Shown here: positions 1 to 64,000 of the stretch, piece by piece
Numbering within the stretch: position 1 is the first letter of the stretch
How the letters are laid out: every line of letters begins with the position of its first letter
DNA from: Streptomyces sp. NBC_01551
GTDB lineage: Bacteria; Actinomycetota; Actinomycetes; Streptomycetales; Streptomycetaceae
Assembly (NCBI RefSeq): GCF_026339935.1
Contig: NZ_JAPEPX010000001.1
Coordinates: 4,211,501 to 4,275,500 of the forward strand
Reading direction: 5' to 3'
Length of the DNA stretch: 64,000 bases
Notes under the pieces: model-generated
What the model was told of the DNA's origin: nothing
What the model saw: the letters and a program-made list of their open reading frames with translations, nothing else
The model's database searches: none
Made by a program: the position numbers and the translations under genes

Positions 1-660
1 GGCCTCGGGGACCCGCTCGTCCGCCCCCTGCCCGCCCGAGGCCAGCAGCAGCGGCGCCGGGCCGCCGCGGGCCAGCTGGGCGGCGTGGATCCGGCGGCCC
101 TTGTCCAGTCGGGAGGCCAGCAGCGGCGGCACCCGCTCGCCGCCGATGAGGCCGGAGCCGAGCATCACCACGTAGTCGACGTTCCCGCGCACCTTGATCC
201 GGCCGTAGAGGTAGGCGTAGGCGAGGAAGCAGACGAAGAGGAAGGACACGTATCCGGCGAGCAGCACCAGGCCCACCACCAGCGAGTCCACGAGGTGCGA
301 GCCCCGGTCGGTGACCGTGACGACCAGCGCGGTCAGCGCGAGGATCGCCACTCCTGCCGCGAGGGACAGCAGGTTGGCCGGGCTGCGGCCCTCCTTGCGG
401 ACCATCGTCAGGCCGTTGCCGATCAGGAAGACGCCGAGCGCGAGGGTGCCGAGCGTCGGCACGAGGAACACCAGCAGGATCGCGATCGTGTCGAGCGGCC
501 ACGGCAGTGCGGGGAGCAGGAACAGCACGCCTGCCGAGGCGAATATGAGCGTCAGCCCGAGGAGGACGGCGTTCTGGAAGCGCCTGCGGTCCGCCCGCGC
601 GCTCACACAGAAGAGGAAGAAGAAGAGCGCTGCGGGGACGAAGGCGATCATGGCGCCCAT
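1..660 (-). CDS. DUF218 (YdcF/SanA-like) membrane protein, 3' end cut by window edge
   Basis: The reading frame is open from an ATG at 660 to the left edge, so 220 N-terminal residues are visible. It begins with several hydrophobic stretches (FVPAALFFFLFCVSAR, later LLGLTLIFASAGVLFLLPAL, and further helices to about residue 150), followed by a cytosolic-type start DYVVMLGSGLIGGERVPPLL typical of the DUF218 fold of YdcF/SanA proteins. Such proteins are linked to envelope integrity, but their substrate is unknown. It lies 22 bases downstream of the D-aminoacylase gene on the same strand and may be cotranscribed. An in-frame ATG at 651 is an alternative start. The C-terminal end is not in the window. 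Confidence 0.8.
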   Translation of the reverse strand, partial: MGAMIAFVPAALFFFLFCVSARADRRRFQNAVLLGLTLIFASAGVLFLLPALPWPLDTIAILLVFLVPTLGTLALGVFLIGNGLTMVRKEGRSPANLLSLAAGVAILALTALVVTVTDRGSHLVDSLVVGLVLLAGYVSFLFVCFLAYAYLYGRIKVRGNVDYVVMLGSGLIGGERVPPLLASRLDKGRRIHAAQLARGGPAPLLLASGGQGADERVPEA

Positions 661-682
661 GGTAGGCGGGCCGGGTGCTCCC

Positions 683-2254
683 TCAGCGGCCGTCGTGCGG
701 CGTGCGCCGGACGGAGCGGCCGGCCAGGACGTCGGTGCGGCGGCCGTCGCGCATGACGAAGCGGCCGTCGATCAGGACGTACGGGATGCCGGCCGGGAGC
801 ACGCGCGGGTTCTCGTACGTGGCGCCGGCGGCGACGGTCTGCGGGTCGAAGAGGACGAGGTCGGCGCGGTGGCCCTCGCGGACCAGGCCCCGGTCGGGCA
901 GCCGCAGCCGGGCCGCCGGGCGGCCGGAGAGGTGGGCCACGCACTCCTCCAGGGACAGCACGCCCAGTTCGCGGACGTAGTGGCCGAGGTAGTGCGGGAA
1001 GGTGCCGTACGCGCGCGGGTGCGGCTTCGCGCCGCGCAGGATGCCGTCCGAGCCGCCGGTGTGGACGGGGTGGCGCATGATCGCCCGGACGTTCTCCTCG
1101 TGGCCGACGTGCTGGAGGACCGTCGGGCCCAGCCGGTCCCCGAGCAGCAGCCGCCGGGCGCTCTCCCAGCCGTCGAGGCGGGTGCCGACGTACGCCCCGT
1201 ACGCGGGGTCCGTGGTCCCCGAGACTTCGATGGCCGACCAGTCGACCGGCACCCCGTGGCAGCCGTCGGCGCCGGTGACCTCCAGGGCGTGCCGGATCCG
1301 CTCGGCCTCGGCGTCGTCGCGCAGCCGGGCCAGGACGGCGTCCGGCCCGCCCTCGTTCGCCCAGCTGGGCAGCAGTGCGACGAGGGTGGTGCACCCCGGG
1401 GTGTACGGGTAGGAGTCGAGGCTGATGTCGGCGCCGGCGGCGAGGGCGTCGTCGAGGAGGGCGAGGAGCTCGCCCGCGCGGCCCTGGTTCTCGCCGAAGT
1501 TCATCGTGGCGTGCGCGAGGTGGAGCGCGCAGCCGGCCTCGCGGGCCAGGGCGACCATCTCGGCGTAGGCGCCGAGCGCGCCGCGCCCGTACGAGCGGTG
1601 GTGCGGGCAGTAGTAGCCGCCGTACCGCGCCACCACCCGGCACAGCTCGGTCAGTTCGGCCCCGGAGGCGTACATGCCGGGGGTGTAGGTGAGCCCCGAG
1701 GACATGCCGACGGCGCCCTGCGCGAGTCCGTCGGCGACCAGCCGCCGCATCCGGTCGAGCTCGGCCGGGGTCACGGGGCGGTCGTCCCAGCCGAGGGCGT
1801 ACGCGCGGACGGTGCCCTGGGGGACGAGGTACGCGGCGTTGACGGCGATGCCGGTGCGGTCGAGCCGGTCCAGGTAGCCGGCCACGTCCCGCCAGGTGAA
1901 CTCCACGTCGTCGCCGGGGCCGTTCCAGCCGGCGATGGCGGCCCGCACCTCGGTGAGCGTGCGGTCGTCGACGGGGGCGTACGAGAGCCCGTCCTGGCCG
2001 AGGACTTCCAGGGTCACGCCCTGGGCGGCCTTCGCGCTGTGGTCCGGGTCGCGGAGCAGCGCGAGGTCGCTGTGGGCGTGCATGTCGATGAACCCGGGCG
2101 CCAGTACGAGCCCGTGGGCGTCGAGGGTGCGCCGGCCGCCCGCGCGGATGCGGCCGATCTCGGTGACGCGGCCCGCGTGGACGCCGACGTCGGCGGTGTA
2201 CGAGGGCCCGCCCGTGCCGTCGACGACGCGGGCCCCGCGGATGACCAGGTCCAC
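683..2254 (-). CDS. N-acyl-D-amino-acid deacylase (D-aminoacylase, amidohydrolase family)
   Basis: This 523-residue enzyme is predicted to hydrolyse N-acyl-D-amino acids to D-amino acid plus carboxylate in the cytoplasm. The metal-binding HxH of amidohydrolases is visible at about residues 59-61 in GFIDMHAHSD. GMSSGLTYTPGMYA, YYCPHHRSYG and the C-terminal GGSDG segment are typical of D-aminoacylase-type members. The start chosen is GTG at 2254 (reading VDLVIRGARVVDG), because a normal amidohydrolase N-terminus begins there. The frame continues upstream into the preceding gene, but that extension has no family character. It starts 8 bases after the stop of the D-serine-deaminase-like gene, which argues for one operon for N-acyl-D-amino-acid catabolism. 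Confidence 0.88.
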   Translation of the reverse strand: MDLVIRGARVVDGTGGPSYTADVGVHAGRVTEIGRIRAGGRRTLDAHGLVLAPGFIDMHAHSDLALLRDPDHSAKAAQGVTLEVLGQDGLSYAPVDDRTLTEVRAAIAGWNGPGDDVEFTWRDVAGYLDRLDRTGIAVNAAYLVPQGTVRAYALGWDDRPVTPAELDRMRRLVADGLAQGAVGMSSGLTYTPGMYASGAELTELCRVVARYGGYYCPHHRSYGRGALGAYAEMVALAREAGCALHLAHATMNFGENQGRAGELLALLDDALAAGADISLDSYPYTPGCTTLVALLPSWANEGGPDAVLARLRDDAEAERIRHALEVTGADGCHGVPVDWSAIEVSGTTDPAYGAYVGTRLDGWESARRLLLGDRLGPTVLQHVGHEENVRAIMRHPVHTGGSDGILRGAKPHPRAYGTFPHYLGHYVRELGVLSLEECVAHLSGRPAARLRLPDRGLVREGHRADLVLFDPQTVAAGATYENPRVLPAGIPYVLIDGRFVMRDGRRTDVLAGRSVRRTPHDGR

Positions 2255-2262
2255 CGGCGCCT

Positions 2263-3543
2263 CTAGAAGAAGGTGCGGACGTAGTCGGTGACGGTGCCGT
2301 CGGCCTCCACGACCGGGATCAGCGGCCACTTCTCGAAGATGGTGCAGGGGTGCGACATGCCTAGGGCCACCCAGTCGCCGACGTCGACGGAGTCGGCGGA
2401 GTCGGTCTCCAGCCAGGCGTGCTGGTCGGACAGCTTGACGACGCGGACGCCGGTGGCGGGGCGTTCCTCGCCGGTGACGGCGTCGCGGACCAGCTCGGCC
2501 TCGGGCAGGCCGAGGTCGTAGGCGATGTCGCGCTTGCCGGCGTTGACGAAGGCCTGGGTGGGGGAGGGGCGGGAGACGACCTGGGTCCAGAGGCGGAACG
2601 CGGGGCGCAGCCCGCCCTCTTCGGGGACGCGGTTGAAGGGGGTGAGGCGGGTGTACCAGCCGTGGTCGTGGGAGACGTACGCGCCGGAGCGCAGCAGCCG
2701 CAGGGTGGGCCGGGTCAGCTCGGGCAGCTCGGCGAAGACGTCGGCGACGGCGTCGAACCAGGCGGAGCCGCCGGCGCTGACGATGATCTCGTCGAGGTCG
2801 GCGGGGAAGCGGCCGGCCTTGTCGAACTCGACGACGAGGCCGGTGAGGCGGCGCAGGTAGGCGTGGACGGATTCCGGGTCGGCGCCGGGGACCTCGGCCT
2901 CGTATCCGGCGATGCCGGTGAGGCGCAGGGTGGTGGTCGCGGCGACGGCGTCGGCGACGGCGCGGACGTCGTCGTCGCTGCGGGCGCCGGTACGGGCGCC
3001 CTCGCCGGCGCCGAGCTCCACGACGACGTCGACGGTGGCGGGCTGCTCCTGAAGGGCCTGGTCCATGAGCTGGACGCCGCGCACGGAGTCGACGTAGCAG
3101 ACGAAGCGGAAGCCGGGGTCGGCGGCGAGTTCGGCGGCGACCCAGCGCAGGGCGGCGGGGTCGACGAGCTCGTTGGCGAGGAAGATCCGCTGGATGCCGA
3201 AGGCGCGGTAGACGCGGGCCTGGTGGGGGACGGCGGCGGTGATGCCCCAGGCGCCGTGGTCGAGTTGGCGGCGGAAGAGCTGCGGGGCCATGCAGGTCTT
3301 GCCGTGGGGCGCGAAGGCGAGGCCGTGGCGGGTGGCGTACTCGCCGAGGGCGGCGAGGTTGTGTTCCAGGGCCTCGGCGTCGAGGGTGAGCACCGGCGTG
3401 GTGAACCCGCCGGTGTACAGGTCGCGACGCTGGGCGGCGAGGTCGCCGACGGTGAGGCCGAGCGGCTCGGCGTCCGGGGGCAGGCCCTTGAAGCGGTGGT
3501 CTACCGGTTCGGCCGCGAGGGCCTGGACGGGGTCGCTGGGCAT
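2263..3543 (-). CDS. D-serine deaminase-like / D-threonine aldolase-type PLP enzyme
   Basis: This 426-residue enzyme has the alanine-racemase-like TIM-barrel N-terminus and the D-serine dehydratase-like C-terminal domain of fold-type III PLP enzymes. The PLP lysine is K82 in PHGKT. A metal-binding His-Cys pair is visible near the end in GMSHPCTIFEKW. Family members convert D-serine or related D-amino acids to 2-oxoacids plus ammonia, or cleave 3-hydroxy-D-amino acids. The ATG at 3543 is preceded by GGGAGG. It is the first gene of a leftward operon with the D-aminoacylase and is divergent from an iclR gene. A substrate other than D-serine cannot be excluded. Confidence 0.88.
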   Translation of the reverse strand: MPSDPVQALAAEPVDHRFKGLPPDAEPLGLTVGDLAAQRRDLYTGGFTTPVLTLDAEALEHNLAALGEYATRHGLAFAPHGKTCMAPQLFRRQLDHGAWGITAAVPHQARVYRAFGIQRIFLANELVDPAALRWVAAELAADPGFRFVCYVDSVRGVQLMDQALQEQPATVDVVVELGAGEGARTGARSDDDVRAVADAVAATTTLRLTGIAGYEAEVPGADPESVHAYLRRLTGLVVEFDKAGRFPADLDEIIVSAGGSAWFDAVADVFAELPELTRPTLRLLRSGAYVSHDHGWYTRLTPFNRVPEEGGLRPAFRLWTQVVSRPSPTQAFVNAGKRDIAYDLGLPEAELVRDAVTGEERPATGVRVVKLSDQHAWLETDSADSVDVGDWVALGMSHPCTIFEKWPLIPVVEADGTVTDYVRTFF

Positions 3544-3562
3544 GTGCGGTGCCTCCCGGGGT

Positions 3563-3591
3563 GTTGCGTGCGGTGCAACGGTCGTTGCGTG
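3563..3591. promoter_or_regulatory. Candidate IclR operator in the divergent promoter region
   Basis: An inverted repeat GTTGC-N7-GCAAC lies at 3563-3579, and its left half GTTGCGTG is repeated directly at 3584-3591. The elements sit between the D-serine-deaminase-like gene (start 3543) and the iclR gene (start 3678), the usual place for an autoregulatory IclR site. This is inference from position and symmetry. Confidence 0.5.
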
Positions 3592-3677
3592 TGGCGCTGC
3601 CTGCTGTCTAACATCCCGGATGACGACGGGTCAACGCCGGCCCTGCCGCGCGCCGGACCGGAACGAGAGGACACGGC

Positions 3678-4442
3678 GTGAGCCAGTCGGTGGAGCGGGC
3701 GCTGGGGATCCTGCCGTTGCTCGCGCGCGGGCCGGCCGCGCTCGGGGCTGTGGCCGAGGAGCTCGGCGTGCACAAGAGCACCGCGCTGCGCCTCCTGCGC
3801 ACCCTCGGCGAACACGGGTTCGCGTACAAGCAGCCCGACGGCCGGTACCGCCTCGGGTCCCGCCTCTTCGCCCTGGCCGCCGAGGCCGTCGAGAACCTCG
3901 ACGTCCGCGCCATCGCCCACCCCCACCTCGTCGAGCTCAACCGGCTCACCGGCCACACCGTCCACCTCGCCCTCCACCAGGACGACGAGGTCGTCTACAT
4001 CGACAAGGTCGAGAGCCGCTACCCCGTCCGCATGTACTCCCGCATCGGCAAGCCCGTCCCCCTCACCGTCGCCGCCGTCGCGAAGCTGCTCCTCGCCGAC
4101 CTCCCGGAGGAAGACCGCGAGGCGCTGGCGGGGCGGATCGAGTACCCCCGCTACACCGCCCGCTCGACCCCCGGCCCGCAGGCCTTCCTCCGCGAGCTGG
4201 CTCTCGTGCGGGAGCAGGGCTGGGCCACCGACCTCGGTGGTCACGAGGAGGCCGTCAACTGCGTCGGCGCCCCCGTCCGAGGGCCCGACGGGCGGGTCGT
4301 CGCCGCGATGTCCGTCTCCGCGCCGACCGTGGTGGTGACCGCCGAGGAGCTGCTCGAACTGCTGCCCCTGGTACGCCGTACCGCCGACTCCATCAGCCGG
4401 GAGTACTCCGGCTCCGCACAGAGGGACCCGTCATCGCCATGA
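3678..4442 (+). CDS. IclR-family transcriptional regulator
   Basis: This 254-residue regulator has an N-terminal winged helix-turn-helix (about residues 5-60, with VAEELGVHKSTALRLLRTL as the recognition region). An IclR effector-binding domain follows (about 75-245), including the conserved GHEEAVNCVGAPVRGPDG segment. The GTG start at 3678 follows GAGAGG at a suitable distance. It is divergent from the D-amino-acid operon, and its stop overlaps the start of the ridA gene (ATGA), so the two are translationally coupled. It most likely controls the D-amino-acid genes in response to a substrate or product. The effector is not predictable. Confidence 0.93.
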   Translation: MSQSVERALGILPLLARGPAALGAVAEELGVHKSTALRLLRTLGEHGFAYKQPDGRYRLGSRLFALAAEAVENLDVRAIAHPHLVELNRLTGHTVHLALHQDDEVVYIDKVESRYPVRMYSRIGKPVPLTVAAVAKLLLADLPEEDREALAGRIEYPRYTARSTPGPQAFLRELALVREQGWATDLGGHEEAVNCVGAPVRGPDGRVVAAMSVSAPTVVVTAEELLELLPLVRRTADSISREYSGSAQRDPSSP

Positions 4443-4849
4443 CCGAGAAGACCGCCGTCACCCCCGCCACCCACACCGCTCCGCCCGCGAAGTTCTCGCA
4501 CGGCGTGCGCAAGGGGAACATCCTCCAGGTCGCCGGCCAGGTCGGCTTCCTCCCGCACGTCGAGGGCCAGGCCCCCACCCCCGCCGGGCCGACGCTGCGC
4601 GCGCAGACCCTCCAGACGCTGGAGAACGTCCGCTCCGTCCTGGAGGCAGGCGGCGCGGGCTGGGACGACGTGATGATGATCCGCGTCTACCTCACCGACA
4701 CCGGCCACTTCGCCGAGATGAACGACATCTACAACGCGTACTTCGAGGAGCAGGGACTGAAGGAGGCCCCCGCCGCCCGGACGACCGTGTACGTCGGCCT
4801 GCCCGCCGGGCTGCTGATCGAGATCGACGCGCTCGCCGTCCTGTCGTAA
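4439..4849 (+). CDS. ridA: RidA family (YjgF/YER057c/UK114) reactive enamine/imine deaminase
   Basis: This 136-residue protein has the RidA fold signatures GKGNILQVAGQVGF-like N-terminus, NVRSVLEAGGAGWDDVMMIRVYLTD and the C-terminal PAARTTVYVGLP, whose Arg binds the carboxylate. RidA hydrolyses 2-aminoacrylate and related enamines/imines released by PLP-dependent dehydratases and by oxidases of amino acids. Its start overlaps the iclR stop (ATGA at 4439-4442). The enzyme encoded across the divergent promoter would make such intermediates if it acts as a D-serine dehydratase, which gives this gene a clear partner. The length is normal for the family. Confidence 0.9.
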   Translation: MTEKTAVTPATHTAPPAKFSHGVRKGNILQVAGQVGFLPHVEGQAPTPAGPTLRAQTLQTLENVRSVLEAGGAGWDDVMMIRVYLTDTGHFAEMNDIYNAYFEEQGLKEAPAARTTVYVGLPAGLLIEIDALAVLS

Positions 4850-4873
4850 GAGGCGCGAAGGGGACGCGCGAAG

Positions 4874-4902
4874 GGGGCGCCCCCCTGGCGGTGGGGCGCC
4901 CC
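4874..4902. terminator. Bidirectional hairpin terminator between convergent genes
   Basis: The 10-base arms GGGGCGCCCC at 4874-4883 and 4893-4902 pair perfectly around a 9-base loop. It lies between the ends of ridA (4849) and of the leftward carboxypeptidase gene (4932). There is no clear T tract, as is common in Streptomyces. Confidence 0.65.
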
Positions 4903-4931
4903 GGCTCACGTCCGTACCGCGCGGCGCGGTG

Positions 4932-6266
4932 CTACGCGGCGCAGTACTGCGCTTCCTTGCCGATCGAGCGGTACATGCAGTCCGCGTTCTCCAGCAGCTG
5001 GAGCACCGCCTCCTTGTTGCGGGCGGTCTCGCGGTCGATCACCTCGTCCGGCGGGTAGAAGCCGCCGCCGCCCGAGGACGGGTACATCTCGAAGGTGTAG
5101 GAGAAGATCTTCTGGTTGCCCCACAGCCAGTCGTCGATCGTCCCGTCCGTGATGTACAGGTCGCTCGACTGCTCCGGCGTGTAGCCGTTGCTGGCCGCCA
5201 TGCTCGTGCCGATCTTCTTGTACACCGCGAGGTCGTCGGCGGTCATGCCCGGCGCCGTGTCGTTGTACGTCCACCCGAACGGCCACAGCACGAGCTCGCT
5301 GTACGTGTGGAAGTCGATGGCGGCCGTGATCTGCTGCTTGCCGCCGATCACCCGGCTGCGCACGAAGTCCGCGACCACCTTCACCTCGGGCGCCGACTCG
5401 GCGGCCGCGCCCCGGTAGGTCTCGGAGCTCTTGCTGCTGCTGGAGCCGCCGCAGCAGCCCCACTTGTAGTTCCAGTTCCGGTTCTCGTCCGTGCCCACGT
5501 ACGAGGAACCGGAGTTCGGCTGCCGGTTCTTGCGCCACGAGCGGTACGAGCCGGTCGCGATGTCGTACTCGCCGCCGTCCGGGTTGAGGTCCGGGACGAT
5601 CCAGATCTCGCGGCCGTTGATCATGTTGGTGACGCGGCTCTCGGTCCCGTACTTGGAGCCGAGCTCCTTGAGCAGGTACAGGGCCATTTCGACGGTCAGG
5701 TGCTCGCGAGCGTGCTGGTGCGCGGTGAAGAGCACCTCGGGCTCGTTCTCGTCGGTCGCGACGTTGTCGCTGATCTTGATCGCGACGAGATCGCGGCCCT
5801 GGTACGACTTCCCGATGACCCGCTTGCTCATGATCCCGGGGTACTGCGCGATGCGCTGGTCGATCTCCGCGCTCGCCTCGGCGTAGTTGTGGTATTTCGA
5901 GTCCGCGGACGGGAAGTCCATCGGGCTCGCCGCGATGCCGGGCTCGGAGCGGTCCGGCGGGCCGGGCAGGGCGGTCATCTTGTAGCCGAGCGCCTTCAGG
6001 TTCTTGGCCTGCATGGTGTCGGCGGTGACGACGACGGTGTGGTCGTCCACCTCGTCGATCGAGACACCGGTACGGAGCAGGGCCGTACGGTCGAGGACCG
6101 TCGACGGGCCGTGGATCCGGTACTGGACGACGGCCTCGTCCTGGGTGGCGGTGGAGGGGGTGGGCGGTGGTGACGCCGTGGCGCTCATTCCGTAGGCGGG
6201 TGCGCCGAGTGCGAGCGCCAGCAGGGCGGCCGTGACGGCTGCCCTCCGGCGGGTGTGGAGCCGCAT
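4932..6266 (-). CDS. Secreted M14-family zinc carboxypeptidase
   Basis: This 444-residue exported peptidase should remove C-terminal amino acids from peptides outside the cell. A signal peptide covers about residues 1-29 (RRR, then [18 protein letters not shown], ending before MSATAS). The M14 catalytic set is present: zinc ligands H185 and E188 in HQHAREH, zinc ligand H320 in [15 protein letters not shown], and the general base E393 in YTFEMYPS. A Cys-Cys loop with a Ser run ([12 protein letters not shown]) interrupts the domain, as in other Streptomyces members. The ATG at 6266 is chosen because AGGAGA lies 6 bases upstream and the signal peptide starts there. The frame stays open further upstream without signal-like sequence. 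Confidence 0.92.
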
Positions 6267-6394
6267 GCGATCTCCTGGGTGGGGAGTGTGGGGGTAGCCG
6301 TGCGGACGTGGGCACAGCGTGCTCTCGTGGCATGTCACGGTCAAGGTCCCGCTGTGTGCGCCGGACCGGTTCAGGCCACCCCCACACGTACCGC

Positions 6395-8089
6395 CTACGG
6401 GAGCCCGTGGACCTTGGGACCCACCGCGTTCGACCAAGCATTACCCGCCTTGGCGTCCCAGTTGGTCGACCAGGTCATCGCGCCGCGCAGCCCCGGGTAG
6501 GTCTTCGACGGCTTGAACGTCCCGCAGTTCGTGCCGCGCGCCAGGCAGTCCAGGGCGTTGTTCACGACGGTCGGCGAGACGTAGCCGCTGCCCGCGCCGC
6601 TCGGCGAGGCCGGGACGCCGATCCCCACCTGCGAGGGGTCGAGGCCGCCCTCCAGCTGGATGCAGGCCAGCGCGGTGAGGAAGTCCACCGAGCCCTGGGA
6701 GTAGACCTTGCCGTCGCAGCCGTTCATGGACCCGCTGTTGTAGTACTGCATGTTGACGACGGTGAGGATGTCCTTGATGTTCAGCGCCGTCTTGAAGTAG
6801 CCGCCCTGGGTGGACTGCATGTCGATGGTCTGCGGGGCCATCGTGATGACGAGCGAGGGGCCCGCCTTCGAGGACAGCGAGCGCAGCGCCTGCGTCATGT
6901 AGGTCGGGTTCAGGCCGTTCTCCAGGTCGATGTCGATGCCGGAGAACCCGTACTCCTGCATCAGCGCGTACGCCGAGTTCGCCAGGTTGTTCGCGGAGGC
7001 CGAGTCGCCCACCGAGATGGTGCCCTTCTCGCCGCCGATCGAGAGGATGACCGACTTGCCGGCCGCCTTCTTCGCCGCGATGTCGGCCTTGAACTGGGCG
7101 ACCGTGTAGCCGCCGAGGCCCGCCGAGTCGAGGTTGAAGGTGATGGCGCCGGGCGTGGTGGTGGCGTCGGCGAAGGAGACGGCGATGATGTCGTACTGCG
7201 CCGAGACGTCGGAGAGCTTCTGGACGGTCGCGCCGTTGTTGAAGTTCTGCCAGTAGCCGGTCAGGGCGTGCTTGGGGACCGACGGGTTGGGGTTCGGGTT
7301 GCCGCCGCCGGTGGTGGTGCCGGTGACCGGCGCCGACTTGGGGCCCTCGCCCGCCGCGTTGTACGCGCTCACCTGGAACGAGTACGAGGTGGCCGGCGCG
7401 AGTCCGGTGACGGGGGTGGTGGCCGCGGACACGGTCCGCACGCGCGCGCCGTCCTGATAGACGTAGTACCCGGTGGCCCCGCTGACCGCGTTCCACGAAA
7501 GGGTGAGCCCGTTCGCGCTCTGGCCGGAAACGGCGGTCCCGCCCGGGGCGCCGGGAACCGACGGGCCGGGGTCGGTGCCGCCGCCCCCGTCCGGGCCGAA
7601 GACGCTGAACTCGTCCACGGTGTAGGCCGGCTGGCCGTACCAGCCGTGCGTGTAGACGGTGACCTGGGTGGTGCTGGGGCCGGTGGTGAAGGTGGTGGAC
7701 AGCTTCTGCCAGCCGGAACCCGAGCCGGGGGTCCAGGTGGAGACGTCCTGGGTGCCGGTCCCGCTCGCGCCGAGGTAGACGTACGAGCCCTGCACCTGGG
7801 CGCTGAGCGTGTACGTGGAGTTCGGCTTGACCGTGACGGTCTGACTACAGCGGGCGTTGTCCGAGCCCGCCGGGGTGCCCTTGAGGGCGCCGGCCCCCGC
7901 GTAGACGGGGGAGGAGACGACGGCGCCGCTGCCGGCCGAGCACGACCAGTCGGAGAGGCCGGACTCGAAGCCCGCGTTGCGGGCGACGTTGACGTCCGCG
8001 GCCTGCGCGGTGCCGGTGGCGAGGGCGGTCAGGCCTCCGGCGGCCAGGGTGGCGGCGCCCAGCAGGGCGAGGGAGCGTATGCGGTTCAC
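6395..8089 (-). CDS. Secreted GH18 chitinase with carbohydrate-binding and fibronectin III modules
   Basis: This 564-residue exported enzyme hydrolyses chitin. The order is a signal peptide (1-31, ending TAQAAD), a beta-sandwich carbohydrate-binding module (about 33-165), a fibronectin type III domain (about 180-262), a [10 protein letters not shown] linker and a GH18 catalytic domain (about 275-564). The catalytic DxDxE is D386-I-D388-L-E390 in [10 protein letters not shown], and the substrate-contact motif MQYYN is also present. The GTG at 8089 is preceded by GGAGA at 5 bases. A DasR-like operator lies about 75 bases upstream. The protein resembles the ChiC/ChiD-type bacterial chitinases of Streptomyces. 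Confidence 0.93.
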
Positions 8090-8429
8090 GTGGTCTCCGG
8101 TGGGGGGGAGAAGGGGATGTGACGTACGCGTCGGGGGCAAGTGGGGTGCCCCGCAGCCAAGTTGGTCTAGTCCAATCACCCTGTCAAGAGTCTTTGCGAA
8201 GTGGCTTGAAACGACCGACTCGCCGATCCCTGTTGTCCGGATTTCCCGCCACCTGTGACATGTGCTCGTGGCACGGGAATTCCCAAGGCCCTGCCCTGCC
8301 AGGGACGACGCGGATATGGTGCTGGGGCAAGGGGGAAGGGCGCCGATCGTTTGCGGTCGCGCAGCACGTGCGCGTACGCGCCGGTCCATGGGAAGGCCTG
8401 GGGCGTACAGGGTGAACGGGGGGATCCGC
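8090..8429. other. Intergenic region between chitinase and zinc-ribbon gene
   Basis: These 340 bases hold the promoter regions of two divergent genes. The only element I recognise is the DasR-like site at 8161-8176. No convincing small gene or hairpin terminator was seen in the rest. Confidence 0.5.
8161..8176. promoter_or_regulatory. DasR-responsive element (dre-like) upstream of chitinase
   Basis: GTTGGTCTAGTCCAAT matches the dre core TGGTCTAGACCA at 11 of 12 positions and is nearly palindromic. DasR, the GntR regulator of N-acetylglucosamine metabolism, binds such sites at chitinase promoters in Streptomyces. The site lies about 72 bases upstream of the chitinase start at 8089, consistent with repression at the promoter. 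Confidence 0.8.
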
Positions 8430-9320
8430 GTGCCGACCGCCATCGCTGTCACCAGCGCCGACCTGGTACTGCCGGCCCCTGACCGGCACACGCCGTCAGC
8501 CGCCGTGCTGCAGCCGCCGGACCGGCTCGACCTGGAGGGCTCCCTCGCCGAGGCCGCCGCCCTGCTGGAGCGGTACGGGCACCTCGTGGTCGTCTTACCC
8601 CCCTGGCTGCCGCCCGCGACGGCCCGCCGGCTCCACACCGTACGGGCGATCCTGGAAACCGACCGGATCGCACTGCTCGACATCGATCTGCCGCCGCTGG
8701 GCACCGCCCTGCTGGTACGTCAGCTGCGCCAGCTCAGCGCCTGCGACTTCAGCCCCGGAGTCGTCGCCTCCGCCGCCCGGCTGCTCTCCCACTACATCTA
8801 CGCCGGCGCCCTGCTGGGCTCGGTCGCCAAGCTGGACCGGGTCCCCGTCGGGCTGGGGGCGCACGCCCGGTCCTGGTCCCCGAGCGCACAGTTCGCCGTC
8901 CTGGCCAACCCGGCGCCGCACCTGGTCAAGCTGGGCGCCGCCGCCGGTGCGCACGCCGGGGGCGGCGCCCTGCCGCCCGGGCCCGAGTTCGTCACCCACC
9001 TCACCTTCGCCCGGGGCCAGCTCGCCTCCGACTGGGTGACGGCCGAACTCGCCCCCGCCTGGCAGGTCCAGGGCGTCATGGAGAACCCGCTGCCCGCCGA
9101 CTCGCCCGCCTGGTGGGCCACCGGCAAGCTCGTCGAGTTCGCCGCCGCCATCCCGGACCCCGCCGTGCTCTACCAGCTCGTCGCCTCGGTCCGCCGCGAG
9201 GAGTGCCGCTGGTGCGGCTTCGAGCTGATCGGCGACCGCTGCGGGTTCTGCGCCGCCCCGCTCACGGCACCGCCGCCGGCCGCCACCGGCGCCGCCCACC
9301 CGTACAGAGCCAGATCCTGA
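8430..9320 (+). CDS. Uncharacterised protein with C-terminal Cys4 zinc ribbon, TTA-containing, upstream of tad locus
   Basis: I do not recognise a named family. The 296-residue product has a largely Ala/Leu-rich body without clear membrane segments and ends in a zinc ribbon with C259xxC262 and C271xxC274 (CRWCGFELIGDRCGFC). Codon 56 (8595-8597) is TTA, the rare leucine codon read by the bldA tRNA in Streptomyces. The GTG at 8430 is favoured because GGGGGGA ends 6 bases upstream; an in-frame GTG at 8412 is an alternative. It lies 39 bases before cpaB and could be the first gene of the Tad operon, where a regulatory or assembly role is plausible but unproven. Confidence 0.78.
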   Translation: MPTAIAVTSADLVLPAPDRHTPSAAVLQPPDRLDLEGSLAEAAALLERYGHLVVVLPPWLPPATARRLHTVRAILETDRIALLDIDLPPLGTALLVRQLRQLSACDFSPGVVASAARLLSHYIYAGALLGSVAKLDRVPVGLGAHARSWSPSAQFAVLANPAPHLVKLGAAAGAHAGGGALPPGPEFVTHLTFARGQLASDWVTAELAPAWQVQGVMENPLPADSPAWWATGKLVEFAAAIPDPAVLYQLVASVRREECRWCGFELIGDRCGFCAAPLTAPPPAATGAAHPYRARS

Positions 9321-9359
9321 CCGCCCGAACGATCGAAGAACGGCGAGGTAGTACGGCCC

Positions 9360-10061
9360 ATGAACTCACGCCAGCGCCGCGGCGTCATCCTTCTGCTCCT
9401 CTCGGTCCTGTGCGCCCTCGCGGCGTTCACCGGGGTCCTCGTGGTGATCGGCGACGTCAACTCCAAGGTCGGGTCCGAGGTCGTGGCGTACCGCGTGAAG
9501 GGTGACATCGCGCCGTACAGCCCGCTCACGGCCGGGCAGTTCGAAGAGGTCACGGTCCCCAAACGCTGGCTGTCGAGTACCGCGGTCTCCGACCTCGGCG
9601 CGCTCAAGGACAAGATCGCGCTCACCACCCTCAAGAAGGGCTCGCTGCTCCAGGCGGACATGTTCGTCGACCGGCCGCAGCTCCGGTCGGGGGAGCAGGA
9701 GATCGCCATCATGATCGACGCGTCCACGGGCGTGGCGGGCAAGATCACCCCCGGGTCCAGGGTCAACATCCTGGGCACCTTCAAGGGCAAGAAGCCGACC
9801 GACCCCGACCAGTCCGTCGTCATGGTCGCCAATGCCCGGGTCATCAACGTCGGCAAGCTCACCCCCCTCGACAAGAGCAGCGACAAGAAGGGCCCGAGCG
9901 AGGCCGTTCCGATCACCTTCGCCCTGAACACCAAGGACACCCAGCGCGTCGCGTACGCCGAGTCCTTCGCGGAGCACGTACGCCTGGCCCTGGTGGCCTC
10001 CGGCACCGAATCGCCGGTGAGCCCGGGCGACCGTTGGTACACCCTCGAAGGGGACAAGTGA
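9360..10061 (+). CDS. cpaB: Flp pilus assembly protein CpaB/RcpC (SAF domain)
   Basis: This 233-residue protein has an N-terminal membrane anchor (about residues 8-30, GVILLLLSVLCALAAFTGVL) followed by a SAF domain and the CpaB/RcpC region, with AIMIDASTGVAGKITPGSRVNILGTF as the recognisable family segment. In Tad systems CpaB is an envelope component of the secretion machine. Here, in a Gram-positive cell, it would project outside the membrane. It is followed after 7 bases by tadZ, which supports one operon. Length and gene order are normal for actinobacterial tad loci. Confidence 0.88.
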   Translation: MNSRQRRGVILLLLSVLCALAAFTGVLVVIGDVNSKVGSEVVAYRVKGDIAPYSPLTAGQFEEVTVPKRWLSSTAVSDLGALKDKIALTTLKKGSLLQADMFVDRPQLRSGEQEIAIMIDASTGVAGKITPGSRVNILGTFKGKKPTDPDQSVVMVANARVINVGKLTPLDKSSDKKGPSEAVPITFALNTKDTQRVAYAESFAEHVRLALVASGTESPVSPGDRWYTLEGDK

Positions 10062-10068
10062 GGCCCGG

Positions 10069-11427
10069 ATGACGACCCGAATCCTCCCCGCGGTCGGCGA
10101 CCCGGACGCCGCCCGCGCCATCTCGACCCTCCTCAGCCAGCTCCCGGCCGCCGAACCGGCCGGGCCCGTCCCCGACTCGACCTCGCTGCTCGACGTGCTG
10201 GGCCGACTGGCCACCGAGTCGATCGACGAGCTGCCCGAGGTGGTCCTCGTCCACGAGCGGATCGGCCCGGTGCCGGCCCTGGAGCTCATCCGCGAGGTCG
10301 CCCTGCGCTTCCCGGCGGTGGGCGTCGTCCTGCTGTCCTCCGACGCCGGCCCCGCCCTGTTCTCCGCCGCCATGGACTCGGGCGCGCGGGGCCTGGTCGG
10401 CCTGCCGGTCGCCTACGAGGAACTCGCGGCCCGCGTCCAGGCCGCCGCCCAGTGGTCCGTGGGCGTACGGCGCCACCTGGGGCGCGGCGCCGACGTGTTC
10501 ACGGGCCCCGGCGGCCGGGTGGTCACGGTGACCGGGGCCAAGGGCGGCGTCGGCACCACCTTCACCGCGGTGCAGTTCGCGCTGGCCGCGGCCGCCGCCG
10601 GGCGGCGCACCGCGCTGGTGGACATGGACCTCCAGGCCGGGGACGTGGGCTCCTACCTCGACGTGCGGTTCCGGCGCTCGATCGCCGACCTCGCCGGGAT
10701 CCAGGACATCTCGCCGCGCGTCCTCCAGGACGCGGTGTACGACGACCGGACCGGCCTCGCGCTGCTGCTGGCCCCGGGCGACGGGGAGCGCGGCGAGGAG
10801 GTCGACGACCGGGCCGCCCGGCACATCGTCAGCGCCCTGCGCAGCCGCTACGAGCTCGTCGTCATCGACTGCGGCACCCAGGTCACCGGCGCCAACGCGG
10901 CCGCGGTGGAGATGGCGGACGTCGCGGTCCTGGTGACCACCCCGGACGTGGTCGCGGTCCGGGCGGCGAAGCGGATGGTCCGGATGTGGGAGCGGCTCCA
11001 GGTGCGCAAGGCGGAGGACACCTCGATGGTCGTCAACCGCTGGACCAAGCACACGGAGATCCAGCCCTCGCTGATCCAGAAGATCACCAAGACCCGGGCC
11101 ACCCGGACCCCGGTGCCCGCGGCGTTCAAGGAGCTCCAGGCGGTCGTGGACGCGGGACGGGTGCAGGACCTGGACAACCGGTCGAGCGTGAAGCAGGCGC
11201 TGTGGACGCTGGCCGGGGAGCTGGGGCTGCTCTCGGAGCCGCAGGACGCGGCAGCGGCGTCCGCTGCCGCGCCCGGTGCTGCCGGTGCTGCCGGTGCTCC
11301 CGCGCCGGGCGCCGCGCTGGCGGTACGGGCCGGCGGGCCCGTGGCGCGGCTCGGCCGCGGCGCCCGGGGGGAGCGCGGCGAGCGGGGCGCACTCGGCGTG
11401 TGGTCGCGGCGCGGGCGGGAGGGCTGA
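10069..11427 (+). CDS. tadZ: TadZ/CpaE-like pilus localisation ATPase
   Basis: This 452-residue protein has a receiver-like N-terminal domain (about 1-135, with VGVVLLSSDAGPALFSAAMDSGARGLVGLP, lacking obvious phosphorylation motifs). A MinD/ParA-type ATPase follows (about 150-385) with the deviant Walker A AKGGVGTT at residues 157-164. TadZ/CpaE proteins place the Tad machine at a cell site. An Ala/Pro/Gly- and Arg-rich tail of about 60 residues follows the ATPase. The gene is 7 bases after cpaB and 3 bases before the first tadE-like gene. Confidence 0.9.
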   Translation: MTTRILPAVGDPDAARAISTLLSQLPAAEPAGPVPDSTSLLDVLGRLATESIDELPEVVLVHERIGPVPALELIREVALRFPAVGVVLLSSDAGPALFSAAMDSGARGLVGLPVAYEELAARVQAAAQWSVGVRRHLGRGADVFTGPGGRVVTVTGAKGGVGTTFTAVQFALAAAAAGRRTALVDMDLQAGDVGSYLDVRFRRSIADLAGIQDISPRVLQDAVYDDRTGLALLLAPGDGERGEEVDDRAARHIVSALRSRYELVVIDCGTQVTGANAAAVEMADVAVLVTTPDVVAVRAAKRMVRMWERLQVRKAEDTSMVVNRWTKHTEIQPSLIQKITKTRATRTPVPAAFKELQAVVDAGRVQDLDNRSSVKQALWTLAGELGLLSEPQDAAAASAAAPGAAGAAGAPAPGAALAVRAGGPVARLGRGARGERGERGALGVWSRRGREG

Positions 11428-11430
11428 GGC

Positions 11431-11802
11431 ATGCCCGCGCGCGGACGGGTACGGGAGGACGGCGGGCAGGTGGCGATCGAGTTCGTCGGCATGCTCCCGC
11501 TGATCCTGCTCCTCGTGGCGGCGGTGTGGGAGTGCGTACTGATCGGGTACGCGTTCTCGCTGGCGGGCAACGCGGCGGACGAGGCGGCGCGGGCCGGCGC
11601 CGTGAAGGGCGCGGCGGCGTGCGAGGCGGCGGCGGGGCGGCACATCGGCGGCGCCTGGGGGGCCGAGGCGGCCTGCGGGACCTCGGGCGAGCTCTACACG
11701 GCCACGGTCACGCTGCAGGTCCCCGTGCTCGTCCCGGGTCTCAACACCGGGCTGACCATCACGGGCCACGGCGGCTCCCCGAACGAGGAGAAGGAGGAGT
11801 GA
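11431..11802 (+). CDS. tadE: TadE-like pseudopilin (first copy)
   Basis: This 123-residue protein has the TadE pattern: a short basic leader, then GGQVAIEFVGMLPLILLLVAAVW, in which a Gly-rich cleavage region with Glu five residues on is followed by a single membrane helix. The extracytoplasmic part has two cysteines (ACEAAAGRH and EAACGT). TadE-like minor pilins are processed by the prepilin peptidase and join the Flp fibre base. It sits between tadZ and a second TadE-like gene, with only 1 base to the next start. Confidence 0.85.
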   Translation: MPARGRVREDGGQVAIEFVGMLPLILLLVAAVWECVLIGYAFSLAGNAADEAARAGAVKGAAACEAAAGRHIGGAWGAEAACGTSGELYTATVTLQVPVLVPGLNTGLTITGHGGSPNEEKEE

Positions 11803-11826
11803 CGTGACGAGGGGGAGTGACGTGAC
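11796..11826 (+). repeat. 13-base direct repeat giving two alternative ribosome-binding/start sites
   Basis: GGAGTGACGTGAC occurs at 11796-11808 and again at 11814-11826, an 18-base period. Each copy carries a purine-rich ribosome-binding site and an in-frame GTG, so the second tadE-like gene has two nearly identical start sites, at 11804 and 11822. Confidence 0.7.
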
Positions 11827-12223
11827 ACCGAACCCGCGCTCCACCCGTCGCCGGGGCGGTGGCGGTGGCGACCGGGGCCAAGTCGCCCTGGAGTACATCG
11901 GCTTCATCCCCATCCTGCTGCTCGTCGCCCTGTGCGGCATCCAGCTCGGCTGGGCCGCGTACGTCGTCCAGCAGGCGGACACGGCCGCCCGTACCGCAGC
12001 CCGCGCGGAGGCCCGCAGCCCCGGTACCGGGGCTGCGGCCGGATCCCAGGCGATCCGGCCGAGCCTCGCCGCCGCCGCGACCGTGGACGTCGCGAAGACG
12101 CCCGACGCCGTGACCGTGACGGTGACCATCCCGATCACGTCGATCGTGCCCGGCGTGGGCGCGAACAGCGCCGTGCGCACCGCCGTCATGCCCAACGACG
12201 ACCCGGAGGTGACCGGACCATGA
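11804..12223 (+). CDS. TadE-like pseudopilin (second copy)
   Basis: This 139-residue protein repeats the TadE design: a basic Arg/Gly-rich leader, RGQVALEYIGFIPILLLVALCGIQLGW as processing site plus membrane helix, and a small Ala/Thr-rich outer domain. The GTG at 11804 is preceded by AAGGAGG at a good distance; the GTG at 11822 is an equally placed alternative. Its stop overlaps the tadA start (ATGA). Two consecutive TadE-like genes are usual in Streptomyces tad loci and probably encode minor pilins (TadE/TadF roles). Confidence 0.85.
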   Translation: MTRGSDVTPNPRSTRRRGGGGGDRGQVALEYIGFIPILLLVALCGIQLGWAAYVVQQADTAARTAARAEARSPGTGAAAGSQAIRPSLAAAATVDVAKTPDAVTVTVTIPITSIVPGVGANSAVRTAVMPNDDPEVTGP

Positions 12224-13758
12224 GCCTGCGCTCCCGGGTCAGCACGCCCGACGACCGGCACGGCCCGCGCGAGGACGGCCGGCTGGTCTCCTCGTACCGC
12301 GCCAAGCTGCTGGAGGAGATCGACCTCGCCGAGATGTCCGCACTCGCGCCCGCCGAACGCCGGGCGCGGCTGGAGCGGGTCCTGGGGCACATCATCAGCC
12401 GCGAGGGCCCGGTGCTCTCCACCGTCGAACGCGCGCAGCTGATCCGCCGGGTCGTGGACGAGGCCCTCGGCCTGGGCGTGCTCGAACCGCTCCTCGAAGA
12501 CGCCTCGATCTCCGAGATCATGGTCAACGGCCCGGACCAGATCTTCGTGGAGCGCTCGGGGCGGGTGGAGCAGCTGCCGCTGCGCTTCGCCTCCCACGAG
12601 CAGCTGATGCAGACCATCGAGCGCATCGTCTCCACCGTCAACCGCCGGGTGGACGAGGCCAATCCGATGGTCGACGCCCGGCTGCCCAGCGGTGAGCGCG
12701 TCAACGTCATCATCCCGCCGCTCTCCCTGACCGGCGCCACCCTCACCATCCGCCGCTTCCCGCGCGCCTTCACGCTGCACGAGATGATCGGGCTCGGCTC
12801 GCTGGACGAGCAGATGCTCCTGCTGCTGTCCGGGCTGGTCCAGGCGCGGATGAACCTGATCGTCTCCGGTGCCACCGGCACGGGGAAGACCACCCTCCTC
12901 AACGCCCTGTCCGGGCTGATCCCGGAGGGCGAGCGGGTCATCACCATCGAGGACTCCGCCGAGCTCCAGCTCCAGCAGGCGCACGTCATCCGGCTCGAAT
13001 CCCGGCCGGCGAACGTGGAGGGCAAGGGCCAGATCACCATCCGGGACCTGGTGCGCAACTCCCTGCGGATGCGGCCCGACCGCATCATCGTGGGCGAGGT
13101 GCGCGGCGGCGAGACGCTCGACATGCTCCAGGCGATGTCCACCGGCCACGACGGCTCACTGGCGACCGTCCACGCCAACAGCTCGCAGGACGCCCTGATG
13201 CGCCTCCAGACCCTCGCCTCCATGTCGGAGGTGGAGATTCCGTTCGCGGCGCTCCAGGACCAGATCAACAGCGCCGTGAACGTGGTCGTCCAGCTCACCC
13301 GCTTCGGCGACGGCTCGCGCCGGATCACGGAGATCTCCGTCCTGGAGTCGCACGGGCGCGAGCCGTTCCGTATGACCACGGTCTGCCGGTACGTGGCCCA
13401 GCCGATGGGCGCCGACGGGCGCGTCCACGGCCGCTTCGAGTACTACCCGCTGCCGCGCCGGATCGCGGACCGGCTGTACATGAACAACCAGCCGATCCCG
13501 CAGGCCTTCGGGGTCGCCCCGCCGGACGCCTTGCACGACGCGTACGAGCCGTACGGGGCGCAACCGCCGTACGGCGCGCAGGCGCAGCAGGCTCCGTACG
13601 CCCCGCAGGCCTCGTACGGCGCGCAGCCCTCGTACGGCGCGCAAGCCCCGCATGTACCGCAGCCCCCGCATGTCTCGCAGCCCCCGCAAGCCCCTTATGC
13701 CCCGCACGACCCGCTAGCTCTTCCCCCGAACCCCCGGAACCCCCGGACTGCCCTGTGA
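12220..13758 (+). CDS. tadA: TadA/CpaF secretion ATPase
   Basis: This 512-residue hexameric type II/IV secretion ATPase should power Flp pilus assembly at the cytoplasmic face. It has an N-terminal linker domain (about 25-180) and the ATPase core (about 180-435) with Walker A GATGTGKT at 217-224, the Asp box ITIEDSAELQL, Walker B DRIIVGEVRGGE and the His box STGHDGSLATVHANS. The C-terminal 70 residues are an unusual Pro/Gln/Tyr tail with repeated YGAQ and PPH units. The start overlaps the preceding stop (ATGA), and the stop overlaps the tadB start (GTGA). Confidence 0.93.
   Translation: MSLRSRVSTPDDRHGPREDGRLVSSYRAKLLEEIDLAEMSALAPAERRARLERVLGHIISREGPVLSTVERAQLIRRVVDEALGLGVLEPLLEDASISEIMVNGPDQIFVERSGRVEQLPLRFASHEQLMQTIERIVSTVNRRVDEANPMVDARLPSGERVNVIIPPLSLTGATLTIRRFPRAFTLHEMIGLGSLDEQMLLLLSGLVQARMNLIVSGATGTGKTTLLNALSGLIPEGERVITIEDSAELQLQQAHVIRLESRPANVEGKGQITIRDLVRNSLRMRPDRIIVGEVRGGETLDMLQAMSTGHDGSLATVHANSSQDALMRLQTLASMSEVEIPFAALQDQINSAVNVVVQLTRFGDGSRRITEISVLESHGREPFRMTTVCRYVAQPMGADGRVHGRFEYYPLPRRIADRLYMNNQPIPQAFGVAPPDALHDAYEPYGAQPPYGAQAQQAPYAPQASYGAQPSYGAQAPHVPQPPHVSQPPQAPYAPHDPLALPPNPRNPRTAL
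13555..13705 (+). repeat. Degenerate tandem repeat in the tadA 3' end
   Basis: Units related to TACGGCGCGCAG and CCGCATGT recur and encode YGAQ and PPHV(S/P)QP motifs in the TadA tail. The copies are imperfect but in frame, so the number of units could change without breaking the gene. Confidence 0.6.
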
Positions 13759-14693
13759 ACCCACTGATCCTCCTCACCCTCGGCGCCACGGTGCTCGCCT
13801 GCCTGCTCGTGGTGCTGGGTCTGCACACGTACGCCGCCGGCCGCGCCCAGCGCGCGGCGCTGATCGAGCGGCTGTCGTCGAGCGGGGCACCGCCGCCGCT
13901 GGGGCGCAGGCGGCGCTTCCAGGGCGTCGACCGCCGCCTGCGCACGACGAAGCTGGGCCGGCGGATCGAGCTGAAGCTCGGGGTGACCGGTCTGGACCTG
14001 ACCCCGGGGGAGTTCTTCGTCTACATGCTGGCGGCCGTCGCCGGCGTCTGGCTGGTCGCGGCCTCCTTCCTGGCCCCCTTCTTCGGCCCGGTCGCCGGCC
14101 TGATCGGCCTGTGGGCGGCCAACGCCTTCCTCAACTGGCAGCGGGCGCGCCGCAACGAGCGGTTCATCAACCAGCTCCCGGAGCTGGCGCGGATCCTGGC
14201 CAACGCGACCCAGGCCGGGCTGGCCCTGCGTACGGCCATAGGGATGGCGGCCGACGAACTGGAGGCCCCGGCGGGCGAGGAACTGGCCCGGGTCGCCGAC
14301 CGGCTGGCCATCGGGCACTCCATCGAGGAGTCCCTGGGCGAGATCACCGAGCGGCTGCCCTCGCGCGAGCTGGTCGTGCTGGTCTCCACCCTGGTGCTGT
14401 CCGCGCGGGCGGGCGGCACGATCGTGGGGAGCCTGCGCAACCTCACGGTGACGCTGGAACAGCGCAAGGAGACCCGCCGCGAGATCCGTACGCAGCTCTC
14501 GCAGGTGACGGCGACGGCCTATCTGGTGCCGGTCATGGGCCTGGGCTCGCTGCTGCTGGTGGACGCGATGATGCCGGGCGCCCTGGACCGCATGACGGGC
14601 GCCGTCATCGGACAGACCGCCGTCCTGGTCGCCATCGGGCTCTTCACGCTCGGCTTCGTCTTCATCCGCCGCCTGTCAAAGATCGACGTATGA
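13755..14693 (+). CDS. tadB: TadB-like inner-membrane platform protein (T2SF domain)
   Basis: This 312-residue protein has an N-terminal helix (about 3-25), a pair of helices (about 90-130), the cytoplasmic T2SF domain with INQLPELARILANATQAGLAL and EEELARVADRL-like segments, and C-terminal helices (about 255-305). It forms, with TadC, the membrane platform that couples TadA to pilus assembly. The GTG start overlaps the tadA stop. The GARSAGG-like LSARAGGTIVGSL segment is typical of the family. Confidence 0.9.
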   Translation: MNPLILLTLGATVLACLLVVLGLHTYAAGRAQRAALIERLSSSGAPPPLGRRRRFQGVDRRLRTTKLGRRIELKLGVTGLDLTPGEFFVYMLAAVAGVWLVAASFLAPFFGPVAGLIGLWAANAFLNWQRARRNERFINQLPELARILANATQAGLALRTAIGMAADELEAPAGEELARVADRLAIGHSIEESLGEITERLPSRELVVLVSTLVLSARAGGTIVGSLRNLTVTLEQRKETRREIRTQLSQVTATAYLVPVMGLGSLLLVDAMMPGALDRMTGAVIGQTAVLVAIGLFTLGFVFIRRLSKIDV

Positions 14694-14703
14694 GGAGGCC
14701 GGC

Positions 14704-15597
14704 ATGATCGCCCTGCTCCTGGCCTTGGCCGTGGCCCTCTCGGTCCTCGGCGCGTTCCACGGTGTCCGGCTCTACCGGGCCGACGTCAAACTCCCCACGG
14801 ACCTGGAGCTGGCCCTCGAAGTCGGCGCCACCCGCACGACGGTGGTCGGCTCGATCGTCGACCGCGCGGGCATCCGCTACGCGCCGCTGATACTGCGCCT
14901 GATGGGGCCGGACCGGGTGGCCCGCAAACGCCGCCAGATCGACAGCGCCGGCAACCCGTCCGGCCTGACGATCGACCGCTACGCGGCGCGGCGCGCCGTC
15001 TACGCCTTCCTCGGCGCGCTGGGCGCCTTCGCGATGCTGCTCAACGGGCAGCTGATCCTCGCGCTGCTGATGGTCGCCTTCGGCCTGTTCTGGATCGAGG
15101 TCGGCCTGTGGTCGGCGATCCGGATCCGGCGCGACCACATCGAGCGGACACTGCCGGACTTCCTGGACGTGCTGGCGGTCGTCGTCAGTGCCGGCCTCGG
15201 CTTCCGGCCGGCGCTGGAGCGGGTGGCGGACAAGTACGAGGGCCCCTGGTCCGACGAGATCCGGATCACCCTCCAGCAGATGACCATGGGCGTCAGCCGC
15301 CGCCAGGCCTTCGACGAACTGCGCCGCCGCAACGACTCCGAGCAGGTGGCGCAGTTCGTCACCGCGCTCCAGCAGGGCGAGGAGCTGGGCTCCCCGATCG
15401 TGGACACGCTGATCGCGATCGCGGAGGACATGCGCCGCACGGACGCCCAGAACGCCCGGCGCAGGGCGGCGCGGGCGGTGCCGAAAGCCACGTTCGCGGT
15501 CACGACGTTCATGCTGCCGGGAACGCTCATCCTCCTCGTCTGCGGCTTCGTCTACGGGGCGGACGTCGACTTCGCCGCGCTCCTCGGGGGTGGCTGA
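14704..15597 (+). CDS. tadC: TadC-like inner-membrane platform protein (T2SF domain)
   Basis: This 297-residue protein is the second platform component. It has an N-terminal helix (about 1-20), two adjacent helices (about 100-140), the T2SF cytoplasmic domain with ERTLPDFLDVLAVVVSAGLGF and QFVTALQQGEELGSPI, and a terminal helix (about 265-290). It begins 10 bases after tadB and ends 3 bases before the sensor-kinase gene, so the kinase is in the same unit. Confidence 0.9.
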   Translation: MIALLLALAVALSVLGAFHGVRLYRADVKLPTDLELALEVGATRTTVVGSIVDRAGIRYAPLILRLMGPDRVARKRRQIDSAGNPSGLTIDRYAARRAVYAFLGALGAFAMLLNGQLILALLMVAFGLFWIEVGLWSAIRIRRDHIERTLPDFLDVLAVVVSAGLGFRPALERVADKYEGPWSDEIRITLQQMTMGVSRRQAFDELRRRNDSEQVAQFVTALQQGEELGSPIVDTLIAIAEDMRRTDAQNARRRAARAVPKATFAVTTFMLPGTLILLVCGFVYGADVDFAALLGGG

Positions 15598-15600
15598 GCG

Positions 15601-16890
15601 ATGGCGGTACTGGACGTCACGCCGGCGGGGAAGGACCGTGCCCGCACCGGCACCGGCACCGGCACCCGCACCGGCACCCGCACCGGCACCCGCACCGGGA
15701 CCGGCACCCGCACCGGGACCCGCTTCCCTGAGCCCTCGCTCGCGCTCCGGGCCAACGCGCTCCAGGCGCTGTGCCGTCAGGTCTTCGCGTTCCGCCTGGT
15801 GATGATCGCCCTGGGTGCGCCGCTCGCCCTGGGACGGACGGCGCCCGGGGGGCCGACGTACCTGGTGGGCGGGGCCATCCTGGTCACGTTCATGCTCTCG
15901 TACGTGCTCTTCCGCGACTGGGAGCGCTTCGGGCCGCTGCTGCTGGGGCACCGCTGGCTGCTCGCGGCGGACATGGCGTTCAGCGCGCTGTTGCTGATCG
16001 CGGCGCGGCCCGAGTCCCCGCTGGGACTCGTCGCGGTCTGCACGCCGCTGCTGGCCGGTCTGGTCTACGGCTGGCGGGGCTCGGCCGTGTACGCGGCGCT
16101 CCAGGCGGTCATCGTCGCGGTGTCGGCCGACGGGCTGACCCTGGCGGTGCTCTGCGTACTGGCGGGCGCGGCCGGTGCCCGGCTGCGGGAACTCCTCTTC
16201 CGCTTCGGCTCGGCGAGCCGGGCCCTGACGCAGACCCGGGCCCGGCTGGCGGTGGCCGAGGCGGTCCGGGCCGAACGGGAGCGGCTGGCCCGGGACATGC
16301 ACGACTCGGTGTCCAAGACCCTGCACGGCCTGGCCCTGTCGGCGGACGCCCTGGCCCGGACGACGGATCCGGCGCAGATACGGCGTCAGGCCGAACTGCT
16401 CTCCGGCGCGGCCCGCCGCGCGGCGGCCGAATCCCGCGAACTGCTGACGGACCTGCGCCGCGACCTGGACGCCCCGGGGGTCTCCCTGCTGGGCGAACTG
16501 CGCCGCCTCGCGCCCGCCGGTACGGAGATCCGCGCGAGCGGGACCCTGCCGGTGGTGCCCGCAGCGGTGGCCCGGCAGCTGCTGGCGGTGACGGCGGAAG
16601 CCCTGGAGAACGCCCGGCGGCACGCGGGAGCCGAACGCATCGAGGTCGAGGCCCGCGCCGACGCCACCCGCCTCGCGCTGGCGGTCCGGGACGACGGCCG
16701 GGGTCTGCCGGCCGGGACCGACCTGTCGGCGCTGCGCGAGGGGGGCCACTTCGGGTTGCTCGGCATGACGGAACGCGCCGCCGCGATCGGAGCCCGCCTC
16801 CACATCGGCGCCCGCGCCGACGGCTCTTGCGGCAGCGAGGTCCGCCTGGACCTCCCGCTCGCCGCCCTGACCGGGGAGGGTGACGCATGA
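15601..16890 (+). CDS. NarL-type sensor histidine kinase embedded in the tad locus
   Basis: This 429-residue membrane kinase has about five membrane segments (about residues 65-190), a short coiled region, a HisKA_3 dimerisation domain with phospho-acceptor H234 in ARDMHDSVSKTLHGL, and a HATPase domain (EALENARRHAG, then RDDGRGLP and GHFGLLGMTERA). Residues 16-41 are an unusual Thr/Gly/Arg repeat encoded by a hexanucleotide array. It lacks an extracellular sensor domain, so it probably senses a membrane or internal cue. Its stop overlaps the response-regulator start (ATGA at 16887-16890). Confidence 0.92.
   Translation: MAVLDVTPAGKDRARTGTGTGTRTGTRTGTRTGTGTRTGTRFPEPSLALRANALQALCRQVFAFRLVMIALGAPLALGRTAPGGPTYLVGGAILVTFMLSYVLFRDWERFGPLLLGHRWLLAADMAFSALLLIAARPESPLGLVAVCTPLLAGLVYGWRGSAVYAALQAVIVAVSADGLTLAVLCVLAGAAGARLRELLFRFGSASRALTQTRARLAVAEAVRAERERLARDMHDSVSKTLHGLALSADALARTTDPAQIRRQAELLSGAARRAAAESRELLTDLRRDLDAPGVSLLGELRRLAPAGTEIRASGTLPVVPAAVARQLLAVTAEALENARRHAGAERIEVEARADATRLALAVRDDGRGLPAGTDLSALREGGHFGLLGMTERAAAIGARLHIGARADGSCGSEVRLDLPLAALTGEGDA
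15643..15722 (+). repeat. Hexanucleotide array at the 5' end of the kinase gene
   Basis: About 13 units of ACCGGC/ACCCGC/ACCGGG follow each other and encode alternating Thr-Gly and Thr-Arg pairs. Since the unit is six bases, gain or loss of copies keeps the frame. This makes it a candidate variable-number repeat. Confidence 0.8.
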
Positions 16891-17573
16891 CGCCGCTCCG
16901 CGTCCTGATCGCCGACGACAACCCGGTCGTCCGGGCCGGCCTGAGCGCCCTCCTCGCCACGGCCGAGGGCATCGAGGTGATCGCCCAGGCGGCCGACGGA
17001 GGCGAGGCGTTGCACCTGACCCGGCTCCACACCCCGGACGTCGTCCTGCTGGACGTGCGCATGCCGGGCGTGGACGGCATCTCGGCGCTCCCGCACCTGG
17101 TGCGGCTGGCGCCGGTGCTGATGCTGACGTACAGCCGCGAGACCGAAGTGGTCCGGGAGGCGCTGCTGTTGGGCGCGGGCGGCTACCTGGTCCACGGCGA
17201 ATTCACGCCGGACCACCTGCTCACCGCCGTCCGCGACGTCCACGCGGGCCGCCCCCACCTCAGCCCGACGGCGGCGAGCACCCTGCTCGCCGACCTACGG
17301 GCCTCTTCGCATCCGCAACGAACTGTGGCACAGTCTTCTCAGCGCCTGCCCAACCACATTGCTTTCGGGTTGAGTTCACGCGAGGAGGAGGTCATGGATC
17401 TCATCGCGTCCGGGATGAGCAACCAGCAGATCGCGGCCACCTGCTTCATCAGTGAGAAGACGGTCAAGAACCACATCAACCGCATCTTCGCGAAGCTCCA
17501 GAGCGCGACCCGCAGCGAGGCCATAGCCCGATGGCTGGGAACCGCCCGTCCGGGGGTGGCCGGACATGGGTAG
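16887..17573 (+). CDS. NarL/FixJ-family response regulator, partner of the tad-locus kinase
   Basis: This 228-residue regulator has a receiver domain (about 1-120) with acidic pocket D10/D11 and phospho-acceptor D56 in LLDVRMPG. A LuxR-type helix-turn-helix follows (about 155-215), with LSSREEEVMDLIASGMSNQQIA and EKTVKNHINRIFAKL. The conserved Lys after strand 5 of receivers is not where expected: the usual YLLK is YLVH here, which may alter phosphorylation-dependent switching. It overlaps the kinase stop and precedes the flp pilin gene, which it may regulate. Confidence 0.92.
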   Translation: MTPLRVLIADDNPVVRAGLSALLATAEGIEVIAQAADGGEALHLTRLHTPDVVLLDVRMPGVDGISALPHLVRLAPVLMLTYSRETEVVREALLLGAGGYLVHGEFTPDHLLTAVRDVHAGRPHLSPTAASTLLADLRASSHPQRTVAQSSQRLPNHIAFGLSSREEEVMDLIASGMSNQQIAATCFISEKTVKNHINRIFAKLQSATRSEAIARWLGTARPGVAGHG

Positions 17574-17683
17574 ACGCCATGCGCAGTGGGTCCGTAATTG
17601 GGCCCCGGGACCCTTTGCAACTGCTGCCGTCCCGCCGTACCGTCCGCGAATCGACACCGGCGACGGACCTGGAGAGGCCCCCT

Positions 17684-17899
17684 ATGCAGAATCTGATGCT
17701 GCTCAAGGAGATCGTCGAACAACGCCTCCGCTCACGCGCCCGCCGCGCCGGGGACGAGGGTCAGACGGTCTTCGAATACCTGGGGATCATCGTGATCATC
17801 GTCCTGATCATCGGGGCGATCGTGGGCACGGGTCTCGCCGACACCATCGCGAACGCGATCTCGACGGCGGTGGAGAACATCACATCTCAAGGCGGATGA
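17684..17899 (+). CDS. flp: Flp-type major pilin
   Basis: This 71-residue prepilin has a basic leader (RLRSRARRAGDEG) followed by the Flp signature GQTVFEYLGIIVIIVLIIGAI, with the Glu-Tyr pair at +5/+6 after the likely cleavage glycine and one hydrophobic helix. It should be the main fibre subunit, cleaved by an A24 prepilin peptidase. The ATG at 17684 follows GGAGAGG. The 110 bases before it suggest its own promoter, which would allow high pilin expression. Its stop overlaps the tadG-like start (ATGA). Confidence 0.9.
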   Translation: MQNLMLLKEIVEQRLRSRARRAGDEGQTVFEYLGIIVIIVLIIGAIVGTGLADTIANAISTAVENITSQGG

Positions 17900-18546
17900 C
17901 CGGGTCTGCGTCGCGGGACCGAGGGCAGGCCTTCCCCCTGTACATCGCGGTGGTGGCAGGTCTGCTCTTCGCCGCGCTCGCGTTCTTCGTCGTCGGAATG
18001 GCCGGTGACACCCGGAGCGACGCACAGGGCGCCGCCGACGCGGCGGCGCTCGCGGCCGCCCGTGAAGCCAGGGACACCGTGTTCGTGGGGGGCGATCTCG
18101 TCGCTTTCACGCCCGCAGATTGGGAGAAGATCCTTCAGGGCGACCGCTTCGAACTGCGGGGTGCCTGCGCCAAGGCTCAGAACTTCGCCGCCTCGAACGA
18201 TGCCACCGCGGAGTGCGAACCGGCGCTTCCCAAGTTTACTGTCGCCGTGACCACGAACGGCACCGTCGGGAAATCGGTCGTCCCGGGCAGCGAGAACGTA
18301 CACGGCAAGGCCACGGCCACCGCCGTGATCGAGTCGCGCTGCACGCTGAAGTCTGTTCCGACACCGACGGACACACCCACTGCAACGCCCAGCGCGACGC
18401 CTTCACCCGGCGGCGATGACACGGACAAGCCCGCTGTCGTCGCGTTCACGTGCAAGGGCGGTGCGTCCCTGGACGTAGATCCCTTGAAACCAGGCTCTTT
18501 GACACAGCTGGCGAGAAGACTCTTCAGCATTCGACTCACTGACTGA
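17896..18546 (+). CDS. tadG: TadG-like pilus protein
   Basis: This 216-residue protein starts RGQAFPLYIAVVAGLLFAALAFFVVG, the Tad-type N-terminal membrane segment. It continues with DTRSDAQGAADAAALAAAREARD, the Ala-rich stretch characteristic of the TadG/TadE N-terminal region, then an extracytoplasmic domain with four cysteines and a Thr/Pro linker (PTPTDTPTATPSATPSP). It overlaps the flp stop by ATGA. A role as envelope-anchoring minor component is inferred from its place and N-terminus. Confidence 0.82.
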   Translation: MTGSASRDRGQAFPLYIAVVAGLLFAALAFFVVGMAGDTRSDAQGAADAAALAAAREARDTVFVGGDLVAFTPADWEKILQGDRFELRGACAKAQNFAASNDATAECEPALPKFTVAVTTNGTVGKSVVPGSENVHGKATATAVIESRCTLKSVPTPTDTPTATPSATPSPGGDDTDKPAVVAFTCKGGASLDVDPLKPGSLTQLARRLFSIRLTD

Positions 18547-18576
18547 CAGCGAACGAGAGACGAGGAAGCGGCGTAA

Positions 18577-19161
18577 ATGAGCATTCGGCAGAAGGCGAAG
18601 GTCCGTGGGGGAGCGGCCGTTGCGGTTGCGGCGGTCTTGGCCCTCGCGTTGGCCGGGTGCGGAGGCGGCGACAAGCCGAAGGAGTCGCAGAAGCCGGCTT
18701 CCTCCCAAAGCCAGGGGGGCGGGGCTCAGAAGCCCGCGCCCAGCAGTGGCAACAGCACGGCGGCTCTTGAGGTGATCGCGACGGCGAAGGGGCCGGCCGG
18801 CATTGTCCTGGAGGTCAACTCGGTTGTGCGCGACGAGGACGGGTACCTCACCGTCAACGGCCAGCTGAAGAACACCGGGTCGCAGGCCTTCGTGCGGACC
18901 TCCGAGTGGAACGGTGTGGAGAAGAACGCCAGTCCGGCCTCCGTCGCCGGAGCCACGCTGGTCGACAGCGTGGGCAAGAAGCGGTACTACGTGCTGCGGG
19001 ACACCGAGGGCAGGTGCGCGTGCACCACCGGTCTATCGCGCATCGGGGCTTCGGAGACCGTCCCCTTCTTCGCGCAGTTCCCCGCACCGCCGACCACGAC
19101 CACCGAGGTCGTCTTCGGCCTGCCGACCTTCGACACGGCCACACTCAAGATCTCCGGGTGA
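18577..19161 (+). CDS. Putative lipoprotein of the tad locus
   Basis: The 194-residue product has a type II signal peptide with lipobox LALAGC (Cys about residue 28), a Lys/Ser/Gln-rich linker and a beta-rich domain. That domain has a conserved-looking CAC pair (EGRCACTTGLSRIG) and the end TEVVFGLPTFDTATLKISG. No enzyme motif was seen. It lies 30 bases after the tadG-like gene and 4 bases before an OmpA-like gene, so a role at the outer face of the membrane around the pilus is likely but not proven. Confidence 0.82.
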   Translation: MSIRQKAKVRGGAAVAVAAVLALALAGCGGGDKPKESQKPASSQSQGGGAQKPAPSSGNSTAALEVIATAKGPAGIVLEVNSVVRDEDGYLTVNGQLKNTGSQAFVRTSEWNGVEKNASPASVAGATLVDSVGKKRYYVLRDTEGRCACTTGLSRIGASETVPFFAQFPAPPTTTTEVVFGLPTFDTATLKISG

Positions 19162-19165
19162 CCCC

Positions 19166-19804
19166 ATGACCACACGCCACCGCACCACCGCCGCCACGGC
19201 CGTCGTCGGTCTCGTCATCGCCGGCGCCCACTTCATAGGCGCCGCCAGCGCCCACGCAGACGACGTCAAGCCGTCCACACCCCCCGGCACCGAGCCTTCC
19301 GCCTCGCCGCCCGTGGTCGTCAAGCCCGACTCCCCGCGCCTCAAGCTCCCGCAGGGCGGGGTCCTCGCGCCGCCCAAGGTGCTCGACATGGTGGAGGTCG
19401 TCGAAGACCTCGGCGGCGAGCAGCGCCGCCAGGAGACCAACCAGACCGTCATGATGGCGCTCCAGTCCGAGGTGCTCTTCCCCGAGAACAGCGCCGTGTT
19501 CAACGCCCAGGCCGCCGCCCGGATACAGGCCATCGCCAACGAGATCAACCAGCAGAAGGCGACCCGCGTCCGGGTCTTCGGGTTCACCGACGACCAGGGC
19601 AGCTACGAGCACGGCAAGGAGCTCTCCAAGCAGCGGGCCGACGCCGTGCAGGTGGAGCTGGCCAAGACCGTCACCAACCCCAGCGTCATCTTCGACGTCC
19701 GGGGCTACAGCGAGGACTACCCGATCGCCGACAACGGCACCGAGGAAGGCCGCAAGAAGAACCGCCGGGTCGAGATCACCTTCCCGCGCGGCGCGGCCGG
19801 CTAG
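19166..19804 (+). CDS. Secreted OmpA-like (peptidoglycan-binding) protein of the tad locus
   Basis: This 212-residue protein has a signal peptide (ending ASAHADD, about residue 31), a Pro-rich segment and an OmpA C-terminal-like domain (about 100-210). The domain has VLFPENSAVFN, the peptidoglycan-contact Asp/Arg region GFTDDQGSYEHGKELSKQRADAV and the end GRKKNRRVEITF. OmpA-like domains bind diaminopimelate-containing peptidoglycan. In a cell without an outer membrane it would tie the pilus apparatus to the wall. It starts 4 bases after the lipoprotein stop, at the end of the tad unit. Confidence 0.88.
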   Translation: MTTRHRTTAATAVVGLVIAGAHFIGAASAHADDVKPSTPPGTEPSASPPVVVKPDSPRLKLPQGGVLAPPKVLDMVEVVEDLGGEQRRQETNQTVMMALQSEVLFPENSAVFNAQAAARIQAIANEINQQKATRVRVFGFTDDQGSYEHGKELSKQRADAVQVELAKTVTNPSVIFDVRGYSEDYPIADNGTEEGRKKNRRVEITFPRGAAG

Positions 19805-20010
19805 CCCCGCAGGCAGGGCGATCGTCCGTGCTCAGCAGCAGGCGGCCGCCCGGGTTCCACCCGGCGATGCTCGCTCACGCCTGCGGCGGATCCACCCGAT
19901 CCGCACGCGTCTGCCCCGGAGCAGCGGCGTTCCACCGGGCCGGGCGAGCACGCCCAACGGCGCCCACCGTGCCGCGTCCCAGTCGCGGCCACGCGGAGGG
20001 CGGCCCGCGT

Positions 20011-20550
20011 TCAGCGGCTCGCGTCGAGCAGGACGCGCGCCGCCTCCCCGGCCCGGGTGGCCGGGGCGGGGCCCGGGGTGAGGGCCGCCACCGCCGTCGC
20101 GCCCTCGGCCAGGAGCAGGAGCTGGTCCGCCAGGGCCTCGCGGTCCGGGCCGACCAGCTCGCCCAGCAGGGCCCGTAGCTCCGTCTTGTGGCGGCGCACC
20201 ACGTCCAGGACCCCGGCCGGGCCCGCGCCCAGTTCCCCGTACGCGTTCAGGAACGCGCAGCCGCGGAAGTCCGGCTCCGAGAACCACCGGCCGAGCCAGT
20301 CGAAGACGGCCGCGACCGGATCGGCGGCGCCCGCCACCGCCTCGCGCAGGCTCGCCGTCCAGCGCCGGTCGCGGCGTTCCAGGTAGGCCGTGACCAGGGC
20401 TTCCTTGGCGGGGAAGAGCCGGTAGAGCCGCTTGAGCGGGACGCCCGACTCGTTGCGGATGCGGTCCATGCCGACGGCCTGGACGCCCTCGGCGTAGAAG
20501 AGCGCCTCGGCGGCGTCCAGCAGGCGGGTCCGGGCCTCTTCGTCGTCCAT
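20011..20550 (-). CDS. TetR-family regulator controlling the DUF1348 gene
   Basis: This 179-residue regulator has an N-terminal TetR helix-turn-helix (about 5-50, [45 protein letters not shown] split over its helices) and an all-helical ligand domain with [11 protein letters not shown], seen in TetR proteins that answer to reactive or aromatic compounds. It is divergent from the DUF1348 gene, and two perfect palindromes lie between them. The 206 bases downstream (19805-20010) show no gene. Confidence 0.9.
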
Positions 20551-20581
20551 GCAGGCAGCGTAGCCCAGAACCGCTTGCGCT

Positions 20582-20620
20582 GAGAACGCCCGTTCTCTAT
20601 GGTCGAGAACGAGCGTTCTC
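20582..20620. promoter_or_regulatory. Twin palindromic TetR operators
   Basis: GAGAACGCCCGTTCTC (20582-20597) and GAGAACGAGCGTTCTC (20605-20620) have identical 7-base arms around 2 central bases. Their centres are 23 bases apart. They lie between the tetR gene (start 20550) and the DUF1348 gene (start 20664), so both genes should be repressed together. Confidence 0.85.
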
Positions 20621-20663
20621 CCGCTCGTCGGGCCGTTCCCGCCGCTTTCGAGAGGTGTCCTCC

Positions 20664-21113
20664 ATGACCGACGTGACTGACATGACTGCCATGACCACTA
20701 CCGCCGTACGCCCGCCCCTGCCCCCCTTCACCGAGGAGAGCGCCCGCGCCAAGGTCCAGGCCGCCGAGGACGCCTGGAACAGCCGCGACCCCGAACGCGT
20801 CGCCCTCGCCTACACCGAGGACTCCGTCTGGCGCAACCGCGACCGCTTCCTCACCGGCCGCGCCGAGATCCGCGCCTTCCTCGCCGACAAGTGGGAGCGC
20901 GAGCTCGACTACCGGCTGCGCAAGGAGCTGTGGGCCTACACCGGCAACCGCATCTCCGTCCGCTTCGAGTACGAGTGGCACGACGCGTCCGGCCAGTGGT
21001 GGCGCAGCCACGGCAACGAGCAGTGGGAGTTCGACGCCGACGGCCTGATGCGCCGCCGCGAGGCCAGCATCAACGACGTCCCGATCGAGGAGTCGCGCCG
21101 CCGCCTGCGCTGA
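20664..21113 (+). CDS. DUF1348 NTF2-like protein
   Basis: This 149-residue protein belongs to the DUF1348 branch of the NTF2/SnoaL fold, shown by [36 protein letters not shown] and the C-terminal [21 protein letters not shown]. Family members are small cytosolic proteins without an assigned reaction, often under TetR control. The ATG at 20664 has AGAGG 8 bases upstream. A GTG at 20655 is a less likely start. Twin palindromes lie just upstream. Confidence 0.88.
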
Positions 21114-21172
21114 GCCGCCGCGCCGCTGAGCCGGACGCGTGACGCCCGGGGTCGGTGGCCCCCGTCCGAGGT

Positions 21173-22015
21173 ATGTCTGTGGGCATGTCTCGGGTGCGGG
21201 TGAACGGCGTCGACCTCTTCTACGAGCTCGCCGGCGCGGGCGAACCGCTCGTCCTGGTGCACGGTTCCTGGACCGACCACCGCGGCTGGCGGTTCGTCCT
21301 CCCGCGCCTGACGCGTTCGTTCCGGGTGCTGGTCTACGACCGCCGGGGCCACAGCCTCAGCGAGCGCCCGCCCGGCCAGGGCACCCGGGCGCAGGACGAG
21401 GCCGACCTGGCGGCTCTCGTCGAGACCCTGGACCTGGCCCCGGCCCACGTCGTCGGGAACTCCTTCGGCGGGGCCACCGCGCTCGGCCTCGCCACCCGCC
21501 GCCCCGAACTCTTGCGCACCCTCGCCGTCCACGAGCCCCCGCTCATGGACGTCGTCGACGGCGACCCGGAACTCCGGCCGCTGATGCGGGCCACCCGGCG
21601 CGACATGGACGCCGTCCTCGAAGCCCTGCGCGCGGGCGAGGAGCGCGAGGGCGCCCGCCTCTTCGTGGAGCGCGTCGCCTCCGGGCCCGGCGAGTGGGAG
21701 CGGATGCCGGAGCGGATCCGGGAGGGCTTCGTCGCCAACGCGCCCACCTTCGCCGACGAACACGGGGACCCGGACTGGGCGCGCCTCGACCTCACCCGCC
21801 TCGCCGGCCACGCCGGACCCGTGATGCTGACGTCGGGCGGCGAGGGCCTGCCCTGGTTCCCCGTGATCATCGGGAAGCTCGCGGCCGTGCTCGGGCGGGC
21901 ACGGGTCGAGACCCTGGAGGGGGCGGGCCACGTCCCCCACCTGACCCACCCGGACCTGTACGTCGACCGGCTCACGGCCTTCATCGAGGCGTCGGCCGCC
22001 CCGCCCCGCCCCTGA
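21173..22015 (+). CDS. Alpha/beta-hydrolase fold protein
   Basis: This ~280-residue cytosolic hydrolase has the alpha/beta fold with oxyanion motif LVLVHGSWTDH, nucleophile elbow GNSFGG (Ser) and a terminal catalytic His in GAGHVPHLTHP. Family members include esterases, epoxide hydrolases and haloperoxidase-like enzymes, and the substrate cannot be told. The start is uncertain: ATG 21173, GTG 21179 and ATG 21185 are in frame, and the CGAGG at 21166-21170 suits the GTG at 21179 best. It may be the last gene of the DUF1348 unit. Confidence 0.88.
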   Translation: MSVGMSRVRVNGVDLFYELAGAGEPLVLVHGSWTDHRGWRFVLPRLTRSFRVLVYDRRGHSLSERPPGQGTRAQDEADLAALVETLDLAPAHVVGNSFGGATALGLATRRPELLRTLAVHEPPLMDVVDGDPELRPLMRATRRDMDAVLEALRAGEEREGARLFVERVASGPGEWERMPERIREGFVANAPTFADEHGDPDWARLDLTRLAGHAGPVMLTSGGEGLPWFPVIIGKLAAVLGRARVETLEGAGHVPHLTHPDLYVDRLTAFIEASAAPPRP

Positions 22016-22025
22016 CCGTTCGGGT

Positions 22026-22607
22026 TCAGTGCGAGTGCGCCTGCGTGATGAGGTCCATGGCGACCGTGAGGGCCGCCTGGCGGGTCTCCTCCGGGTCGGC
22101 CTTCACGTGCTGGAGGAACATCATCCCCGCGTGCAGCGTGAACAGGGCGCTCACGCAGCGGACCTGGTCGTCCAGCGGGCGGTCCGCGGCCTGGAGGAGT
22201 TCGACCAGGACGAAGAGCCGGCGCTTCATCGTCTCGCCGATGCTCAACTCCCGCATCGTCGCCTGGTTCTCCTGCATGAAGCGGAACAGCGGCGCGCCCG
22301 CCGCCATCGCCTCGCTGTAGCGGCGCAGCACCTCCCGCTTCATCTCCAGCGTCTTCGGCTGCTCCTGCGCCCACTCGATCAGCTCGTCGACCGGCCGCGT
22401 CAGGTCGTCGAAGAGGCTGATGATGATGTCTTCCTTGGTCTTGAAGTGGTAGTAGAGCGCCGCCTTCGTGACGTCGAGCCGCTCCGCGATCTCCCGCAGC
22501 GACGTCTTCTCGTACCCCTGCTCGGCGAAGAGCTCCAACGCGACGTCCTGGATCCGCTGGCGCGTGTCGCCCCGCCGCTGCTGCGGACTGCTGCTGCTGC
22601 TGGACAT
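22026..22607 (-). CDS. TetR-family regulator of the DHA2 exporter
   Basis: This 193-residue regulator has a run of serines, then the TetR helix-turn-helix (IQDVALELFAEQGYEKTSLR and EIAERLDVTKAALYYHFKTK). The ligand domain has several Met and Phe residues suited to hydrophobic drugs. The ATG at 22607 is preceded by GGGGAGAG. It is divergent from an efflux-pump gene across a long inverted repeat, the classical arrangement of a drug-responsive repressor. It ends 10 bases from the stop of the convergent hydrolase gene. Confidence 0.93.
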   Translation of the reverse strand: MSSSSSSPQQRRGDTRQRIQDVALELFAEQGYEKTSLREIAERLDVTKAALYYHFKTKEDIIISLFDDLTRPVDELIEWAQEQPKTLEMKREVLRRYSEAMAAGAPLFRFMQENQATMRELSIGETMKRRLFVLVELLQAADRPLDDQVRCVSALFTLHAGMMFLQHVKADPEETRQAALTVAMDLITQAHSH

Positions 22608-22625
22608 GACGCTCTCCCCAAAGTT

Positions 22626-24326
<1,701 letters not shown>

Positions 24327-24392
24327 CCGACCTGCGCGACGTAGACGACGGACACCGCGTACGCGACGCACACGACCCACTACGCGCGCCCG

Positions 24393-24429
24393 CCCCGGCC
24401 GCTTCGGGAACTTCCCGGAGCGGCCGGGG
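24393..24429 (+). terminator. Rho-independent terminator of the exporter gene
   Basis: CCCCGGCCGCT (24393-24403) pairs with AGCGGCCGGGG (24419-24429), with further pairing of CGGGAA and TTCCCG inside. The hairpin is followed by TTTTGGTTT. Confidence 0.88.
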
Positions 24430-24586
24430 TTTTGGTTTGGGTCGCGAGCGATTTAGGGTGATCAAGGACTAAAGGCCCATGGCGTAAACGTAGATTTAGG
24501 GCCTATTTGGTGGGAACCCCTCCGCTGGAGCCGACGTCATGACCCTTGGAGGGGCTCACCGATGGCGGTACGGGGAGGGGACGTTC

Positions 24587-25468
24587 ATGGGGTTCAAGGA
24601 GCGCATACGCAGCCAGGGCGTACGGGCCCGGATAGCCGTCGCGGCATCGGCCGCGGCCGTGGCGGCGACGGTGTGGGGAGTGGTGGCACTCGTCGACCCG
24701 GGCCAGCAGAGCCTGCAGGACAACGCCTCACGGCAGGCGCAGCACCCGACACCGGACGGCAAGGACGGCAAGGGTGGGAAGGACGGCAAGGACGGCCAGG
24801 GCGGCGGCGACGCCGCGGGCGGCGGTCCCCGCGTGCCCGAGACCATCGCCCACGCCTCCGAGAGCGGCGGGAACGCCGTCAACATCACCATCGACGACGG
24901 CCCCGACCCCCGCTGGACCCCCCAGATCCTCGACATACTGAAGCGCCACGACGTCAAGGCCACCTTCTGCATGGTCGGCCCGCAGGCCAAGGCCCACCCC
25001 GACCTGGTCAAGAAGGTCGTCGAAGGCGGCCACCGGCTCTGCGACCACACCATGGACCACGACACCTCCATGGACAAGAAGCCCGTGGCGTACCAGGAGC
25101 AGCAGATCCTGGAGGCGAAGAAGCTGATCGAGGAGGCCGCGGGCGGCGCGAAGGTCGAGTACTACCGGGCCCCCGGCGGCGCGTTCACCCCCGACAGCCG
25201 GCGCATCGCCGCCGCGAACGGGATGCGTCCGCTCGGCTGGAACGTCGACACCAAGGACTTCCAGAAGCCCGGCGTGGCCGCGATCGTCAACTCGGTCAAG
25301 CGGGAGATCGGCAACGGCCCGACGGTCCTCTTCCACGACGGCGGCGGCAACCGCACGCAGTCCGTCGAGGCCCTCGACCAGGTGCTCGCCTGGCTGAAGG
25401 ACCAGGGCCGCCCGACCGGCTTCCCCGTGCGCACGGTCGACGACAACCCCGGCCCCCCGGCCTCCTGA
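24587..25468 (+). CDS. Membrane-anchored polysaccharide deacetylase (NodB domain, CE4)
   Basis: This 293-residue protein has an N-terminal membrane or signal segment (about 16-36), a Gly/Lys/Asp-rich linker (about 55-80) and a NodB domain (about 95-285). CE4 motifs are visible: TIDDGPD (D103/D104), the zinc site H154xxxH158 in CDHTMDHD, RAPGGAF, and VLFHDGGGNR near the end. CE4 enzymes de-N-acetylate peptidoglycan or chitin-like polymers outside the cell. The ATG at 24587 is preceded by GGGGAGGGG. The AT-rich stretch at 24450-24520 probably holds the promoter. Confidence 0.93.
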   Translation: MGFKERIRSQGVRARIAVAASAAAVAATVWGVVALVDPGQQSLQDNASRQAQHPTPDGKDGKGGKDGKDGQGGGDAAGGGPRVPETIAHASESGGNAVNITIDDGPDPRWTPQILDILKRHDVKATFCMVGPQAKAHPDLVKKVVEGGHRLCDHTMDHDTSMDKKPVAYQEQQILEAKKLIEEAAGGAKVEYYRAPGGAFTPDSRRIAAANGMRPLGWNVDTKDFQKPGVAAIVNSVKREIGNGPTVLFHDGGGNRTQSVEALDQVLAWLKDQGRPTGFPVRTVDDNPGPPAS

Positions 25469-25595
25469 CGCCCCGCCCGCGAAGGCCGCCTGACACGCCG
25501 TCGGGCGGCGAACGGGTGAGGGTCGCCGCCCCCGCCCCGCCCGCGGTGTTCCCTGGTCGGGCAGCAGCATCCGCACGCCTGACCAGGAGGCCCCC

Positions 25596-25919
25596 GTGAT
25601 CGCCCCGAGCCGGCTGTCCGACCCCGCCGTCCGCGCCTTCGTCCACGCCGTCAACGCGGGCGACCGGGCTGCCTTCCAGCAGGCCCTCGCCCCGGACGCG
25701 ACGATGTCCGACGACGGCTCGGACCGCGACCTCGCCCAGTGGGCCGAGAAGGAGATCTTCTCCTCCGGCGGCCACATGGACATCGAGACCGAGTCCGACG
25801 GCGGACGCGCCCTCGTCGTCAACTACCGCAACGACACCTGGGGCGAGATGCGCACCGCCTGGCAGTTCACCGTCACCGCCGACGGGCGCGTCAGCCGCTT
25901 CGAGACCGGCCAGGCCTGA
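25596..25919 (+). CDS. Small NTF2/SnoaL-like protein
   Basis: This 107-residue protein has the short NTF2-like pattern, with FVHAVNAGDRAAFQQALAPDATMSDDG at the N-terminus and a terminal strand TADGRVSRFETGQ. No catalytic residues can be assigned. The GTG at 25596 is supported by CAGGAGG seven bases upstream. It ends 13 bases before the stop of the convergent serine hydrolase gene. Confidence 0.82.
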   Translation: MIAPSRLSDPAVRAFVHAVNAGDRAAFQQALAPDATMSDDGSDRDLAQWAEKEIFSSGGHMDIETESDGGRALVVNYRNDTWGEMRTAWQFTVTADGRVSRFETGQA

Positions 25920-25932
25920 GCGCCCGGGGCAC

Positions 25933-27075
25933 CTACCCCGCCGCCCGCGCCGCCTTCAGCACCGCCGCCGTCAGGCGCTCGTTCTCCGGAGCCACCCCGC
26001 CCGGGAAGCCGAACCGGCGGCGCGTGTACGCGTACGCCACGCCCGTCGCCGGGTCGGCGAAGCCCAGCGCGCCCGCAGCGCCGGTGTGCCCGAGGGCCTG
26101 CGGCCCGACCGCGGGCATCAGCTCGAAGCCCAGCGCGAAGTGGTCCGGCTCCGGAGTGACCAGGTCCGGGCCCGGCGTGTGCGGCTTCGCGAACTCGGCG
26201 GCCGTGTCCGGCTTGAGGAGGGCGGCGCGGCCGTCCACCTCGCCGATCGCCGCGGCGAACATGCCCGCGACGCCGCGCGCCGAGCCGGTCCCGCCCGCCG
26301 AGCCCGGGCCGAGCGCCCTCACCTTCGGGTGGTTGGCGAACGCCACCAGGTCCATCGGCGGGTCGGTGTGCCAGTTGAACGCGACGTTCATCAGCGCGGG
26401 CGGCGCCGGCTGGTCCGCCAGCGCGGCCAGCTGCTCGGGCGTCGGCAGCGGCTCCAGGATCGGCTTCCAGCGCCCCTCCGCCGCGGTGGGCAGGCCCAGG
26501 TACAGGTCCAGGCCGTACGGGGCGCGGATCCGCTCCTCGTAGATCTCCTGGAGGGAGCGCCCGGTCGCCCGCCGCACCACCTCGCCGGTCAGCGCGGCGA
26601 TGACGAACGCGTGGTACCCGGAGCCCTTTCCGGGCTCCCAGTACGGCTTCTGGCGGACCAGCTCCGCCGCGAGCAGCGCGTCGTCCGCCAGTTCCTCGAT
26701 GGTGAATCCCTCGGGCCTGTTGATCAGGCCGGACTTGTGCGCGACCAGCTCGCGCACGGTCAGCCGCTCCTTGCCGTCGCCCGTGAACTCCGGCCAGTAC
26801 GCCGACACCAGCTGGTCCAGCTCCAGGACGCCGTCCTGCACGAGCAGCGCCACCACCAGGTGGGAGGCGGCCTTGGAGATCGAGTAGACGCCGGTCAGGG
26901 TGTCCCCGTCGGTGTCCTCGCCGGCCCACAGGTCGACCACGGTCCGGCCGTGGTGGCGTACGGCGAACTGGGCTTCGGGGGAGTGGGTCTCGGCCGCGAC
27001 GAACGCGGCGAACTCCTCCCGCACCGACTCCCAGCCGGCCGCCACCGTGCCGTGGACGCTTGTGTTCTCGCTCAT
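25933..27075 (-). CDS. Serine hydrolase of the beta-lactamase/EstB family
   Basis: This 380-residue protein has the class C beta-lactamase-like fold with nucleophile motif SISK (SxxK) near residue 65, the second motif Tyr in GSGYHAFV, and a C-terminal GHTGAAGALGFADP segment replacing the KTG box. There is no signal peptide, so it is probably a cytosolic esterase or D-Ala peptidase-like enzyme rather than a resistance lactamase. EstB-type esterases share this layout. The ATG at 27075 is used. Confidence 0.9.
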   Translation of the reverse strand: MSENTSVHGTVAAGWESVREEFAAFVAAETHSPEAQFAVRHHGRTVVDLWAGEDTDGDTLTGVYSISKAASHLVVALLVQDGVLELDQLVSAYWPEFTGDGKERLTVRELVAHKSGLINRPEGFTIEELADDALLAAELVRQKPYWEPGKGSGYHAFVIAALTGEVVRRATGRSLQEIYEERIRAPYGLDLYLGLPTAAEGRWKPILEPLPTPEQLAALADQPAPPALMNVAFNWHTDPPMDLVAFANHPKVRALGPGSAGGTGSARGVAGMFAAAIGEVDGRAALLKPDTAAEFAKPHTPGPDLVTPEPDHFALGFELMPAVGPQALGHTGAAGALGFADPATGVAYAYTRRRFGFPGGVAPENERLTAAVLKAARAAG

Positions 27076-27254
27076 GTGATCCCCCGTGAATCAGATCGTT
27101 CCGTCATTCCTGAACCGGACCAACTGAAGATCATCGGCTGATATTCCTGGGGTCGCGGCGACTGTGTCACCTTGCCGTCCGGTGCGCTCTCCCTTACGGG
27201 TGAACGCGCGCCCGGCGTCGTTCCGGCCCGCAGCGGGCCCCCGTTGGACCGGGC

Positions 27255-27875
27255 ATGAAGCGCACCCGCATCGCCGTCCTCGCCCTCGCCGCCGCCGCGG
27301 CGGCCCTCGCCCCGGCCCTCGGTCAGGGCGCCACCGCGGCCGAGGGCACGTACCTCCAGGACCCGGGCGGCGGCGAGAAGTCGATGAAGTCGATGTGGAC
27401 CAAGGACGAGATGCACAAGGTGGAGGGGCAGCTCCGCTTCTTCCCCGGGGTCCAGTACAAGACGGTGACCCGGCCCGGCCCTTCCGCCGCACCGGAGTAC
27501 GAACGGCAGGTGGGCGACCCCAAGACGCTGGCCTGGCAGCCCTCGTACGAGTTCGCCTGGGCGGTGTCCGATTCGACGCTGGTGAAGAAGACGCTGACCA
27601 CGAAGGAGGGCGGGCACCCGATCGTCGTGCACGCCGTCCTGCGCGCCCCCGACCGGAGCAAGGCGGGCGAGGTGCGGCGCGAGCTGCGCGAACGTCCGGC
27701 CACCGGGCGGGAGAAGATCCCGGGCGGGAAGCGGATCGCATGTGACACCGGTGAGTACACGGTGGAGTGGTCGGTCACCCGCTCCGGCTACGGAACGCTG
27801 TCGGGGACCCTGCGCTGGGACTCCGGCTGCGAGCAGTACCGCACGGCGTTCGCCGACGGCAACGGGCCTCGGTAG
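27255..27875 (+). CDS. Secreted protein of unknown function
   Basis: The 206-residue product begins with a clear signal peptide (KRTR, then AVLALAAAAAALAPALG, ending near ATAAEG). The mature part has no family I recognise. It is rich in Lys and Asp/Glu and has two cysteines (IACDTGEY and DSGCEQY) that may form a disulfide. The ATG at 27255 is the only sensible start because the signal peptide begins there. The gene stands alone between the serine hydrolase promoter and the convergent solute-binding protein gene. Confidence 0.8.
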   Translation: MKRTRIAVLALAAAAAALAPALGQGATAAEGTYLQDPGGGEKSMKSMWTKDEMHKVEGQLRFFPGVQYKTVTRPGPSAAPEYERQVGDPKTLAWQPSYEFAWAVSDSTLVKKTLTTKEGGHPIVVHAVLRAPDRSKAGEVRRELRERPATGREKIPGGKRIACDTGEYTVEWSVTRSGYGTLSGTLRWDSGCEQYRTAFADGNGPR

Positions 27876-28030
27876 CCCTGAAGGGTGAGGGGCCGGCCGC
27901 CCCGGGCACCTCGTGAGTGCTCGTCGGGCGGCTGGTCCGCGGCCTTGGATCAAGAGCCGTGGCAGCCATGATGCCGCACGGGGTGGGCGGCGGCAGGGGT
28001 CGAAGGTCCCGGATCGGCGGGTGGGGCCGG

Positions 28031-29314
28031 TCAGTGCTTCCGGGTCGCGTCGTTCGCCTTGGACGCGATCTCCTCGAGAACGGCCTTGGGATCGCCGGAC
28101 GGTTCCACGGCGCGGCCGATGTTGCGCTTGACGGTGTCGCTGACCGTCACCCAGGACGGGTCGTTCACCGGGTAGAGCTGGGCACCGCGCAGGGCGGTCA
28201 GGAAGAACTCGTCGGTGTCGTCGAGGCCCCCGCCGGCCAGCGTGCGGGACGCGGAGACGGTCGAGGGCAGCAGGTGGTAGCGGTTGGCGAACTCCGAGAG
28301 GTTCTTGTCCTGGTAGACGTAGTCCAGGAACTTGCCGATCTCGGCCCGCTTGCCGTTCTGCTTGAACGCCATCATCCAGTCGGCCACCCCCACGGTCGGC
28401 GGGGTCTCCCCGGCGCCGAGCGAGTCCGAGACCGGCATGGAGACGGTGCCGACGCTGAGGCCCTTGGCGCGCGCCTCGTGCAGGAGCGACGGGTAGCCGT
28501 TCAGCATGCCGACCTCGCCGCGTACGAAGGCGGCGAAGGCGTCGGCGCGGTTCAGCTTCGACGGCGGGGTCGGACCGGTCAGGCCGGGGGAGACCAGGTG
28601 CTCCTTGAGCCAGCGGAACGTGTCGATGTTCTGGTCGGAGGCGAGGCTGTAGTTGCCGCTGTTGTCGGCGTAGCCGCCGCCGTTGCTCAGCTCCCAGATC
28701 ATCGCCTCGGCGTGCGCCTCCTCGGGGCCCAGGGGCAGGGCGTACGGGTACTTCACGCCCTTGCCCTTGAGCGCCTTGGCGGCGGACTCCAGGTCGGACC
28801 AGGTCTTGGGCTCGGCGGCGCCGGCCTTGGCGAACAGGGCCTTGTTGTAGAAGAGGAGGCGGCTGCTCGCCACGAAGGGCAGGCCGTAGAGGGTGTTGCC
28901 GACGGAGCCGGCCTCGGCGAGCGGCTGGAGGAAGTTCGCCTCGGCGGTGATGGAGAGGAGTTCCTCCGCGGAATAGAGCTGGTCCTGCGCCGCGAAGTCC
29001 GAGTAAGAGCCCATGAGGGCCATGTCCGGCGCCTTGCCGGCCTTGACCATACGGGAGACCTCGCGGTCGATGTCGGCCCACGGCAGGAGCTGGACCTCGA
29101 CGTTGATGCCGGGGTTGGCGGCGGTGAAATCGGCGGAGACCTTGTCCCAGTAAGCCTTGGAGCTGTTGGCCGGGCCGTCGCCGTATTCCGCGGCGACCAG
29201 GCGCAGCGTACCGCTGTCACCTGCGTCGTCGCCGGAACCGCCGCAGCCGGTGAGTGGTATCAGCATGCCGAGCACAACCGCGCTCGCGGCCGCGCTGAAG
29301 ATTCTTCGTCGCAC
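28031..29314 (-). CDS. ABC-transporter sugar-type solute-binding lipoprotein (orphan)
   Basis: This 427-residue lipoprotein has a lipobox LTGC near residue 24 and the family 1 extracellular solute-binding fold, shown by ADFTAANPGINVEVQLLPWADI, GKAPDMALMGSYSDFAAQDQL and LYGLPFVASSRLLFYNKALF. Such proteins catch sugars or oligosaccharides for an ABC permease. No permease or ATPase gene lies nearby, so it must work with components encoded elsewhere. The GTG at 29314 is preceded by AGGGGAA. Confidence 0.92.
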   Translation of the reverse strand: MRRRIFSAAASAVVLGMLIPLTGCGGSGDDAGDSGTLRLVAAEYGDGPANSSKAYWDKVSADFTAANPGINVEVQLLPWADIDREVSRMVKAGKAPDMALMGSYSDFAAQDQLYSAEELLSITAEANFLQPLAEAGSVGNTLYGLPFVASSRLLFYNKALFAKAGAAEPKTWSDLESAAKALKGKGVKYPYALPLGPEEAHAEAMIWELSNGGGYADNSGNYSLASDQNIDTFRWLKEHLVSPGLTGPTPPSKLNRADAFAAFVRGEVGMLNGYPSLLHEARAKGLSVGTVSMPVSDSLGAGETPPTVGVADWMMAFKQNGKRAEIGKFLDYVYQDKNLSEFANRYHLLPSTVSASRTLAGGGLDDTDEFFLTALRGAQLYPVNDPSWVTVSDTVKRNIGRAVEPSGDPKAVLEEIASKANDATRKH

Positions 29315-29632
29315 GGGTGGGTTCCCCTGAATTTCTTTTGAGTCCCGTTACTACGTATGCGTTGCTCCGGGCCGGGGTGTCCCTCAGCGACCCGTTGGCC
29401 GGAATTCTCTCCCGACAACGGGGCGGTTGATTCCATTGGGGCGGTACTTGTGGTCAATGCTCCAAGTGGGCCTTTTCCGGCTGGTGTTTTCCGATATGTG
29501 ATCCACAATTCCAACGCGCGTAGACGTGCCGAAAAGCCCGTTTCCGGCAGGGGAACGGGTTGAACGGCGATCAAAGTGGTGTCGGCGGAGTCACACCCCT
29601 GCCGACACCGCGCGGGGCCGCTGGGCGGGCCG
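29315..29632. other. AT-richer intergenic region upstream of the solute-binding protein
   Basis: These 318 bases have lower GC than the surroundings and carry the promoter of the solute-binding protein gene. A hairpin at 29578-29609 probably ends the SMI1/KNR4 transcript. No gene was seen. Confidence 0.5.
29578..29609 (-). terminator. Hairpin terminator after the SMI1/KNR4 gene
   Basis: GGTGTCGGC (29578-29586) pairs with GCCGACACC (29601-29609) around a 14-base loop. It lies 24 bases beyond the stop of the leftward SMI1/KNR4 gene. Confidence 0.55.
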
Positions 29633-30250
29633 CTAGTCGGCGAACTCGCCCGCGTACGGGTCGGGCTCGCCCGTCTCCGGGTTGCGGCCCTCCTGCCAGC
29701 GGCGCTGGGCCTTGCGCCAGTGCACGAAGCTGAGGTGGCCGCCGTCCCAGAAGGTGATGCTGACGGGGCTGACGTCGAACTCGTCGGAGCACAGCCGGTA
29801 GAGGAATTCAGCCATTCCGTACGGGTACACGGCGAACGAGTCGGCGGTGTGCCGCCCGCAGACCAGGACCGGCCAGCGGTCCGGGTCGGGGTCGCCGGTG
29901 AGCCAGCACAGGATGTCGGAGCCGCCGGTGACGCCCCAGGCGATGATCGACTCCGGGTCCACGTCGAAGGCGGCGCGGCCGCCCTCCGCCTCCCAGGCGT
30001 GCCGGGCGTTCTCCGTCTCCTCGGCCATCTCGGCCGGATCCCACTGGAGTCCGGGCTTGGGCAGCGGCAGCAGGATGCTGGCCTCGCCGTTGATGGAACC
30101 GGCCCCGAAGCGGCCCATGAAGGCGACGAAGTCCGCCGGGAACCGGGTGCCCCAGGCCGCCTCGGCGGCCCGCCAGTCGATGTCCTCGTCGGCGCCGTGC
30201 GTCGCCGGCATGATCTGCTCCAGCGCCTTGACCCGCGCGTTCTCCGTCAT
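29633..30250 (-). CDS. SMI1/KNR4 (SUKH) domain protein
   Basis: This 205-residue protein has the SMI1/KNR4 pattern, with DIDWRAAEAAWGTRFPADFVAFMGRFGAG near the N-terminus and the later IIAWGVTGGSDILCWLTGDPDPDRWPVLV with the Gly-Asp-Cys-Trp core. SUKH proteins are often immunity proteins for polymorphic toxins, but in Streptomyces many stand alone, as here. No toxin gene is adjacent. The ATG at 30250 is preceded by GGGGAG. Confidence 0.85.
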   Translation of the reverse strand: MTENARVKALEQIMPATHGADEDIDWRAAEAAWGTRFPADFVAFMGRFGAGSINGEASILLPLPKPGLQWDPAEMAEETENARHAWEAEGGRAAFDVDPESIIAWGVTGGSDILCWLTGDPDPDRWPVLVCGRHTADSFAVYPYGMAEFLYRLCSDEFDVSPVSITFWDGGHLSFVHWRKAQRRWQEGRNPETGEPDPYAGEFAD

Positions 30251-30309
30251 GCCGCTCCCCTGACACCCCAGCCCAACCGCCCCAACCTACCGCCGCGCCG
30301 GGGTGGCGC

Positions 30310-30741
30310 CTAGCCGCGGCCGGGACGCGGCGGAGTCTGCACGGCCAGCGCGGTCCCGATGCGCAGGCCCCATCCGGCCATCGCGCCCGCCGCGGCCTCC
30401 AGGACGTGCCGAGAGCGCGGCCGGGGCAGGCCGAGCCGGCCGGGGGCCATGGTGGTCAGCGCGATGACGCGGAGGTTCCGGTCGAGGTACGCCACGTCGA
30501 TGGCGAACCGCATCCGGATGGTGTGCACGCTCGCCGCCGGCGTGAGCAGCAGCGCCCCCTCGACGCCGTCGCGCCCGAGGAGCCCGCGGGTCCGGGCGCG
30601 GTAGGAGGCCGCGATCTCCAGCGGCACCTCCAGGGGGGCCTCCGCTGCCTCCGCCGCCTCCACCGTCGCCGCCGGATCGCCGACGCCGACCCGGAGCACC
30701 GCCTCGCCGTCGCGCCAGCGCCGGTACGGGTGTCGCCGCAT
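30310..30741 (-). CDS. DUF192 family protein
   Basis: This 143-residue protein has the DUF192 core: RTRGLLGRDGVEGALLLTPAASVHTIRMRFAIDVAYLD and VLEAAAGAMAGWGLRIGTAL. The family has a small beta-rich fold of unknown function. The ATG at 30741 is chosen because GGGAGGGG lies 8 bases upstream; the frame extends further but without support. It is divergent from the prepilin peptidase gene. No signal peptide is seen. Confidence 0.87.
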   Translation of the reverse strand: MRRHPYRRWRDGEAVLRVGVGDPAATVEAAEAAEAPLEVPLEIAASYRARTRGLLGRDGVEGALLLTPAASVHTIRMRFAIDVAYLDRNLRVIALTTMAPGRLGLPRPRSRHVLEAAAGAMAGWGLRIGTALAVQTPPRPGRG

Positions 30742-30893
30742 GCCGTCCGCCCCTCCCTGAGCCGCGTCGTGCGCCACCCTAGTGCTGCGCCGTGTCGGGC
30801 GCCGCGGGCCGGTGCGCCTTTCCCGGCACGGTGCTGGGCGGGTTGGGCCCCCGGGCCCGTGCCCGGCGCGGCGGCGGGGCCTACCGTCGGCGG

Positions 30894-31613
30894 ATGGGCG
30901 TGATCGTGATCATCCTGCTCGCCGCCGCGTACGGCGCGGCCGCCGGGCTGTTGCTGCCCCGCGCCGCCTACCGGCTGTCGGTGGCCCCGGGGGAGCCTTG
31001 GCGGGCCCGGTGCCCCGAGGGGCACCCCGTCGCGCGCTGGCTCGGCCCGGCCCGCTGCCACGGCGCGCTGTACGGGGCGTCCGGCCCCCGGGTCGCCGCC
31101 GCCTGCGCGCTCGTGTGCGGGGCGCTCGCGGCGGCCGGCGGGGCCCGGCCCGAGGCAGCCGCGTACGTGGGGCTCGCACCCGTGCTGGTCCTGCTCGGCC
31201 TCGTCGACCTGGCGGTGCACCGGCTGCCCGACGTACTCACCCTGCCGCTGGCCGCGCTCGCCGCCGCGCTGCTCGGGGCGGCCGCCCTCGCGCCCGGCGC
31301 CGCCGGGTCCTGGCGGCTCGCGCTGTCCGGCGGAGCGGCGCTCGGGGCCTCGTACCTCCTGCTGTACCTGATCAACCCGGCCGGCATCGGCTTCGGCGAC
31401 GTCAAGTTGGCGCTCGCCCTCGGGGTCGCTCTTGGGTGGTACGGGTGGGGGGTATGGGCCCTCGGGGCCTTCCTCGGGTTCCTCTACGGGGCCGTATACG
31501 GCCTCGGCCTCGTGCTGAAGGGCCGCTCGGGCCTCAAGGCGGCCTTCCCGTTCGGCCCCTTCATGGCGGCCGGAGCGCTCACCGGAGTGCTGCTGGGCGG
31601 ATTCGGAGCGTAA
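30894..31613 (+). CDS. A24-family prepilin peptidase (TadV/CpaA-like)
   Basis: This 239-residue membrane aspartyl protease has about seven helices. The two catalytic aspartates of the A24 family are visible in VLLGLVDLAVHRLPDVLTLP and in GIGFGDVKLALALG (GxGD motif). It should cleave the leader of Flp and TadE-like prepilins at the cytoplasmic face of the membrane. The tad cluster at 9360-19804 has no peptidase of its own, so this enzyme, 11 kb away, is the obvious partner. The ATG at 30894 is used. Confidence 0.9.
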   Translation: MGVIVIILLAAAYGAAAGLLLPRAAYRLSVAPGEPWRARCPEGHPVARWLGPARCHGALYGASGPRVAAACALVCGALAAAGGARPEAAAYVGLAPVLVLLGLVDLAVHRLPDVLTLPLAALAAALLGAAALAPGAAGSWRLALSGGAALGASYLLLYLINPAGIGFGDVKLALALGVALGWYGWGVWALGAFLGFLYGAVYGLGLVLKGRSGLKAAFPFGPFMAAGALTGVLLGGFGA

Positions 31614-31672
31614 TCATCTTGCGCCAATGCACGCATCACGCTTTACGAAGGGTTATGGTGGAACCCCCCCCT

Positions 31673-31718
31673 CGGGCCGGTCCGTATCCCCCCCACGGAC
31701 CGGCCCGTTTTATTTTTT
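31673..31718. terminator. Strong rho-independent terminator
   Basis: CGGGCCGGTCCGT (31673-31685) pairs perfectly with ACGGACCGGCCCG (31695-31707) around a 9-base loop, followed by TTTTATTTTTT. It ends the prepilin peptidase transcript and, as a hairpin, may serve the convergent reductase gene too. Confidence 0.93.
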
Positions 31719-31744
31719 CCCCACCCTCGGGCCAAAGGCGCAGG

Positions 31745-32782
31745 TCAGCCGCGCTGAGCCCAGATGTTGGTGCCGGGGGTGGAGACGGCGAAGGAGTCGA
31801 TCTCCTTCAATTCCTGCTCCGTGAGCGGCGCACCGGCCAGGGCCGCCACGTTTTCCTCCAGCTGGGACACGCTCGAAGCGCCGATCAGCGCCGAGGTCAT
31901 CCGCTCGTCCCGCAGCACCCAGGTGAGCGCCAGCTGCGCCAGCGACTGCCCGCGCCGGGCCGCGATGTCGTTCAGCCCGTTCAGGCGCCGCACGACCTCG
32001 TCCGACAGCAGGTCCGGGTTCAGGGACTTGCCCTGGGTGGCCCGCGAGCCCTCCGGGATGCCCTTGAGGTACTTGCCGGTCAGCAGCCCCTGCGCGAGCG
32101 GCACGAAGGAGATGCAGCCCATGCCGGCCTCCTCCAGGGTGTCCAGCAGCGCGTCCTCCTCCGTCCAGCGGTTGATCATGGAGTACGACGGCTGGTGGAT
32201 CAGCGGCCGCACACCCATCTCGCGCAGGATCCCGGCCGCCTCGGCCGTCTGCTCCGCGGTGTACGAGGAGACGCCGACGTACAGCGCCTTGCCCTGCCGG
32301 ACCGCGGACGCGAGGGCGCCCATGGTCTCCTCCAGCGGGGTGTCCGGGTCGAAGCGGTGCGAGTAGAAGATGTCGACGTAGTCCACGCCCATCCGCTTCA
32401 GCGAGGCGTCGAGCGAGCTCATCAGGTACTTCCGGCTGCCCCACTCGCCGTAGGGGCCCTCGTGCATGAGGTAGCCGGCCTTGGTGGAGATGATCAGCTC
32501 GTCGCGGTGGGACGCGAAGTCCTGCGCGAAGATCTTGCCGAAGTTGAGCTCGGCCGAGCCGGGCGGCGGGCCGTAGTTGTTGGCCAGGTCGAAGTGGGTC
32601 ACGCCGAGGTCGAAGGCCCGGCGCAGGATGGCCCGCTGGGAGTCCAGCGACTTGTCGTCGCCGAAGTTGTGCCAGAGGCCGAGGGAGACGGCGGGGAGCT
32701 TGAGGCCGCTGCGGCCGGTGCGCCGGTACTCCATGGAGTCGTATCGCGAGGGCTCTGCCCGATAGGGATTGTTATCAGTCAC
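31745..32782 (-). CDS. Aldo/keto reductase (YghZ/L-glyceraldehyde 3-phosphate reductase-like)
   Basis: This 345-residue cytosolic NADPH-dependent reductase has the aldo/keto catalytic tetrad: Asp and Tyr in THFDLANNYGPPPG, Lys in IISTKAGYLM and His in DIFYSHRFDP. The NADP-binding end SALIGASSVSQLEENV is also present. The YLMHEGPYGEWGSRKYL insertion is typical of the YghZ branch, which reduces L-glyceraldehyde 3-phosphate and methylglyoxal. The GTG at 32782 is preceded by GGGAGG at 6 bases. Confidence 0.92.
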   Translation of the reverse strand: MTDNNPYRAEPSRYDSMEYRRTGRSGLKLPAVSLGLWHNFGDDKSLDSQRAILRRAFDLGVTHFDLANNYGPPPGSAELNFGKIFAQDFASHRDELIISTKAGYLMHEGPYGEWGSRKYLMSSLDASLKRMGVDYVDIFYSHRFDPDTPLEETMGALASAVRQGKALYVGVSSYTAEQTAEAAGILREMGVRPLIHQPSYSMINRWTEEDALLDTLEEAGMGCISFVPLAQGLLTGKYLKGIPEGSRATQGKSLNPDLLSDEVVRRLNGLNDIAARRGQSLAQLALTWVLRDERMTSALIGASSVSQLEENVAALAGAPLTEQELKEIDSFAVSTPGTNIWAQRG

Positions 32783-32909
32783 GATGTCCTCCCTATCACG
32801 GACTTGTGACACACCGAGTTGGGTACCCGATCCCGGCGCGCAGTAATGTGGCCGCCTCGGGGGAGACCGCAATCCGCACGGGGGCATTGCACGGAGGGGC
32901 TCGAAGATC

Positions 32910-33671
32910 GTGAAGCTGCGCGACCTGGTGTACAGGCTCTATGCACGCCGGGTGGAGGGCCGCCTCGACCATGATGAGGCGCCCAAGCACATCGGCGTCA
33001 TCCTGGACGGGAACAGGCGCTGGGCGAAGGCGTCCGGTGGTACGACGGAACAGGGCCACCAGGCGGGGGCCGACAAGATCTCCGAGATGCTGGGCTGGTG
33101 CACCGAGACCGACGTCGAGGTCGTCACCCTGTGGATGCTCTCCACGGACAACCTGGACCGGCCCGAGGTCGAGCTCCGGCCGCTGCTGAACATCATCGAG
33201 AACACGGTCCGGGGCCTCGCCGCGGACGGCCGCTGGCGCGTCCACCACGTCGGCAACCTCGACATCCTGCCCGCGCGGACGCAATCCGTGCTGAAGGAGG
33301 CCGAGCAGGCCACCCACGACGTCGACGGGATACTCGTCAACGTCGCCGTCGGCTACGGCGGCCGCCAGGAGATCGCCGACGCGGTCCGCTCGCTGCTGCT
33401 GGAACACGCCGAGAAGGGCACCTCCTTCGAGGAGCTCGCCGAGATCCTCGACATCGACCACATTGCGGAGCACCTCTACACGCGCGGCCAGCCCGACCCG
33501 GACCTCGTGATCCGCACCAGCGGCGAGCAGCGCCTGTCCGGATTCATGCTGTGGCAGAGCGCGCACTCCGAGTACTACTTCTGCGAGGTCTTCTGGCCGG
33601 CCTTCCGGAAGGTCGACTTCCTGCGGGCGCTGCGCGACTACGCGGCACGCCACCGGCGGTACGGGACCTGA
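32910..33671 (+). CDS. uppS: Cis-prenyltransferase (isoprenyl/undecaprenyl diphosphate synthase family)
   Basis: This 253-residue cytosolic enzyme adds isopentenyl units in cis to an allylic diphosphate. The family signature HIGVILDGNRRWAK carries the catalytic Asp. Other conserved parts are TLWMLSTDNLDRP, the VGYGGRQEI loop, DLVIRTSGEQRLSGFMLWQ and the C-terminal EVFWPAFRKVDFLRAL. Actinobacteria usually have two such enzymes, one for undecaprenyl and one for shorter products, and which one this is cannot be told from sequence alone. The GTG at 32910 is used. Confidence 0.92.
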   Translation: MKLRDLVYRLYARRVEGRLDHDEAPKHIGVILDGNRRWAKASGGTTEQGHQAGADKISEMLGWCTETDVEVVTLWMLSTDNLDRPEVELRPLLNIIENTVRGLAADGRWRVHHVGNLDILPARTQSVLKEAEQATHDVDGILVNVAVGYGGRQEIADAVRSLLLEHAEKGTSFEELAEILDIDHIAEHLYTRGQPDPDLVIRTSGEQRLSGFMLWQSAHSEYYFCEVFWPAFRKVDFLRALRDYAARHRRYGT

Positions 33672-34024
33672 TCCCGGCCACGACCTGACGCCCCCTCGGA
33701 ACCTGCCGGGCGTCACCCCGTGGGCCACTCGGGCCCCTCCTGCCCTCCGCGCAAGGCCTTCACCAGGGATTCACCGAGCGTCCGTCATATGCCATGGCAT
33801 GGCCGGGCCTGTTCGGGGAATATCCCTTTCAGGTCGACGCCCGATCCACGGGTGTCGAGTCTCAGCGGACGGCATGGGGTCGTCCGCCCGGGAGGCCCTT
33901 TGCACCAGGACGCACGTGCGGCTCGCACGGACGGAGTGGGAGGGCCGGAAGTCGGCCCTGCATGGGTGCCGATGACCGGTCCGGTCTTCATGGCCCGACC
34001 TCTTCCGAGGGGGTACGTCCTTCC
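33672..34024. other. Intergenic region between uppS and phoH
   Basis: These 353 bases hold a hairpin (TGACGCCC at 33686-33693 with GGGCGTCA at 33708-33715) that may end uppS transcription, and a 12-base palindrome ATGCCATGGCAT at 33789-33800. An open frame from a GTG at 33720 to 34031 overlaps the phoH start. Its third-position GC looks too low for a Streptomyces gene, and I do not call it. Confidence 0.5.
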
Positions 34025-35341
34025 GTGGTGACCAGCACAAAGCGCCGCCTGCCCGACAGGCGGACCTACGTCCTCGACACCAGCGTCCTGCTGGCAGACC
34101 CCAACGCGATCTCGCGCTTCGACGAGCACGAGGTCGTGCTCCCGATCGTGGTGATCACCGAGCTGGAGGCAAAGAGGCACCATCCCGAACTCGGCTACTT
34201 CGCCCGCCAGGCCCTCCGCCTGCTCGACGACTTCCGGGTTCGCTACGGTCGCCTCGACGCCCCCATCCCGCTGGGCGAGCTGGGCGGAACCCTGCGTGTC
34301 GAGCTCAACCACTCCGACCCCGGTGTCCTGCCGGCCGGCTTCCGGTTGGGGGACAACGACTCGCGGATCCTCGCGGTCGCCCGCAACCTCCAAGCCGAAG
34401 GCTACGACGTCACGGTCGTCTCGAAGGATCTCCCGCTGCGCATCAAGGCCTCCTCGGTGGGGCTGCTCGCCGAGGAGTACCGGGCGGAGCTCGCGATCAC
34501 CGGCGCCGGCTGGACCGGCATGAGCGAGCTCAGCCTCTCCGGGGAGCAGGTGGACCTGCTCTACTCCGAGGAGCGCCTGTACGTTCCGGAGGCGGCCGAA
34601 CTGCCCGTGCACACCGGTCTGGTCCTCCAGTCCGAGCGCGGCAAGGCCCTGGGCCGCGTCACGGCGGACGGCAACGTGAAGCTCGTACGGGGCGACCGTG
34701 AGGCCTTCGGGCTGCACGGGCGCAGCGCAGAGCAGCGCATCGCGCTCGACCTGCTGCTCGACCCGGAGATCGGCATCCTCTCCATGGGCGGCCGGGCCGG
34801 CACCGGAAAGTCGGCGCTGGCGCTGTGCGCGGGCCTGGAGGCGGTGCTGGAGCGCAGGCAGCACCAGAAGGTGATGGTCTTCCGGCCGCTGTACGCGGTC
34901 GGCGGCCAGGACCTCGGCTACCTGCCCGGGGACGCGTCCGAGAAGATGAGCCCCTGGGCGCAGGCGGTCTTCGACACCCTCTCGGCCGTGGCGGGCCGCG
35001 AGGTCATCGAGGAGGTGCTGAACCGGGGGATGCTGGAGGTCCTGCCGCTCACGCACATCCGGGGCCGTTCGCTGCACGACGCGTTCGTGATCGTCGACGA
35101 GGCGCAGTCGCTGGAGCGGAACGTCCTTCTGACCGTTCTGTCCCGGATCGGTGCGAATTCGCGGGTCGTTCTGACCCATGACGTCGCCCAGCGGGACAAC
35201 CTGCGGGTCGGCCGCTACGACGGAGTCGTCGCCGTGGTCGAGAAGCTGAAGGGGCATCCGCTCTTCGCGCACATCACGCTGACGCGTTCCGAGCGTTCGC
35301 CGATCGCCGCGCTGGTCACCGAGATGCTGGAGAACCTGTAG
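34025..35341 (+). CDS. phoH: PIN domain-PhoH family ATPase (PhoH2-type)
   Basis: This 438-residue protein joins an N-terminal PIN nuclease-type domain (about 12-145) to a PhoH ATPase domain (about 225-438). PIN acidic residues are seen as D18 (VLDTSVLL), E46, D110/D112 (GDNDSRIL) and D135. The ATPase has Walker A GRAGTGKS (256-263) and Walker [10 protein letters not shown]. PhoH2 proteins in mycobacteria are reported to be RNA helicase/ribonucleases. The GTG at 34025 is used; a second in-frame GTG follows at 34028. GAGGGGG lies 11 bases upstream of the first. A terminator hairpin follows at 35393-35435. Confidence 0.92.
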
Positions 35342-35773
35342 GGGTCCGCATAACTCGAAAGGGTCAAAACCCCCATAGCGGGAAGGCGAGTTGGCGCCGC
35401 CCGGCAAAGGCCCGAGAGCCTAGCCGGGCGGCGCCTCGCTGCACAGCCCTTTGTTCAAAAGAACGGCGACACGGCAGGTGTGACCTTTCCCACGCAACTC
35501 AGAATTGCCTTGCGGCGTCGGGGTCCGGCAGAGTCTGGTTTCCGTCAGGCCCCGCATACGGCACATCTGTATCACCCGTATCCCCTCGGGGGTGCGCGCA
35601 GCACCACAACTCCAGAACCGACCGCCGTATGCCGCCCGGTTTCACGCGCCGCTCCTCGCAGAGGAGTTGCCCACGGGCCCGCGTCTCCAGTGACCGCATC
35701 ACCACGGAGGCCAGTGTCGAGGGGCACTCTTGCGCCCGCGCGGTCACTGCGGACGCTGCTGGAAGGACACCGT
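35342..35773. other. Long leader region upstream of the lytic transglycosylase
   Basis: These 432 bases contain the phoH terminator and a long upstream region for the transglycosylase gene. Several short inverted segments occur near 35590-35760, but I could not fit a known riboswitch consensus to them. No gene is supported here. Confidence 0.45.
35393..35435 (+). terminator. Hairpin terminator of phoH
   Basis: GGCGCCGCCCGGC (35393-35405) pairs perfectly with GCCGGGCGGCGCC (35423-35435) around a 17-base loop, and GCGAG/CTCGC extend it. No T tract is seen. Confidence 0.75.
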
Positions 35774-36481
35774 GTGAGCCGGATCTCGGTCCGGGGGTTC
35801 GCCGTGGCTTCGGCCACCGCGGTCACCACCGTCGGCGCAGTCGTCGGCGTCGCGACGGGCGACCCCGCCACCAACGACCTTGAGACGACCGCGTCCGGCG
35901 CGACTCTCCTCACCGACATCCCGGTCGGCGACCAGGCCGTCGTCCAGAGCGCGTCCCTGACGCAGCAGGCCGACTCCATCGCCCACGCCGCCGACGCCGA
36001 CGCCAAGCGCTCGGCGGAGGAAGCCGCCCGCGTCCAGGCAGCCGAGGACGCCAAGGCCAAGAAGGCCGAGGCGCAGAAGGCGGCCGACGAGAAGGCGGAG
36101 AAGGAGAAGAAGGAGCGGGAGGAGAAGGAGCAGGTCGCCAGCCGCTCCGCCACCCGCGACGCCGGTGACTTCGAGGTCCAGAGCTCGTACACGGTCGCCC
36201 AGGTCAAGGCCATGGCCCAGCAGATGATCCCGGCCGGGCAGTTCCAGTGCTTCTCCAACATCGTGAACCACGAGTCCACCTGGAACTACAAGGCCGTCAA
36301 CGCCTCCTCGGGCGCGTACGGTCTGGTCCAGGCGCTCCCGGGCACGAAGATGGCCTCGGCCGGCGCCGACTGGCGCACCAACCCGGCCACCCAGATCAAG
36401 TGGGGCCTGAACTACATGAACGAGCGCTACGGCAGCCCCTGTGGCGCGTGGAGCTTCTGGCAGGCCAACAGCTGGTACTAG
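35774..36481 (+). CDS. Secreted lytic transglycosylase-like protein
   Basis: This 235-residue exported protein has a signal-type N-terminus (about 5-30) and a long charged Ala/Lys/Glu coiled segment (about 65-122). The C-terminal lysozyme-like transglycosylase domain (about 138-235) has putative catalytic E167 in NIVNHESTWNYKAVNASSGAYGL and the end WSFWQANSWY. It should act on peptidoglycan outside the membrane. The GTG at 35774 is preceded by GGAAGGA at 6 bases. The coiled segment may hold the protein at the wall. It is a single-gene unit ended by a strong hairpin. Confidence 0.9.
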   Translation: MSRISVRGFAVASATAVTTVGAVVGVATGDPATNDLETTASGATLLTDIPVGDQAVVQSASLTQQADSIAHAADADAKRSAEEAARVQAAEDAKAKKAEAQKAADEKAEKEKKEREEKEQVASRSATRDAGDFEVQSSYTVAQVKAMAQQMIPAGQFQCFSNIVNHESTWNYKAVNASSGAYGLVQALPGTKMASAGADWRTNPATQIKWGLNYMNERYGSPCGAWSFWQANSWY

Positions 36482-36522
36482 AGCCAGGTCCGGCCCCGTG
36501 CCGGCCGCTCAACCCCGGGGAG

Positions 36523-36547
36523 CCCCGCACCGTCCTACGGTGCGGGG
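36523..36547 (+). terminator. Terminator of the transglycosylase gene
   Basis: CCCCGCACCGT (36523-36533) pairs with ACGGTGCGGGG (36537-36547) around a 3-base loop, and the stem can be extended with G-U pairs to GGAG/TTCC. Confidence 0.75.
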
Positions 36548-36610
36548 TTCCGCGCGTGTACGGTCGTGCGAGGTGTGACCGAGTGGACCGGACGGGGGGA
36601 AGGGAACGAC

Positions 36611-37924
36611 ATGGCGAAGAGGGCAGGCTGGCTCGGGCGGCTGGGGAACCGGCTGAGCCGGATGGAGGCGCGCCTCGACGAACGGCGTGCCGAGGTCGAG
36701 GCCGAGACCTCCGGGGTGCCCCAGGCGCCCGCGGATGCCGCCCCCGCGCCGGCCGCCATACCGGTCCCCGTGCCCGGTCCGCGCGAACGCCCCGATCCCG
36801 TCACGGTCGTTCCGTGGGGGATGCGGGTCGCCGCCGAGGTCAGCTGGCGGCTGCTGCTGCTCGCGGGCATGCTCTGGGTGCTGATGAAGGTGATCAGCGA
36901 GGTCCGCCTGGTCGTCCTCGCGTTCGCCGCCGCCCTCCTCGTCACCGCGCTGCTCCAGCCCTTCGTGGTCCGGCTGCGCCGGCTGGGGCTGCCGCGCGGG
37001 CTGGCCACCGCCGTGACCGCGATCCTCGGCTTCGTCGTCATCGGGCTCGTCGGCTGGTTCGTGGTCTGGCAGGTCATGGAGAACCTCGACGACCTCTCCG
37101 ACCGGGTCCGCGACGGCATCAACGAGCTCAAACTCTGGGCGCTGGACAGTCCGTTCCACGTGACCGAGAAGCAGATCAACGACATCGCGAAGAACCTGAC
37201 CGACACCATCGGCACCAACACCGAGGAGATCACCTCCGCCGGCCTGCAGGGCGTGACGGTGCTCGTCGAGGTGCTGACGGGCATGCTGCTCGCGATGTTC
37301 TCGACGCTGTTCCTGCTGTACGACGGCAAGCGCATCTGGACCTGGGTGCTGGGCCTGGTGCCCGCCCCCGCCCGGCCTGGCGTCGCGGGCGCCGGTCCGC
37401 GCGCCTGGCGCACGCTGACGGCGTACGTGCGCGGCACGGTCCTGGTCGCGCTCATCGACGCCGTGTTCATCGGCCTAGGCCTGTACTTCCTCGACGTCAC
37501 GATGGCGGTGCCGCTCGCGGTCTTCATCTTCCTGTTCGCCTTCATCCCGCTGGTCGGCGCGGTGATCTCCGGGGCCCTCGCGGTGGTCGTGGCCCTGGTG
37601 ACGCAGGGCGTGTTCACCGCGCTGAGCGTGCTGGCCGTGGTGCTGCTCGTGCAGCAGATCGAGGGGCACGTGCTCCAGCCCTTCATCCTGGGCCGGGCGG
37701 TACGGGTCCACCCGCTCGCGGTGGTGCTCTCGGTGGCGGCCGGCGGGATGATCGCCGGCATCGGCGGAGCGGTCGTCGCCGTCCCGCTGGTGGCCGTCAC
37801 CAACACCGTGGTGGGATACCTGCGGGCGTACTCGCAGGACCAGCTCCGCGCGGGCGCCCCGGCGATCGGCGCGGCGCCCCACGGGGCGACGGCCGTGAGT
37901 GGGGACATGCCGGAAACGGTCTGA
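36611..37924 (+). CDS. AI-2E family transporter (TqsA/PerM-like permease)
   Basis: This 437-residue membrane protein has a charged and Pro-rich N-terminus (about 1-75), about eight helices and the family-typical soluble loop between helices 3 and 4 (about 150-215). It also has FAFIPLVGAVISGALAVVVAL and EGHVLQPFILGRAVRVHPL near the end. The family includes the AI-2 exporter TqsA and Na+/H+ antiporters, so the substrate here is open. The ATG at 36611 is the best start. It ends 20 bases before a small membrane-anchored gene. Confidence 0.9.
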   Translation: MAKRAGWLGRLGNRLSRMEARLDERRAEVEAETSGVPQAPADAAPAPAAIPVPVPGPRERPDPVTVVPWGMRVAAEVSWRLLLLAGMLWVLMKVISEVRLVVLAFAAALLVTALLQPFVVRLRRLGLPRGLATAVTAILGFVVIGLVGWFVVWQVMENLDDLSDRVRDGINELKLWALDSPFHVTEKQINDIAKNLTDTIGTNTEEITSAGLQGVTVLVEVLTGMLLAMFSTLFLLYDGKRIWTWVLGLVPAPARPGVAGAGPRAWRTLTAYVRGTVLVALIDAVFIGLGLYFLDVTMAVPLAVFIFLFAFIPLVGAVISGALAVVVALVTQGVFTALSVLAVVLLVQQIEGHVLQPFILGRAVRVHPLAVVLSVAAGGMIAGIGGAVVAVPLVAVTNTVVGYLRAYSQDQLRAGAPAIGAAPHGATAVSGDMPETV

Positions 37925-37944
37925 GGCCAGGGGGAGGAGCGGGG

Positions 37945-38625
37945 ATGATCGGGGAGCCCGAGTGGGACGGGGACTGGGAGAGCGGGCGTGCGGCCGAGGA
38001 GGCCGAGGCCGTCGAGTCCGGATTAGGGGAGCCGGCGCGGGCGCGGGCGCCGTGGGTCTGGGCGCTGGGCGGGATCGTGGTGGCGTCGGCGGTCTGGGCG
38101 GGCACGCTGACGGTGCTGAATCGTTTCGCTGACGCCGGGCCGCCGATCGCGTACCGGCACAGCGAGAACCTGTGCGGGGAGGAGCCCCTGACCGCGCTCG
38201 GCAAGACGCTCTCGTCGTTCGACTCCGGCCTCCACCGCGAGCAGGAGAATCCCGCGGTGGACTGGGCGTCCTGCATGCACTCCGCGGGTGACCGGACGAT
38301 GTTCATGGCCACGACGCTGGTCCAGCTGCACAAGAAGACCGACCCCCGGGCGGAGTTCGGTGCCGGGCCGTCGCTCTCCATGGACATGGTCGATTCCGCC
38401 CCGGCCAATCAGCAGCAGGTGCCCGGGCTGGGTGAGCGCGCGATCATCACGCACGTCACCGGCGGGACCAGGGGGCCCCGGCTGGAGGTGCTCGACGGCG
38501 GCGCCGAGTTCATGATGACCGTCGACTGGTGGGGCGAGGAAGGGCGGGCCGAGCCGGACGAGGACGCGGTCAAGTCCGCGATGATCGAGGACATGCGCGC
38601 CCTGATGGCCCGGCTGAAGAAGTGA
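37945..38625 (+). CDS. Membrane-anchored protein of unknown function
   Basis: The 226-residue product has an acidic cytosolic N-terminus (about 1-30), one membrane helix (about 36-58, WVWALGGIVVASAVWAGTLTVL) and an extracellular domain with two cysteines (ENLCGEEP and WASCMHSAG) and a DWWGEEG segment near the end. No family was recognised. The pattern of Cys pair plus a conserved-looking domain resembles small DUF3558-like surface proteins, but I cannot confirm that. It is 20 bases after the permease gene and likely cotranscribed. Confidence 0.8.
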   Translation: MIGEPEWDGDWESGRAAEEAEAVESGLGEPARARAPWVWALGGIVVASAVWAGTLTVLNRFADAGPPIAYRHSENLCGEEPLTALGKTLSSFDSGLHREQENPAVDWASCMHSAGDRTMFMATTLVQLHKKTDPRAEFGAGPSLSMDMVDSAPANQQQVPGLGERAIITHVTGGTRGPRLEVLDGGAEFMMTVDWWGEEGRAEPDEDAVKSAMIEDMRALMARLKK

Positions 38626-38647
38626 CGCCGCCCCGGTGGTGAAAGGG

Positions 38648-38685
38648 CAGTGCCCCCGCCGCCGGTGACGGCTGCGGGGGCACTG
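38648..38685. terminator. Bidirectional hairpin terminator
   Basis: CAGTGCCCCCGC (38648-38659) pairs with GCGGGGGCACTG (38674-38685) around a 14-base loop between two convergent genes. Confidence 0.75.
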
Positions 38686-38701
38686 GACCTCGTACGGGGT
38701 A

Positions 38702-39241
38702 CTACTCGGCGGCGAGGGCGGCCTCGGCGTCGAGGGTGACCGCGACGGCCTGGATCACCGAGGCGACCTTGAAGGCCTCCTGGACGGTCTCGCGGTCGAC
38801 GCCGGCCTTGCGCAGGACCTGCTCGTGCGAGTCCAGGCACTGGCCGCAGCCGTTGATCGCGGAGACCGCGAGCGACCACAGCTCGAAGTCGACCTTCTCC
38901 ACGCCCGGGTTGCCGATGACGTTCATCCGCAGGCCCGCGCGCAGCGTGCCGTACTCCGGGTCGGAGAGCAGGTGCCGGGTGCGGTAGAAGACGTTGTTCA
39001 TCGCCATGATCGCGGCGGCGGACTTGGCCGCGGCGTACGCCTCGGGCGACAGGTTCGCCTTCGCCTCCGGCTCCAGCTCACGCAGGACGCGCGGGGAGCG
39101 GCCGGCGATCGCGCAGGACAACACGGTGCCCCACAGCTGCTGCTGCGAGAGGGTGTCCTGGTTGCCGATGACCGAACCGAGGTTCAGCTTCAGGTCCTTG
39201 GCGAAGTCCGGTATGGCGGACTTGAGGGAGTCGAGGGACAT
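38702..39241 (-). CDS. ahpD: Alkyl hydroperoxide reductase AhpD
   Basis: This 179-residue all-helical protein reduces oxidised AhpC in actinobacteria. The CxxC redox pair with its helper His is C132-G-Q-C135...H139 in [11 protein letters not shown], the defining AhpD motif. The gene starts 3 bases after the ahpC stop on the same strand, forming the ahpCD operon, divergent from oxyR. The length is normal. Confidence 0.95.
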
Positions 39242-39244
39242 CCG

Positions 39245-39799
39245 TCACTCACCGGCCAGCAGCGCGCCGGCGTCCAGGGTGCCCTCGCCCTTGTTCCAGT
39301 TGCAGGGGCACAGCTCGTCGGTCTGCAGGGCGTCGAGGACCCGCAGGACCTCCTTGGGGTTACGGCCCACGGAACCGGCGGTCACCATCGTGAACTGGAT
39401 CTCGTTGTTCTGGTCGACGATGAAGACGGCGCGCTGCGCGAAGCCGTCCTCGCCCTCGACGCCGCAGGCGCGCATGAGGTCGTGCTTGGAGTCGGCCAGC
39501 ATCGGGAAGGGCAGGTCACGCAGGTCGGCGTGGTCCTTGCGCCAGGCGTGGTGCACGAACTCGGAGTCACCGGAGACGCCCAGGATCTGCGCGTCGCGGT
39601 CGGCGAACTCGTCGTTCAGCTTGCCGAACGCGGCGATCTCGGTCGGGCAGACGAACGTGAAGTCCTTCGGCCAGAAGAAGACGACGCGCCACTTGCCCTC
39701 GTAGGTCTTGTGGTCGATCTGGGCGAACTCGCTGCCCGCTTCCAGCGAGACACAAGCGGTCAGATCGTACGAGGGGAACTTGTCGCCGACAGTGAGCAC
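39245..39799 (-). CDS. ahpC: Alkyl hydroperoxide reductase AhpC (peroxiredoxin)
   Basis: This 184-residue 2-Cys peroxiredoxin reduces hydrogen peroxide and organic peroxides in the cytoplasm. The peroxidatic cysteine is C51 in DFTFVCPTE, and the resolving cysteine is in DELCPCNW (C164 or C166). The GTG at 39799 is used. It is cotranscribed with ahpD and divergent from oxyR across 135 bases, where OxyR should bind. Confidence 0.95.
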   Translation of the reverse strand: MLTVGDKFPSYDLTACVSLEAGSEFAQIDHKTYEGKWRVVFFWPKDFTFVCPTEIAAFGKLNDEFADRDAQILGVSGDSEFVHHAWRKDHADLRDLPFPMLADSKHDLMRACGVEGEDGFAQRAVFIVDQNNEIQFTMVTAGSVGRNPKEVLRVLDALQTDELCPCNWNKGEGTLDAGALLAGE

Positions 39800-39934
39800 G
39801 CGCTCTCCTAGTGCATTGGAAAGTGACCCTTTTGGGGGCTTTCCGAGAGGGTTGGACGGATCTCACATGCTGGCACACCTGCATTGATTACAGAAATAGA
39901 TACTCTTGTGGCCGGTGATCGGAGGTGCCTATCA

Positions 39935-40882
39935 GTGGCTGTCGGTAATAGGGGACTCAAACAGGCGACGCTCGCGCAGCTGCGCGCGTTCGTCGCCGTC
40001 GCGGAGCACCTGCACTTTCGCGACGCGGCCGCCGCCATCGGGATGAGCCAGCCCGCCCTCTCCGGGTCCGTCTCCGCGCTGGAGGAGGCCCTCGGCGTCC
40101 AACTGCTGGAGCGCACCACCCGCAAGGTGCTGCTCTCCCCGGCCGGCGAGCGGATCGCCGCCCGGGCGCGCGGGGTGCTCGACGCCATGGGCGGGCTGCT
40201 GGAGGAGGCCGAGGCGGTACGAGCGCCCTTCACCGGGGTGCTGCGCCTCGGCGTGATCCCCACGGTGGCCCCGTACCTGCTGCCGACGGTGCTCGGGCTG
40301 TTCCACCGGCGCTACCCGCGGATGGACCTCCAGGTGCACGAGGAGCAGACCTCCTCGCTGCTGGAGGGGCTGACCGGCGGGCGGCTCGACCTGCTGCTGC
40401 TCGCCGTGCCCCTGGGGATGCCCGGGGTCACCGAACTGCCCGTCTTCGACGAGGACTTCGTCCTCCTCGCGCCCCGCGCGCACCCGCTCGCCGGGCGGCG
40501 AGACATCCCGCGCGAGGAACTGCGGGGCCTGCAACTGCTGTTGCTGGACGAGGGGCACTGCCTGCGGGACCAGGCCCTGGACATCTGCCGCGAGGCGGGG
40601 CGCACCGACGGGGCGGACGTCACCACGACCGCCGCCGGACTGTCCACGCTGGTCCAACTCGTCGCCGGCGGGCTGGGGGTGACGCTGCTGCCGCGTACCG
40701 CGCTGCGGCTGGAGACCACCCGAAACGAGTACCTGGCCACCGGCTGCTTCGCCGAGCCCGCGCCCTCGCGGCGGATCGCGCTGGCCATGCGGACCGGCAC
40801 GGCCCGGCAGGAGGAGTTCCGGGCCATCGCGGCCGCGCTGCGCGAAGCCGTACGCCCGCTCCCGGTGTGGCCGACGGACTGA
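39935..40882 (+). CDS. oxyR: LysR-family peroxide sensor OxyR
   Basis: This 315-residue LysR regulator has a helix-turn-helix (about 12-70, LAQLRAFVAVAEHLHFRDAA and MSQPALSGSVSALE). Its effector domain carries the two redox cysteines, C209 and C218, in DEGHCLRDQALDICREAG, the OxyR disulfide pair. Oxidation should activate the divergent ahpCD operon. The GTG at 39935 follows GGAGGT by 8 bases. An open frame further upstream is rejected because the LysR family begins just here. Confidence 0.94.
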   Translation: MAVGNRGLKQATLAQLRAFVAVAEHLHFRDAAAAIGMSQPALSGSVSALEEALGVQLLERTTRKVLLSPAGERIAARARGVLDAMGGLLEEAEAVRAPFTGVLRLGVIPTVAPYLLPTVLGLFHRRYPRMDLQVHEEQTSSLLEGLTGGRLDLLLLAVPLGMPGVTELPVFDEDFVLLAPRAHPLAGRRDIPREELRGLQLLLLDEGHCLRDQALDICREAGRTDGADVTTTAAGLSTLVQLVAGGLGVTLLPRTALRLETTRNEYLATGCFAEPAPSRRIALAMRTGTARQEEFRAIAAALREAVRPLPVWPTD

Positions 40883-40972
40883 GCCGGGGCCGCGGGAACG
40901 GGCGTACGGGGTGGGCGCCTTAAGGGCGTACGGCTTCGCGCGCGCCCCGTACGGCTTGGCGTGCGCCCGGTG

Positions 40973-43312
40973 TCACTCCGTGCGCAGGCCGTCCGGGCGC
41001 ATCAGCCGCAGCAGCGGCGGCAGGCTGAGCAGGGTGACCGCCAGTGCGACCCCGGCGCCGATGCCGGCCATGGAGGCGACCGAGGCCCAGTCGACGCGGA
41101 CCGAGACGTTGGTCATCCGCATCAGCACCGCCCCGAGCGCGATGCCGACGGTCGAAGCCAGGGCCAGGCCGAGGCCGATCGGCAGGGCCGTCTGCCACAG
41201 CACCGACAGGCTCAGCGTGGAGCGCTTCGTCCCGAAGGCGACCAGCGAGGACAGCAGTTTCTTGCGCTCCCGCAACTGCTCCAGCTGCGAGACCAGCAGG
41301 CTGGCCCCGATCAGTACCAGCACCAGGGTGGCGCCGACGAACAGGCCCGTCCGGATGGAGCTGAACCGCCCGGAGGTCTCGGTCTCCGCCAGGGTCATGG
41401 CGGTGGCCAGCGGGTCGGCCTTGAAGGCCGCGTTGCGGGCCAGCTCCAGGCCGTCCGCCACCTTCGGGTCCAGCAGCACGTACACCTGGGAGAACTGGGA
41501 CTCACCGAACGCCTTGGGGGCGGCGGCCGGGGTGATCAGCAGGCCCGTGCGCAGCACCCCGATGGGGTCCTTGCGGGCGGCCGCCGGCCGGGCGTCGGCG
41601 GGCACGGTCCAGGCGACCGGCTCGCGGCCCTCGCTGTTGTGGAGGTTCCCGACGAACAGCTTCTGCCCCGGCTCGGCGTCGGCGCCGCGCGGCACCGAGG
41701 GGTCGGGGGTGCCAGTCACGTAGAAGACGTCGCCGTCCTTGCAGGCGGGCAGCGTCGCGAGCTCGCTCAGAGCGGCGCAGCTGCCGATGTTGACGTCGAC
41801 CTCCTTGGCGCCCCCGTCCGGGCTGGGCGCGGCGGAGGTGGAGCGCAGCGGTACGGTCTTGGTGACGCCCCTGCCCCGGGCGACCGACTCGGCGATCGCG
41901 TTGATGTGCTCGTCACTGACGTTGCGGGACAGGATCGACACCGAGGCCCGGGTCGGGTCCTGGCCGGTGTCCTTGGTGTACTCGCCCTCGGCGCCGGCGA
42001 ACAGCATCTGCAGGGCGATGGCCCCGGCGACCGCGACCGCGATGCCGTTGACCAGCCGGGCGGCGCTGCCGCTGGTGAGCTGGAGCCGGCGGACGGCCAG
42101 CTGCCAGGAGACCGAGCCGGAGCCGCCGAGGCGGCCGACGACCCGTTCCAGGATCCAGGGCAGCAGTACGGTGATGCCGACCAGCAGCAGCACGACGCCG
42201 CCGGAGACCTGCCACTGGTTGAACCGGCCGCCCTCGTTGCCGCGGCCCATCATCGGGGCGAGCAGGCCGAGTCCGGCCAGCGGCAGCAGCAGCCGCCACC
42301 AGATCCGGCGCCTGCGCGGGGTGGCCGTACGGACGACGCCGAGCGGCTCGATGACCACGCCGCGCAGCGCGAACAGGGTCACGGCGACGGCCGCCGCGGG
42401 GACGGCGAGCGCGATGAGCGAGGCCAGCCAGAGCGTCGGGTTGAGGTCGTGGGGGAAGACGCTGCGCTGGTAGACGCTCACGCCGTCGGCGAGCTGCCGG
42501 GCGATGAGGAAGAAGCCGGCGCCCACCGCCAGGCCGACCAGCGATCCCGCGAGCGCCTCGCCCGCCGCGATCCGGCGCACCATCCGGCTGTCGGCGCCCA
42601 CGAGCCGCAGCGCCGCGAGCCGGCGGTCGCGGCGGTCGCCGCCGAAGCGGACGGCGGCCGCGATGAACACGGCGACCGGCATCAGCAGGGCGACGAACAT
42701 CAGCACCACGAGCAGCGTGAGGACGGGGTCCAGGGGTTGGGCCTCCATGCCGCTCCCGAAGGCCGTGATCCGCTGGACGTACGGGCCCGCGTCCATCGTC
42801 CGGAGCCGGTCGGTGCCGGCGTAGAAGAAGAGGTCCCCGGGGCCGACCAGGCCCGCGTCCCCGATGGTGGAGACGATCTTCCCGTCGAGGCGCTCGCGGA
42901 GCAGCTTGCCCTCGTCGCTCTTCATCAGCCGGTCGAGGGCGGGGGAGACGGCCATCTCGCCCGGGCCGGGGAAGGCCTTCAGGCCCGGCGGCAGCGGGGC
43001 GTCGGGGCCCTCGGGCTGGAGGAGGCGTCCGTCCACGCCGTACGCGCGGTACGACTGGTTCACCTGGGCGGTCAGCAGGGTGTCGCGGCCGGGCTGTTCG
43101 GCGCTCGGCGAGCTGAACGTCTCGCGCGCGAAGCCGCGCTCGTCGCGGGCCGAGAGGGCGGACGGCACGGCGCTGGTGAGCAGCAGCAGTGCGACGCCGA
43201 GGCCGACGCCCACGCCGGTGAGCAGGGTGCGCGTCCAGCCTTCGCGGCCGCCGGCGAAGGCGAACCGGGCGCCCAGGACGAGGTCGCGCGCCCATGTGCG
43301 GAGCTGGCTCAT
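40973..43312 (-). CDS. FtsX-family ABC transporter permease
   Basis: This 779-residue membrane protein has the duplicated FtsX/MacB permease layout: an N-terminal helix (about 30-52), a large extracellular domain, helices at about 225-350, a second unit with central helices (about 370-460), another extracellular domain and a final group of three helices (about 640-770). It ends with LLSLPPLLRLMRPDGLRTE. Such permeases act with a MacB-type ATPase to export or extract lipophilic compounds or to transmit envelope signals. It overlaps the ATPase gene stop by ATGA and belongs to a padR-ATPase-permease operon. Confidence 0.92.
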   Translation of the reverse strand: MSQLRTWARDLVLGARFAFAGGREGWTRTLLTGVGVGLGVALLLLTSAVPSALSARDERGFARETFSSPSAEQPGRDTLLTAQVNQSYRAYGVDGRLLQPEGPDAPLPPGLKAFPGPGEMAVSPALDRLMKSDEGKLLRERLDGKIVSTIGDAGLVGPGDLFFYAGTDRLRTMDAGPYVQRITAFGSGMEAQPLDPVLTLLVVLMFVALLMPVAVFIAAAVRFGGDRRDRRLAALRLVGADSRMVRRIAAGEALAGSLVGLAVGAGFFLIARQLADGVSVYQRSVFPHDLNPTLWLASLIALAVPAAAVAVTLFALRGVVIEPLGVVRTATPRRRRIWWRLLLPLAGLGLLAPMMGRGNEGGRFNQWQVSGGVVLLLVGITVLLPWILERVVGRLGGSGSVSWQLAVRRLQLTSGSAARLVNGIAVAVAGAIALQMLFAGAEGEYTKDTGQDPTRASVSILSRNVSDEHINAIAESVARGRGVTKTVPLRSTSAAPSPDGGAKEVDVNIGSCAALSELATLPACKDGDVFYVTGTPDPSVPRGADAEPGQKLFVGNLHNSEGREPVAWTVPADARPAAARKDPIGVLRTGLLITPAAAPKAFGESQFSQVYVLLDPKVADGLELARNAAFKADPLATAMTLAETETSGRFSSIRTGLFVGATLVLVLIGASLLVSQLEQLRERKKLLSSLVAFGTKRSTLSLSVLWQTALPIGLGLALASTVGIALGAVLMRMTNVSVRVDWASVASMAGIGAGVALAVTLLSLPPLLRLMRPDGLRTE

Positions 43313-43995
43313 ACGATGCGCTCCATGTCGCGGGACTTGCCGTCGCGTACGACGATCTCGCGGTCGGAGTAGGCCGCCACCCGGGTCTCGTGGGTGACGA
43401 GGACGACGGCCGCGTTGGCGGACCGGGCGGCCTCGGTGAGCAGCTGCATGACCAGCTCGCCGTTGAGGGAGTCGAGGGCGCCGGTGGGCTCGTCGGCGAA
43501 TATCACGCGCGGCTGGGTGACCAGGGCGCGGGCGACGGCCACGCGCTGGCCCTGGCCGCCGCTGACCTCGCCGGGGCGCTTGGCGCCGAGGTCGGCGACC
43601 TCCAGCTTGGCCATCCAGTGCAGGGCGGTCCGCTCGGCCTCCTTGCGCTTGACGCCGGTCAGGCGCAGCGGCAGGGCGACGTTCTCCACGCAGGTGAGCT
43701 CGGGGACGAGCTGGCCGAACTGGAAGACGAAGCCGAACTCGCTGCGCCGCAGGGCGCTGCGCTCGGCGTCGTTCATCGCGGAGAGCTCGCGGCCGGCGTA
43801 GGTGATGGTGCCGGAGTCGGGCGTGACGATCCCGGCGAGGCAGTGCAGGAGCGTCGACTTGCCGGAGCCGGAGGGCCCCATGACGGCGACGACCTCACCG
43901 GGGTGGATCGAGAACTCGGCGCCGTCGAGGGCGCGGGTGGGCCCGTACGCCTTGCGGAGATCCGTGGCGGAGAGCAGGGTGCCGGCCGGGGTCAT
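43309..43995 (-). CDS. ABC transporter ATP-binding protein (MacB/LolD-type)
   Basis: This 228-residue ATPase has Walker A GPSGSGKST, the Q loop FVFQFGQLVPELT, signature VSGGQGQRVAVARAL, Walker B VIFADEPTGALD and the His switch VLVTHE. The order and spacing match the MacB/LolD group that pairs with FtsX-type permeases. The ATG at 43995 overlaps the padR stop, and its own stop overlaps the permease start, so all three genes are translationally coupled. Confidence 0.95.
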   Translation of the reverse strand: MTPAGTLLSATDLRKAYGPTRALDGAEFSIHPGEVVAVMGPSGSGKSTLLHCLAGIVTPDSGTITYAGRELSAMNDAERSALRRSEFGFVFQFGQLVPELTCVENVALPLRLTGVKRKEAERTALHWMAKLEVADLGAKRPGEVSGGQGQRVAVARALVTQPRVIFADEPTGALDSLNGELVMQLLTEAARSANAAVVLVTHETRVAAYSDREIVVRDGKSRDMERIV

Positions 43996-44516
43996 CGGCG
44001 TACCTCCTGGGCGAGCTGGTCGAGGCGGGCGGCGGTGAGCTCCAGCCACCGCAGATCCGCTTCGAGGTGGAACAGGGCGTGGTCGCACACGAGCTGGTCG
44101 GCGAGGTCGCCCTTGCGCTTGCGCTGGGTCAGGACGCGCATGAGCCGCAGGTGCTCGGCGCGCTGGGTGTCCAGCAGCTCGTTGGCGCTGCGGCCTGTGA
44201 GCAGGGCGAGGACGACCTTGGTGTACAGGGTCGAGTGGAGGTACGGCTCGGGCTTCTCGGGCTGTGAGAGCCAGCTCTCGACATCGGTGATGCCGGCGTC
44301 CGTGATGGCGTACCGCTTGCGGTCGGGACCGCCGCCGCTCTCGATCCCGTCGACCTCGACGAGGCCGTTCTTCAGGAGGCGGGACATGGTCGAGTAGACC
44401 TGCCCGTAGGCGAGGGGGCGATCGTGGCCGAACTTCTCGTCGAAGGCGCGTTTGAGGTCGTAGCCGTGGCGCGGGCCGGCCTCCAGGAGGCCGAGCAAGG
44501 TGTGACCGATGGACAT
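43992..44516 (-). CDS. PadR-family transcriptional regulator
   Basis: This 174-residue regulator has the PadR winged helix at the N-terminus (TLLGLLEAGPRHGYDLKRAF and LAYGQVYSTMSRLLKNGLVEVDG) and the C-terminal Vir-like helical domain used for dimerisation. PadR proteins often sense drugs and control linked ABC exporters. The ATG at 44516 is used. It is the first gene of the operon with the ABC pair. A set of phased GTATAC repeats lies directly upstream. Confidence 0.94.
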   Translation of the reverse strand: MSIGHTLLGLLEAGPRHGYDLKRAFDEKFGHDRPLAYGQVYSTMSRLLKNGLVEVDGIESGGGPDRKRYAITDAGITDVESWLSQPEKPEPYLHSTLYTKVVLALLTGRSANELLDTQRAEHLRLMRVLTQRKRKGDLADQLVCDHALFHLEADLRWLELTAARLDQLAQEVRR

Positions 44517-44525
44517 GGCGAGGAC

Positions 44526-44569
44526 TGTACACGGGGTGTATACCCTCGCTGTATACGCACGGCGTATAG
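44526..44569. promoter_or_regulatory. Phased GTATAC-type repeats, candidate PadR operator
   Basis: TGTATAC occurs at 44537-44543 and 44550-44556, with related CGTATAG at 44563-44569 and TGTACAC at 44526-44532. The last three units have a 13-base period. They lie 10-53 bases upstream of the padR start, so autoregulation is likely. Confidence 0.7.
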
Positions 44570-44628
44570 TCCTCGCCTGAATCATCGTTTCCCCAGGTCA
44601 GGGGCGTTCGTCACGATTTCGAACGGCA

Positions 44629-44662
44629 GCGGCCCCGGACCTCCGCAGAGGTCCGGGGCCGC
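44629..44662 (-). terminator. Terminator of the SPFH-RHH operon
   Basis: GCGGCCCCGGACCTC (44629-44643) pairs perfectly with GAGGTCCGGGGCCGC (44648-44662) around a 4-base loop, 17 bases beyond the stop of the leftward RHH gene. Confidence 0.85.
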
Positions 44663-44679
44663 ATCGCGATCCGTACGTC

Positions 44680-44946
44680 CTAGCCCCGCCCGGGCCCCTG
44701 GTCGGGAGGCTTGGGCGGGCGGCCGCGCGGTGGGATCGGGCCTGCGCCGCCCGGCAGGCGGCCCGCTTCGCCGAGGGCGCGGCGGAGCAGGAACTCGATC
44801 TGCGCGTTGGCGCTGCGCAGCTCCTCGCCCGCCCAGCGCGCGAGCGCGTCGTACACCTGAGGGTCGAGCCGGAGCAGCACCTGCTTGCGCGTCTGCCGAC
44901 CCGCCCTCGCGGGCGGCTCCGGTCCGCCGTCGGGGTCGGGGCTCAC
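44680..44946 (-). CDS. Ribbon-helix-helix-like DNA-binding protein
   Basis: The 88-residue product has the segment [39 protein letters not shown], whose beta strand plus two helices match the Arc/CopG ribbon-helix-helix fold. Pro/Gly-rich tails lie on both sides. The GTG at 44946 overlaps the stop of the SPFH gene (GTGA). RHH proteins bind palindromic DNA as dimers of dimers, and a perfect palindrome upstream of the SPFH gene is a natural target. It may therefore be the autoregulator of this two-gene operon. Confidence 0.83.
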
Positions 44947-45893
44947 TGGTAGAGGGTGCCCGTGTTGACGACCGGCTGGGCCGCGCGGTCGCCGCAGAGG
45001 ACCACCATCAGGTTCGAGACCATCGCCGCCTTGCGCTCCGCGTCCAGTTCCACGATCTCCTCCTCCGCCAGCCGTGTCAGGGCCAGCTCGACCATGCCCA
45101 CCGCGCCCTCGACGATCTGCTTGCGCGCCGCCACGACCGCCCCCGCCTGCTGGCGCTGGAGCATCGCGGAGGCGATCTCCGGAGCGTACGCGAGGTGCGT
45201 GAAGCGGGACTCGATGATGTGGACGCCCGCCGCCTCGACCCGGGCGTGGAGCTCGACCGCGAGCTTCTCGGTGATCTCCTCGGCGTTGCCGCGCAGCGAC
45301 AGGCCGCCCTCGTCGTGCGAGTCGTAGGGGTACTCGATGGCGATGTGGCGCACCGCCGCCTCGGTCTGCGTCTCCACGAACTCCGTGAAGTCCTCCACCT
45401 CGAAGACCGCCCGCGCCGTGTCCTCGACCCGCCAGACCACGACGGCCGCCAGCTCGATGGGGTTGCCGTACGCGTCGTTGACCTTCAGGACGGCCGTCTC
45501 GTGGTTGCGGACGCGGGTGGAGATCTTCTCGCGGGAGGTCAGCGGGTTGACCCAGCGCAGTCCGTCGGCGCGGATCGTGCCCCGGTAGCGGCCGAACAGC
45601 TGGACCACCCGGGCCTCGCCCGGCGCGACCGTGTTGAGCCCGCTCATCGCGACGATCGCGGCGAGGACCACCAGGATGCCGCCGAGGATGAGCGCCACCT
45701 TCGCGCCGACCGCCGCGGCCGCCGCGCCGAAGGCGATCAGGCCCGCGCCGGCTATCACGCCCAACAGGCCCAGAAGAAGCGCCAGTCCGCCGCCGACGCT
45801 GCGCGCCGCGAACTCCCGTACGTCGTGCGACGTGCCCGTGCCGGAGCCCGTGCCGGGGCTCGTGCCCGCGTCCGTGGCCGATGCGTTTGTCAT
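44943..45893 (-). CDS. SPFH/Band 7 (stomatin-like) membrane protein
   Basis: This 316-residue protein has a Thr/Gly/Ser-rich start, two close membrane helices (about 33-60 and 64-88) and an SPFH domain (about 88-270) with [29 protein letters not shown] and the coiled region [29 protein letters not shown] proteins form ring-like membrane scaffolds linked to lipid domains and proteolysis. It is translationally coupled to a small RHH protein. The ATG at 45893 is used. Confidence 0.92.
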
Positions 45894-45938
45894 TGCCTGC
45901 CCCCGTTTGTTCGGTCGTGGCCCCTCGGATCTCTTAGC

Positions 45939-45954
45939 AAAGTGATATCACTTT
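45939..45954. promoter_or_regulatory. Perfect 16-base palindrome upstream of the SPFH gene
   Basis: AAAGTGATATCACTTT is a perfect, AT-rich palindrome in a high-GC region, 46 bases upstream of the SPFH start. It is the likely operator for the RHH protein made by the second gene of the operon. Confidence 0.8.
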
Positions 45955-46126
45955 TTGGGATCTCCGCAACCCTTCGGTCATCCTGTACGTCGGTTCCAGT
46001 GATGTGGGTGCTGATTCTCACGTCCGAATTGACCTGTATTGATCAGGGTTGGCCAACCTTTGTCACAGCCTGCGGTGTTAGCTTTCTGAGCTGACGTCGG
46101 GGGGGTAATCGAGCGGAGCGGGAGCG

Positions 46127-48406
46127 ATGGGCCGAGCAGATGCGCGACGGGCGCAGCAGCAGCGCGGAGCGCGGCGGGCACCTGGCGGGCGCGCCAAGGG
46201 TGACAAGGGCAGCGCCGGCAAACCGAAGGGCATACGTCGCTTCTTCACCTGGAAGAAGCTCCTCGGCACGTTCTTCGGGCTGGTGCTGCTCGGCATGGGC
46301 GGCCTGGTGTTCCTGTACTACTCCGTGGAACCGCCGAACCCGAACAAGAACGCGACGCTCCAGAGCAACGTCTACAAGTACGCGGACGGCTCGATCATGG
46401 CGCGCACCGGCGGCCTCAACCGCGAGATCCTGCCGATCAGCAAGATCCCGGAGGACGTCCAGACGGCCTTCATCGCGATCGAGAACAAGTCCTTCTACCA
46501 GGACAGCGGCATCGACCTGATGGGCGTGGCCCGCGGTGTCTTCAACACCGCCACGGGCAAGGGCAAGGCCGGTGGCTCGACGATCACCCAGCAGTACGTC
46601 AAGAACTACTACCTGACCCAGGACCAGTCGGCGACGCGCAAGATGCGGGAGCTGATCATCTCCCTCAAGGTCGACCAGCGCATGGAGAAGCCCGACATCC
46701 TCGCCGGGTACCTGAACACCAACTTCTACGGCCGCAACGCGTACGGCATCCAGGCGGCGGCCCAGGCCTACTACGGGATCGACGCCGAGAAGCTGTCGCT
46801 GGCGCAGGGCGCCTACCTCGCCGCCGTCATCCAGGCCCCCAGCCAGTACGACTGGGAGACCGCCGGCCCGAACGGCAAGCGGCTGGTCATGATCCGCTTC
46901 AACGCGGTCCTCGACAACATGGTCGAGATGAAGAAGCTGACCCCGGAGAAGCGCAAGGAAATCGAGTTCGTGCCGCCGGTCAAGCCCAAGGCGACGCCGG
47001 GTCTGGAGGGCCAGAAGGGCTACCTGGTCCAGGCCGCCGAGGACGAGCTCGACCGTCAGGGCATCCCCGAGTCGGAACTCAAGGCCGGCGGCTGGACGAT
47101 CACCCTCAACATCGACAAGAAGCGCCAAGAGGCGATGGAGAAGGCCGTCCAGGACGAGCTGGAGTCCAAGCTCGACCGCAAGGACACCAAGAAGCGGCCC
47201 GTCGACCAGAGCGTGCAGGCGGGCGCCACCTCCGTGGACCCGAAGACCGGCGCGATCGTCGCCATGTACGGCGGCCTGGGCCGGTCCGAGCAGTGGAACA
47301 GCAACGCCCTGCGCACCGACTACCAGCCCGGCTCGACCTTCAAGCCGGTCGTGCTCGCCTCCGCCCTGGAGAACAAGGCGACCACCCAGGACCACAAGCC
47401 GATCAACCCGAACACGCTCTACGACGGCACCAGCAAGCGCAAGGTCGTCGGCAGCGACGTTCCGTTCAACCCGCAGAACCAGGACGACAAGAACTACGGC
47501 GATCCGATGATGACCGTGCAGGAGGCCACCAACTGGTCGGTGAACTCCGTGTACGCGCAGATGATCGTGGACGCCAAGCCGAAGGCCGTGAAGAAGACGG
47601 CCCTCGAACTCGGCATGCAGGACCGTGACGGCTGGCCCGACGACAAGCCGGCCATGACGCTCGGCACGATGAGCGCCAACACCCTGGAGATGGCCGCCGT
47701 CTACGCGACCTTCGACAACCACGGCAAGAAGGTCACCCCGAGCATCGTCAAGAGCGCGACGCACAAGGACCGCGAGTTCAAGCCGACCCCGGCCATCGGC
47801 GGCCAGGCCATCACCCGCGAGACCGCCGACACCGTCACCAAGGTGCTCACCGGGGTCGTCAACGAGGGCTCCGGCAAGGTCGTGAAGAGCTCCGCCTACG
47901 AGGCCGCCGCCAAGACCGGTACCACCGAGAAGAACGTGGCCGGCTGGTTCACCGCGTACACCCCGGAGCTCGTGACCGTCGTCGCGATCTTCGGTGAGGA
48001 GCCGGGCACCCACAAGCAGGTCACGCTGACCGGCGCCGCCGGTGGTGGCCGCGCCGGTGGTGGTACCTTCCCCGCCGAGATCTGGCAGGCGTACACCCTC
48101 GCCGCCCTCAAGGGCGTCAAGACGGGCGACTTCAAGCTGCCGGACGCCGAGATGGGCACCCCGCAGGTGCCGAGCCGCAGCGCCTCCCCGTCGAGCTCGG
48201 CCAGCCAGTCCGCCAGCACCAGCCAGTCGCCGAGCACCAGCCGGTCGCCGAGCAACACCCCGGACCCGAGCCAGAGCTCGACCAAGCCGGACCCGAGCAC
48301 CAGCCAGAGCCCGGTGAAGCCGAGCAACAGCCAGAGCCCGGTGAAGCCGAGCAACACACAGAGCCCGGTGAAGCCGCCGCCGGTCCTGCCCGTACCGGGC
48401 AACTGA
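46127..48406 (+). CDS. Class A penicillin-binding protein (GT51 transglycosylase plus transpeptidase)
   Basis: This 759-residue bifunctional peptidoglycan synthase has a basic cytosolic tail, one membrane helix (about 45-65), a GT51 domain (about 75-250) and a transpeptidase domain (about 340-670). In GT51 the catalytic Glu is E119 in AIENKSFYQDSGID, and GGSTITQQYVKN is the second motif. The usual Asp after that Glu is Asn here. The transpeptidase has nucleophile S403 (STFK), the SVN box in NWSVNSVYAQ and KTGTT. The last 85 residues are a Ser/Pro/Thr/Gln tail of repeats. It is divergent from the SPFH operon. Confidence 0.94.
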   Translation: MGRADARRAQQQRGARRAPGGRAKGDKGSAGKPKGIRRFFTWKKLLGTFFGLVLLGMGGLVFLYYSVEPPNPNKNATLQSNVYKYADGSIMARTGGLNREILPISKIPEDVQTAFIAIENKSFYQDSGIDLMGVARGVFNTATGKGKAGGSTITQQYVKNYYLTQDQSATRKMRELIISLKVDQRMEKPDILAGYLNTNFYGRNAYGIQAAAQAYYGIDAEKLSLAQGAYLAAVIQAPSQYDWETAGPNGKRLVMIRFNAVLDNMVEMKKLTPEKRKEIEFVPPVKPKATPGLEGQKGYLVQAAEDELDRQGIPESELKAGGWTITLNIDKKRQEAMEKAVQDELESKLDRKDTKKRPVDQSVQAGATSVDPKTGAIVAMYGGLGRSEQWNSNALRTDYQPGSTFKPVVLASALENKATTQDHKPINPNTLYDGTSKRKVVGSDVPFNPQNQDDKNYGDPMMTVQEATNWSVNSVYAQMIVDAKPKAVKKTALELGMQDRDGWPDDKPAMTLGTMSANTLEMAAVYATFDNHGKKVTPSIVKSATHKDREFKPTPAIGGQAITRETADTVTKVLTGVVNEGSGKVVKSSAYEAAAKTGTTEKNVAGWFTAYTPELVTVVAIFGEEPGTHKQVTLTGAAGGGRAGGGTFPAEIWQAYTLAALKGVKTGDFKLPDAEMGTPQVPSRSASPSSSASQSASTSQSPSTSRSPSNTPDPSQSSTKPDPSTSQSPVKPSNSQSPVKPSNTQSPVKPPPVLPVPGN
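48175..48385 (+). repeat. Tandem repeats in the PBP gene 3' end
   Basis: Units of the type AGCCAGTCGCCGAGCACC and AGCCAGAGCCCGGTGAAGCC (SQSPS(T/N) and SQSPVKPSN) repeat, and the last unit occurs three times almost unchanged. They encode the extracellular low-complexity tail of the PBP. Confidence 0.8.
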
Positions 48407-48412
48407 CACGAC

Positions 48413-48457
48413 ACACCGCCGCCCCGCAGCGTTCGCGCTGCGGGGCGGCGGTGTTTT
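48413..48457. terminator. Bidirectional terminator with a UUCG tetraloop
   Basis: A perfect 19-base stem (48413-48431 with 48436-48454, starting ACACCGCCGCCCCGC) closes a TTCG loop and is followed by TTT. It lies between the convergent PBP and phosphatase genes. Confidence 0.95.
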
Positions 48458-48477
48458 CCCTGCTCTTCGCAGTCTGC

Positions 48478-50703
48478 TCAGCGCCGGTCGGGCGCCGCCG
48501 GCAGCGGGAGTTCGAACCAGACCACCTTGCCGCTGCTCAGCCGGGTCGCGCCCCAGCGCCGGGCCATCCGGTTGACCAGGAACAGGCCGCGGCCGCCCTC
48601 GTCGGTGTCCCGGGCGCGGCGTTGGCGGGGCAGCTGCGGGGAGTCGTCGCCGACCTCGCAGCGCAGCACGTCCGTACGGAGCAGGCGCAGTGTGACGGGC
48701 CGCTCCGCGTACCGCACGGCGTTCGTGACGACCTCGCTCACCAGCAGCTCCAGCGAGTCCTGGAGCTCCTCCAGGCCCCACCGGGTCAGCGCGCGGCGGG
48801 CGAACCGGCGGGCCCGGCCCGGCGCGGTCTCCTCCGGGTCCAGGAACCAGTACGCGACGTCGCTCGGCGCGATCCCGTCGAAGCGGGCCGCGAGCAGCGC
48901 GATGTCGTCGTCCCGGTCGCCCGGGCCGAGCATGTCGAGGACGTCGTCGCAGAGCGCCTCCAGCGGCGGCGGGTGGTCCAGGCCGGTCAGCTGGGCGGTG
49001 GTGGCGAGGCGTTCGCGCAGCTGCTCGATGCCGGTCCACACGTCGCGCAGCCGGGACTCCACCAGGCCGTCGGTGTAGAGCAGCAGCGTGGCCCCGGCCG
49101 GGGCGTCCAGCTCCACGGCCTCGAAGTCCACGCCGCCGACGCCGATCGGGGCGCCGGGCGGCACCCGGAGCACCTCGGCGCGGCCGCCCAGGTGCAGCAG
49201 CACGGGCGGCGGGTGGCCGGCGTTGGCGATGGTGATCCGGTGCGAGACGGGGTCGTAGACGGCGTACAGGCACGTGGCCATCCGGTCCGAGCCGAGCCGC
49301 TGCGCCTGCTCGTCGAGGTGGTGCAGCACCTCGGCCGGCGGCAGGTCGAGCTGCGCCAGCGTCTGGGCCGTCGTCCGCAGCTGGCCCATGATCGCGGCGG
49401 AGGTCATCGAGTGGCCCATGACGTCGCCGACGACGAGCGCGACCCGGCTGCCGGGCAGCGGTATGGCGTCGTACCAGTCGCCGCCGACCCGGGCCGTCTC
49501 GGCGGCGGGCAGGTAGCGGGAGGCGAGGCGGACCCCGGTGGGCTGGGGGAGGCTGTCGGGGAGCATGGTGCGCTGGAGTTCGTCGGCGATGTACGCCTCG
49601 CGGCCGTACAGGACGGCCTTGTCGATGCCGAGCGCGGTGTGCGTCGCCAGCTGGGCGGCGACCAGGAGGTCGTTGGTCTCGAAGGCGGGCCGGTCCGGGG
49701 TACGCAGGAACACGGCCGCGCCGATGACCCGGCGGCGGCCCCGCAGCGGGGCCAGGATGGCGCGCTGGCCGCGCGGCACGGGGTGCTCGGAGCCCAGCAG
49801 CTCGGGGAGGGCCGCCTTGGCGGCGGCGGAGGACCCGAAGACGGGCCGCACGCCGCGCAGCACCTCGGCGAGGGCCCCGCCGGAGCGGATCTCGCACAGC
49901 TCGGCGGCGGGCAGGTCACCCTGCGGGCCGACCAGCGGCAGCTGGCTGAAGTCGAGCTCGCCGGACGCCCCCGGAGGAGCGCCGCCGAGGAGCCCCGGGC
50001 CCGTCATCAGGCCGGTGGTGACCGGGACCCCCGCGGTCCCGGCACTTCCCGCGCCCGCGGCGCCCTCGGCCCCGGTGAGGTCGTCGATCGGCCGGAGCCG
50101 GTCGGTGCGCCGGAGCCTTAAAACGACCGGGCCGACGGGGCGTTCGTCGCCCACCGGGAGGGGGTCGCGGAGGTAGACGAGGATGGCGTCCGAGAAGGTC
50201 GGCACGGTGGCCCGGCACAGGCCGAGCACGATCTCGTCGAGGTCGATGCCGCGCGCGATCCGCCGGGTGGCGGCGCCGACGAACCGCAGCCGGTCGCCTT
50301 CCCGCCGGGCGGTGCCGATCTCCGGTATTCCCTCGACACCGGACCGGCCGGAACCGGAACCGGCGCCCGCGACGGGACCCGGGGCACCCGCGTCCACGGC
50401 GTCCGCCGCGTTGCGGGCGGCCGCGCCGTCGCGGGTACGGGCGTTGCCCTGGCCGCCTTCGCCGGCGCCGCCGGCGGCCGCGTCGGCCGTCGCGCGGGGC
50501 CGCGGCAGGCCGGCGGACTCGGAGTGCGGGCGGGCGTCGGACGCCGCCGCGGTGGCGCCGCCCGGTTCGTTGCCCGGGACCTGCGCATGCGTGCGCACGG
50601 CCTCGGCGGCCGCGATCGGGGCCTTGCCGTGGCCGGCGTCATCCGTTCCTCCGCCGGAGGCGACGGGCTGCGGGCCCTCCTGGGAGGTGGGGTACTCCGT
50701 CAC
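48478..50703 (-). CDS. SpoIIE-type PP2C phosphatase with GAF and anti-sigma-like ATPase domains, TTA-containing
   Basis: This 741-residue regulator has a long disordered Ala/Gly/Pro-rich N-terminus (about 1-115), a GAF-like region (about 115-345), a SpoIIE/RsbU PP2C phosphatase domain (about 360-590) and a C-terminal HATPase domain of the RsbW type. The phosphatase shows GGDWYDAIPL, VVGDVMGHSM, YTDGLVESR and DDDIALLAAR; the HATPase shows LELLVSEVVTNAVRYA and GGRGLFLVNRMARRWG. Such proteins tune sigma factors through anti-sigma/antagonist partners. Codon 195 (50119-50121) is TTA, which implies bldA dependence. The GTG at 50703 is the likely start. Confidence 0.92.
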   Translation of the reverse strand: MTEYPTSQEGPQPVASGGGTDDAGHGKAPIAAAEAVRTHAQVPGNEPGGATAAASDARPHSESAGLPRPRATADAAAGGAGEGGQGNARTRDGAAARNAADAVDAGAPGPVAGAGSGSGRSGVEGIPEIGTARREGDRLRFVGAATRRIARGIDLDEIVLGLCRATVPTFSDAILVYLRDPLPVGDERPVGPVVLRLRRTDRLRPIDDLTGAEGAAGAGSAGTAGVPVTTGLMTGPGLLGGAPPGASGELDFSQLPLVGPQGDLPAAELCEIRSGGALAEVLRGVRPVFGSSAAAKAALPELLGSEHPVPRGQRAILAPLRGRRRVIGAAVFLRTPDRPAFETNDLLVAAQLATHTALGIDKAVLYGREAYIADELQRTMLPDSLPQPTGVRLASRYLPAAETARVGGDWYDAIPLPGSRVALVVGDVMGHSMTSAAIMGQLRTTAQTLAQLDLPPAEVLHHLDEQAQRLGSDRMATCLYAVYDPVSHRITIANAGHPPPVLLHLGGRAEVLRVPPGAPIGVGGVDFEAVELDAPAGATLLLYTDGLVESRLRDVWTGIEQLRERLATTAQLTGLDHPPPLEALCDDVLDMLGPGDRDDDIALLAARFDGIAPSDVAYWFLDPEETAPGRARRFARRALTRWGLEELQDSLELLVSEVVTNAVRYAERPVTLRLLRTDVLRCEVGDDSPQLPRQRRARDTDEGGRGLFLVNRMARRWGATRLSSGKVVWFELPLPAAPDRR

Positions 50704-50956
50704 GCGTGGAATTCCGTCCGTTTGCGCTCGATGTGCGCTGCACTCAACTCGGTCAGTCGCGGTATACCCGCTCAGCGGCAGGGGCACCACCGCCCCGGGG
50801 TTCCGCGTCCCGCTCGTTACCTCTCGCTCTGCGTTGATCTCCGGTCAAGTTCCGTCTACGGCACGTTATTTACGGATGTACAGGTGCGCGGCGACACCGC
50901 GCACTACCCAGCGGAGGACGATCCTACGTTTGAACCCCGGGGGCGCATCAAGGGTC

Positions 50957-51667
50957 TCATGAGGTCATATGCGCCGGGGTGCGGTCCCAGTCCTCCGGCA
51001 GAACCGGAACACCCCAGGCCGGATCCGGTCTCCAGTCCTGCCAGTGGTCGCAGAACGGCGGCCCCCAGGCCCGGATCACGTCCACCGCGGCGTGCCCGGC
51101 CTCCCGGACCCGCTCGGCCTGCTCACGGCCCATCAGGCCGAGCCGCTGCGCCTGCGCGAACTCGTCCTCGTCCAGCCACTTCCAGCTGCGGTCGGGGTTC
51201 ACGGAGATGTCCAGGAAGTGGTCCTCGGAGTCCACTCCACCGGCCCAACGGGTGCGCGGCTCCTCCAGGTTCACGTACCAGTTCCTGAACCGCCAGTCCC
51301 CGTCCCAGAACAGCCACACCGACCAGGGGTCCCCGGGTCGGGCCAGCTTGAGCACCCCGGCGCCGGACCAGTGCGCCCGTACGGTGGTGCGCGGCGCGGT
51401 GTAGCGGGTGGCGAGCGGCTCCGCGTGGACGGACGTGCCGTCGGCGAGGACCGGCTTGACGCACTCGGTCCCGGGGGCCATCCACACGGCCAGCAGCTCC
51501 GGGGTGTCCTGGACCACCGTGACCGGGCGGCAGATGTGGACCTGGCCCTTCAGCCCCGGGGCGTGGTCCCGGTACCGCCAGAGGATCTGCTCCCCGGGCG
51601 CCCAGTGTGTGTCCGCCCAGCGCGTGTCCTGCGCGTCGCCGCCCCCGCGGCCTCCGGTACCTGTCAT
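50957..51667 (-). CDS. DUF402 (FomD-like) protein
   Basis: This 236-residue protein has the DUF402 fold, with RYTAPRTTVRAHWSGAGVLKL, the DGDWRFRNWYVNLEEPRTR core, and DSEDHFLDISVNPDRSWKWLDEDEF that supplies acidic metal ligands. The best-studied relative, FomD, hydrolyses a cytidylyl-phosphonate in fosfomycin synthesis, and others hydrolyse nucleoside diphosphates. Here no phosphonate genes are near, so a general phosphatase role is more likely. The ATG at 51667 is used. Confidence 0.88.
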   Translation of the reverse strand: MTGTGGRGGGDAQDTRWADTHWAPGEQILWRYRDHAPGLKGQVHICRPVTVVQDTPELLAVWMAPGTECVKPVLADGTSVHAEPLATRYTAPRTTVRAHWSGAGVLKLARPGDPWSVWLFWDGDWRFRNWYVNLEEPRTRWAGGVDSEDHFLDISVNPDRSWKWLDEDEFAQAQRLGLMGREQAERVREAGHAAVDVIRAWGPPFCDHWQDWRPDPAWGVPVLPEDWDRTPAHMTS

Positions 51668-51771
51668 GCGCAGATCTTAGGGCGGGTGCCCCCGCGCCCG
51701 CTGCGGTGCAGGTCACCGAGGTGTGCGGGCGGGGGAAACGACCGAATCCGGCCCCCGGGGAGAAACGTTTT

Positions 51772-53187
51772 TCAGGGTCGCGTCATGCCCAGTACGTCAA
51801 GGGCCGCGTCCAGCTGTTCCAGGGTCAGGTCGCCGCGCTCGACGTAGCCGGACTCCAGCACGACCTCCCTGATCGTCTTCCGCTCGGCGAGGGACCTCTT
51901 CGCGACCTTGGCGGCCTCCTCGTACCCGATGTAGCGGTTCAGCGGGGTCACCACGGAGGGCGAGGACTCGGCGTACTCCCTGGCCCGCGCCACATTGGCG
52001 GTGATGCCGTCGACCGTCCGGTCGGCCAGCAGGCGGCAGGCGCTGCCGAGCAGCCGGATGGATTCCAGCAGGTTCTTCGCCATCACCGGGAGCATCACAT
52101 TGAGCTCGAAGTTGCCCGCCGCGCCCGCCACGGCGACGGCCGTGTCGTTCCCCGTCACCTGCGCGGCGACCATGAGCACGGCCTCCGGGATCACCGGATT
52201 GACCTTCCCCGGCATGATCGAGGACCCCGGCTGGAGGTCGGGGAGATTGATTTCGGCCAATCCTGTGCGCGGCCCCGAGGCCATCCAGCGCAGATCGTTG
52301 CAGATCTTGGTGAGCGAGACGGCGATGGTGCGGAGCATCCCCGAGGTCTCGACCAGCGCGTCCCGCGCCCCCTGGGCCTCGAAGTGGTCGCGGGCCTCGG
52401 TGAGCGGCAGCCCGGTGGCGTCGGCCACCTCGGCGATCACGGCGGCCGAGAACCCCGGCGGGGTGTTGATCCCGGTACCCACCGCGGTCCCGCCGAGCGG
52501 GAGTTCCGCGAGCCGCGGCAGGGCGGCGCGCAGCCGCTCGACCCCGTAGCGCACCTGGGCGGCGTACCCGCCGAACTCCTGGCCCAGGGTGACCGGGGTG
52601 GCGTCCATCAGGTGCGTGCGGCCGGCCTTGACCACCTCGGCGAACTCGGCGGACTTGCGCTCCAGGGCGGCCGCGAGGTGCTCCAGGGCGGGGATCAGCT
52701 CGCGGGTGACGGCGGCGGTCGCGGCGATGTGGATGGAGGACGGGAACACGTCATTGGAACTCTGCGAGGCGTTGACGTGGTCGTTGGGGTGCACCTCGCG
52801 GCCGAGCCGCTCGGTGGCCAGGGTGGCGATCACCTCGTTGGTGTTCATGTTGGACGAGGTCCCGGACCCGGTCTGGAAGACGTCAACCGGGAAGTGCTCG
52901 TCCCAGCGGCCCTCCGCGACCTCGGCGGCGGCGGACCCGATGGCCTGCGCGAGGTCCTCGTCCACCACGCCGAGGCGCGCGTTGACCACCGCGGCGGCGG
53001 CCTTGACGCGGGCCAGGGCCTCGATGTGGGCGCGCTCCAGCCGCTGCCCGGAGACCGGGAAGTTCTCCACCGCGCGCTGGGTCTGGGCCCGCCACTTGGC
53101 GTGCGCGGGGACCCGTACCTCGCCCATCGAGTCGTGCTCGATCCGGTAGGCGTCCTCGTCGTTCTGTCGGCTCTGATCGTCAGTCAT
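51772..53187 (-). CDS. fumC: Class II fumarate hydratase (FumC)
   Basis: This 471-residue cytosolic TCA-cycle enzyme interconverts fumarate and malate without iron. The fumarase/aspartase signature [10 protein letters not shown] is present, as are the active-site regions [29 protein letters not shown] and [17 protein letters not shown]. It is longer than the frame core only by a short Asp/Glu/Arg-rich leader. The ATG at 53187 is preceded by GAGGAGG. A second, class I fumarase gene lies 6.6 kb to the right. Confidence 0.95.
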
Positions 53188-53292
53188 GTGTGGTGCCTCC
53201 TCAAAAAGTTGAGCAATTGTCTTGTTCGAAGTGTTCCCAAGTCCCCTACCGGCCAGTAAATACCGTGGGTAACACCGACAGGGGAGGCGTTC

Positions 53293-54816
53293 ATGACACG
53301 TGTACGTACGAGACCCAGGCTCAGATCTACCTTCGCCGCCGCCGCGGCGATCGCGGCCGCCCTCGGGGGCGTCACCGCCATCACCCCCATGGCCCAGGCA
53401 GCTCCCGCCGCGGCGGTCACCCCGCTCTCGCCCGAACTGGAGGCCATCCGCGCGGCGGAGGCCACCAAGATCTACGGCGACCCGGCGATCCGCCCGCTGG
53501 GCGAGCGCAAGACCGGCCTGATCTCGCTCGGCGACAGCGAGATTTCGGGCGAGGGCGTCGGCAACTACGATCCGGCGACCAACACCCCGAACAACCAGTG
53601 CCACCGCTCGCCGGATTCCGCGATCCACCGCACCGGCATCCCGGCCGACCTGACCTTCAACGTCGCCTGCTCCGGCGGCTACACGGGCAACATCCGCATC
53701 GGCGGCAGCAAGCAGTACGCCGACGAGCTGGTGCAGAGCGACAGCCTCGCCATCAAGGCCCGCAACACGAAGATCAAGATGGTGCTGCTGGTCGCCGGCG
53801 CCAACGACGACCTCCAGTTCGGCCCGGTCATGACCGACTGCGTGACCCGCTGGGTGCTCAGCCAGGGCACCTGCGAGCCCAAGTACGGGCCGGGCTGGCA
53901 GGCGCGCGTGGACGGCCTCAAGCCCAAGGTCGAGTCCACGGTCGCCGACCTCAAGACCGTCATGCGCGACGCGGGCTACGCCGACTCCGACTACAAGCTC
54001 GTCGTGATGGGCTACCCGAGCCCCATCGGCCCCGACTTCCACGACAACCCGAACTTCCCCGGCAAGCTCCCCGGCGGCTGCGCCGGCTACGACTCCGACG
54101 CCCAGTGGGGCCGCAACCACGCGGTGCCGACCTTCGAGAAGGGCATGCGCGCGGCCGCCCTCGCGTCGGGCGCGACCTACCTCGACAACTCCCGCCTCTT
54201 CCACGGCCACGAGGTGTGCATGGAGGACACCTGGGCCCGCGGTCTCTACCTCGACCTCGGCGACCACTTCCCGTGGGACGAGAACACCGCCCGCCAGTCC
54301 TTCCACCCCAACTACCGGGGCCACGGCGCGTTCGCGTCCTGCCTGACCCAGCTCTACGATTCGGGCCTGCGAGAGGCCTCCTGCGCCGACCCGGCGAGCA
54401 CGGGCACCCCGGTCCTCCAGGCCGGAGCCTGGGACTCCCTCTACGCCCCGCTGAAGAACGAGGCGACCGGCAACTGCCTCGACTCCTACGGCGGCTCCAG
54501 CGCCAACGACACCAAGGTGGTGGGCTGGGACTGCCACGGCGGCCGCAACCAGAGCTGGTGGTACGACTCCGCGAAGAAGTCCGTGCACATCGAGCTCACC
54601 CACGACCGCTGCCTGGACGCCCCGGGCGCCAACTACGGCGCCGGCACCGGCCTGATCCTCTGGAACTGCCACGGCGGCGCGAACCAGCAGTTCCTGCGCG
54701 ACGGCGCCACCCTGCGCCCCGCGGCCGCGACCGGCATGTGCCTGACCGTGGCCGCCGCCCACGAACCGCTGCGCCTCCAGCCCTGCAACGGCTCGGCGAA
54801 CCAGCGCTTCGCGTAA
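53293..54816 (+). CDS. Secreted SGNH/GDSL hydrolase with ricin-B lectin domain
   Basis: This 507-residue exported enzyme has a signal peptide (about 1-36), a GDSL/SGNH domain (about 70-385) and a C-terminal ricin-B beta-trefoil (about 390-507). The nucleophile block is [11 protein letters not shown] (GDSE in place of GDSL), the oxyanion Asn is in AGANDDL, and the catalytic His is in FHPNYRGHG. The lectin part shows NQSWW, NQQFL and NQRFA, which are QxW-type repeats. It probably deacylates or de-esterifies a polymer that the lectin binds. Ten cysteines suggest disulfides. Confidence 0.92.
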
Positions 54817-54897
54817 CCCCGCCCCGATCACCCCGAACCCCCCACACCCGGCCGGCGCACCCCGGCCGGGTGGCTCCACCCGGGGCGGCGCTCCTTC

Positions 54898-54963
54898 GTG
54901 GGGCCGTGCGGCCGTGGGGCCGTGCGGCCGTGGGGCAGGGCCGTGGGGCAGGGCCGTGGGGCC
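54898..54963. repeat. GC-rich tandem repeat downstream of the GDPD gene
   Basis: GTGCGGCCGTGGGGCC-type units of 15-16 bases, with the variant CAGGGCCGTGGGG, follow each other about four times between the convergent GDSL and GDPD genes. Confidence 0.75.
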
Positions 54964-54966
54964 GCC

Positions 54967-55734
54967 CTACGCCTTCTCCACCAGCTCCCGTACCTCCCGG
55001 GGCCGGTTGGTGATGATCGTGTCCACACCGAGGCGCAGGCACAGCTCCACGTCCTCCGGCTCGTCCACGGTCCACACCCGCACCGACAGCCCCTTGGCCT
55101 TCAGCCGCCCCACCAGCCCCGGGTCAGCGCGGACCAGGTCGATCCCCGGGCCCGCGTGCGTGGCGTACGGGGGCCGCGGCGGCCGCAGCCGCCGCTCCAT
55201 CAGGTACACGGCGGGCAGCCCGGGCGCCAGCCGGTGCATCCGGGTCAGCGCGGTCCGGGAGAAGCTCATCACCTCGACCAGGCCCGAGCGGCCGTCGGCC
55301 AGCCCGTACGCGCGGAGCATCCGCACCAGCTCGGCCTCCAGCGCTCCGCCCGCGCGCGTCGGGTGCTTGGTCTCGACGGCGAGCCCGACGGGCCGGTCCG
55401 CGTCCAGCGCCGCCCGGAGCAGCTCCTCGAACAGCAGCACCCGCGCCCCGCGGTGCTCCTCGCCCTTCCAGCCGCCGAAGTCGAGCGCGGCCAGCTCCCC
55501 GTGCGTCATCTCGGAGACCACCCCCCGCCCGTCGGAGGTCCGCTCGACGCGCCGGTCGTGCACGCAGACGAGCTGCCGGTCGGCGGTGAGCCGTACATCG
55601 CACTCCAGCGCGTCGGCCCCGTCGGCGATGGCCTGCCGGTAGGCGGCGAGCGTGTGCTCGGGATGCTCGTGGGAGGCCCCGCGATGGGCGACCACCCTGG
55701 TCGCGCGGGCGGTGGAGAGGAACAGCTGGGTCAT
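54967..55734 (-). CDS. Glycerophosphodiester phosphodiesterase
   Basis: This 255-residue TIM-barrel enzyme hydrolyses glycerophosphodiesters to glycerol 3-phosphate and an alcohol. The family motifs are visible: VAHRGASHEHPEHTLAAY with catalytic His and Glu, ALECDVRLTADRQLVCVHD with metal ligands and the second His, and LAVETKHP. No signal peptide was seen, so it is probably cytosolic. The ATG at 55734 is chosen because the family begins there. Confidence 0.93.
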   Translation of the reverse strand: MTQLFLSTARATRVVAHRGASHEHPEHTLAAYRQAIADGADALECDVRLTADRQLVCVHDRRVERTSDGRGVVSEMTHGELAALDFGGWKGEEHRGARVLLFEELLRAALDADRPVGLAVETKHPTRAGGALEAELVRMLRAYGLADGRSGLVEVMSFSRTALTRMHRLAPGLPAVYLMERRLRPPRPPYATHAGPGIDLVRADPGLVGRLKAKGLSVRVWTVDEPEDVELCLRLGVDTIITNRPREVRELVEKA

Positions 55735-55787
55735 GGCGTAGACGTTAACCGGATGCGATGACCGGCCCGCGACGGCATCCTCCACGG

Positions 55788-56144
55788 ATGGCGGAACAGT
55801 TCGTGACACTTCACTGCGAACCCTGCCCGTCCTGCCGGTACGAGGCCTGGCAGCAGGTGGTCGACGGTCGGCTGCGCTGGTACGAGTCCGAGCACTGCCC
55901 GGTGTACGAGGTGCAGGCGTGCGGCGGCGGCTGGGGCCCGCCCCCGCCCTGGGTCCGCGACCGGATCGTGGCCCGCGAGGGCACGGAACACCTCGCGGTC
56001 GGCGGCCCGGACGGCATCCCGCTCAAAGCCGTCCGCGAGACGTACGGGCTCACCCTGCCGCAGCTCCGCCACGCCCGCACCCACGGCATCGAGGCCACCC
56101 CGACCGAGGCCGCCTTCCTGCGCTCGCCGCCGCCGGCCCCGTGA
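55788..56144 (+). CDS. Small Cys-rich protein of unknown function
   Basis: The 118-residue product begins MAEQFVTLHCEPCPSCRYEAW, with a likely zinc site formed by C-x-x-C-x-x-C and later cysteines (SEHCPVY, VQACGGG). The second half has an unassigned helical segment (LKAVRETYGLTLPQLRHARTHG). The ATG at 55788 is preceded by no strong ribosome-binding site, and an upstream ATG at 55758 is less likely. Its 3' end overlaps the nominal end of the large leftward gene, which is one reason to doubt that gene's C-terminus. Confidence 0.68.
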   Translation: MAEQFVTLHCEPCPSCRYEAWQQVVDGRLRWYESEHCPVYEVQACGGGWGPPPPWVRDRIVAREGTEHLAVGGPDGIPLKAVRETYGLTLPQLRHARTHGIEATPTEAAFLRSPPPAP

Positions 56145-59055
56145 CCGCGGGCCCCCGCACCGGGCGGCCGCCGCTCCCGGGTCGCCTTGCGCCGCGGCGT
56201 ACCGGGGGGCGTCCTCGGCCGCCCGCGCCCCGCGCCCCTCGGCTTCGGTCAGTCCCCGGGCCCGAGGCCCGGACGGCGCGGGCCGGTCTCCGGGGGCGGG
56301 GGCGTGGGGCCCGGGCCCGACGCGGGCCGGGGCGGGGGCCCGCCTCTTCCGGGCCGGGATACGCCGAGCTGCCAGAGGTGCGCCCCGGGCGCCCCCGGCC
56401 CGCCGGGGCCGCCTCGGGCGCGGGGGTCGTGGGGCCGGCCGGGGTCGCGGAGGTAGCCGGGTCCGGGGTCGCGGAGTCGACCGTGGCGGCCCGGGGCGTG
56501 GGGGCTTCCAGGCCCATGGTGGCGGCTGGGGTCTCCGGGGCCACGGGGGCGACCTCGGCGGCCGGGGTCGTCGGCGTCGGGGCCGCCTTCGGCGGCTTCC
56601 AGCGGTCCGGTACGGCCGACAGCCGCTGTACCGCCCCCGGGTCCCCGTCCCGCACCTGCGCGACGGCGCGTGCCCGGAGCGCGCTCTGCCGGGCGACGGG
56701 GGCGAACCCCGGCGCGGCGTTGCCCGTCTCGGAAGGCAGCGCGCGCAGTCCCATCTGGTTCAGCTCCTGCTGGATGTCCGGGGCGAACACCTCGCGCGGC
56801 AGCTGCCAGGAGGCCGCGCCGTCGACGTCGACCCGGTGCTCCGTGCCGTCCACGTCGAAGGTGAGGCCGTATCCGAGGTACTGGTCGTCCCGGTCGAACA
56901 GCAGGTCCCCCCGGACCCGGCCGCCCCGGTCCCGTACGTCGTCCGCCAGCACCTGCACGGCGGCGGGCAGCGGGTTCGTACGGCCGAGGCTCGCGACGTA
57001 GCCGTCCGCGTCGACCGTCACCGTCTCCGCGTTCTTCTCCTGGCTGGTCTTGTACGTCATCCGGAAGCGGGTCCGCCCGTCTTCGCCCCGGACCGTCTCG
57101 ATCTCGCCGATGCTCGCGTAGCCGAACTCCAGCCGCCCGTCACCCTTTTCCCGGCCCCACTTGGCAGCCATCTGGTCGAACTGCACCTGGTGGGCCAGGG
57201 CGGCCGGCGGATCGCCCCGACCGATGATGGTGACCCGCGCGTTGGGGTTCTCTTGCAGGATGATCTCGGCGTTCGCGACTCCGGTTCCGCCCGATCCGGC
57301 GATGATCCAGTGGTCGGCGTCGAGCGCGTTGAACCGGTTCTCGGCGACCTCGTCGCCCATCAGCGCCCGCCCGGGGGCATCCTCGCGCGCGGCCTCCCAC
57401 TTGTGGGTCGCCTCCAGGACCCCGAAGCAGTTCCCGATACGGAGGGCGGGCCCGCCGTCCCGACCGGTCCGCAACAGGTCCTTCAGCTGGGACGCTTCCA
57501 GCAGCTCCAGCACCGTACGGGTGTCGGCGCCGCCCCGCTCGGCCCGCGTCAGCGAGTCACGCAGCTGCTCGGCCCCGGCGACGCCCTCGCCCTCGAGCTC
57601 CCGCAGCCGCTCCCCGACCAGCCGCAGGGCTTCGCCCCGGCTCTCCACGCCGTACTTGCCGCGGATGTTTCCGGGCACGAGTTCCGGCGGCAGGCCGGTC
57701 GCCACGACGGGCGTACCGTCGCAGGCCACCCGCAGCGGCTTCTTCGCCGCGGCACCGTCCCCGTTCAGGGTGTTGATCTCGGCGATGAGCCCGCCGTTCG
57801 TGCCGAGCAGCAGCCGTGCGTGCCCGTTCACCACGTCGCCCTGGGTGGCCAGCTGGTCCTCCCAGACGCGGACCGCGTTGATGGGCACCCGGTCCCGGGG
57901 GTCTTCCACTGCCGCGTACGGGTCCACGCCCATCCACTGGGCCAGATCCCGGTCCTGGTCCGCCGACTGCACGATCCCGACACCGGGGTCCAGGTGCCAC
58001 CGCCCGCCGGCGTCGATCAGCAGTGCATCCGTGTCACGGCCGCTGAGGCTCGCCCCACCGCCGATCGCCACCCTGCGCAGCGGGACCTCCCCGCGGGCGA
58101 GCTGCTCCTGGATCTTCTGCTCGGTCCGCGTACTGACCTGCCCCCGCCAAACCGCCCACTCGCCTGCGGCGGCCCCCGTCTGGTCGAACGGCAGCGGGAG
58201 CCCGTTCTGGTCGTAGCCGGGCATGGCCATGGTGACCTCACGCCGCCCGATGAACGCCGCGACCTGCCGCTCGGCGCGGGCGGCGGCCTCGCGGGAGGCC
58301 TGGAGCGCGGCGGCGTCGGCGCGGTCGAGCTGCTCGATGGGGCGGGCGAGGTCTTCGAGGAGGCGCGCGGAATGTATGGACATGGAGCCGACCGAAATAC
58401 CGAACCGAACGACTGCTGCTTCCTCTTGGGAGAGGAATGCGTCCTGGTCATCGAGCGTGGCGGTCGGCCGCAGTCCGTATGGGTCGAGCAACGCGGAGAA
58501 TTCCGCACGCGCCGCAGCCTGCTCTTGCGACGAGAGGCCGCGGTCTGCACTTCGTGCGGCCAGCCAGTCGAGCTCGGCTATGCGTCCCACGTCCGCGGCG
58601 GACAGCTCCCGCTCGGCCGGAAGCTCGGGACCTTCGCGGAGGAGGTCTTCGGGTACAGGAGTCAGGCCCTCGGCCGCTCGCTGACGCACGGTGGTGAGTT
58701 CGCCCAGCTCGTGGGCGAGTATGCGTCCGAGCAGTTCGCGCGGAAGGCGATCGGAGACGAGGATCACGTAGTTCTGTGACTTGGTGTTCGTCGCCGTGGC
58801 GACGATTCCCTCCGCCTCCAGCGGAAGGGCGTCCACCCAGATGGTCGCCGCGCCGTCGTTGCCGTCCCGCAGCTTGAAGTACTGGCGTCCGTCATCGCTC
58901 TGAAGCGACTGGAAGCCCGCGAGCCGCTCGCGCAGGACAGTGGCGGCCACCCCTTCCATGTCCTGCGCCGCAGCAGATACGAGCTCTTGCTGCTGCCCGG
59001 ACCTGTACGGAGGTAGGGTCCCTGTGCCCATCCGAGGGTAGGTCGACCGCTCCAC
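56050..59055 (-). CDS. Large protein with HELGEL motif and flavoprotein-like double Rossmann signatures
   Basis: I do not recognise this ~1000-residue protein as a named family. Residues about 25-125 form a compact domain ending in LGRILAHELGELTTV, an HExxE-like motif (about 115). Residue 332 begins GGGASLSGRDTDALLIDAGG, a dinucleotide-fold-like glycine motif. About 585-592 is AGSGGTG followed by NARVTIIGRGD, a second one. DADGYVASLGRTNPLP (about 684) resembles the second FAD motif of two-fold flavoproteins. After about residue 815 comes a Pro/Ala/Thr linker, then an Arg/Gly/Pro tail that looks out of frame. The GTG at 59055 has GGGGAGGGG 6 bases upstream. No signal peptide is present. Confidence 0.72.
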   Translation of the reverse strand: MERSTYPRMGTGTLPPYRSGQQQELVSAAAQDMEGVAATVLRERLAGFQSLQSDDGRQYFKLRDGNDGAATIWVDALPLEAEGIVATATNTKSQNYVILVSDRLPRELLGRILAHELGELTTVRQRAAEGLTPVPEDLLREGPELPAERELSAADVGRIAELDWLAARSADRGLSSQEQAAARAEFSALLDPYGLRPTATLDDQDAFLSQEEAAVVRFGISVGSMSIHSARLLEDLARPIEQLDRADAAALQASREAAARAERQVAAFIGRREVTMAMPGYDQNGLPLPFDQTGAAAGEWAVWRGQVSTRTEQKIQEQLARGEVPLRRVAIGGGASLSGRDTDALLIDAGGRWHLDPGVGIVQSADQDRDLAQWMGVDPYAAVEDPRDRVPINAVRVWEDQLATQGDVVNGHARLLLGTNGGLIAEINTLNGDGAAAKKPLRVACDGTPVVATGLPPELVPGNIRGKYGVESRGEALRLVGERLRELEGEGVAGAEQLRDSLTRAERGGADTRTVLELLEASQLKDLLRTGRDGGPALRIGNCFGVLEATHKWEAAREDAPGRALMGDEVAENRFNALDADHWIIAGSGGTGVANAEIILQENPNARVTIIGRGDPPAALAHQVQFDQMAAKWGREKGDGRLEFGYASIGEIETVRGEDGRTRFRMTYKTSQEKNAETVTVDADGYVASLGRTNPLPAAVQVLADDVRDRGGRVRGDLLFDRDDQYLGYGLTFDVDGTEHRVDVDGAASWQLPREVFAPDIQQELNQMGLRALPSETGNAAPGFAPVARQSALRARAVAQVRDGDPGAVQRLSAVPDRWKPPKAAPTPTTPAAEVAPVAPETPAATMGLEAPTPRAATVDSATPDPATSATPAGPTTPAPEAAPAGRGRPGRTSGSSAYPGPEEAGPRPGPRRARAPRPRPRRPARAVRASGPGTDRSRGARGAGGRGRPPVRRGARRPGSGGRPVRGPAVTGPAAASAGRRPRSGWPRCRGCGRGGAAAG

Positions 59056-59116
59056 GTGATGCCCCTCCCCAGGCAGCGCCATATGCACATCGCACAACAG
59101 ACTTTAGGATCATGTC

Positions 59117-59692
59117 ATGTTGAGAGCTCGCTCTTCGTCGGAAGCGCACCTGTACATGGATCTGCACCCCTGTGAGTGCGGGGGTGCGGATTTCGAGCGT
59201 CGGCATCATCTGGAGCAGCACGGTGATGACCTGGTGGCGGTGTATGAGGGTGTGTGCCGCAACTGCGGTCGGGAGCGTCGCTTCGAGTTCGTGATGGCCG
59301 TGGAGATTCCGCCGCCTCCGCCTGCTTACGGTGGCGCCGAGCCGTCCGCGATCATCGATCCTGGTGAGTTCTCCGATGTAGCAGATCGTTACCGACGCTG
59401 GGCCGGGACCGGAGTGCTCAACTCGCCGGAATCCGAGCGCCACAAGTACCGGGGTGCGATGGCGAGTGCGCTGGCCGCAGTCGAAGAGGTGTTGAAGTTC
59501 ATTCCGGAGGGCCAGGACGCGGTTCCGGCCTCCGCGTTCACCTCTGCGCGCGGGAGGGCGCGGTACGAGAAGGACCCGGAAAAGTTCTCCCGTGAATTCC
59601 TTGAGATCGAGCGCCGCGTCACGATCAGGTCCCTGGCGGTCATCGACAGGGTGGCGCGCTCGTCCGGCGGAGCCGATCCCGCCGCCGAGTGA
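59117..59692 (+). CDS. Cys4 zinc-ribbon protein divergent from the large gene
   Basis: The 191-residue product has an N-terminal zinc ribbon with C19-x-C21 and C47-xx-C50 (LHPCECGGADF and GVCRNCGRERRFEF). A middle acidic/Pro-rich part and a helical C-terminal domain follow (RGAMASALAAVEEVLKFIPEG, then YEKDPEKFSREFLEIERRV). Third codon positions are less GC-rich than in neighbours, a hint of recent transfer. It is divergent from the large protein gene by 61 bases, and small accessory proteins of this look often accompany toxin-like genes in actinobacteria. The ATG at 59117 follows AGGA. The function is unknown. Confidence 0.8.
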   Translation: MLRARSSSEAHLYMDLHPCECGGADFERRHHLEQHGDDLVAVYEGVCRNCGRERRFEFVMAVEIPPPPPAYGGAEPSAIIDPGEFSDVADRYRRWAGTGVLNSPESERHKYRGAMASALAAVEEVLKFIPEGQDAVPASAFTSARGRARYEKDPEKFSREFLEIERRVTIRSLAVIDRVARSSGGADPAAE

Positions 59693-59698
59693 ACGGGA

Positions 59699-59738
59699 GA
59701 GGGGCCCCGCGCCGCCGTTCGGCGGTGCGGGGCCCCTC
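59699..59738. terminator. Bidirectional hairpin terminator
   Basis: GAGGGGCCCCGCGCCGCC (59699-59716) pairs with the matching arm at 59721-59738, with one G-U pair and a GTTC loop, between two convergent genes. Confidence 0.9.
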
Positions 59739-59752
59739 GGCCCTTCCTCAGG

Positions 59753-61429
<1,677 letters not shown>

Positions 61430-61577
61430 TCCTCACTCGGCAGACAGCACTGACGACCAATTTGGCAGCGCGGCTATCCAGCGTAGGACCTCTGCCGGAA
61501 GCTGTGCTTGTGAGGTAAGGCTCACTCGACGCGCGCGGGACTCCACGGAGGAGTATCGCGATCTATCGTGTCTGGCT

Positions 61578-62255
61578 ATGCTGGGTCGCGTGGACTTGGA
61601 AAAGCACGCCGCCGCCCCCGCCGCGCCCGCCGATCTGCGCGCCTCCGACGCCGACCGGGACCGGATCGCGCAGATCCTCGCCGATGCCCTCGCGGAGGGC
61701 CGGCTGACCGCCGAGGAGCACTCCGAGCGCCTGGACTCGCTGTACGCCCTCAAGACCGTCGGGGAGCTGGAGGTGCTGGTACGGGACCTGCCCGCGCCCG
61801 GCGTCACCCCTCCGGCCCCGGCCTCCGCGGCCGCCTACGCCACGGGGCCGGCGTCGGCCGCCGCCACCGACACCGTCGTCGCCGTGTGCAGCAGCTCCGC
61901 CCGCAAGGGCCGCTGGCGGCCGGGCGCGCACACCCGGGCCGTCTCCGTCATGGGCGACATCTGCATCGACCTCACCGAGGCCGTCTTCGAGCAGCAGGTC
62001 ACCGAGATCAACGTGACCTGCGTCCTCGGCAACGTCGAGATCCTGGTCCCCGAGAACGTCACCCTGCGCGGCTACGGCAGCGGCGTCCTCGGCAACTTCG
62101 AGGTGCGCGGCCAGGGGCGGGGCGAGTCCGACCCGCAGGCGCCCGTGGTGATCGTGCGCGGCTTCGCGCTGCTCGGCAACATCGAGGCCCGTCCCAAGCT
62201 CGGCGCCCGCCTGGTGGACCTCGCGCTGAAGCTGCGGAAGCGCACGCAGAAGTAG
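61578..62255 (+). CDS. DUF1707 and LiaF-like C-terminal domain protein
   Basis: This 225-residue protein has the DUF1707 segment (LRASDADRDRIAQILADALAEGRLTAEEHSERLDSLYALKTVGEL) of about 50 residues, an Ala/Pro linker, and a beta-helix-like domain of the LiaF/DUF2154 kind with SVMGDICIDLTEAVF, VTCVLGNVEILVPENVTLRG and LLGNIEARP. Such proteins are thought to take part in envelope-stress signalling. The ATG at 61578 is used; a GTG at 61590 is an alternative. It is divergent from the class I fumarase. Confidence 0.88.
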   Translation: MLGRVDLEKHAAAPAAPADLRASDADRDRIAQILADALAEGRLTAEEHSERLDSLYALKTVGELEVLVRDLPAPGVTPPAPASAAAYATGPASAAATDTVVAVCSSSARKGRWRPGAHTRAVSVMGDICIDLTEAVFEQQVTEINVTCVLGNVEILVPENVTLRGYGSGVLGNFEVRGQGRGESDPQAPVVIVRGFALLGNIEARPKLGARLVDLALKLRKRTQK

Positions 62256-62438
62256 CGGCCGGCCGGCGCGGGCGGAAGCGGAACGCGCGTGACGGCGCCG
62301 GGCGCGCACCGGCGCATGTCGCCGTCATGTTTCGGTCGAAGGCCCGCCCCGGGCGGCACCCGGTGCATAGGGGCGCGTACAGCGGGTAGGGACAGGTGCA
62401 TCGTCTCTCGCTTGCGTATACGTCGTCAGGAGTAGACC

Positions 62439-62837
62439 GTGCAGCATCCGCCGCATCAGTCCCTGCAGGTAGCCGCCGTACAGACCCTTCGGGCGCGTCC
62501 GGCCGCCGTGCCGAAGCCGCGGGTGCCGGCGAGGGAAGAGGACGGCCCATGGCACGCGGAGGCGGTGTGCCGCCGGGACGAGGCGGGGCTCTTCTTCGCC
62601 CCCTCCAAGGAGCCGACCGCGGCCCGGCTGTCGCGCGAGGAGGCCGCCAAGCGGGTCTGCGCCCGCTGTCCGGTGATGGTCGCGTGCCGGGAGCACGCGC
62701 TGCTCCAGCCGGAGCCGTACGGGGTGTGGGGCGGGCTCACGGCCGCCGAGCGCCGGGTGGTGCTGGCCCGCAGGCGGCGCCGGGCGGCGGAATTGCGCCA
62801 GAGTCCGGGAGCCGGGCCGATCGCGGCCGCCGGCTAG
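62439..62837 (+). CDS. WhiB-like (Wbl) iron-sulfur regulator
   Basis: This 132-residue protein has the four Wbl cysteines: AVCRRDEAG, then RVCARCPVMVACREHAL (C-xx-C-x5-C), followed by the GVWGGLTAAER turn and a basic tail RRVVLARRRRRAAEL. Wbl proteins bind a 4Fe-4S cluster and act with the primary sigma factor. The place beside a class I fumarase and glpX is the one I remember for wblI in S. coelicolor, but I do not assign the name firmly. The GTG at 62439 is used. Confidence 0.92.
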   Translation: MQHPPHQSLQVAAVQTLRARPAAVPKPRVPAREEDGPWHAEAVCRRDEAGLFFAPSKEPTAARLSREEAAKRVCARCPVMVACREHALLQPEPYGVWGGLTAAERRVVLARRRRRAAELRQSPGAGPIAAAG

Positions 62838-62880
62838 CGGATCTGCGCCGGTCGCCGGGCACGGAGTCCTGGAAACGCCG

Positions 62881-62916
62881 GAGGGGCGGTCCCGCCGCAC
62901 ACGGGAACCGCCCCTC
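62881..62916. terminator. Hairpin terminator between wbl and glpX
   Basis: GAGGGGCGGTCCCG (62881-62894) pairs with CGGGAACCGCCCCTC (62902-62916) with one bulge, between convergent genes. Confidence 0.8.
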
Positions 62917-62947
62917 TCGCCGTACCGTCGGCCGGCCCGGTCCGCCC

Positions 62948-63979
62948 CTACTGGGCGCGGTCGAAGTCGATCGCGCTGTACGCGCGCAGCTTCGACAGCC
63001 GGTGGGTCGAGTCGATCTGCCGGATCGTGCCCGACTTCGAGCGCATGACCAGCGAGGACGTGGTCGCGGTCTCCGAGCGGTAGTGGACGCCGCGCAGCAG
63101 CTCGCCGTCCGTGATGCCGGTGGCGACGAAGAAGACGTTGTCGCCGGAGACCAGGTCGTTCGTGTGCAGCACGCGGTCCAGGTCGTGGCCCGCGTCGATC
63201 GCCTTCTGGCGCTCGGCCTCGTCCTTGGGCCACAGCTTGCCCTGGATCGTGCCGCCGAGGCACTTTATGGCGCACGCCGAGATGATGCCCTCGGGGGTGC
63301 CGCCGATGCCGAGCAGCAGGTCCACGCCGGTGCCCTCGCGCACCGCCATGACCGAGCCCGCGACGTCGCCGTCGGAGATGAACTTGATGCGCGCGCCGGT
63401 CTCGCGGATCTCCTTGACGATGCCCTCGTGGCGGGGGCGGTCCAGGATGATCACGGTGACGTCCTCGACGGCCATGTTCTTGGCCTTCGCGACCCGGCGG
63501 ATGTTCACCGAGACGGGCGCGTTGATGTCGACGAAGTCGGCGGCCTCGGGGCCGGTGACCAGCTTCTCCATGTAGAAGACCGCGGACGGGTCGAACATGG
63601 TGCCGCGGTCGGCGGCGGCCAGCACGGCGATGGCGTTCGGCATGCCCTTGGCGTTCAGGGTGGTGCCGTCGATCGGGTCCACGGCGATGTCGACCTCGGC
63701 GCCGGTGCCGTCGCCGACCCGCTCGCCGTTGAACAGCATCGGGGCTTCGTCCTTCTCGCCCTCGCCGATGACGACGACGCCGTTCATCGAGACGGTGGAG
63801 ATCAGGGTGCGCATCGCGTTGACCGCGGCGCCGTCGGCGCCGAGCTTGTCGCCGCGCCCGACCCAGCGGCCGGCGGCCATGGCGGCGGCCTCGGTCACCC
63901 GGACGAGTTCGAGAGCGAGGTTGCGGTCGGGGGCCTCGGGAGAGACTTCGAGCTGGGGCGGCAGGTTGTGCTCGGTCAT
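62948..63979 (-). CDS. glpX: Class II fructose-1,6-bisphosphatase GlpX
   Basis: This 343-residue gluconeogenic enzyme removes the 1-phosphate of fructose 1,6-bisphosphate. Metal and substrate motifs are visible: [50 protein letters not shown] and [20 protein letters not shown]. The length matches the actinobacterial GlpX, the main FBPase in these organisms. The ATG at 63979 lies 21 bases from the right edge, and its promoter is mostly outside the window. Confidence 0.95.
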
Positions 63980-64000
63980 CGGAGCGCACCTTTCTGTACG

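Follow-up and report, generated by a model that had tools for sequence, protein, structure and literature searches.

A divergent Streptomyces gene pair, possibly an effector/immunity-like cassette, with relatives at the C-termini of giant polymorphic-toxin-like proteins

The stretch of DNA analyzed here (64,000 nucleotides from Streptomyces sp. NBC_01551; hereafter, the window) carries a divergent pair of genes encoding a large protein and a small partner. Computational comparison shows that the large protein represents in standalone form a module, a degenerate zincin-like domain followed by a thioredoxin-reductase/FMO-like (TrxR-like) domain, that ends long proteins elsewhere, some of them with WXG100_2 or eCIS_core domains, and that the small gene tracks the zincin part. 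We put at about even the chance that these two genes form a mobile effector/immunity-like cassette with relatives at the C-termini of giant polymorphic-toxin-like proteins.

Extent and layout of the gene pair

The original prediction of a protein of about 1000 residues corresponds to a 1015-residue minus-strand open reading frame at 56050–59097; the frame is present, but its extent does not hold. The window protein matches P0001, which is almost the window's own protein and is counted among the relatives, across 852 residues; near 56391 the match ends at a frame break. Past about 56391, the tail common to P0001 and other relatives is encoded in the frame adjacent to the window frame, whose stop was read from the sequence at 56251–56249. 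The natural C-terminus of the 1015-residue frame was rejected because the relatives' tail sits in this neighboring frame, and the residues originally read beyond about 56391 are an out-of-frame reading. The break is either an assembly error or real; intact relatives exist. At the other end, many relatives begin at the position aligning with a GTG at 59052, and the protein is therefore probably nearer 930 residues. The features are as follows (model residues are numbered from the ATG at 59082).

56249–59052, minus strand: large gene, most likely extent (open reading frame call, alignment of relatives, tail frame)
56249–56619, minus strand: Pro/Thr-rich tail; relatives have a conserved LW motif near the C-terminus (relatives' C-termini)
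56620–58125, minus strand: predicted TrxR-like two-dinucleotide-fold domain with helical insert, model residues 320–821 (structure model and fold comparison)
56965–56997, minus strand: VASLGRTNPLP, ATG-like second motif (G700 in 46/46 rows, R701 in 44/46)
57280–57297, minus strand: GSGGTG, candidate NAD(P)-side motif (G596, G598, G599 and E606 in 46/46; G601 in 39/46)
58048–58062, minus strand: GGGAS, candidate first (FAD-side) dinucleotide motif, then invariant D357 (G341, G343, A344 and D357 in 46/46)
58363–59016, minus strand: putative N-terminal degenerate-zincin domain (N-domain), model residues 23–240
58696–58713, minus strand: HELGEL, HExxE instead of HExxH (sequence and family alignments)
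59053–59116, no strand: divergent intergenic region, 64 bp (sequence)
59117–59692, plus strand: partner gene, 191 residues, immunity-like (open reading frame, family alignment, co-occurrence, position elsewhere)
59171–59266, plus strand: putative zinc-ribbon region of the partner, C19, C21, C47 and C50 (family alignment)

In keeping with the original remark that no standard enzyme is known to combine these parts, the large protein matches no family of Pfam, NCBIfam or PADLOC at E ≤ 1. A sequence search in which the best 8000 candidates were scored gave at least 92 relatives at E ≤ 0.001, P0001 included; those with names are almost always a 'hypothetical protein' of Streptomyces, the exception being P0018, a 'PT domain-containing protein'. 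Sequence-only searches of solved structures with the large protein and the partner returned weak matches only (E 0.63 or worse).

A predicted TrxR/FMO-type fold without a conserved CxxC

The motifs GGGAS, GSGGTG and VASLGRTNPLP and the following Pro/Thr-rich stretch, all named in the original prediction, are present, with key glycines near-invariant across 46 aligned rows. The suspected FAD/NAD(P)-type fold is likewise confidently predicted as a two-dinucleotide-fold domain, and the overall fold of the model is of the TrxR/FMO type. Its identity to solved structures, namely low-molecular-weight thioredoxin reductase, YpdA/Bdr, flavin monooxygenases and ornithine hydroxylases, is 10–17%; this comparison was made via re-alignment of Foldseek's top 1000, and folds beyond those may also fit. 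From these families the module differs by a helical insert and a short first helix, both seen in the predicted model, and by having no conserved CxxC. Cysteine occurs in at least 15 of the 46 rows at two columns only, 454 (21 rows) and 552 (24 rows), which do not form a CxxC, and a thioredoxin-type disulfide reductase was rejected on this ground. The position of the presumed FAD-binding GD motif reads GAA in 46/46 rows, so flavin binding is not assured. Fold and motifs predict the binding of FAD and NAD(P)H, and the enzymatic chemistry is likewise a prediction from these two features. Behind this domain, LW, VW or QW occurs within the last 110 residues in 71 of the 92 relatives.

A degenerate zincin-like domain

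The N-terminal domain had been described as ending in HELGEL. This sequence stands, but a working zincin site is not supported: the motif is HExxE, and its histidine is retained in 35/46 aligned rows. An active zincin in the window protein was rejected on the HExxE and on the loss of this histidine in part of the family. The second-histidine position of HExxH holds histidine in none of the 166 domain rows with letters there (18 further rows are gapped, and HExxH-bearing relatives lie outside this set). HExxH is present in 6 of 15 related domains, and five of these six copies have HExxHxxQ. A later Glu is invariant in these active copies. Parts of PMC3482391 give the signature HExxHxxQ-E for the PVC-metallopeptidase; the related active copies thus share the motif and later Glu of that and other toxin zincins, whereas the window copy differs in its HExxE and the zincin-like domains have no Pfam eCIS_core match. 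Pfam metallopeptidase matches are weak and serve as hints only (DUF6782 0.0035, M78 0.013 and M48 0.021, each in a single protein among 26 scanned; M78 at 0.0081 in P0229). A sequence-only comparison of the zincin set with solved structures was similarly weak, giving a designed protein at E 0.046 and, over the motif region, BepA-type M48 peptidases at E of about 1. Divergence is faster in the N-domain than in the TrxR-like part, with mean identities of 46% and 57%; between L004 and L033, the values are 64% and 91%.

The partner family and its co-occurrence with the large gene

The divergent 191-residue gene with a C-x-C/C-xx-C pattern was confirmed, its four cysteines (C19, C21, C47 and C50) being nearly invariant in a family of 256 proteins at E ≤ 0.001. 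Among the 120 relatives listed, those with names are almost always 'hypothetical protein'; P0161 is called 'HEPN domain-containing protein' by one source, an annotation only. The partner has no Pfam, NCBIfam or PADLOC family at E ≤ 1, and thus matches no known immunity or DNA-binding family there. A sigma-70-type consensus was not found in the 64-bp intergenic region.

Across 392 Streptomyces genomes, the partner was found in 20 genomes at 22 places including the window; the best 8 candidates per genome were scored, and these counts are lower bounds. Sixteen of the 21 places besides the window adjoin a divergent full-length large gene and one (L047) adjoins a fragment, and the remaining four have no large gene: the partner is an orphan in G312, it is truncated in G123 and in G347, and the match in G021 is a distant one. 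All 17 full-length large copies, window included, have the partner and are spread over 16 of the 392 genomes; the two genes co-occur, as the original prediction required. The TrxR-like part occupies at least 19 clear places in a sample of the same size, by handles the same Streptomyces genomes (best 3 candidates per genome scored; four weak places, E 2.6e-4 to 8e-4, dropped). Two of these copies are short (560- and 531-residue frames), lack the N-domain and come from genomes with no partner match. On named contigs the divergent pair was found at 5/5 loci, two of which (L002 and G078) are probably from the same genome.

In an order-wide sample, seven further genomes have the partner, with the large gene adjoining in six and not in G608; a class-wide sample has the partner in 15/394 genomes. 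Ten of the latter lie outside Streptomyces. Of these, G767 and G801 have a divergent large gene; in G759, G489, G539 and G780 the partner immediately follows a giant protein that carries a zincin domain; G814 and G701 have other giant proteins near it; and in G731 and G760 no giant protein was recognized near the partner. Searching 80 genomes with the zincin domain gave 11 with matches, and in 9/11 the partner immediately follows the match on the same strand; three loci are resolved as stop-to-stop frames only, and the zincin match is short in G842 and G850. A second partner copy lacking the ribbon region follows at five loci (L093, L094, L105, L107, L113). The partner's placement, its duplication and its association with the zincin part suggest that it may be an immunity protein. 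Against an effector/immunity reading, the partner in G035 is about 2 kb away and convergent. A class-wide search of 197 genomes with the G035 module found clear matches only in its own genome, G111 and G189, plus one weak match.

Mobility and shared history

Genome G012 has an empty site, in which a phosphodiesterase gene, a 128-residue gene and a fumarase gene (96% identical; labels by eye) are grouped together and the pair is absent. The G012 DNA aligns to window positions 54982–56123 and then 59797–62000, with 85 bp between the two segments versus 3.67 kb in the window. Among the window genes from 48001 to 64000, only the pair is common to 26 other loci at E 1e-8. A three-gene module including the gene at 55758–56144 was rejected: the protein of this gene itself matches at 0 of 12 loci, where a longer frame containing it had matched, and the gene is present at the empty site, where the pair is absent.

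The partner's lower GC3, noted in the original prediction, is found (0.76) but is not special to it, as residues 1–250 of the large protein are equally at 0.76; residues 250–880 are at 0.93. Over 22 loci, and computed from values rounded to two decimals, the GC3 of the N-domain correlates with that of the partner (r 0.78, p 2e-5), and the GC3 of the TrxR-like part correlates with neither N-domain nor partner (0.28, 0.18). This signal is clearer than that of the distances, but one recombination tract over adjacent sequence could cause it. The distance correlations separate slightly (N-domain/partner 0.91 versus TrxR-like part/partner 0.88) and the partial correlations weakly (N-domain/partner given the TrxR-like part 0.67; TrxR-like part/partner given the N-domain 0.54). 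This pattern fits an exchangeable unit of N-domain and partner, with physical adjacency as a confounder.

The module inside giant proteins

With the C-terminal part of the G035 relative as query, and only proteins of about 1000–3200 residues admitted, 70 proteins were found, on which the module was mapped with a profile of the window family. The module lies no more than 150 residues from the C-terminus in 59/70; most of the profile is spanned in 65/70, and 54 of these 65 have at least 300 residues ahead of the module. Precomputed annotation places WXG100_2 in 11/70 and DUF4157/eCIS_core in 19/70 (30/70 in total). Pfam scans bear out WXG100_2 for P0233 and the G035 protein; they also bear out eCIS_core for four proteins picked because they were so annotated. 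Named hosts include Nocardia, Actinospica and Kofleriaceae. The early guess of a toxin/accessory module suits the homologues. The window protein itself has no trafficking-domain match in Pfam or NCBIfam.

Several observations count against the effector/immunity reading: in 11/70 proteins the module is farther than 150 residues from the end, 40/70 carry neither marker by precomputed annotation, and the window's own genome has no WXG100_2 match. Similarly, further enzyme domains behind module parts count against an effector end: GT4-conflict and EndoU in P0237, and a phosphotransferase in P0264. P0282 combines several N-domain matches with calpain matches, and two Streptomyces proteins, P0248 and P0255, have the module at the start followed by a long low-complexity tail.

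Discussion

If the pair is an effector/immunity-like cassette, the small protein would bind the zincin-like domain and thereby restrain the large protein, and the TrxR-like domain would bind FAD and NAD(P)H and be the active part, predicted to work as a monooxygenase or as an oxidase that consumes NAD(P)H, and not as a disulfide reductase. As it has no recognized export domain, the Streptomyces form would act in the cell or leave by another export route. Divergent arrangement is unusual for toxin/immunity genes and speaks against this reading, and the loss of HExxH from the N-domain speaks against a clear target for the partner. Only tentatively do we extend the proposal to a new class of effector end, in which the TrxR-like domain would be a flavin-dependent redox toxin consuming NAD(P)H or oxidizing a cellular target, the dead protease domain would be the immunity docking site, and the Streptomyces form would be a freestanding mobile two-gene cassette.

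Unlikely, though it deserves serious weight, is an intracellular toxin-antitoxin or phage-defense pair, in which the partner would restrain a redox effector freed on infection or stress, with no export. It suits the absence of a trafficking-domain match, the two-gene mobile unit with its empty site and the partner alone in G312, but WXG100_2 and eCIS_core proteins have this module as their C-terminal part, PADLOC gave no match, and no defense genes were recognized by eye among the neighboring frames. Less probable again would be a non-toxic module that serves giant exported proteins as a structural part, carrier or chaperone, with the partner as chaperone or adaptor of the zincin-like domain. 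The domains behind module parts in P0237 and P0264, the combination in P0282 and the mostly dead zincin site agree with it, as does the chaperone role suggested for DUF4157 in the portion of PMC11297309 covered; the C-terminal placement in most long relatives, the lack of cargo in the standalone Streptomyces form and the strictly conserved dinucleotide motifs, which suggest an enzyme, do not.

We consider quite improbable a role of the pair outside conflict, as a flavoenzyme of metabolism or tailoring and its zinc-ribbon accessory protein. Solved structures of the same fold are mostly metabolic enzymes, and no secretion genes were recognized by eye nearby; set against this are the patchy presence of full-length copies, the empty site and absence of common neighbors, and the homologues within toxin-like proteins. 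Hardly credible is a divergent transcriptional regulator of the large gene: orientation over the 64-bp region and a zinc ribbon would suit it, but a second family has the small gene downstream on the same strand, with the second copy at five loci, and Pfam and NCBIfam give no DNA-binding family.

Returning to the effector/immunity reading, polymorphic toxins and PVC-type metallopeptidases are close to what appears to be new here: the zincin-plus-TrxR-like module, its standalone form and the partner family. In the parts of Zhang et al., 2012 (PMC3482391) covered, polymorphic toxins have T7SS (WXG) or PVC/eCIS (DUF4157) N-termini; the module in the relatives likewise lies where the toxin does, at the C-terminus, in some cases after WXG100_2 or eCIS_core, and the small adjacent gene, tandem at some loci, occupies the immunity-gene position. 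The Streptomyces form differs in being standalone, with a module of about 780 residues. Tandem small-gene copies beside a T7SS toxin gene also recall the immunity paralogue arrays described in part of PMC9484751, a likeness of arrangement. Oxidoreductase ends are in themselves not new, as PMC3482391 lists Tox-Aldo-ketoreductase, a redox-type toxin with a Rossmann fold; 'FAD' and 'flavin' have no matches in the first 300,000 of the 357,715 characters of that review. No description of a zincin plus TrxR-like module was found in the portions of PMC3482391, PMC11297309 and PMC7159879 covered, and at title and abstract level no paper describing a flavin-type toxin end was recognized.

If the proposed activity is true, interbacterial effectors would gain flavin-dependent redox chemistry. 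The effector/immunity reading predicts that the partner should bind the zincin-like part, and the family supplies dozens of natural pairs for study. A natural separation of the domains is also available, in the short copies of G189 and G243, which consist of the TrxR-like part only, without zincin part or partner.

Variants and fusions of the module

Variants of the large gene and its partner were located in other genomes:

L058:7202-8794, minus strand, standalone TrxR-like ORF without the zincin part
L135:1189-2868, plus strand, standalone TrxR-like ORF without the zincin part
L073:6900-8783, plus strand, 628-residue frame ending in a partner relative (genome G608)
L047:8393-9325, minus strand, large-gene fragment matched only at profile positions 13-110 (genome G054)

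The partner search gave no match among the candidates scored in the two genomes with standalone TrxR-like ORFs (G189 and G243). In G608, the 628-residue frame is followed by a 1037-residue gene, and no large gene of the window family was found beside the partner relative. At L047, the partner is intact beside the large-gene fragment.

In P0237, a related protein, part of the module is joined to two enzyme domains, a glycosyltransferase of the GT4-conflict type and an EndoU nuclease. A further protein combines an N-domain-like stretch with a nonspecific-endonuclease end, and a partner relative is located nearby:

L091:10800-16793, plus strand, WXG100_2 protein of 1998 residues (genome G814)

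An LW/VW/QW motif, possibly a docking or sorting peptide, occurs in the Pro-rich C-terminal tail (56249-56619 in the window) of 71 of the 92 large-protein relatives.

Sequences flanking the pair

Two features adjoin the pair in the window:

55758-56144, plus strand, Cys-containing gene of 128 residues (Pfam search and empty-site comparison)
59699-59738, intergenic GC-rich inverted repeat, with the partner gene on one side and the fumarase gene on the other (read by eye)

The 128-residue gene, whose product had no match in the Pfam search, is independent of the pair, because it also adjoins the empty site in G012, where the pair is missing. The inverted repeat may be a bidirectional terminator.
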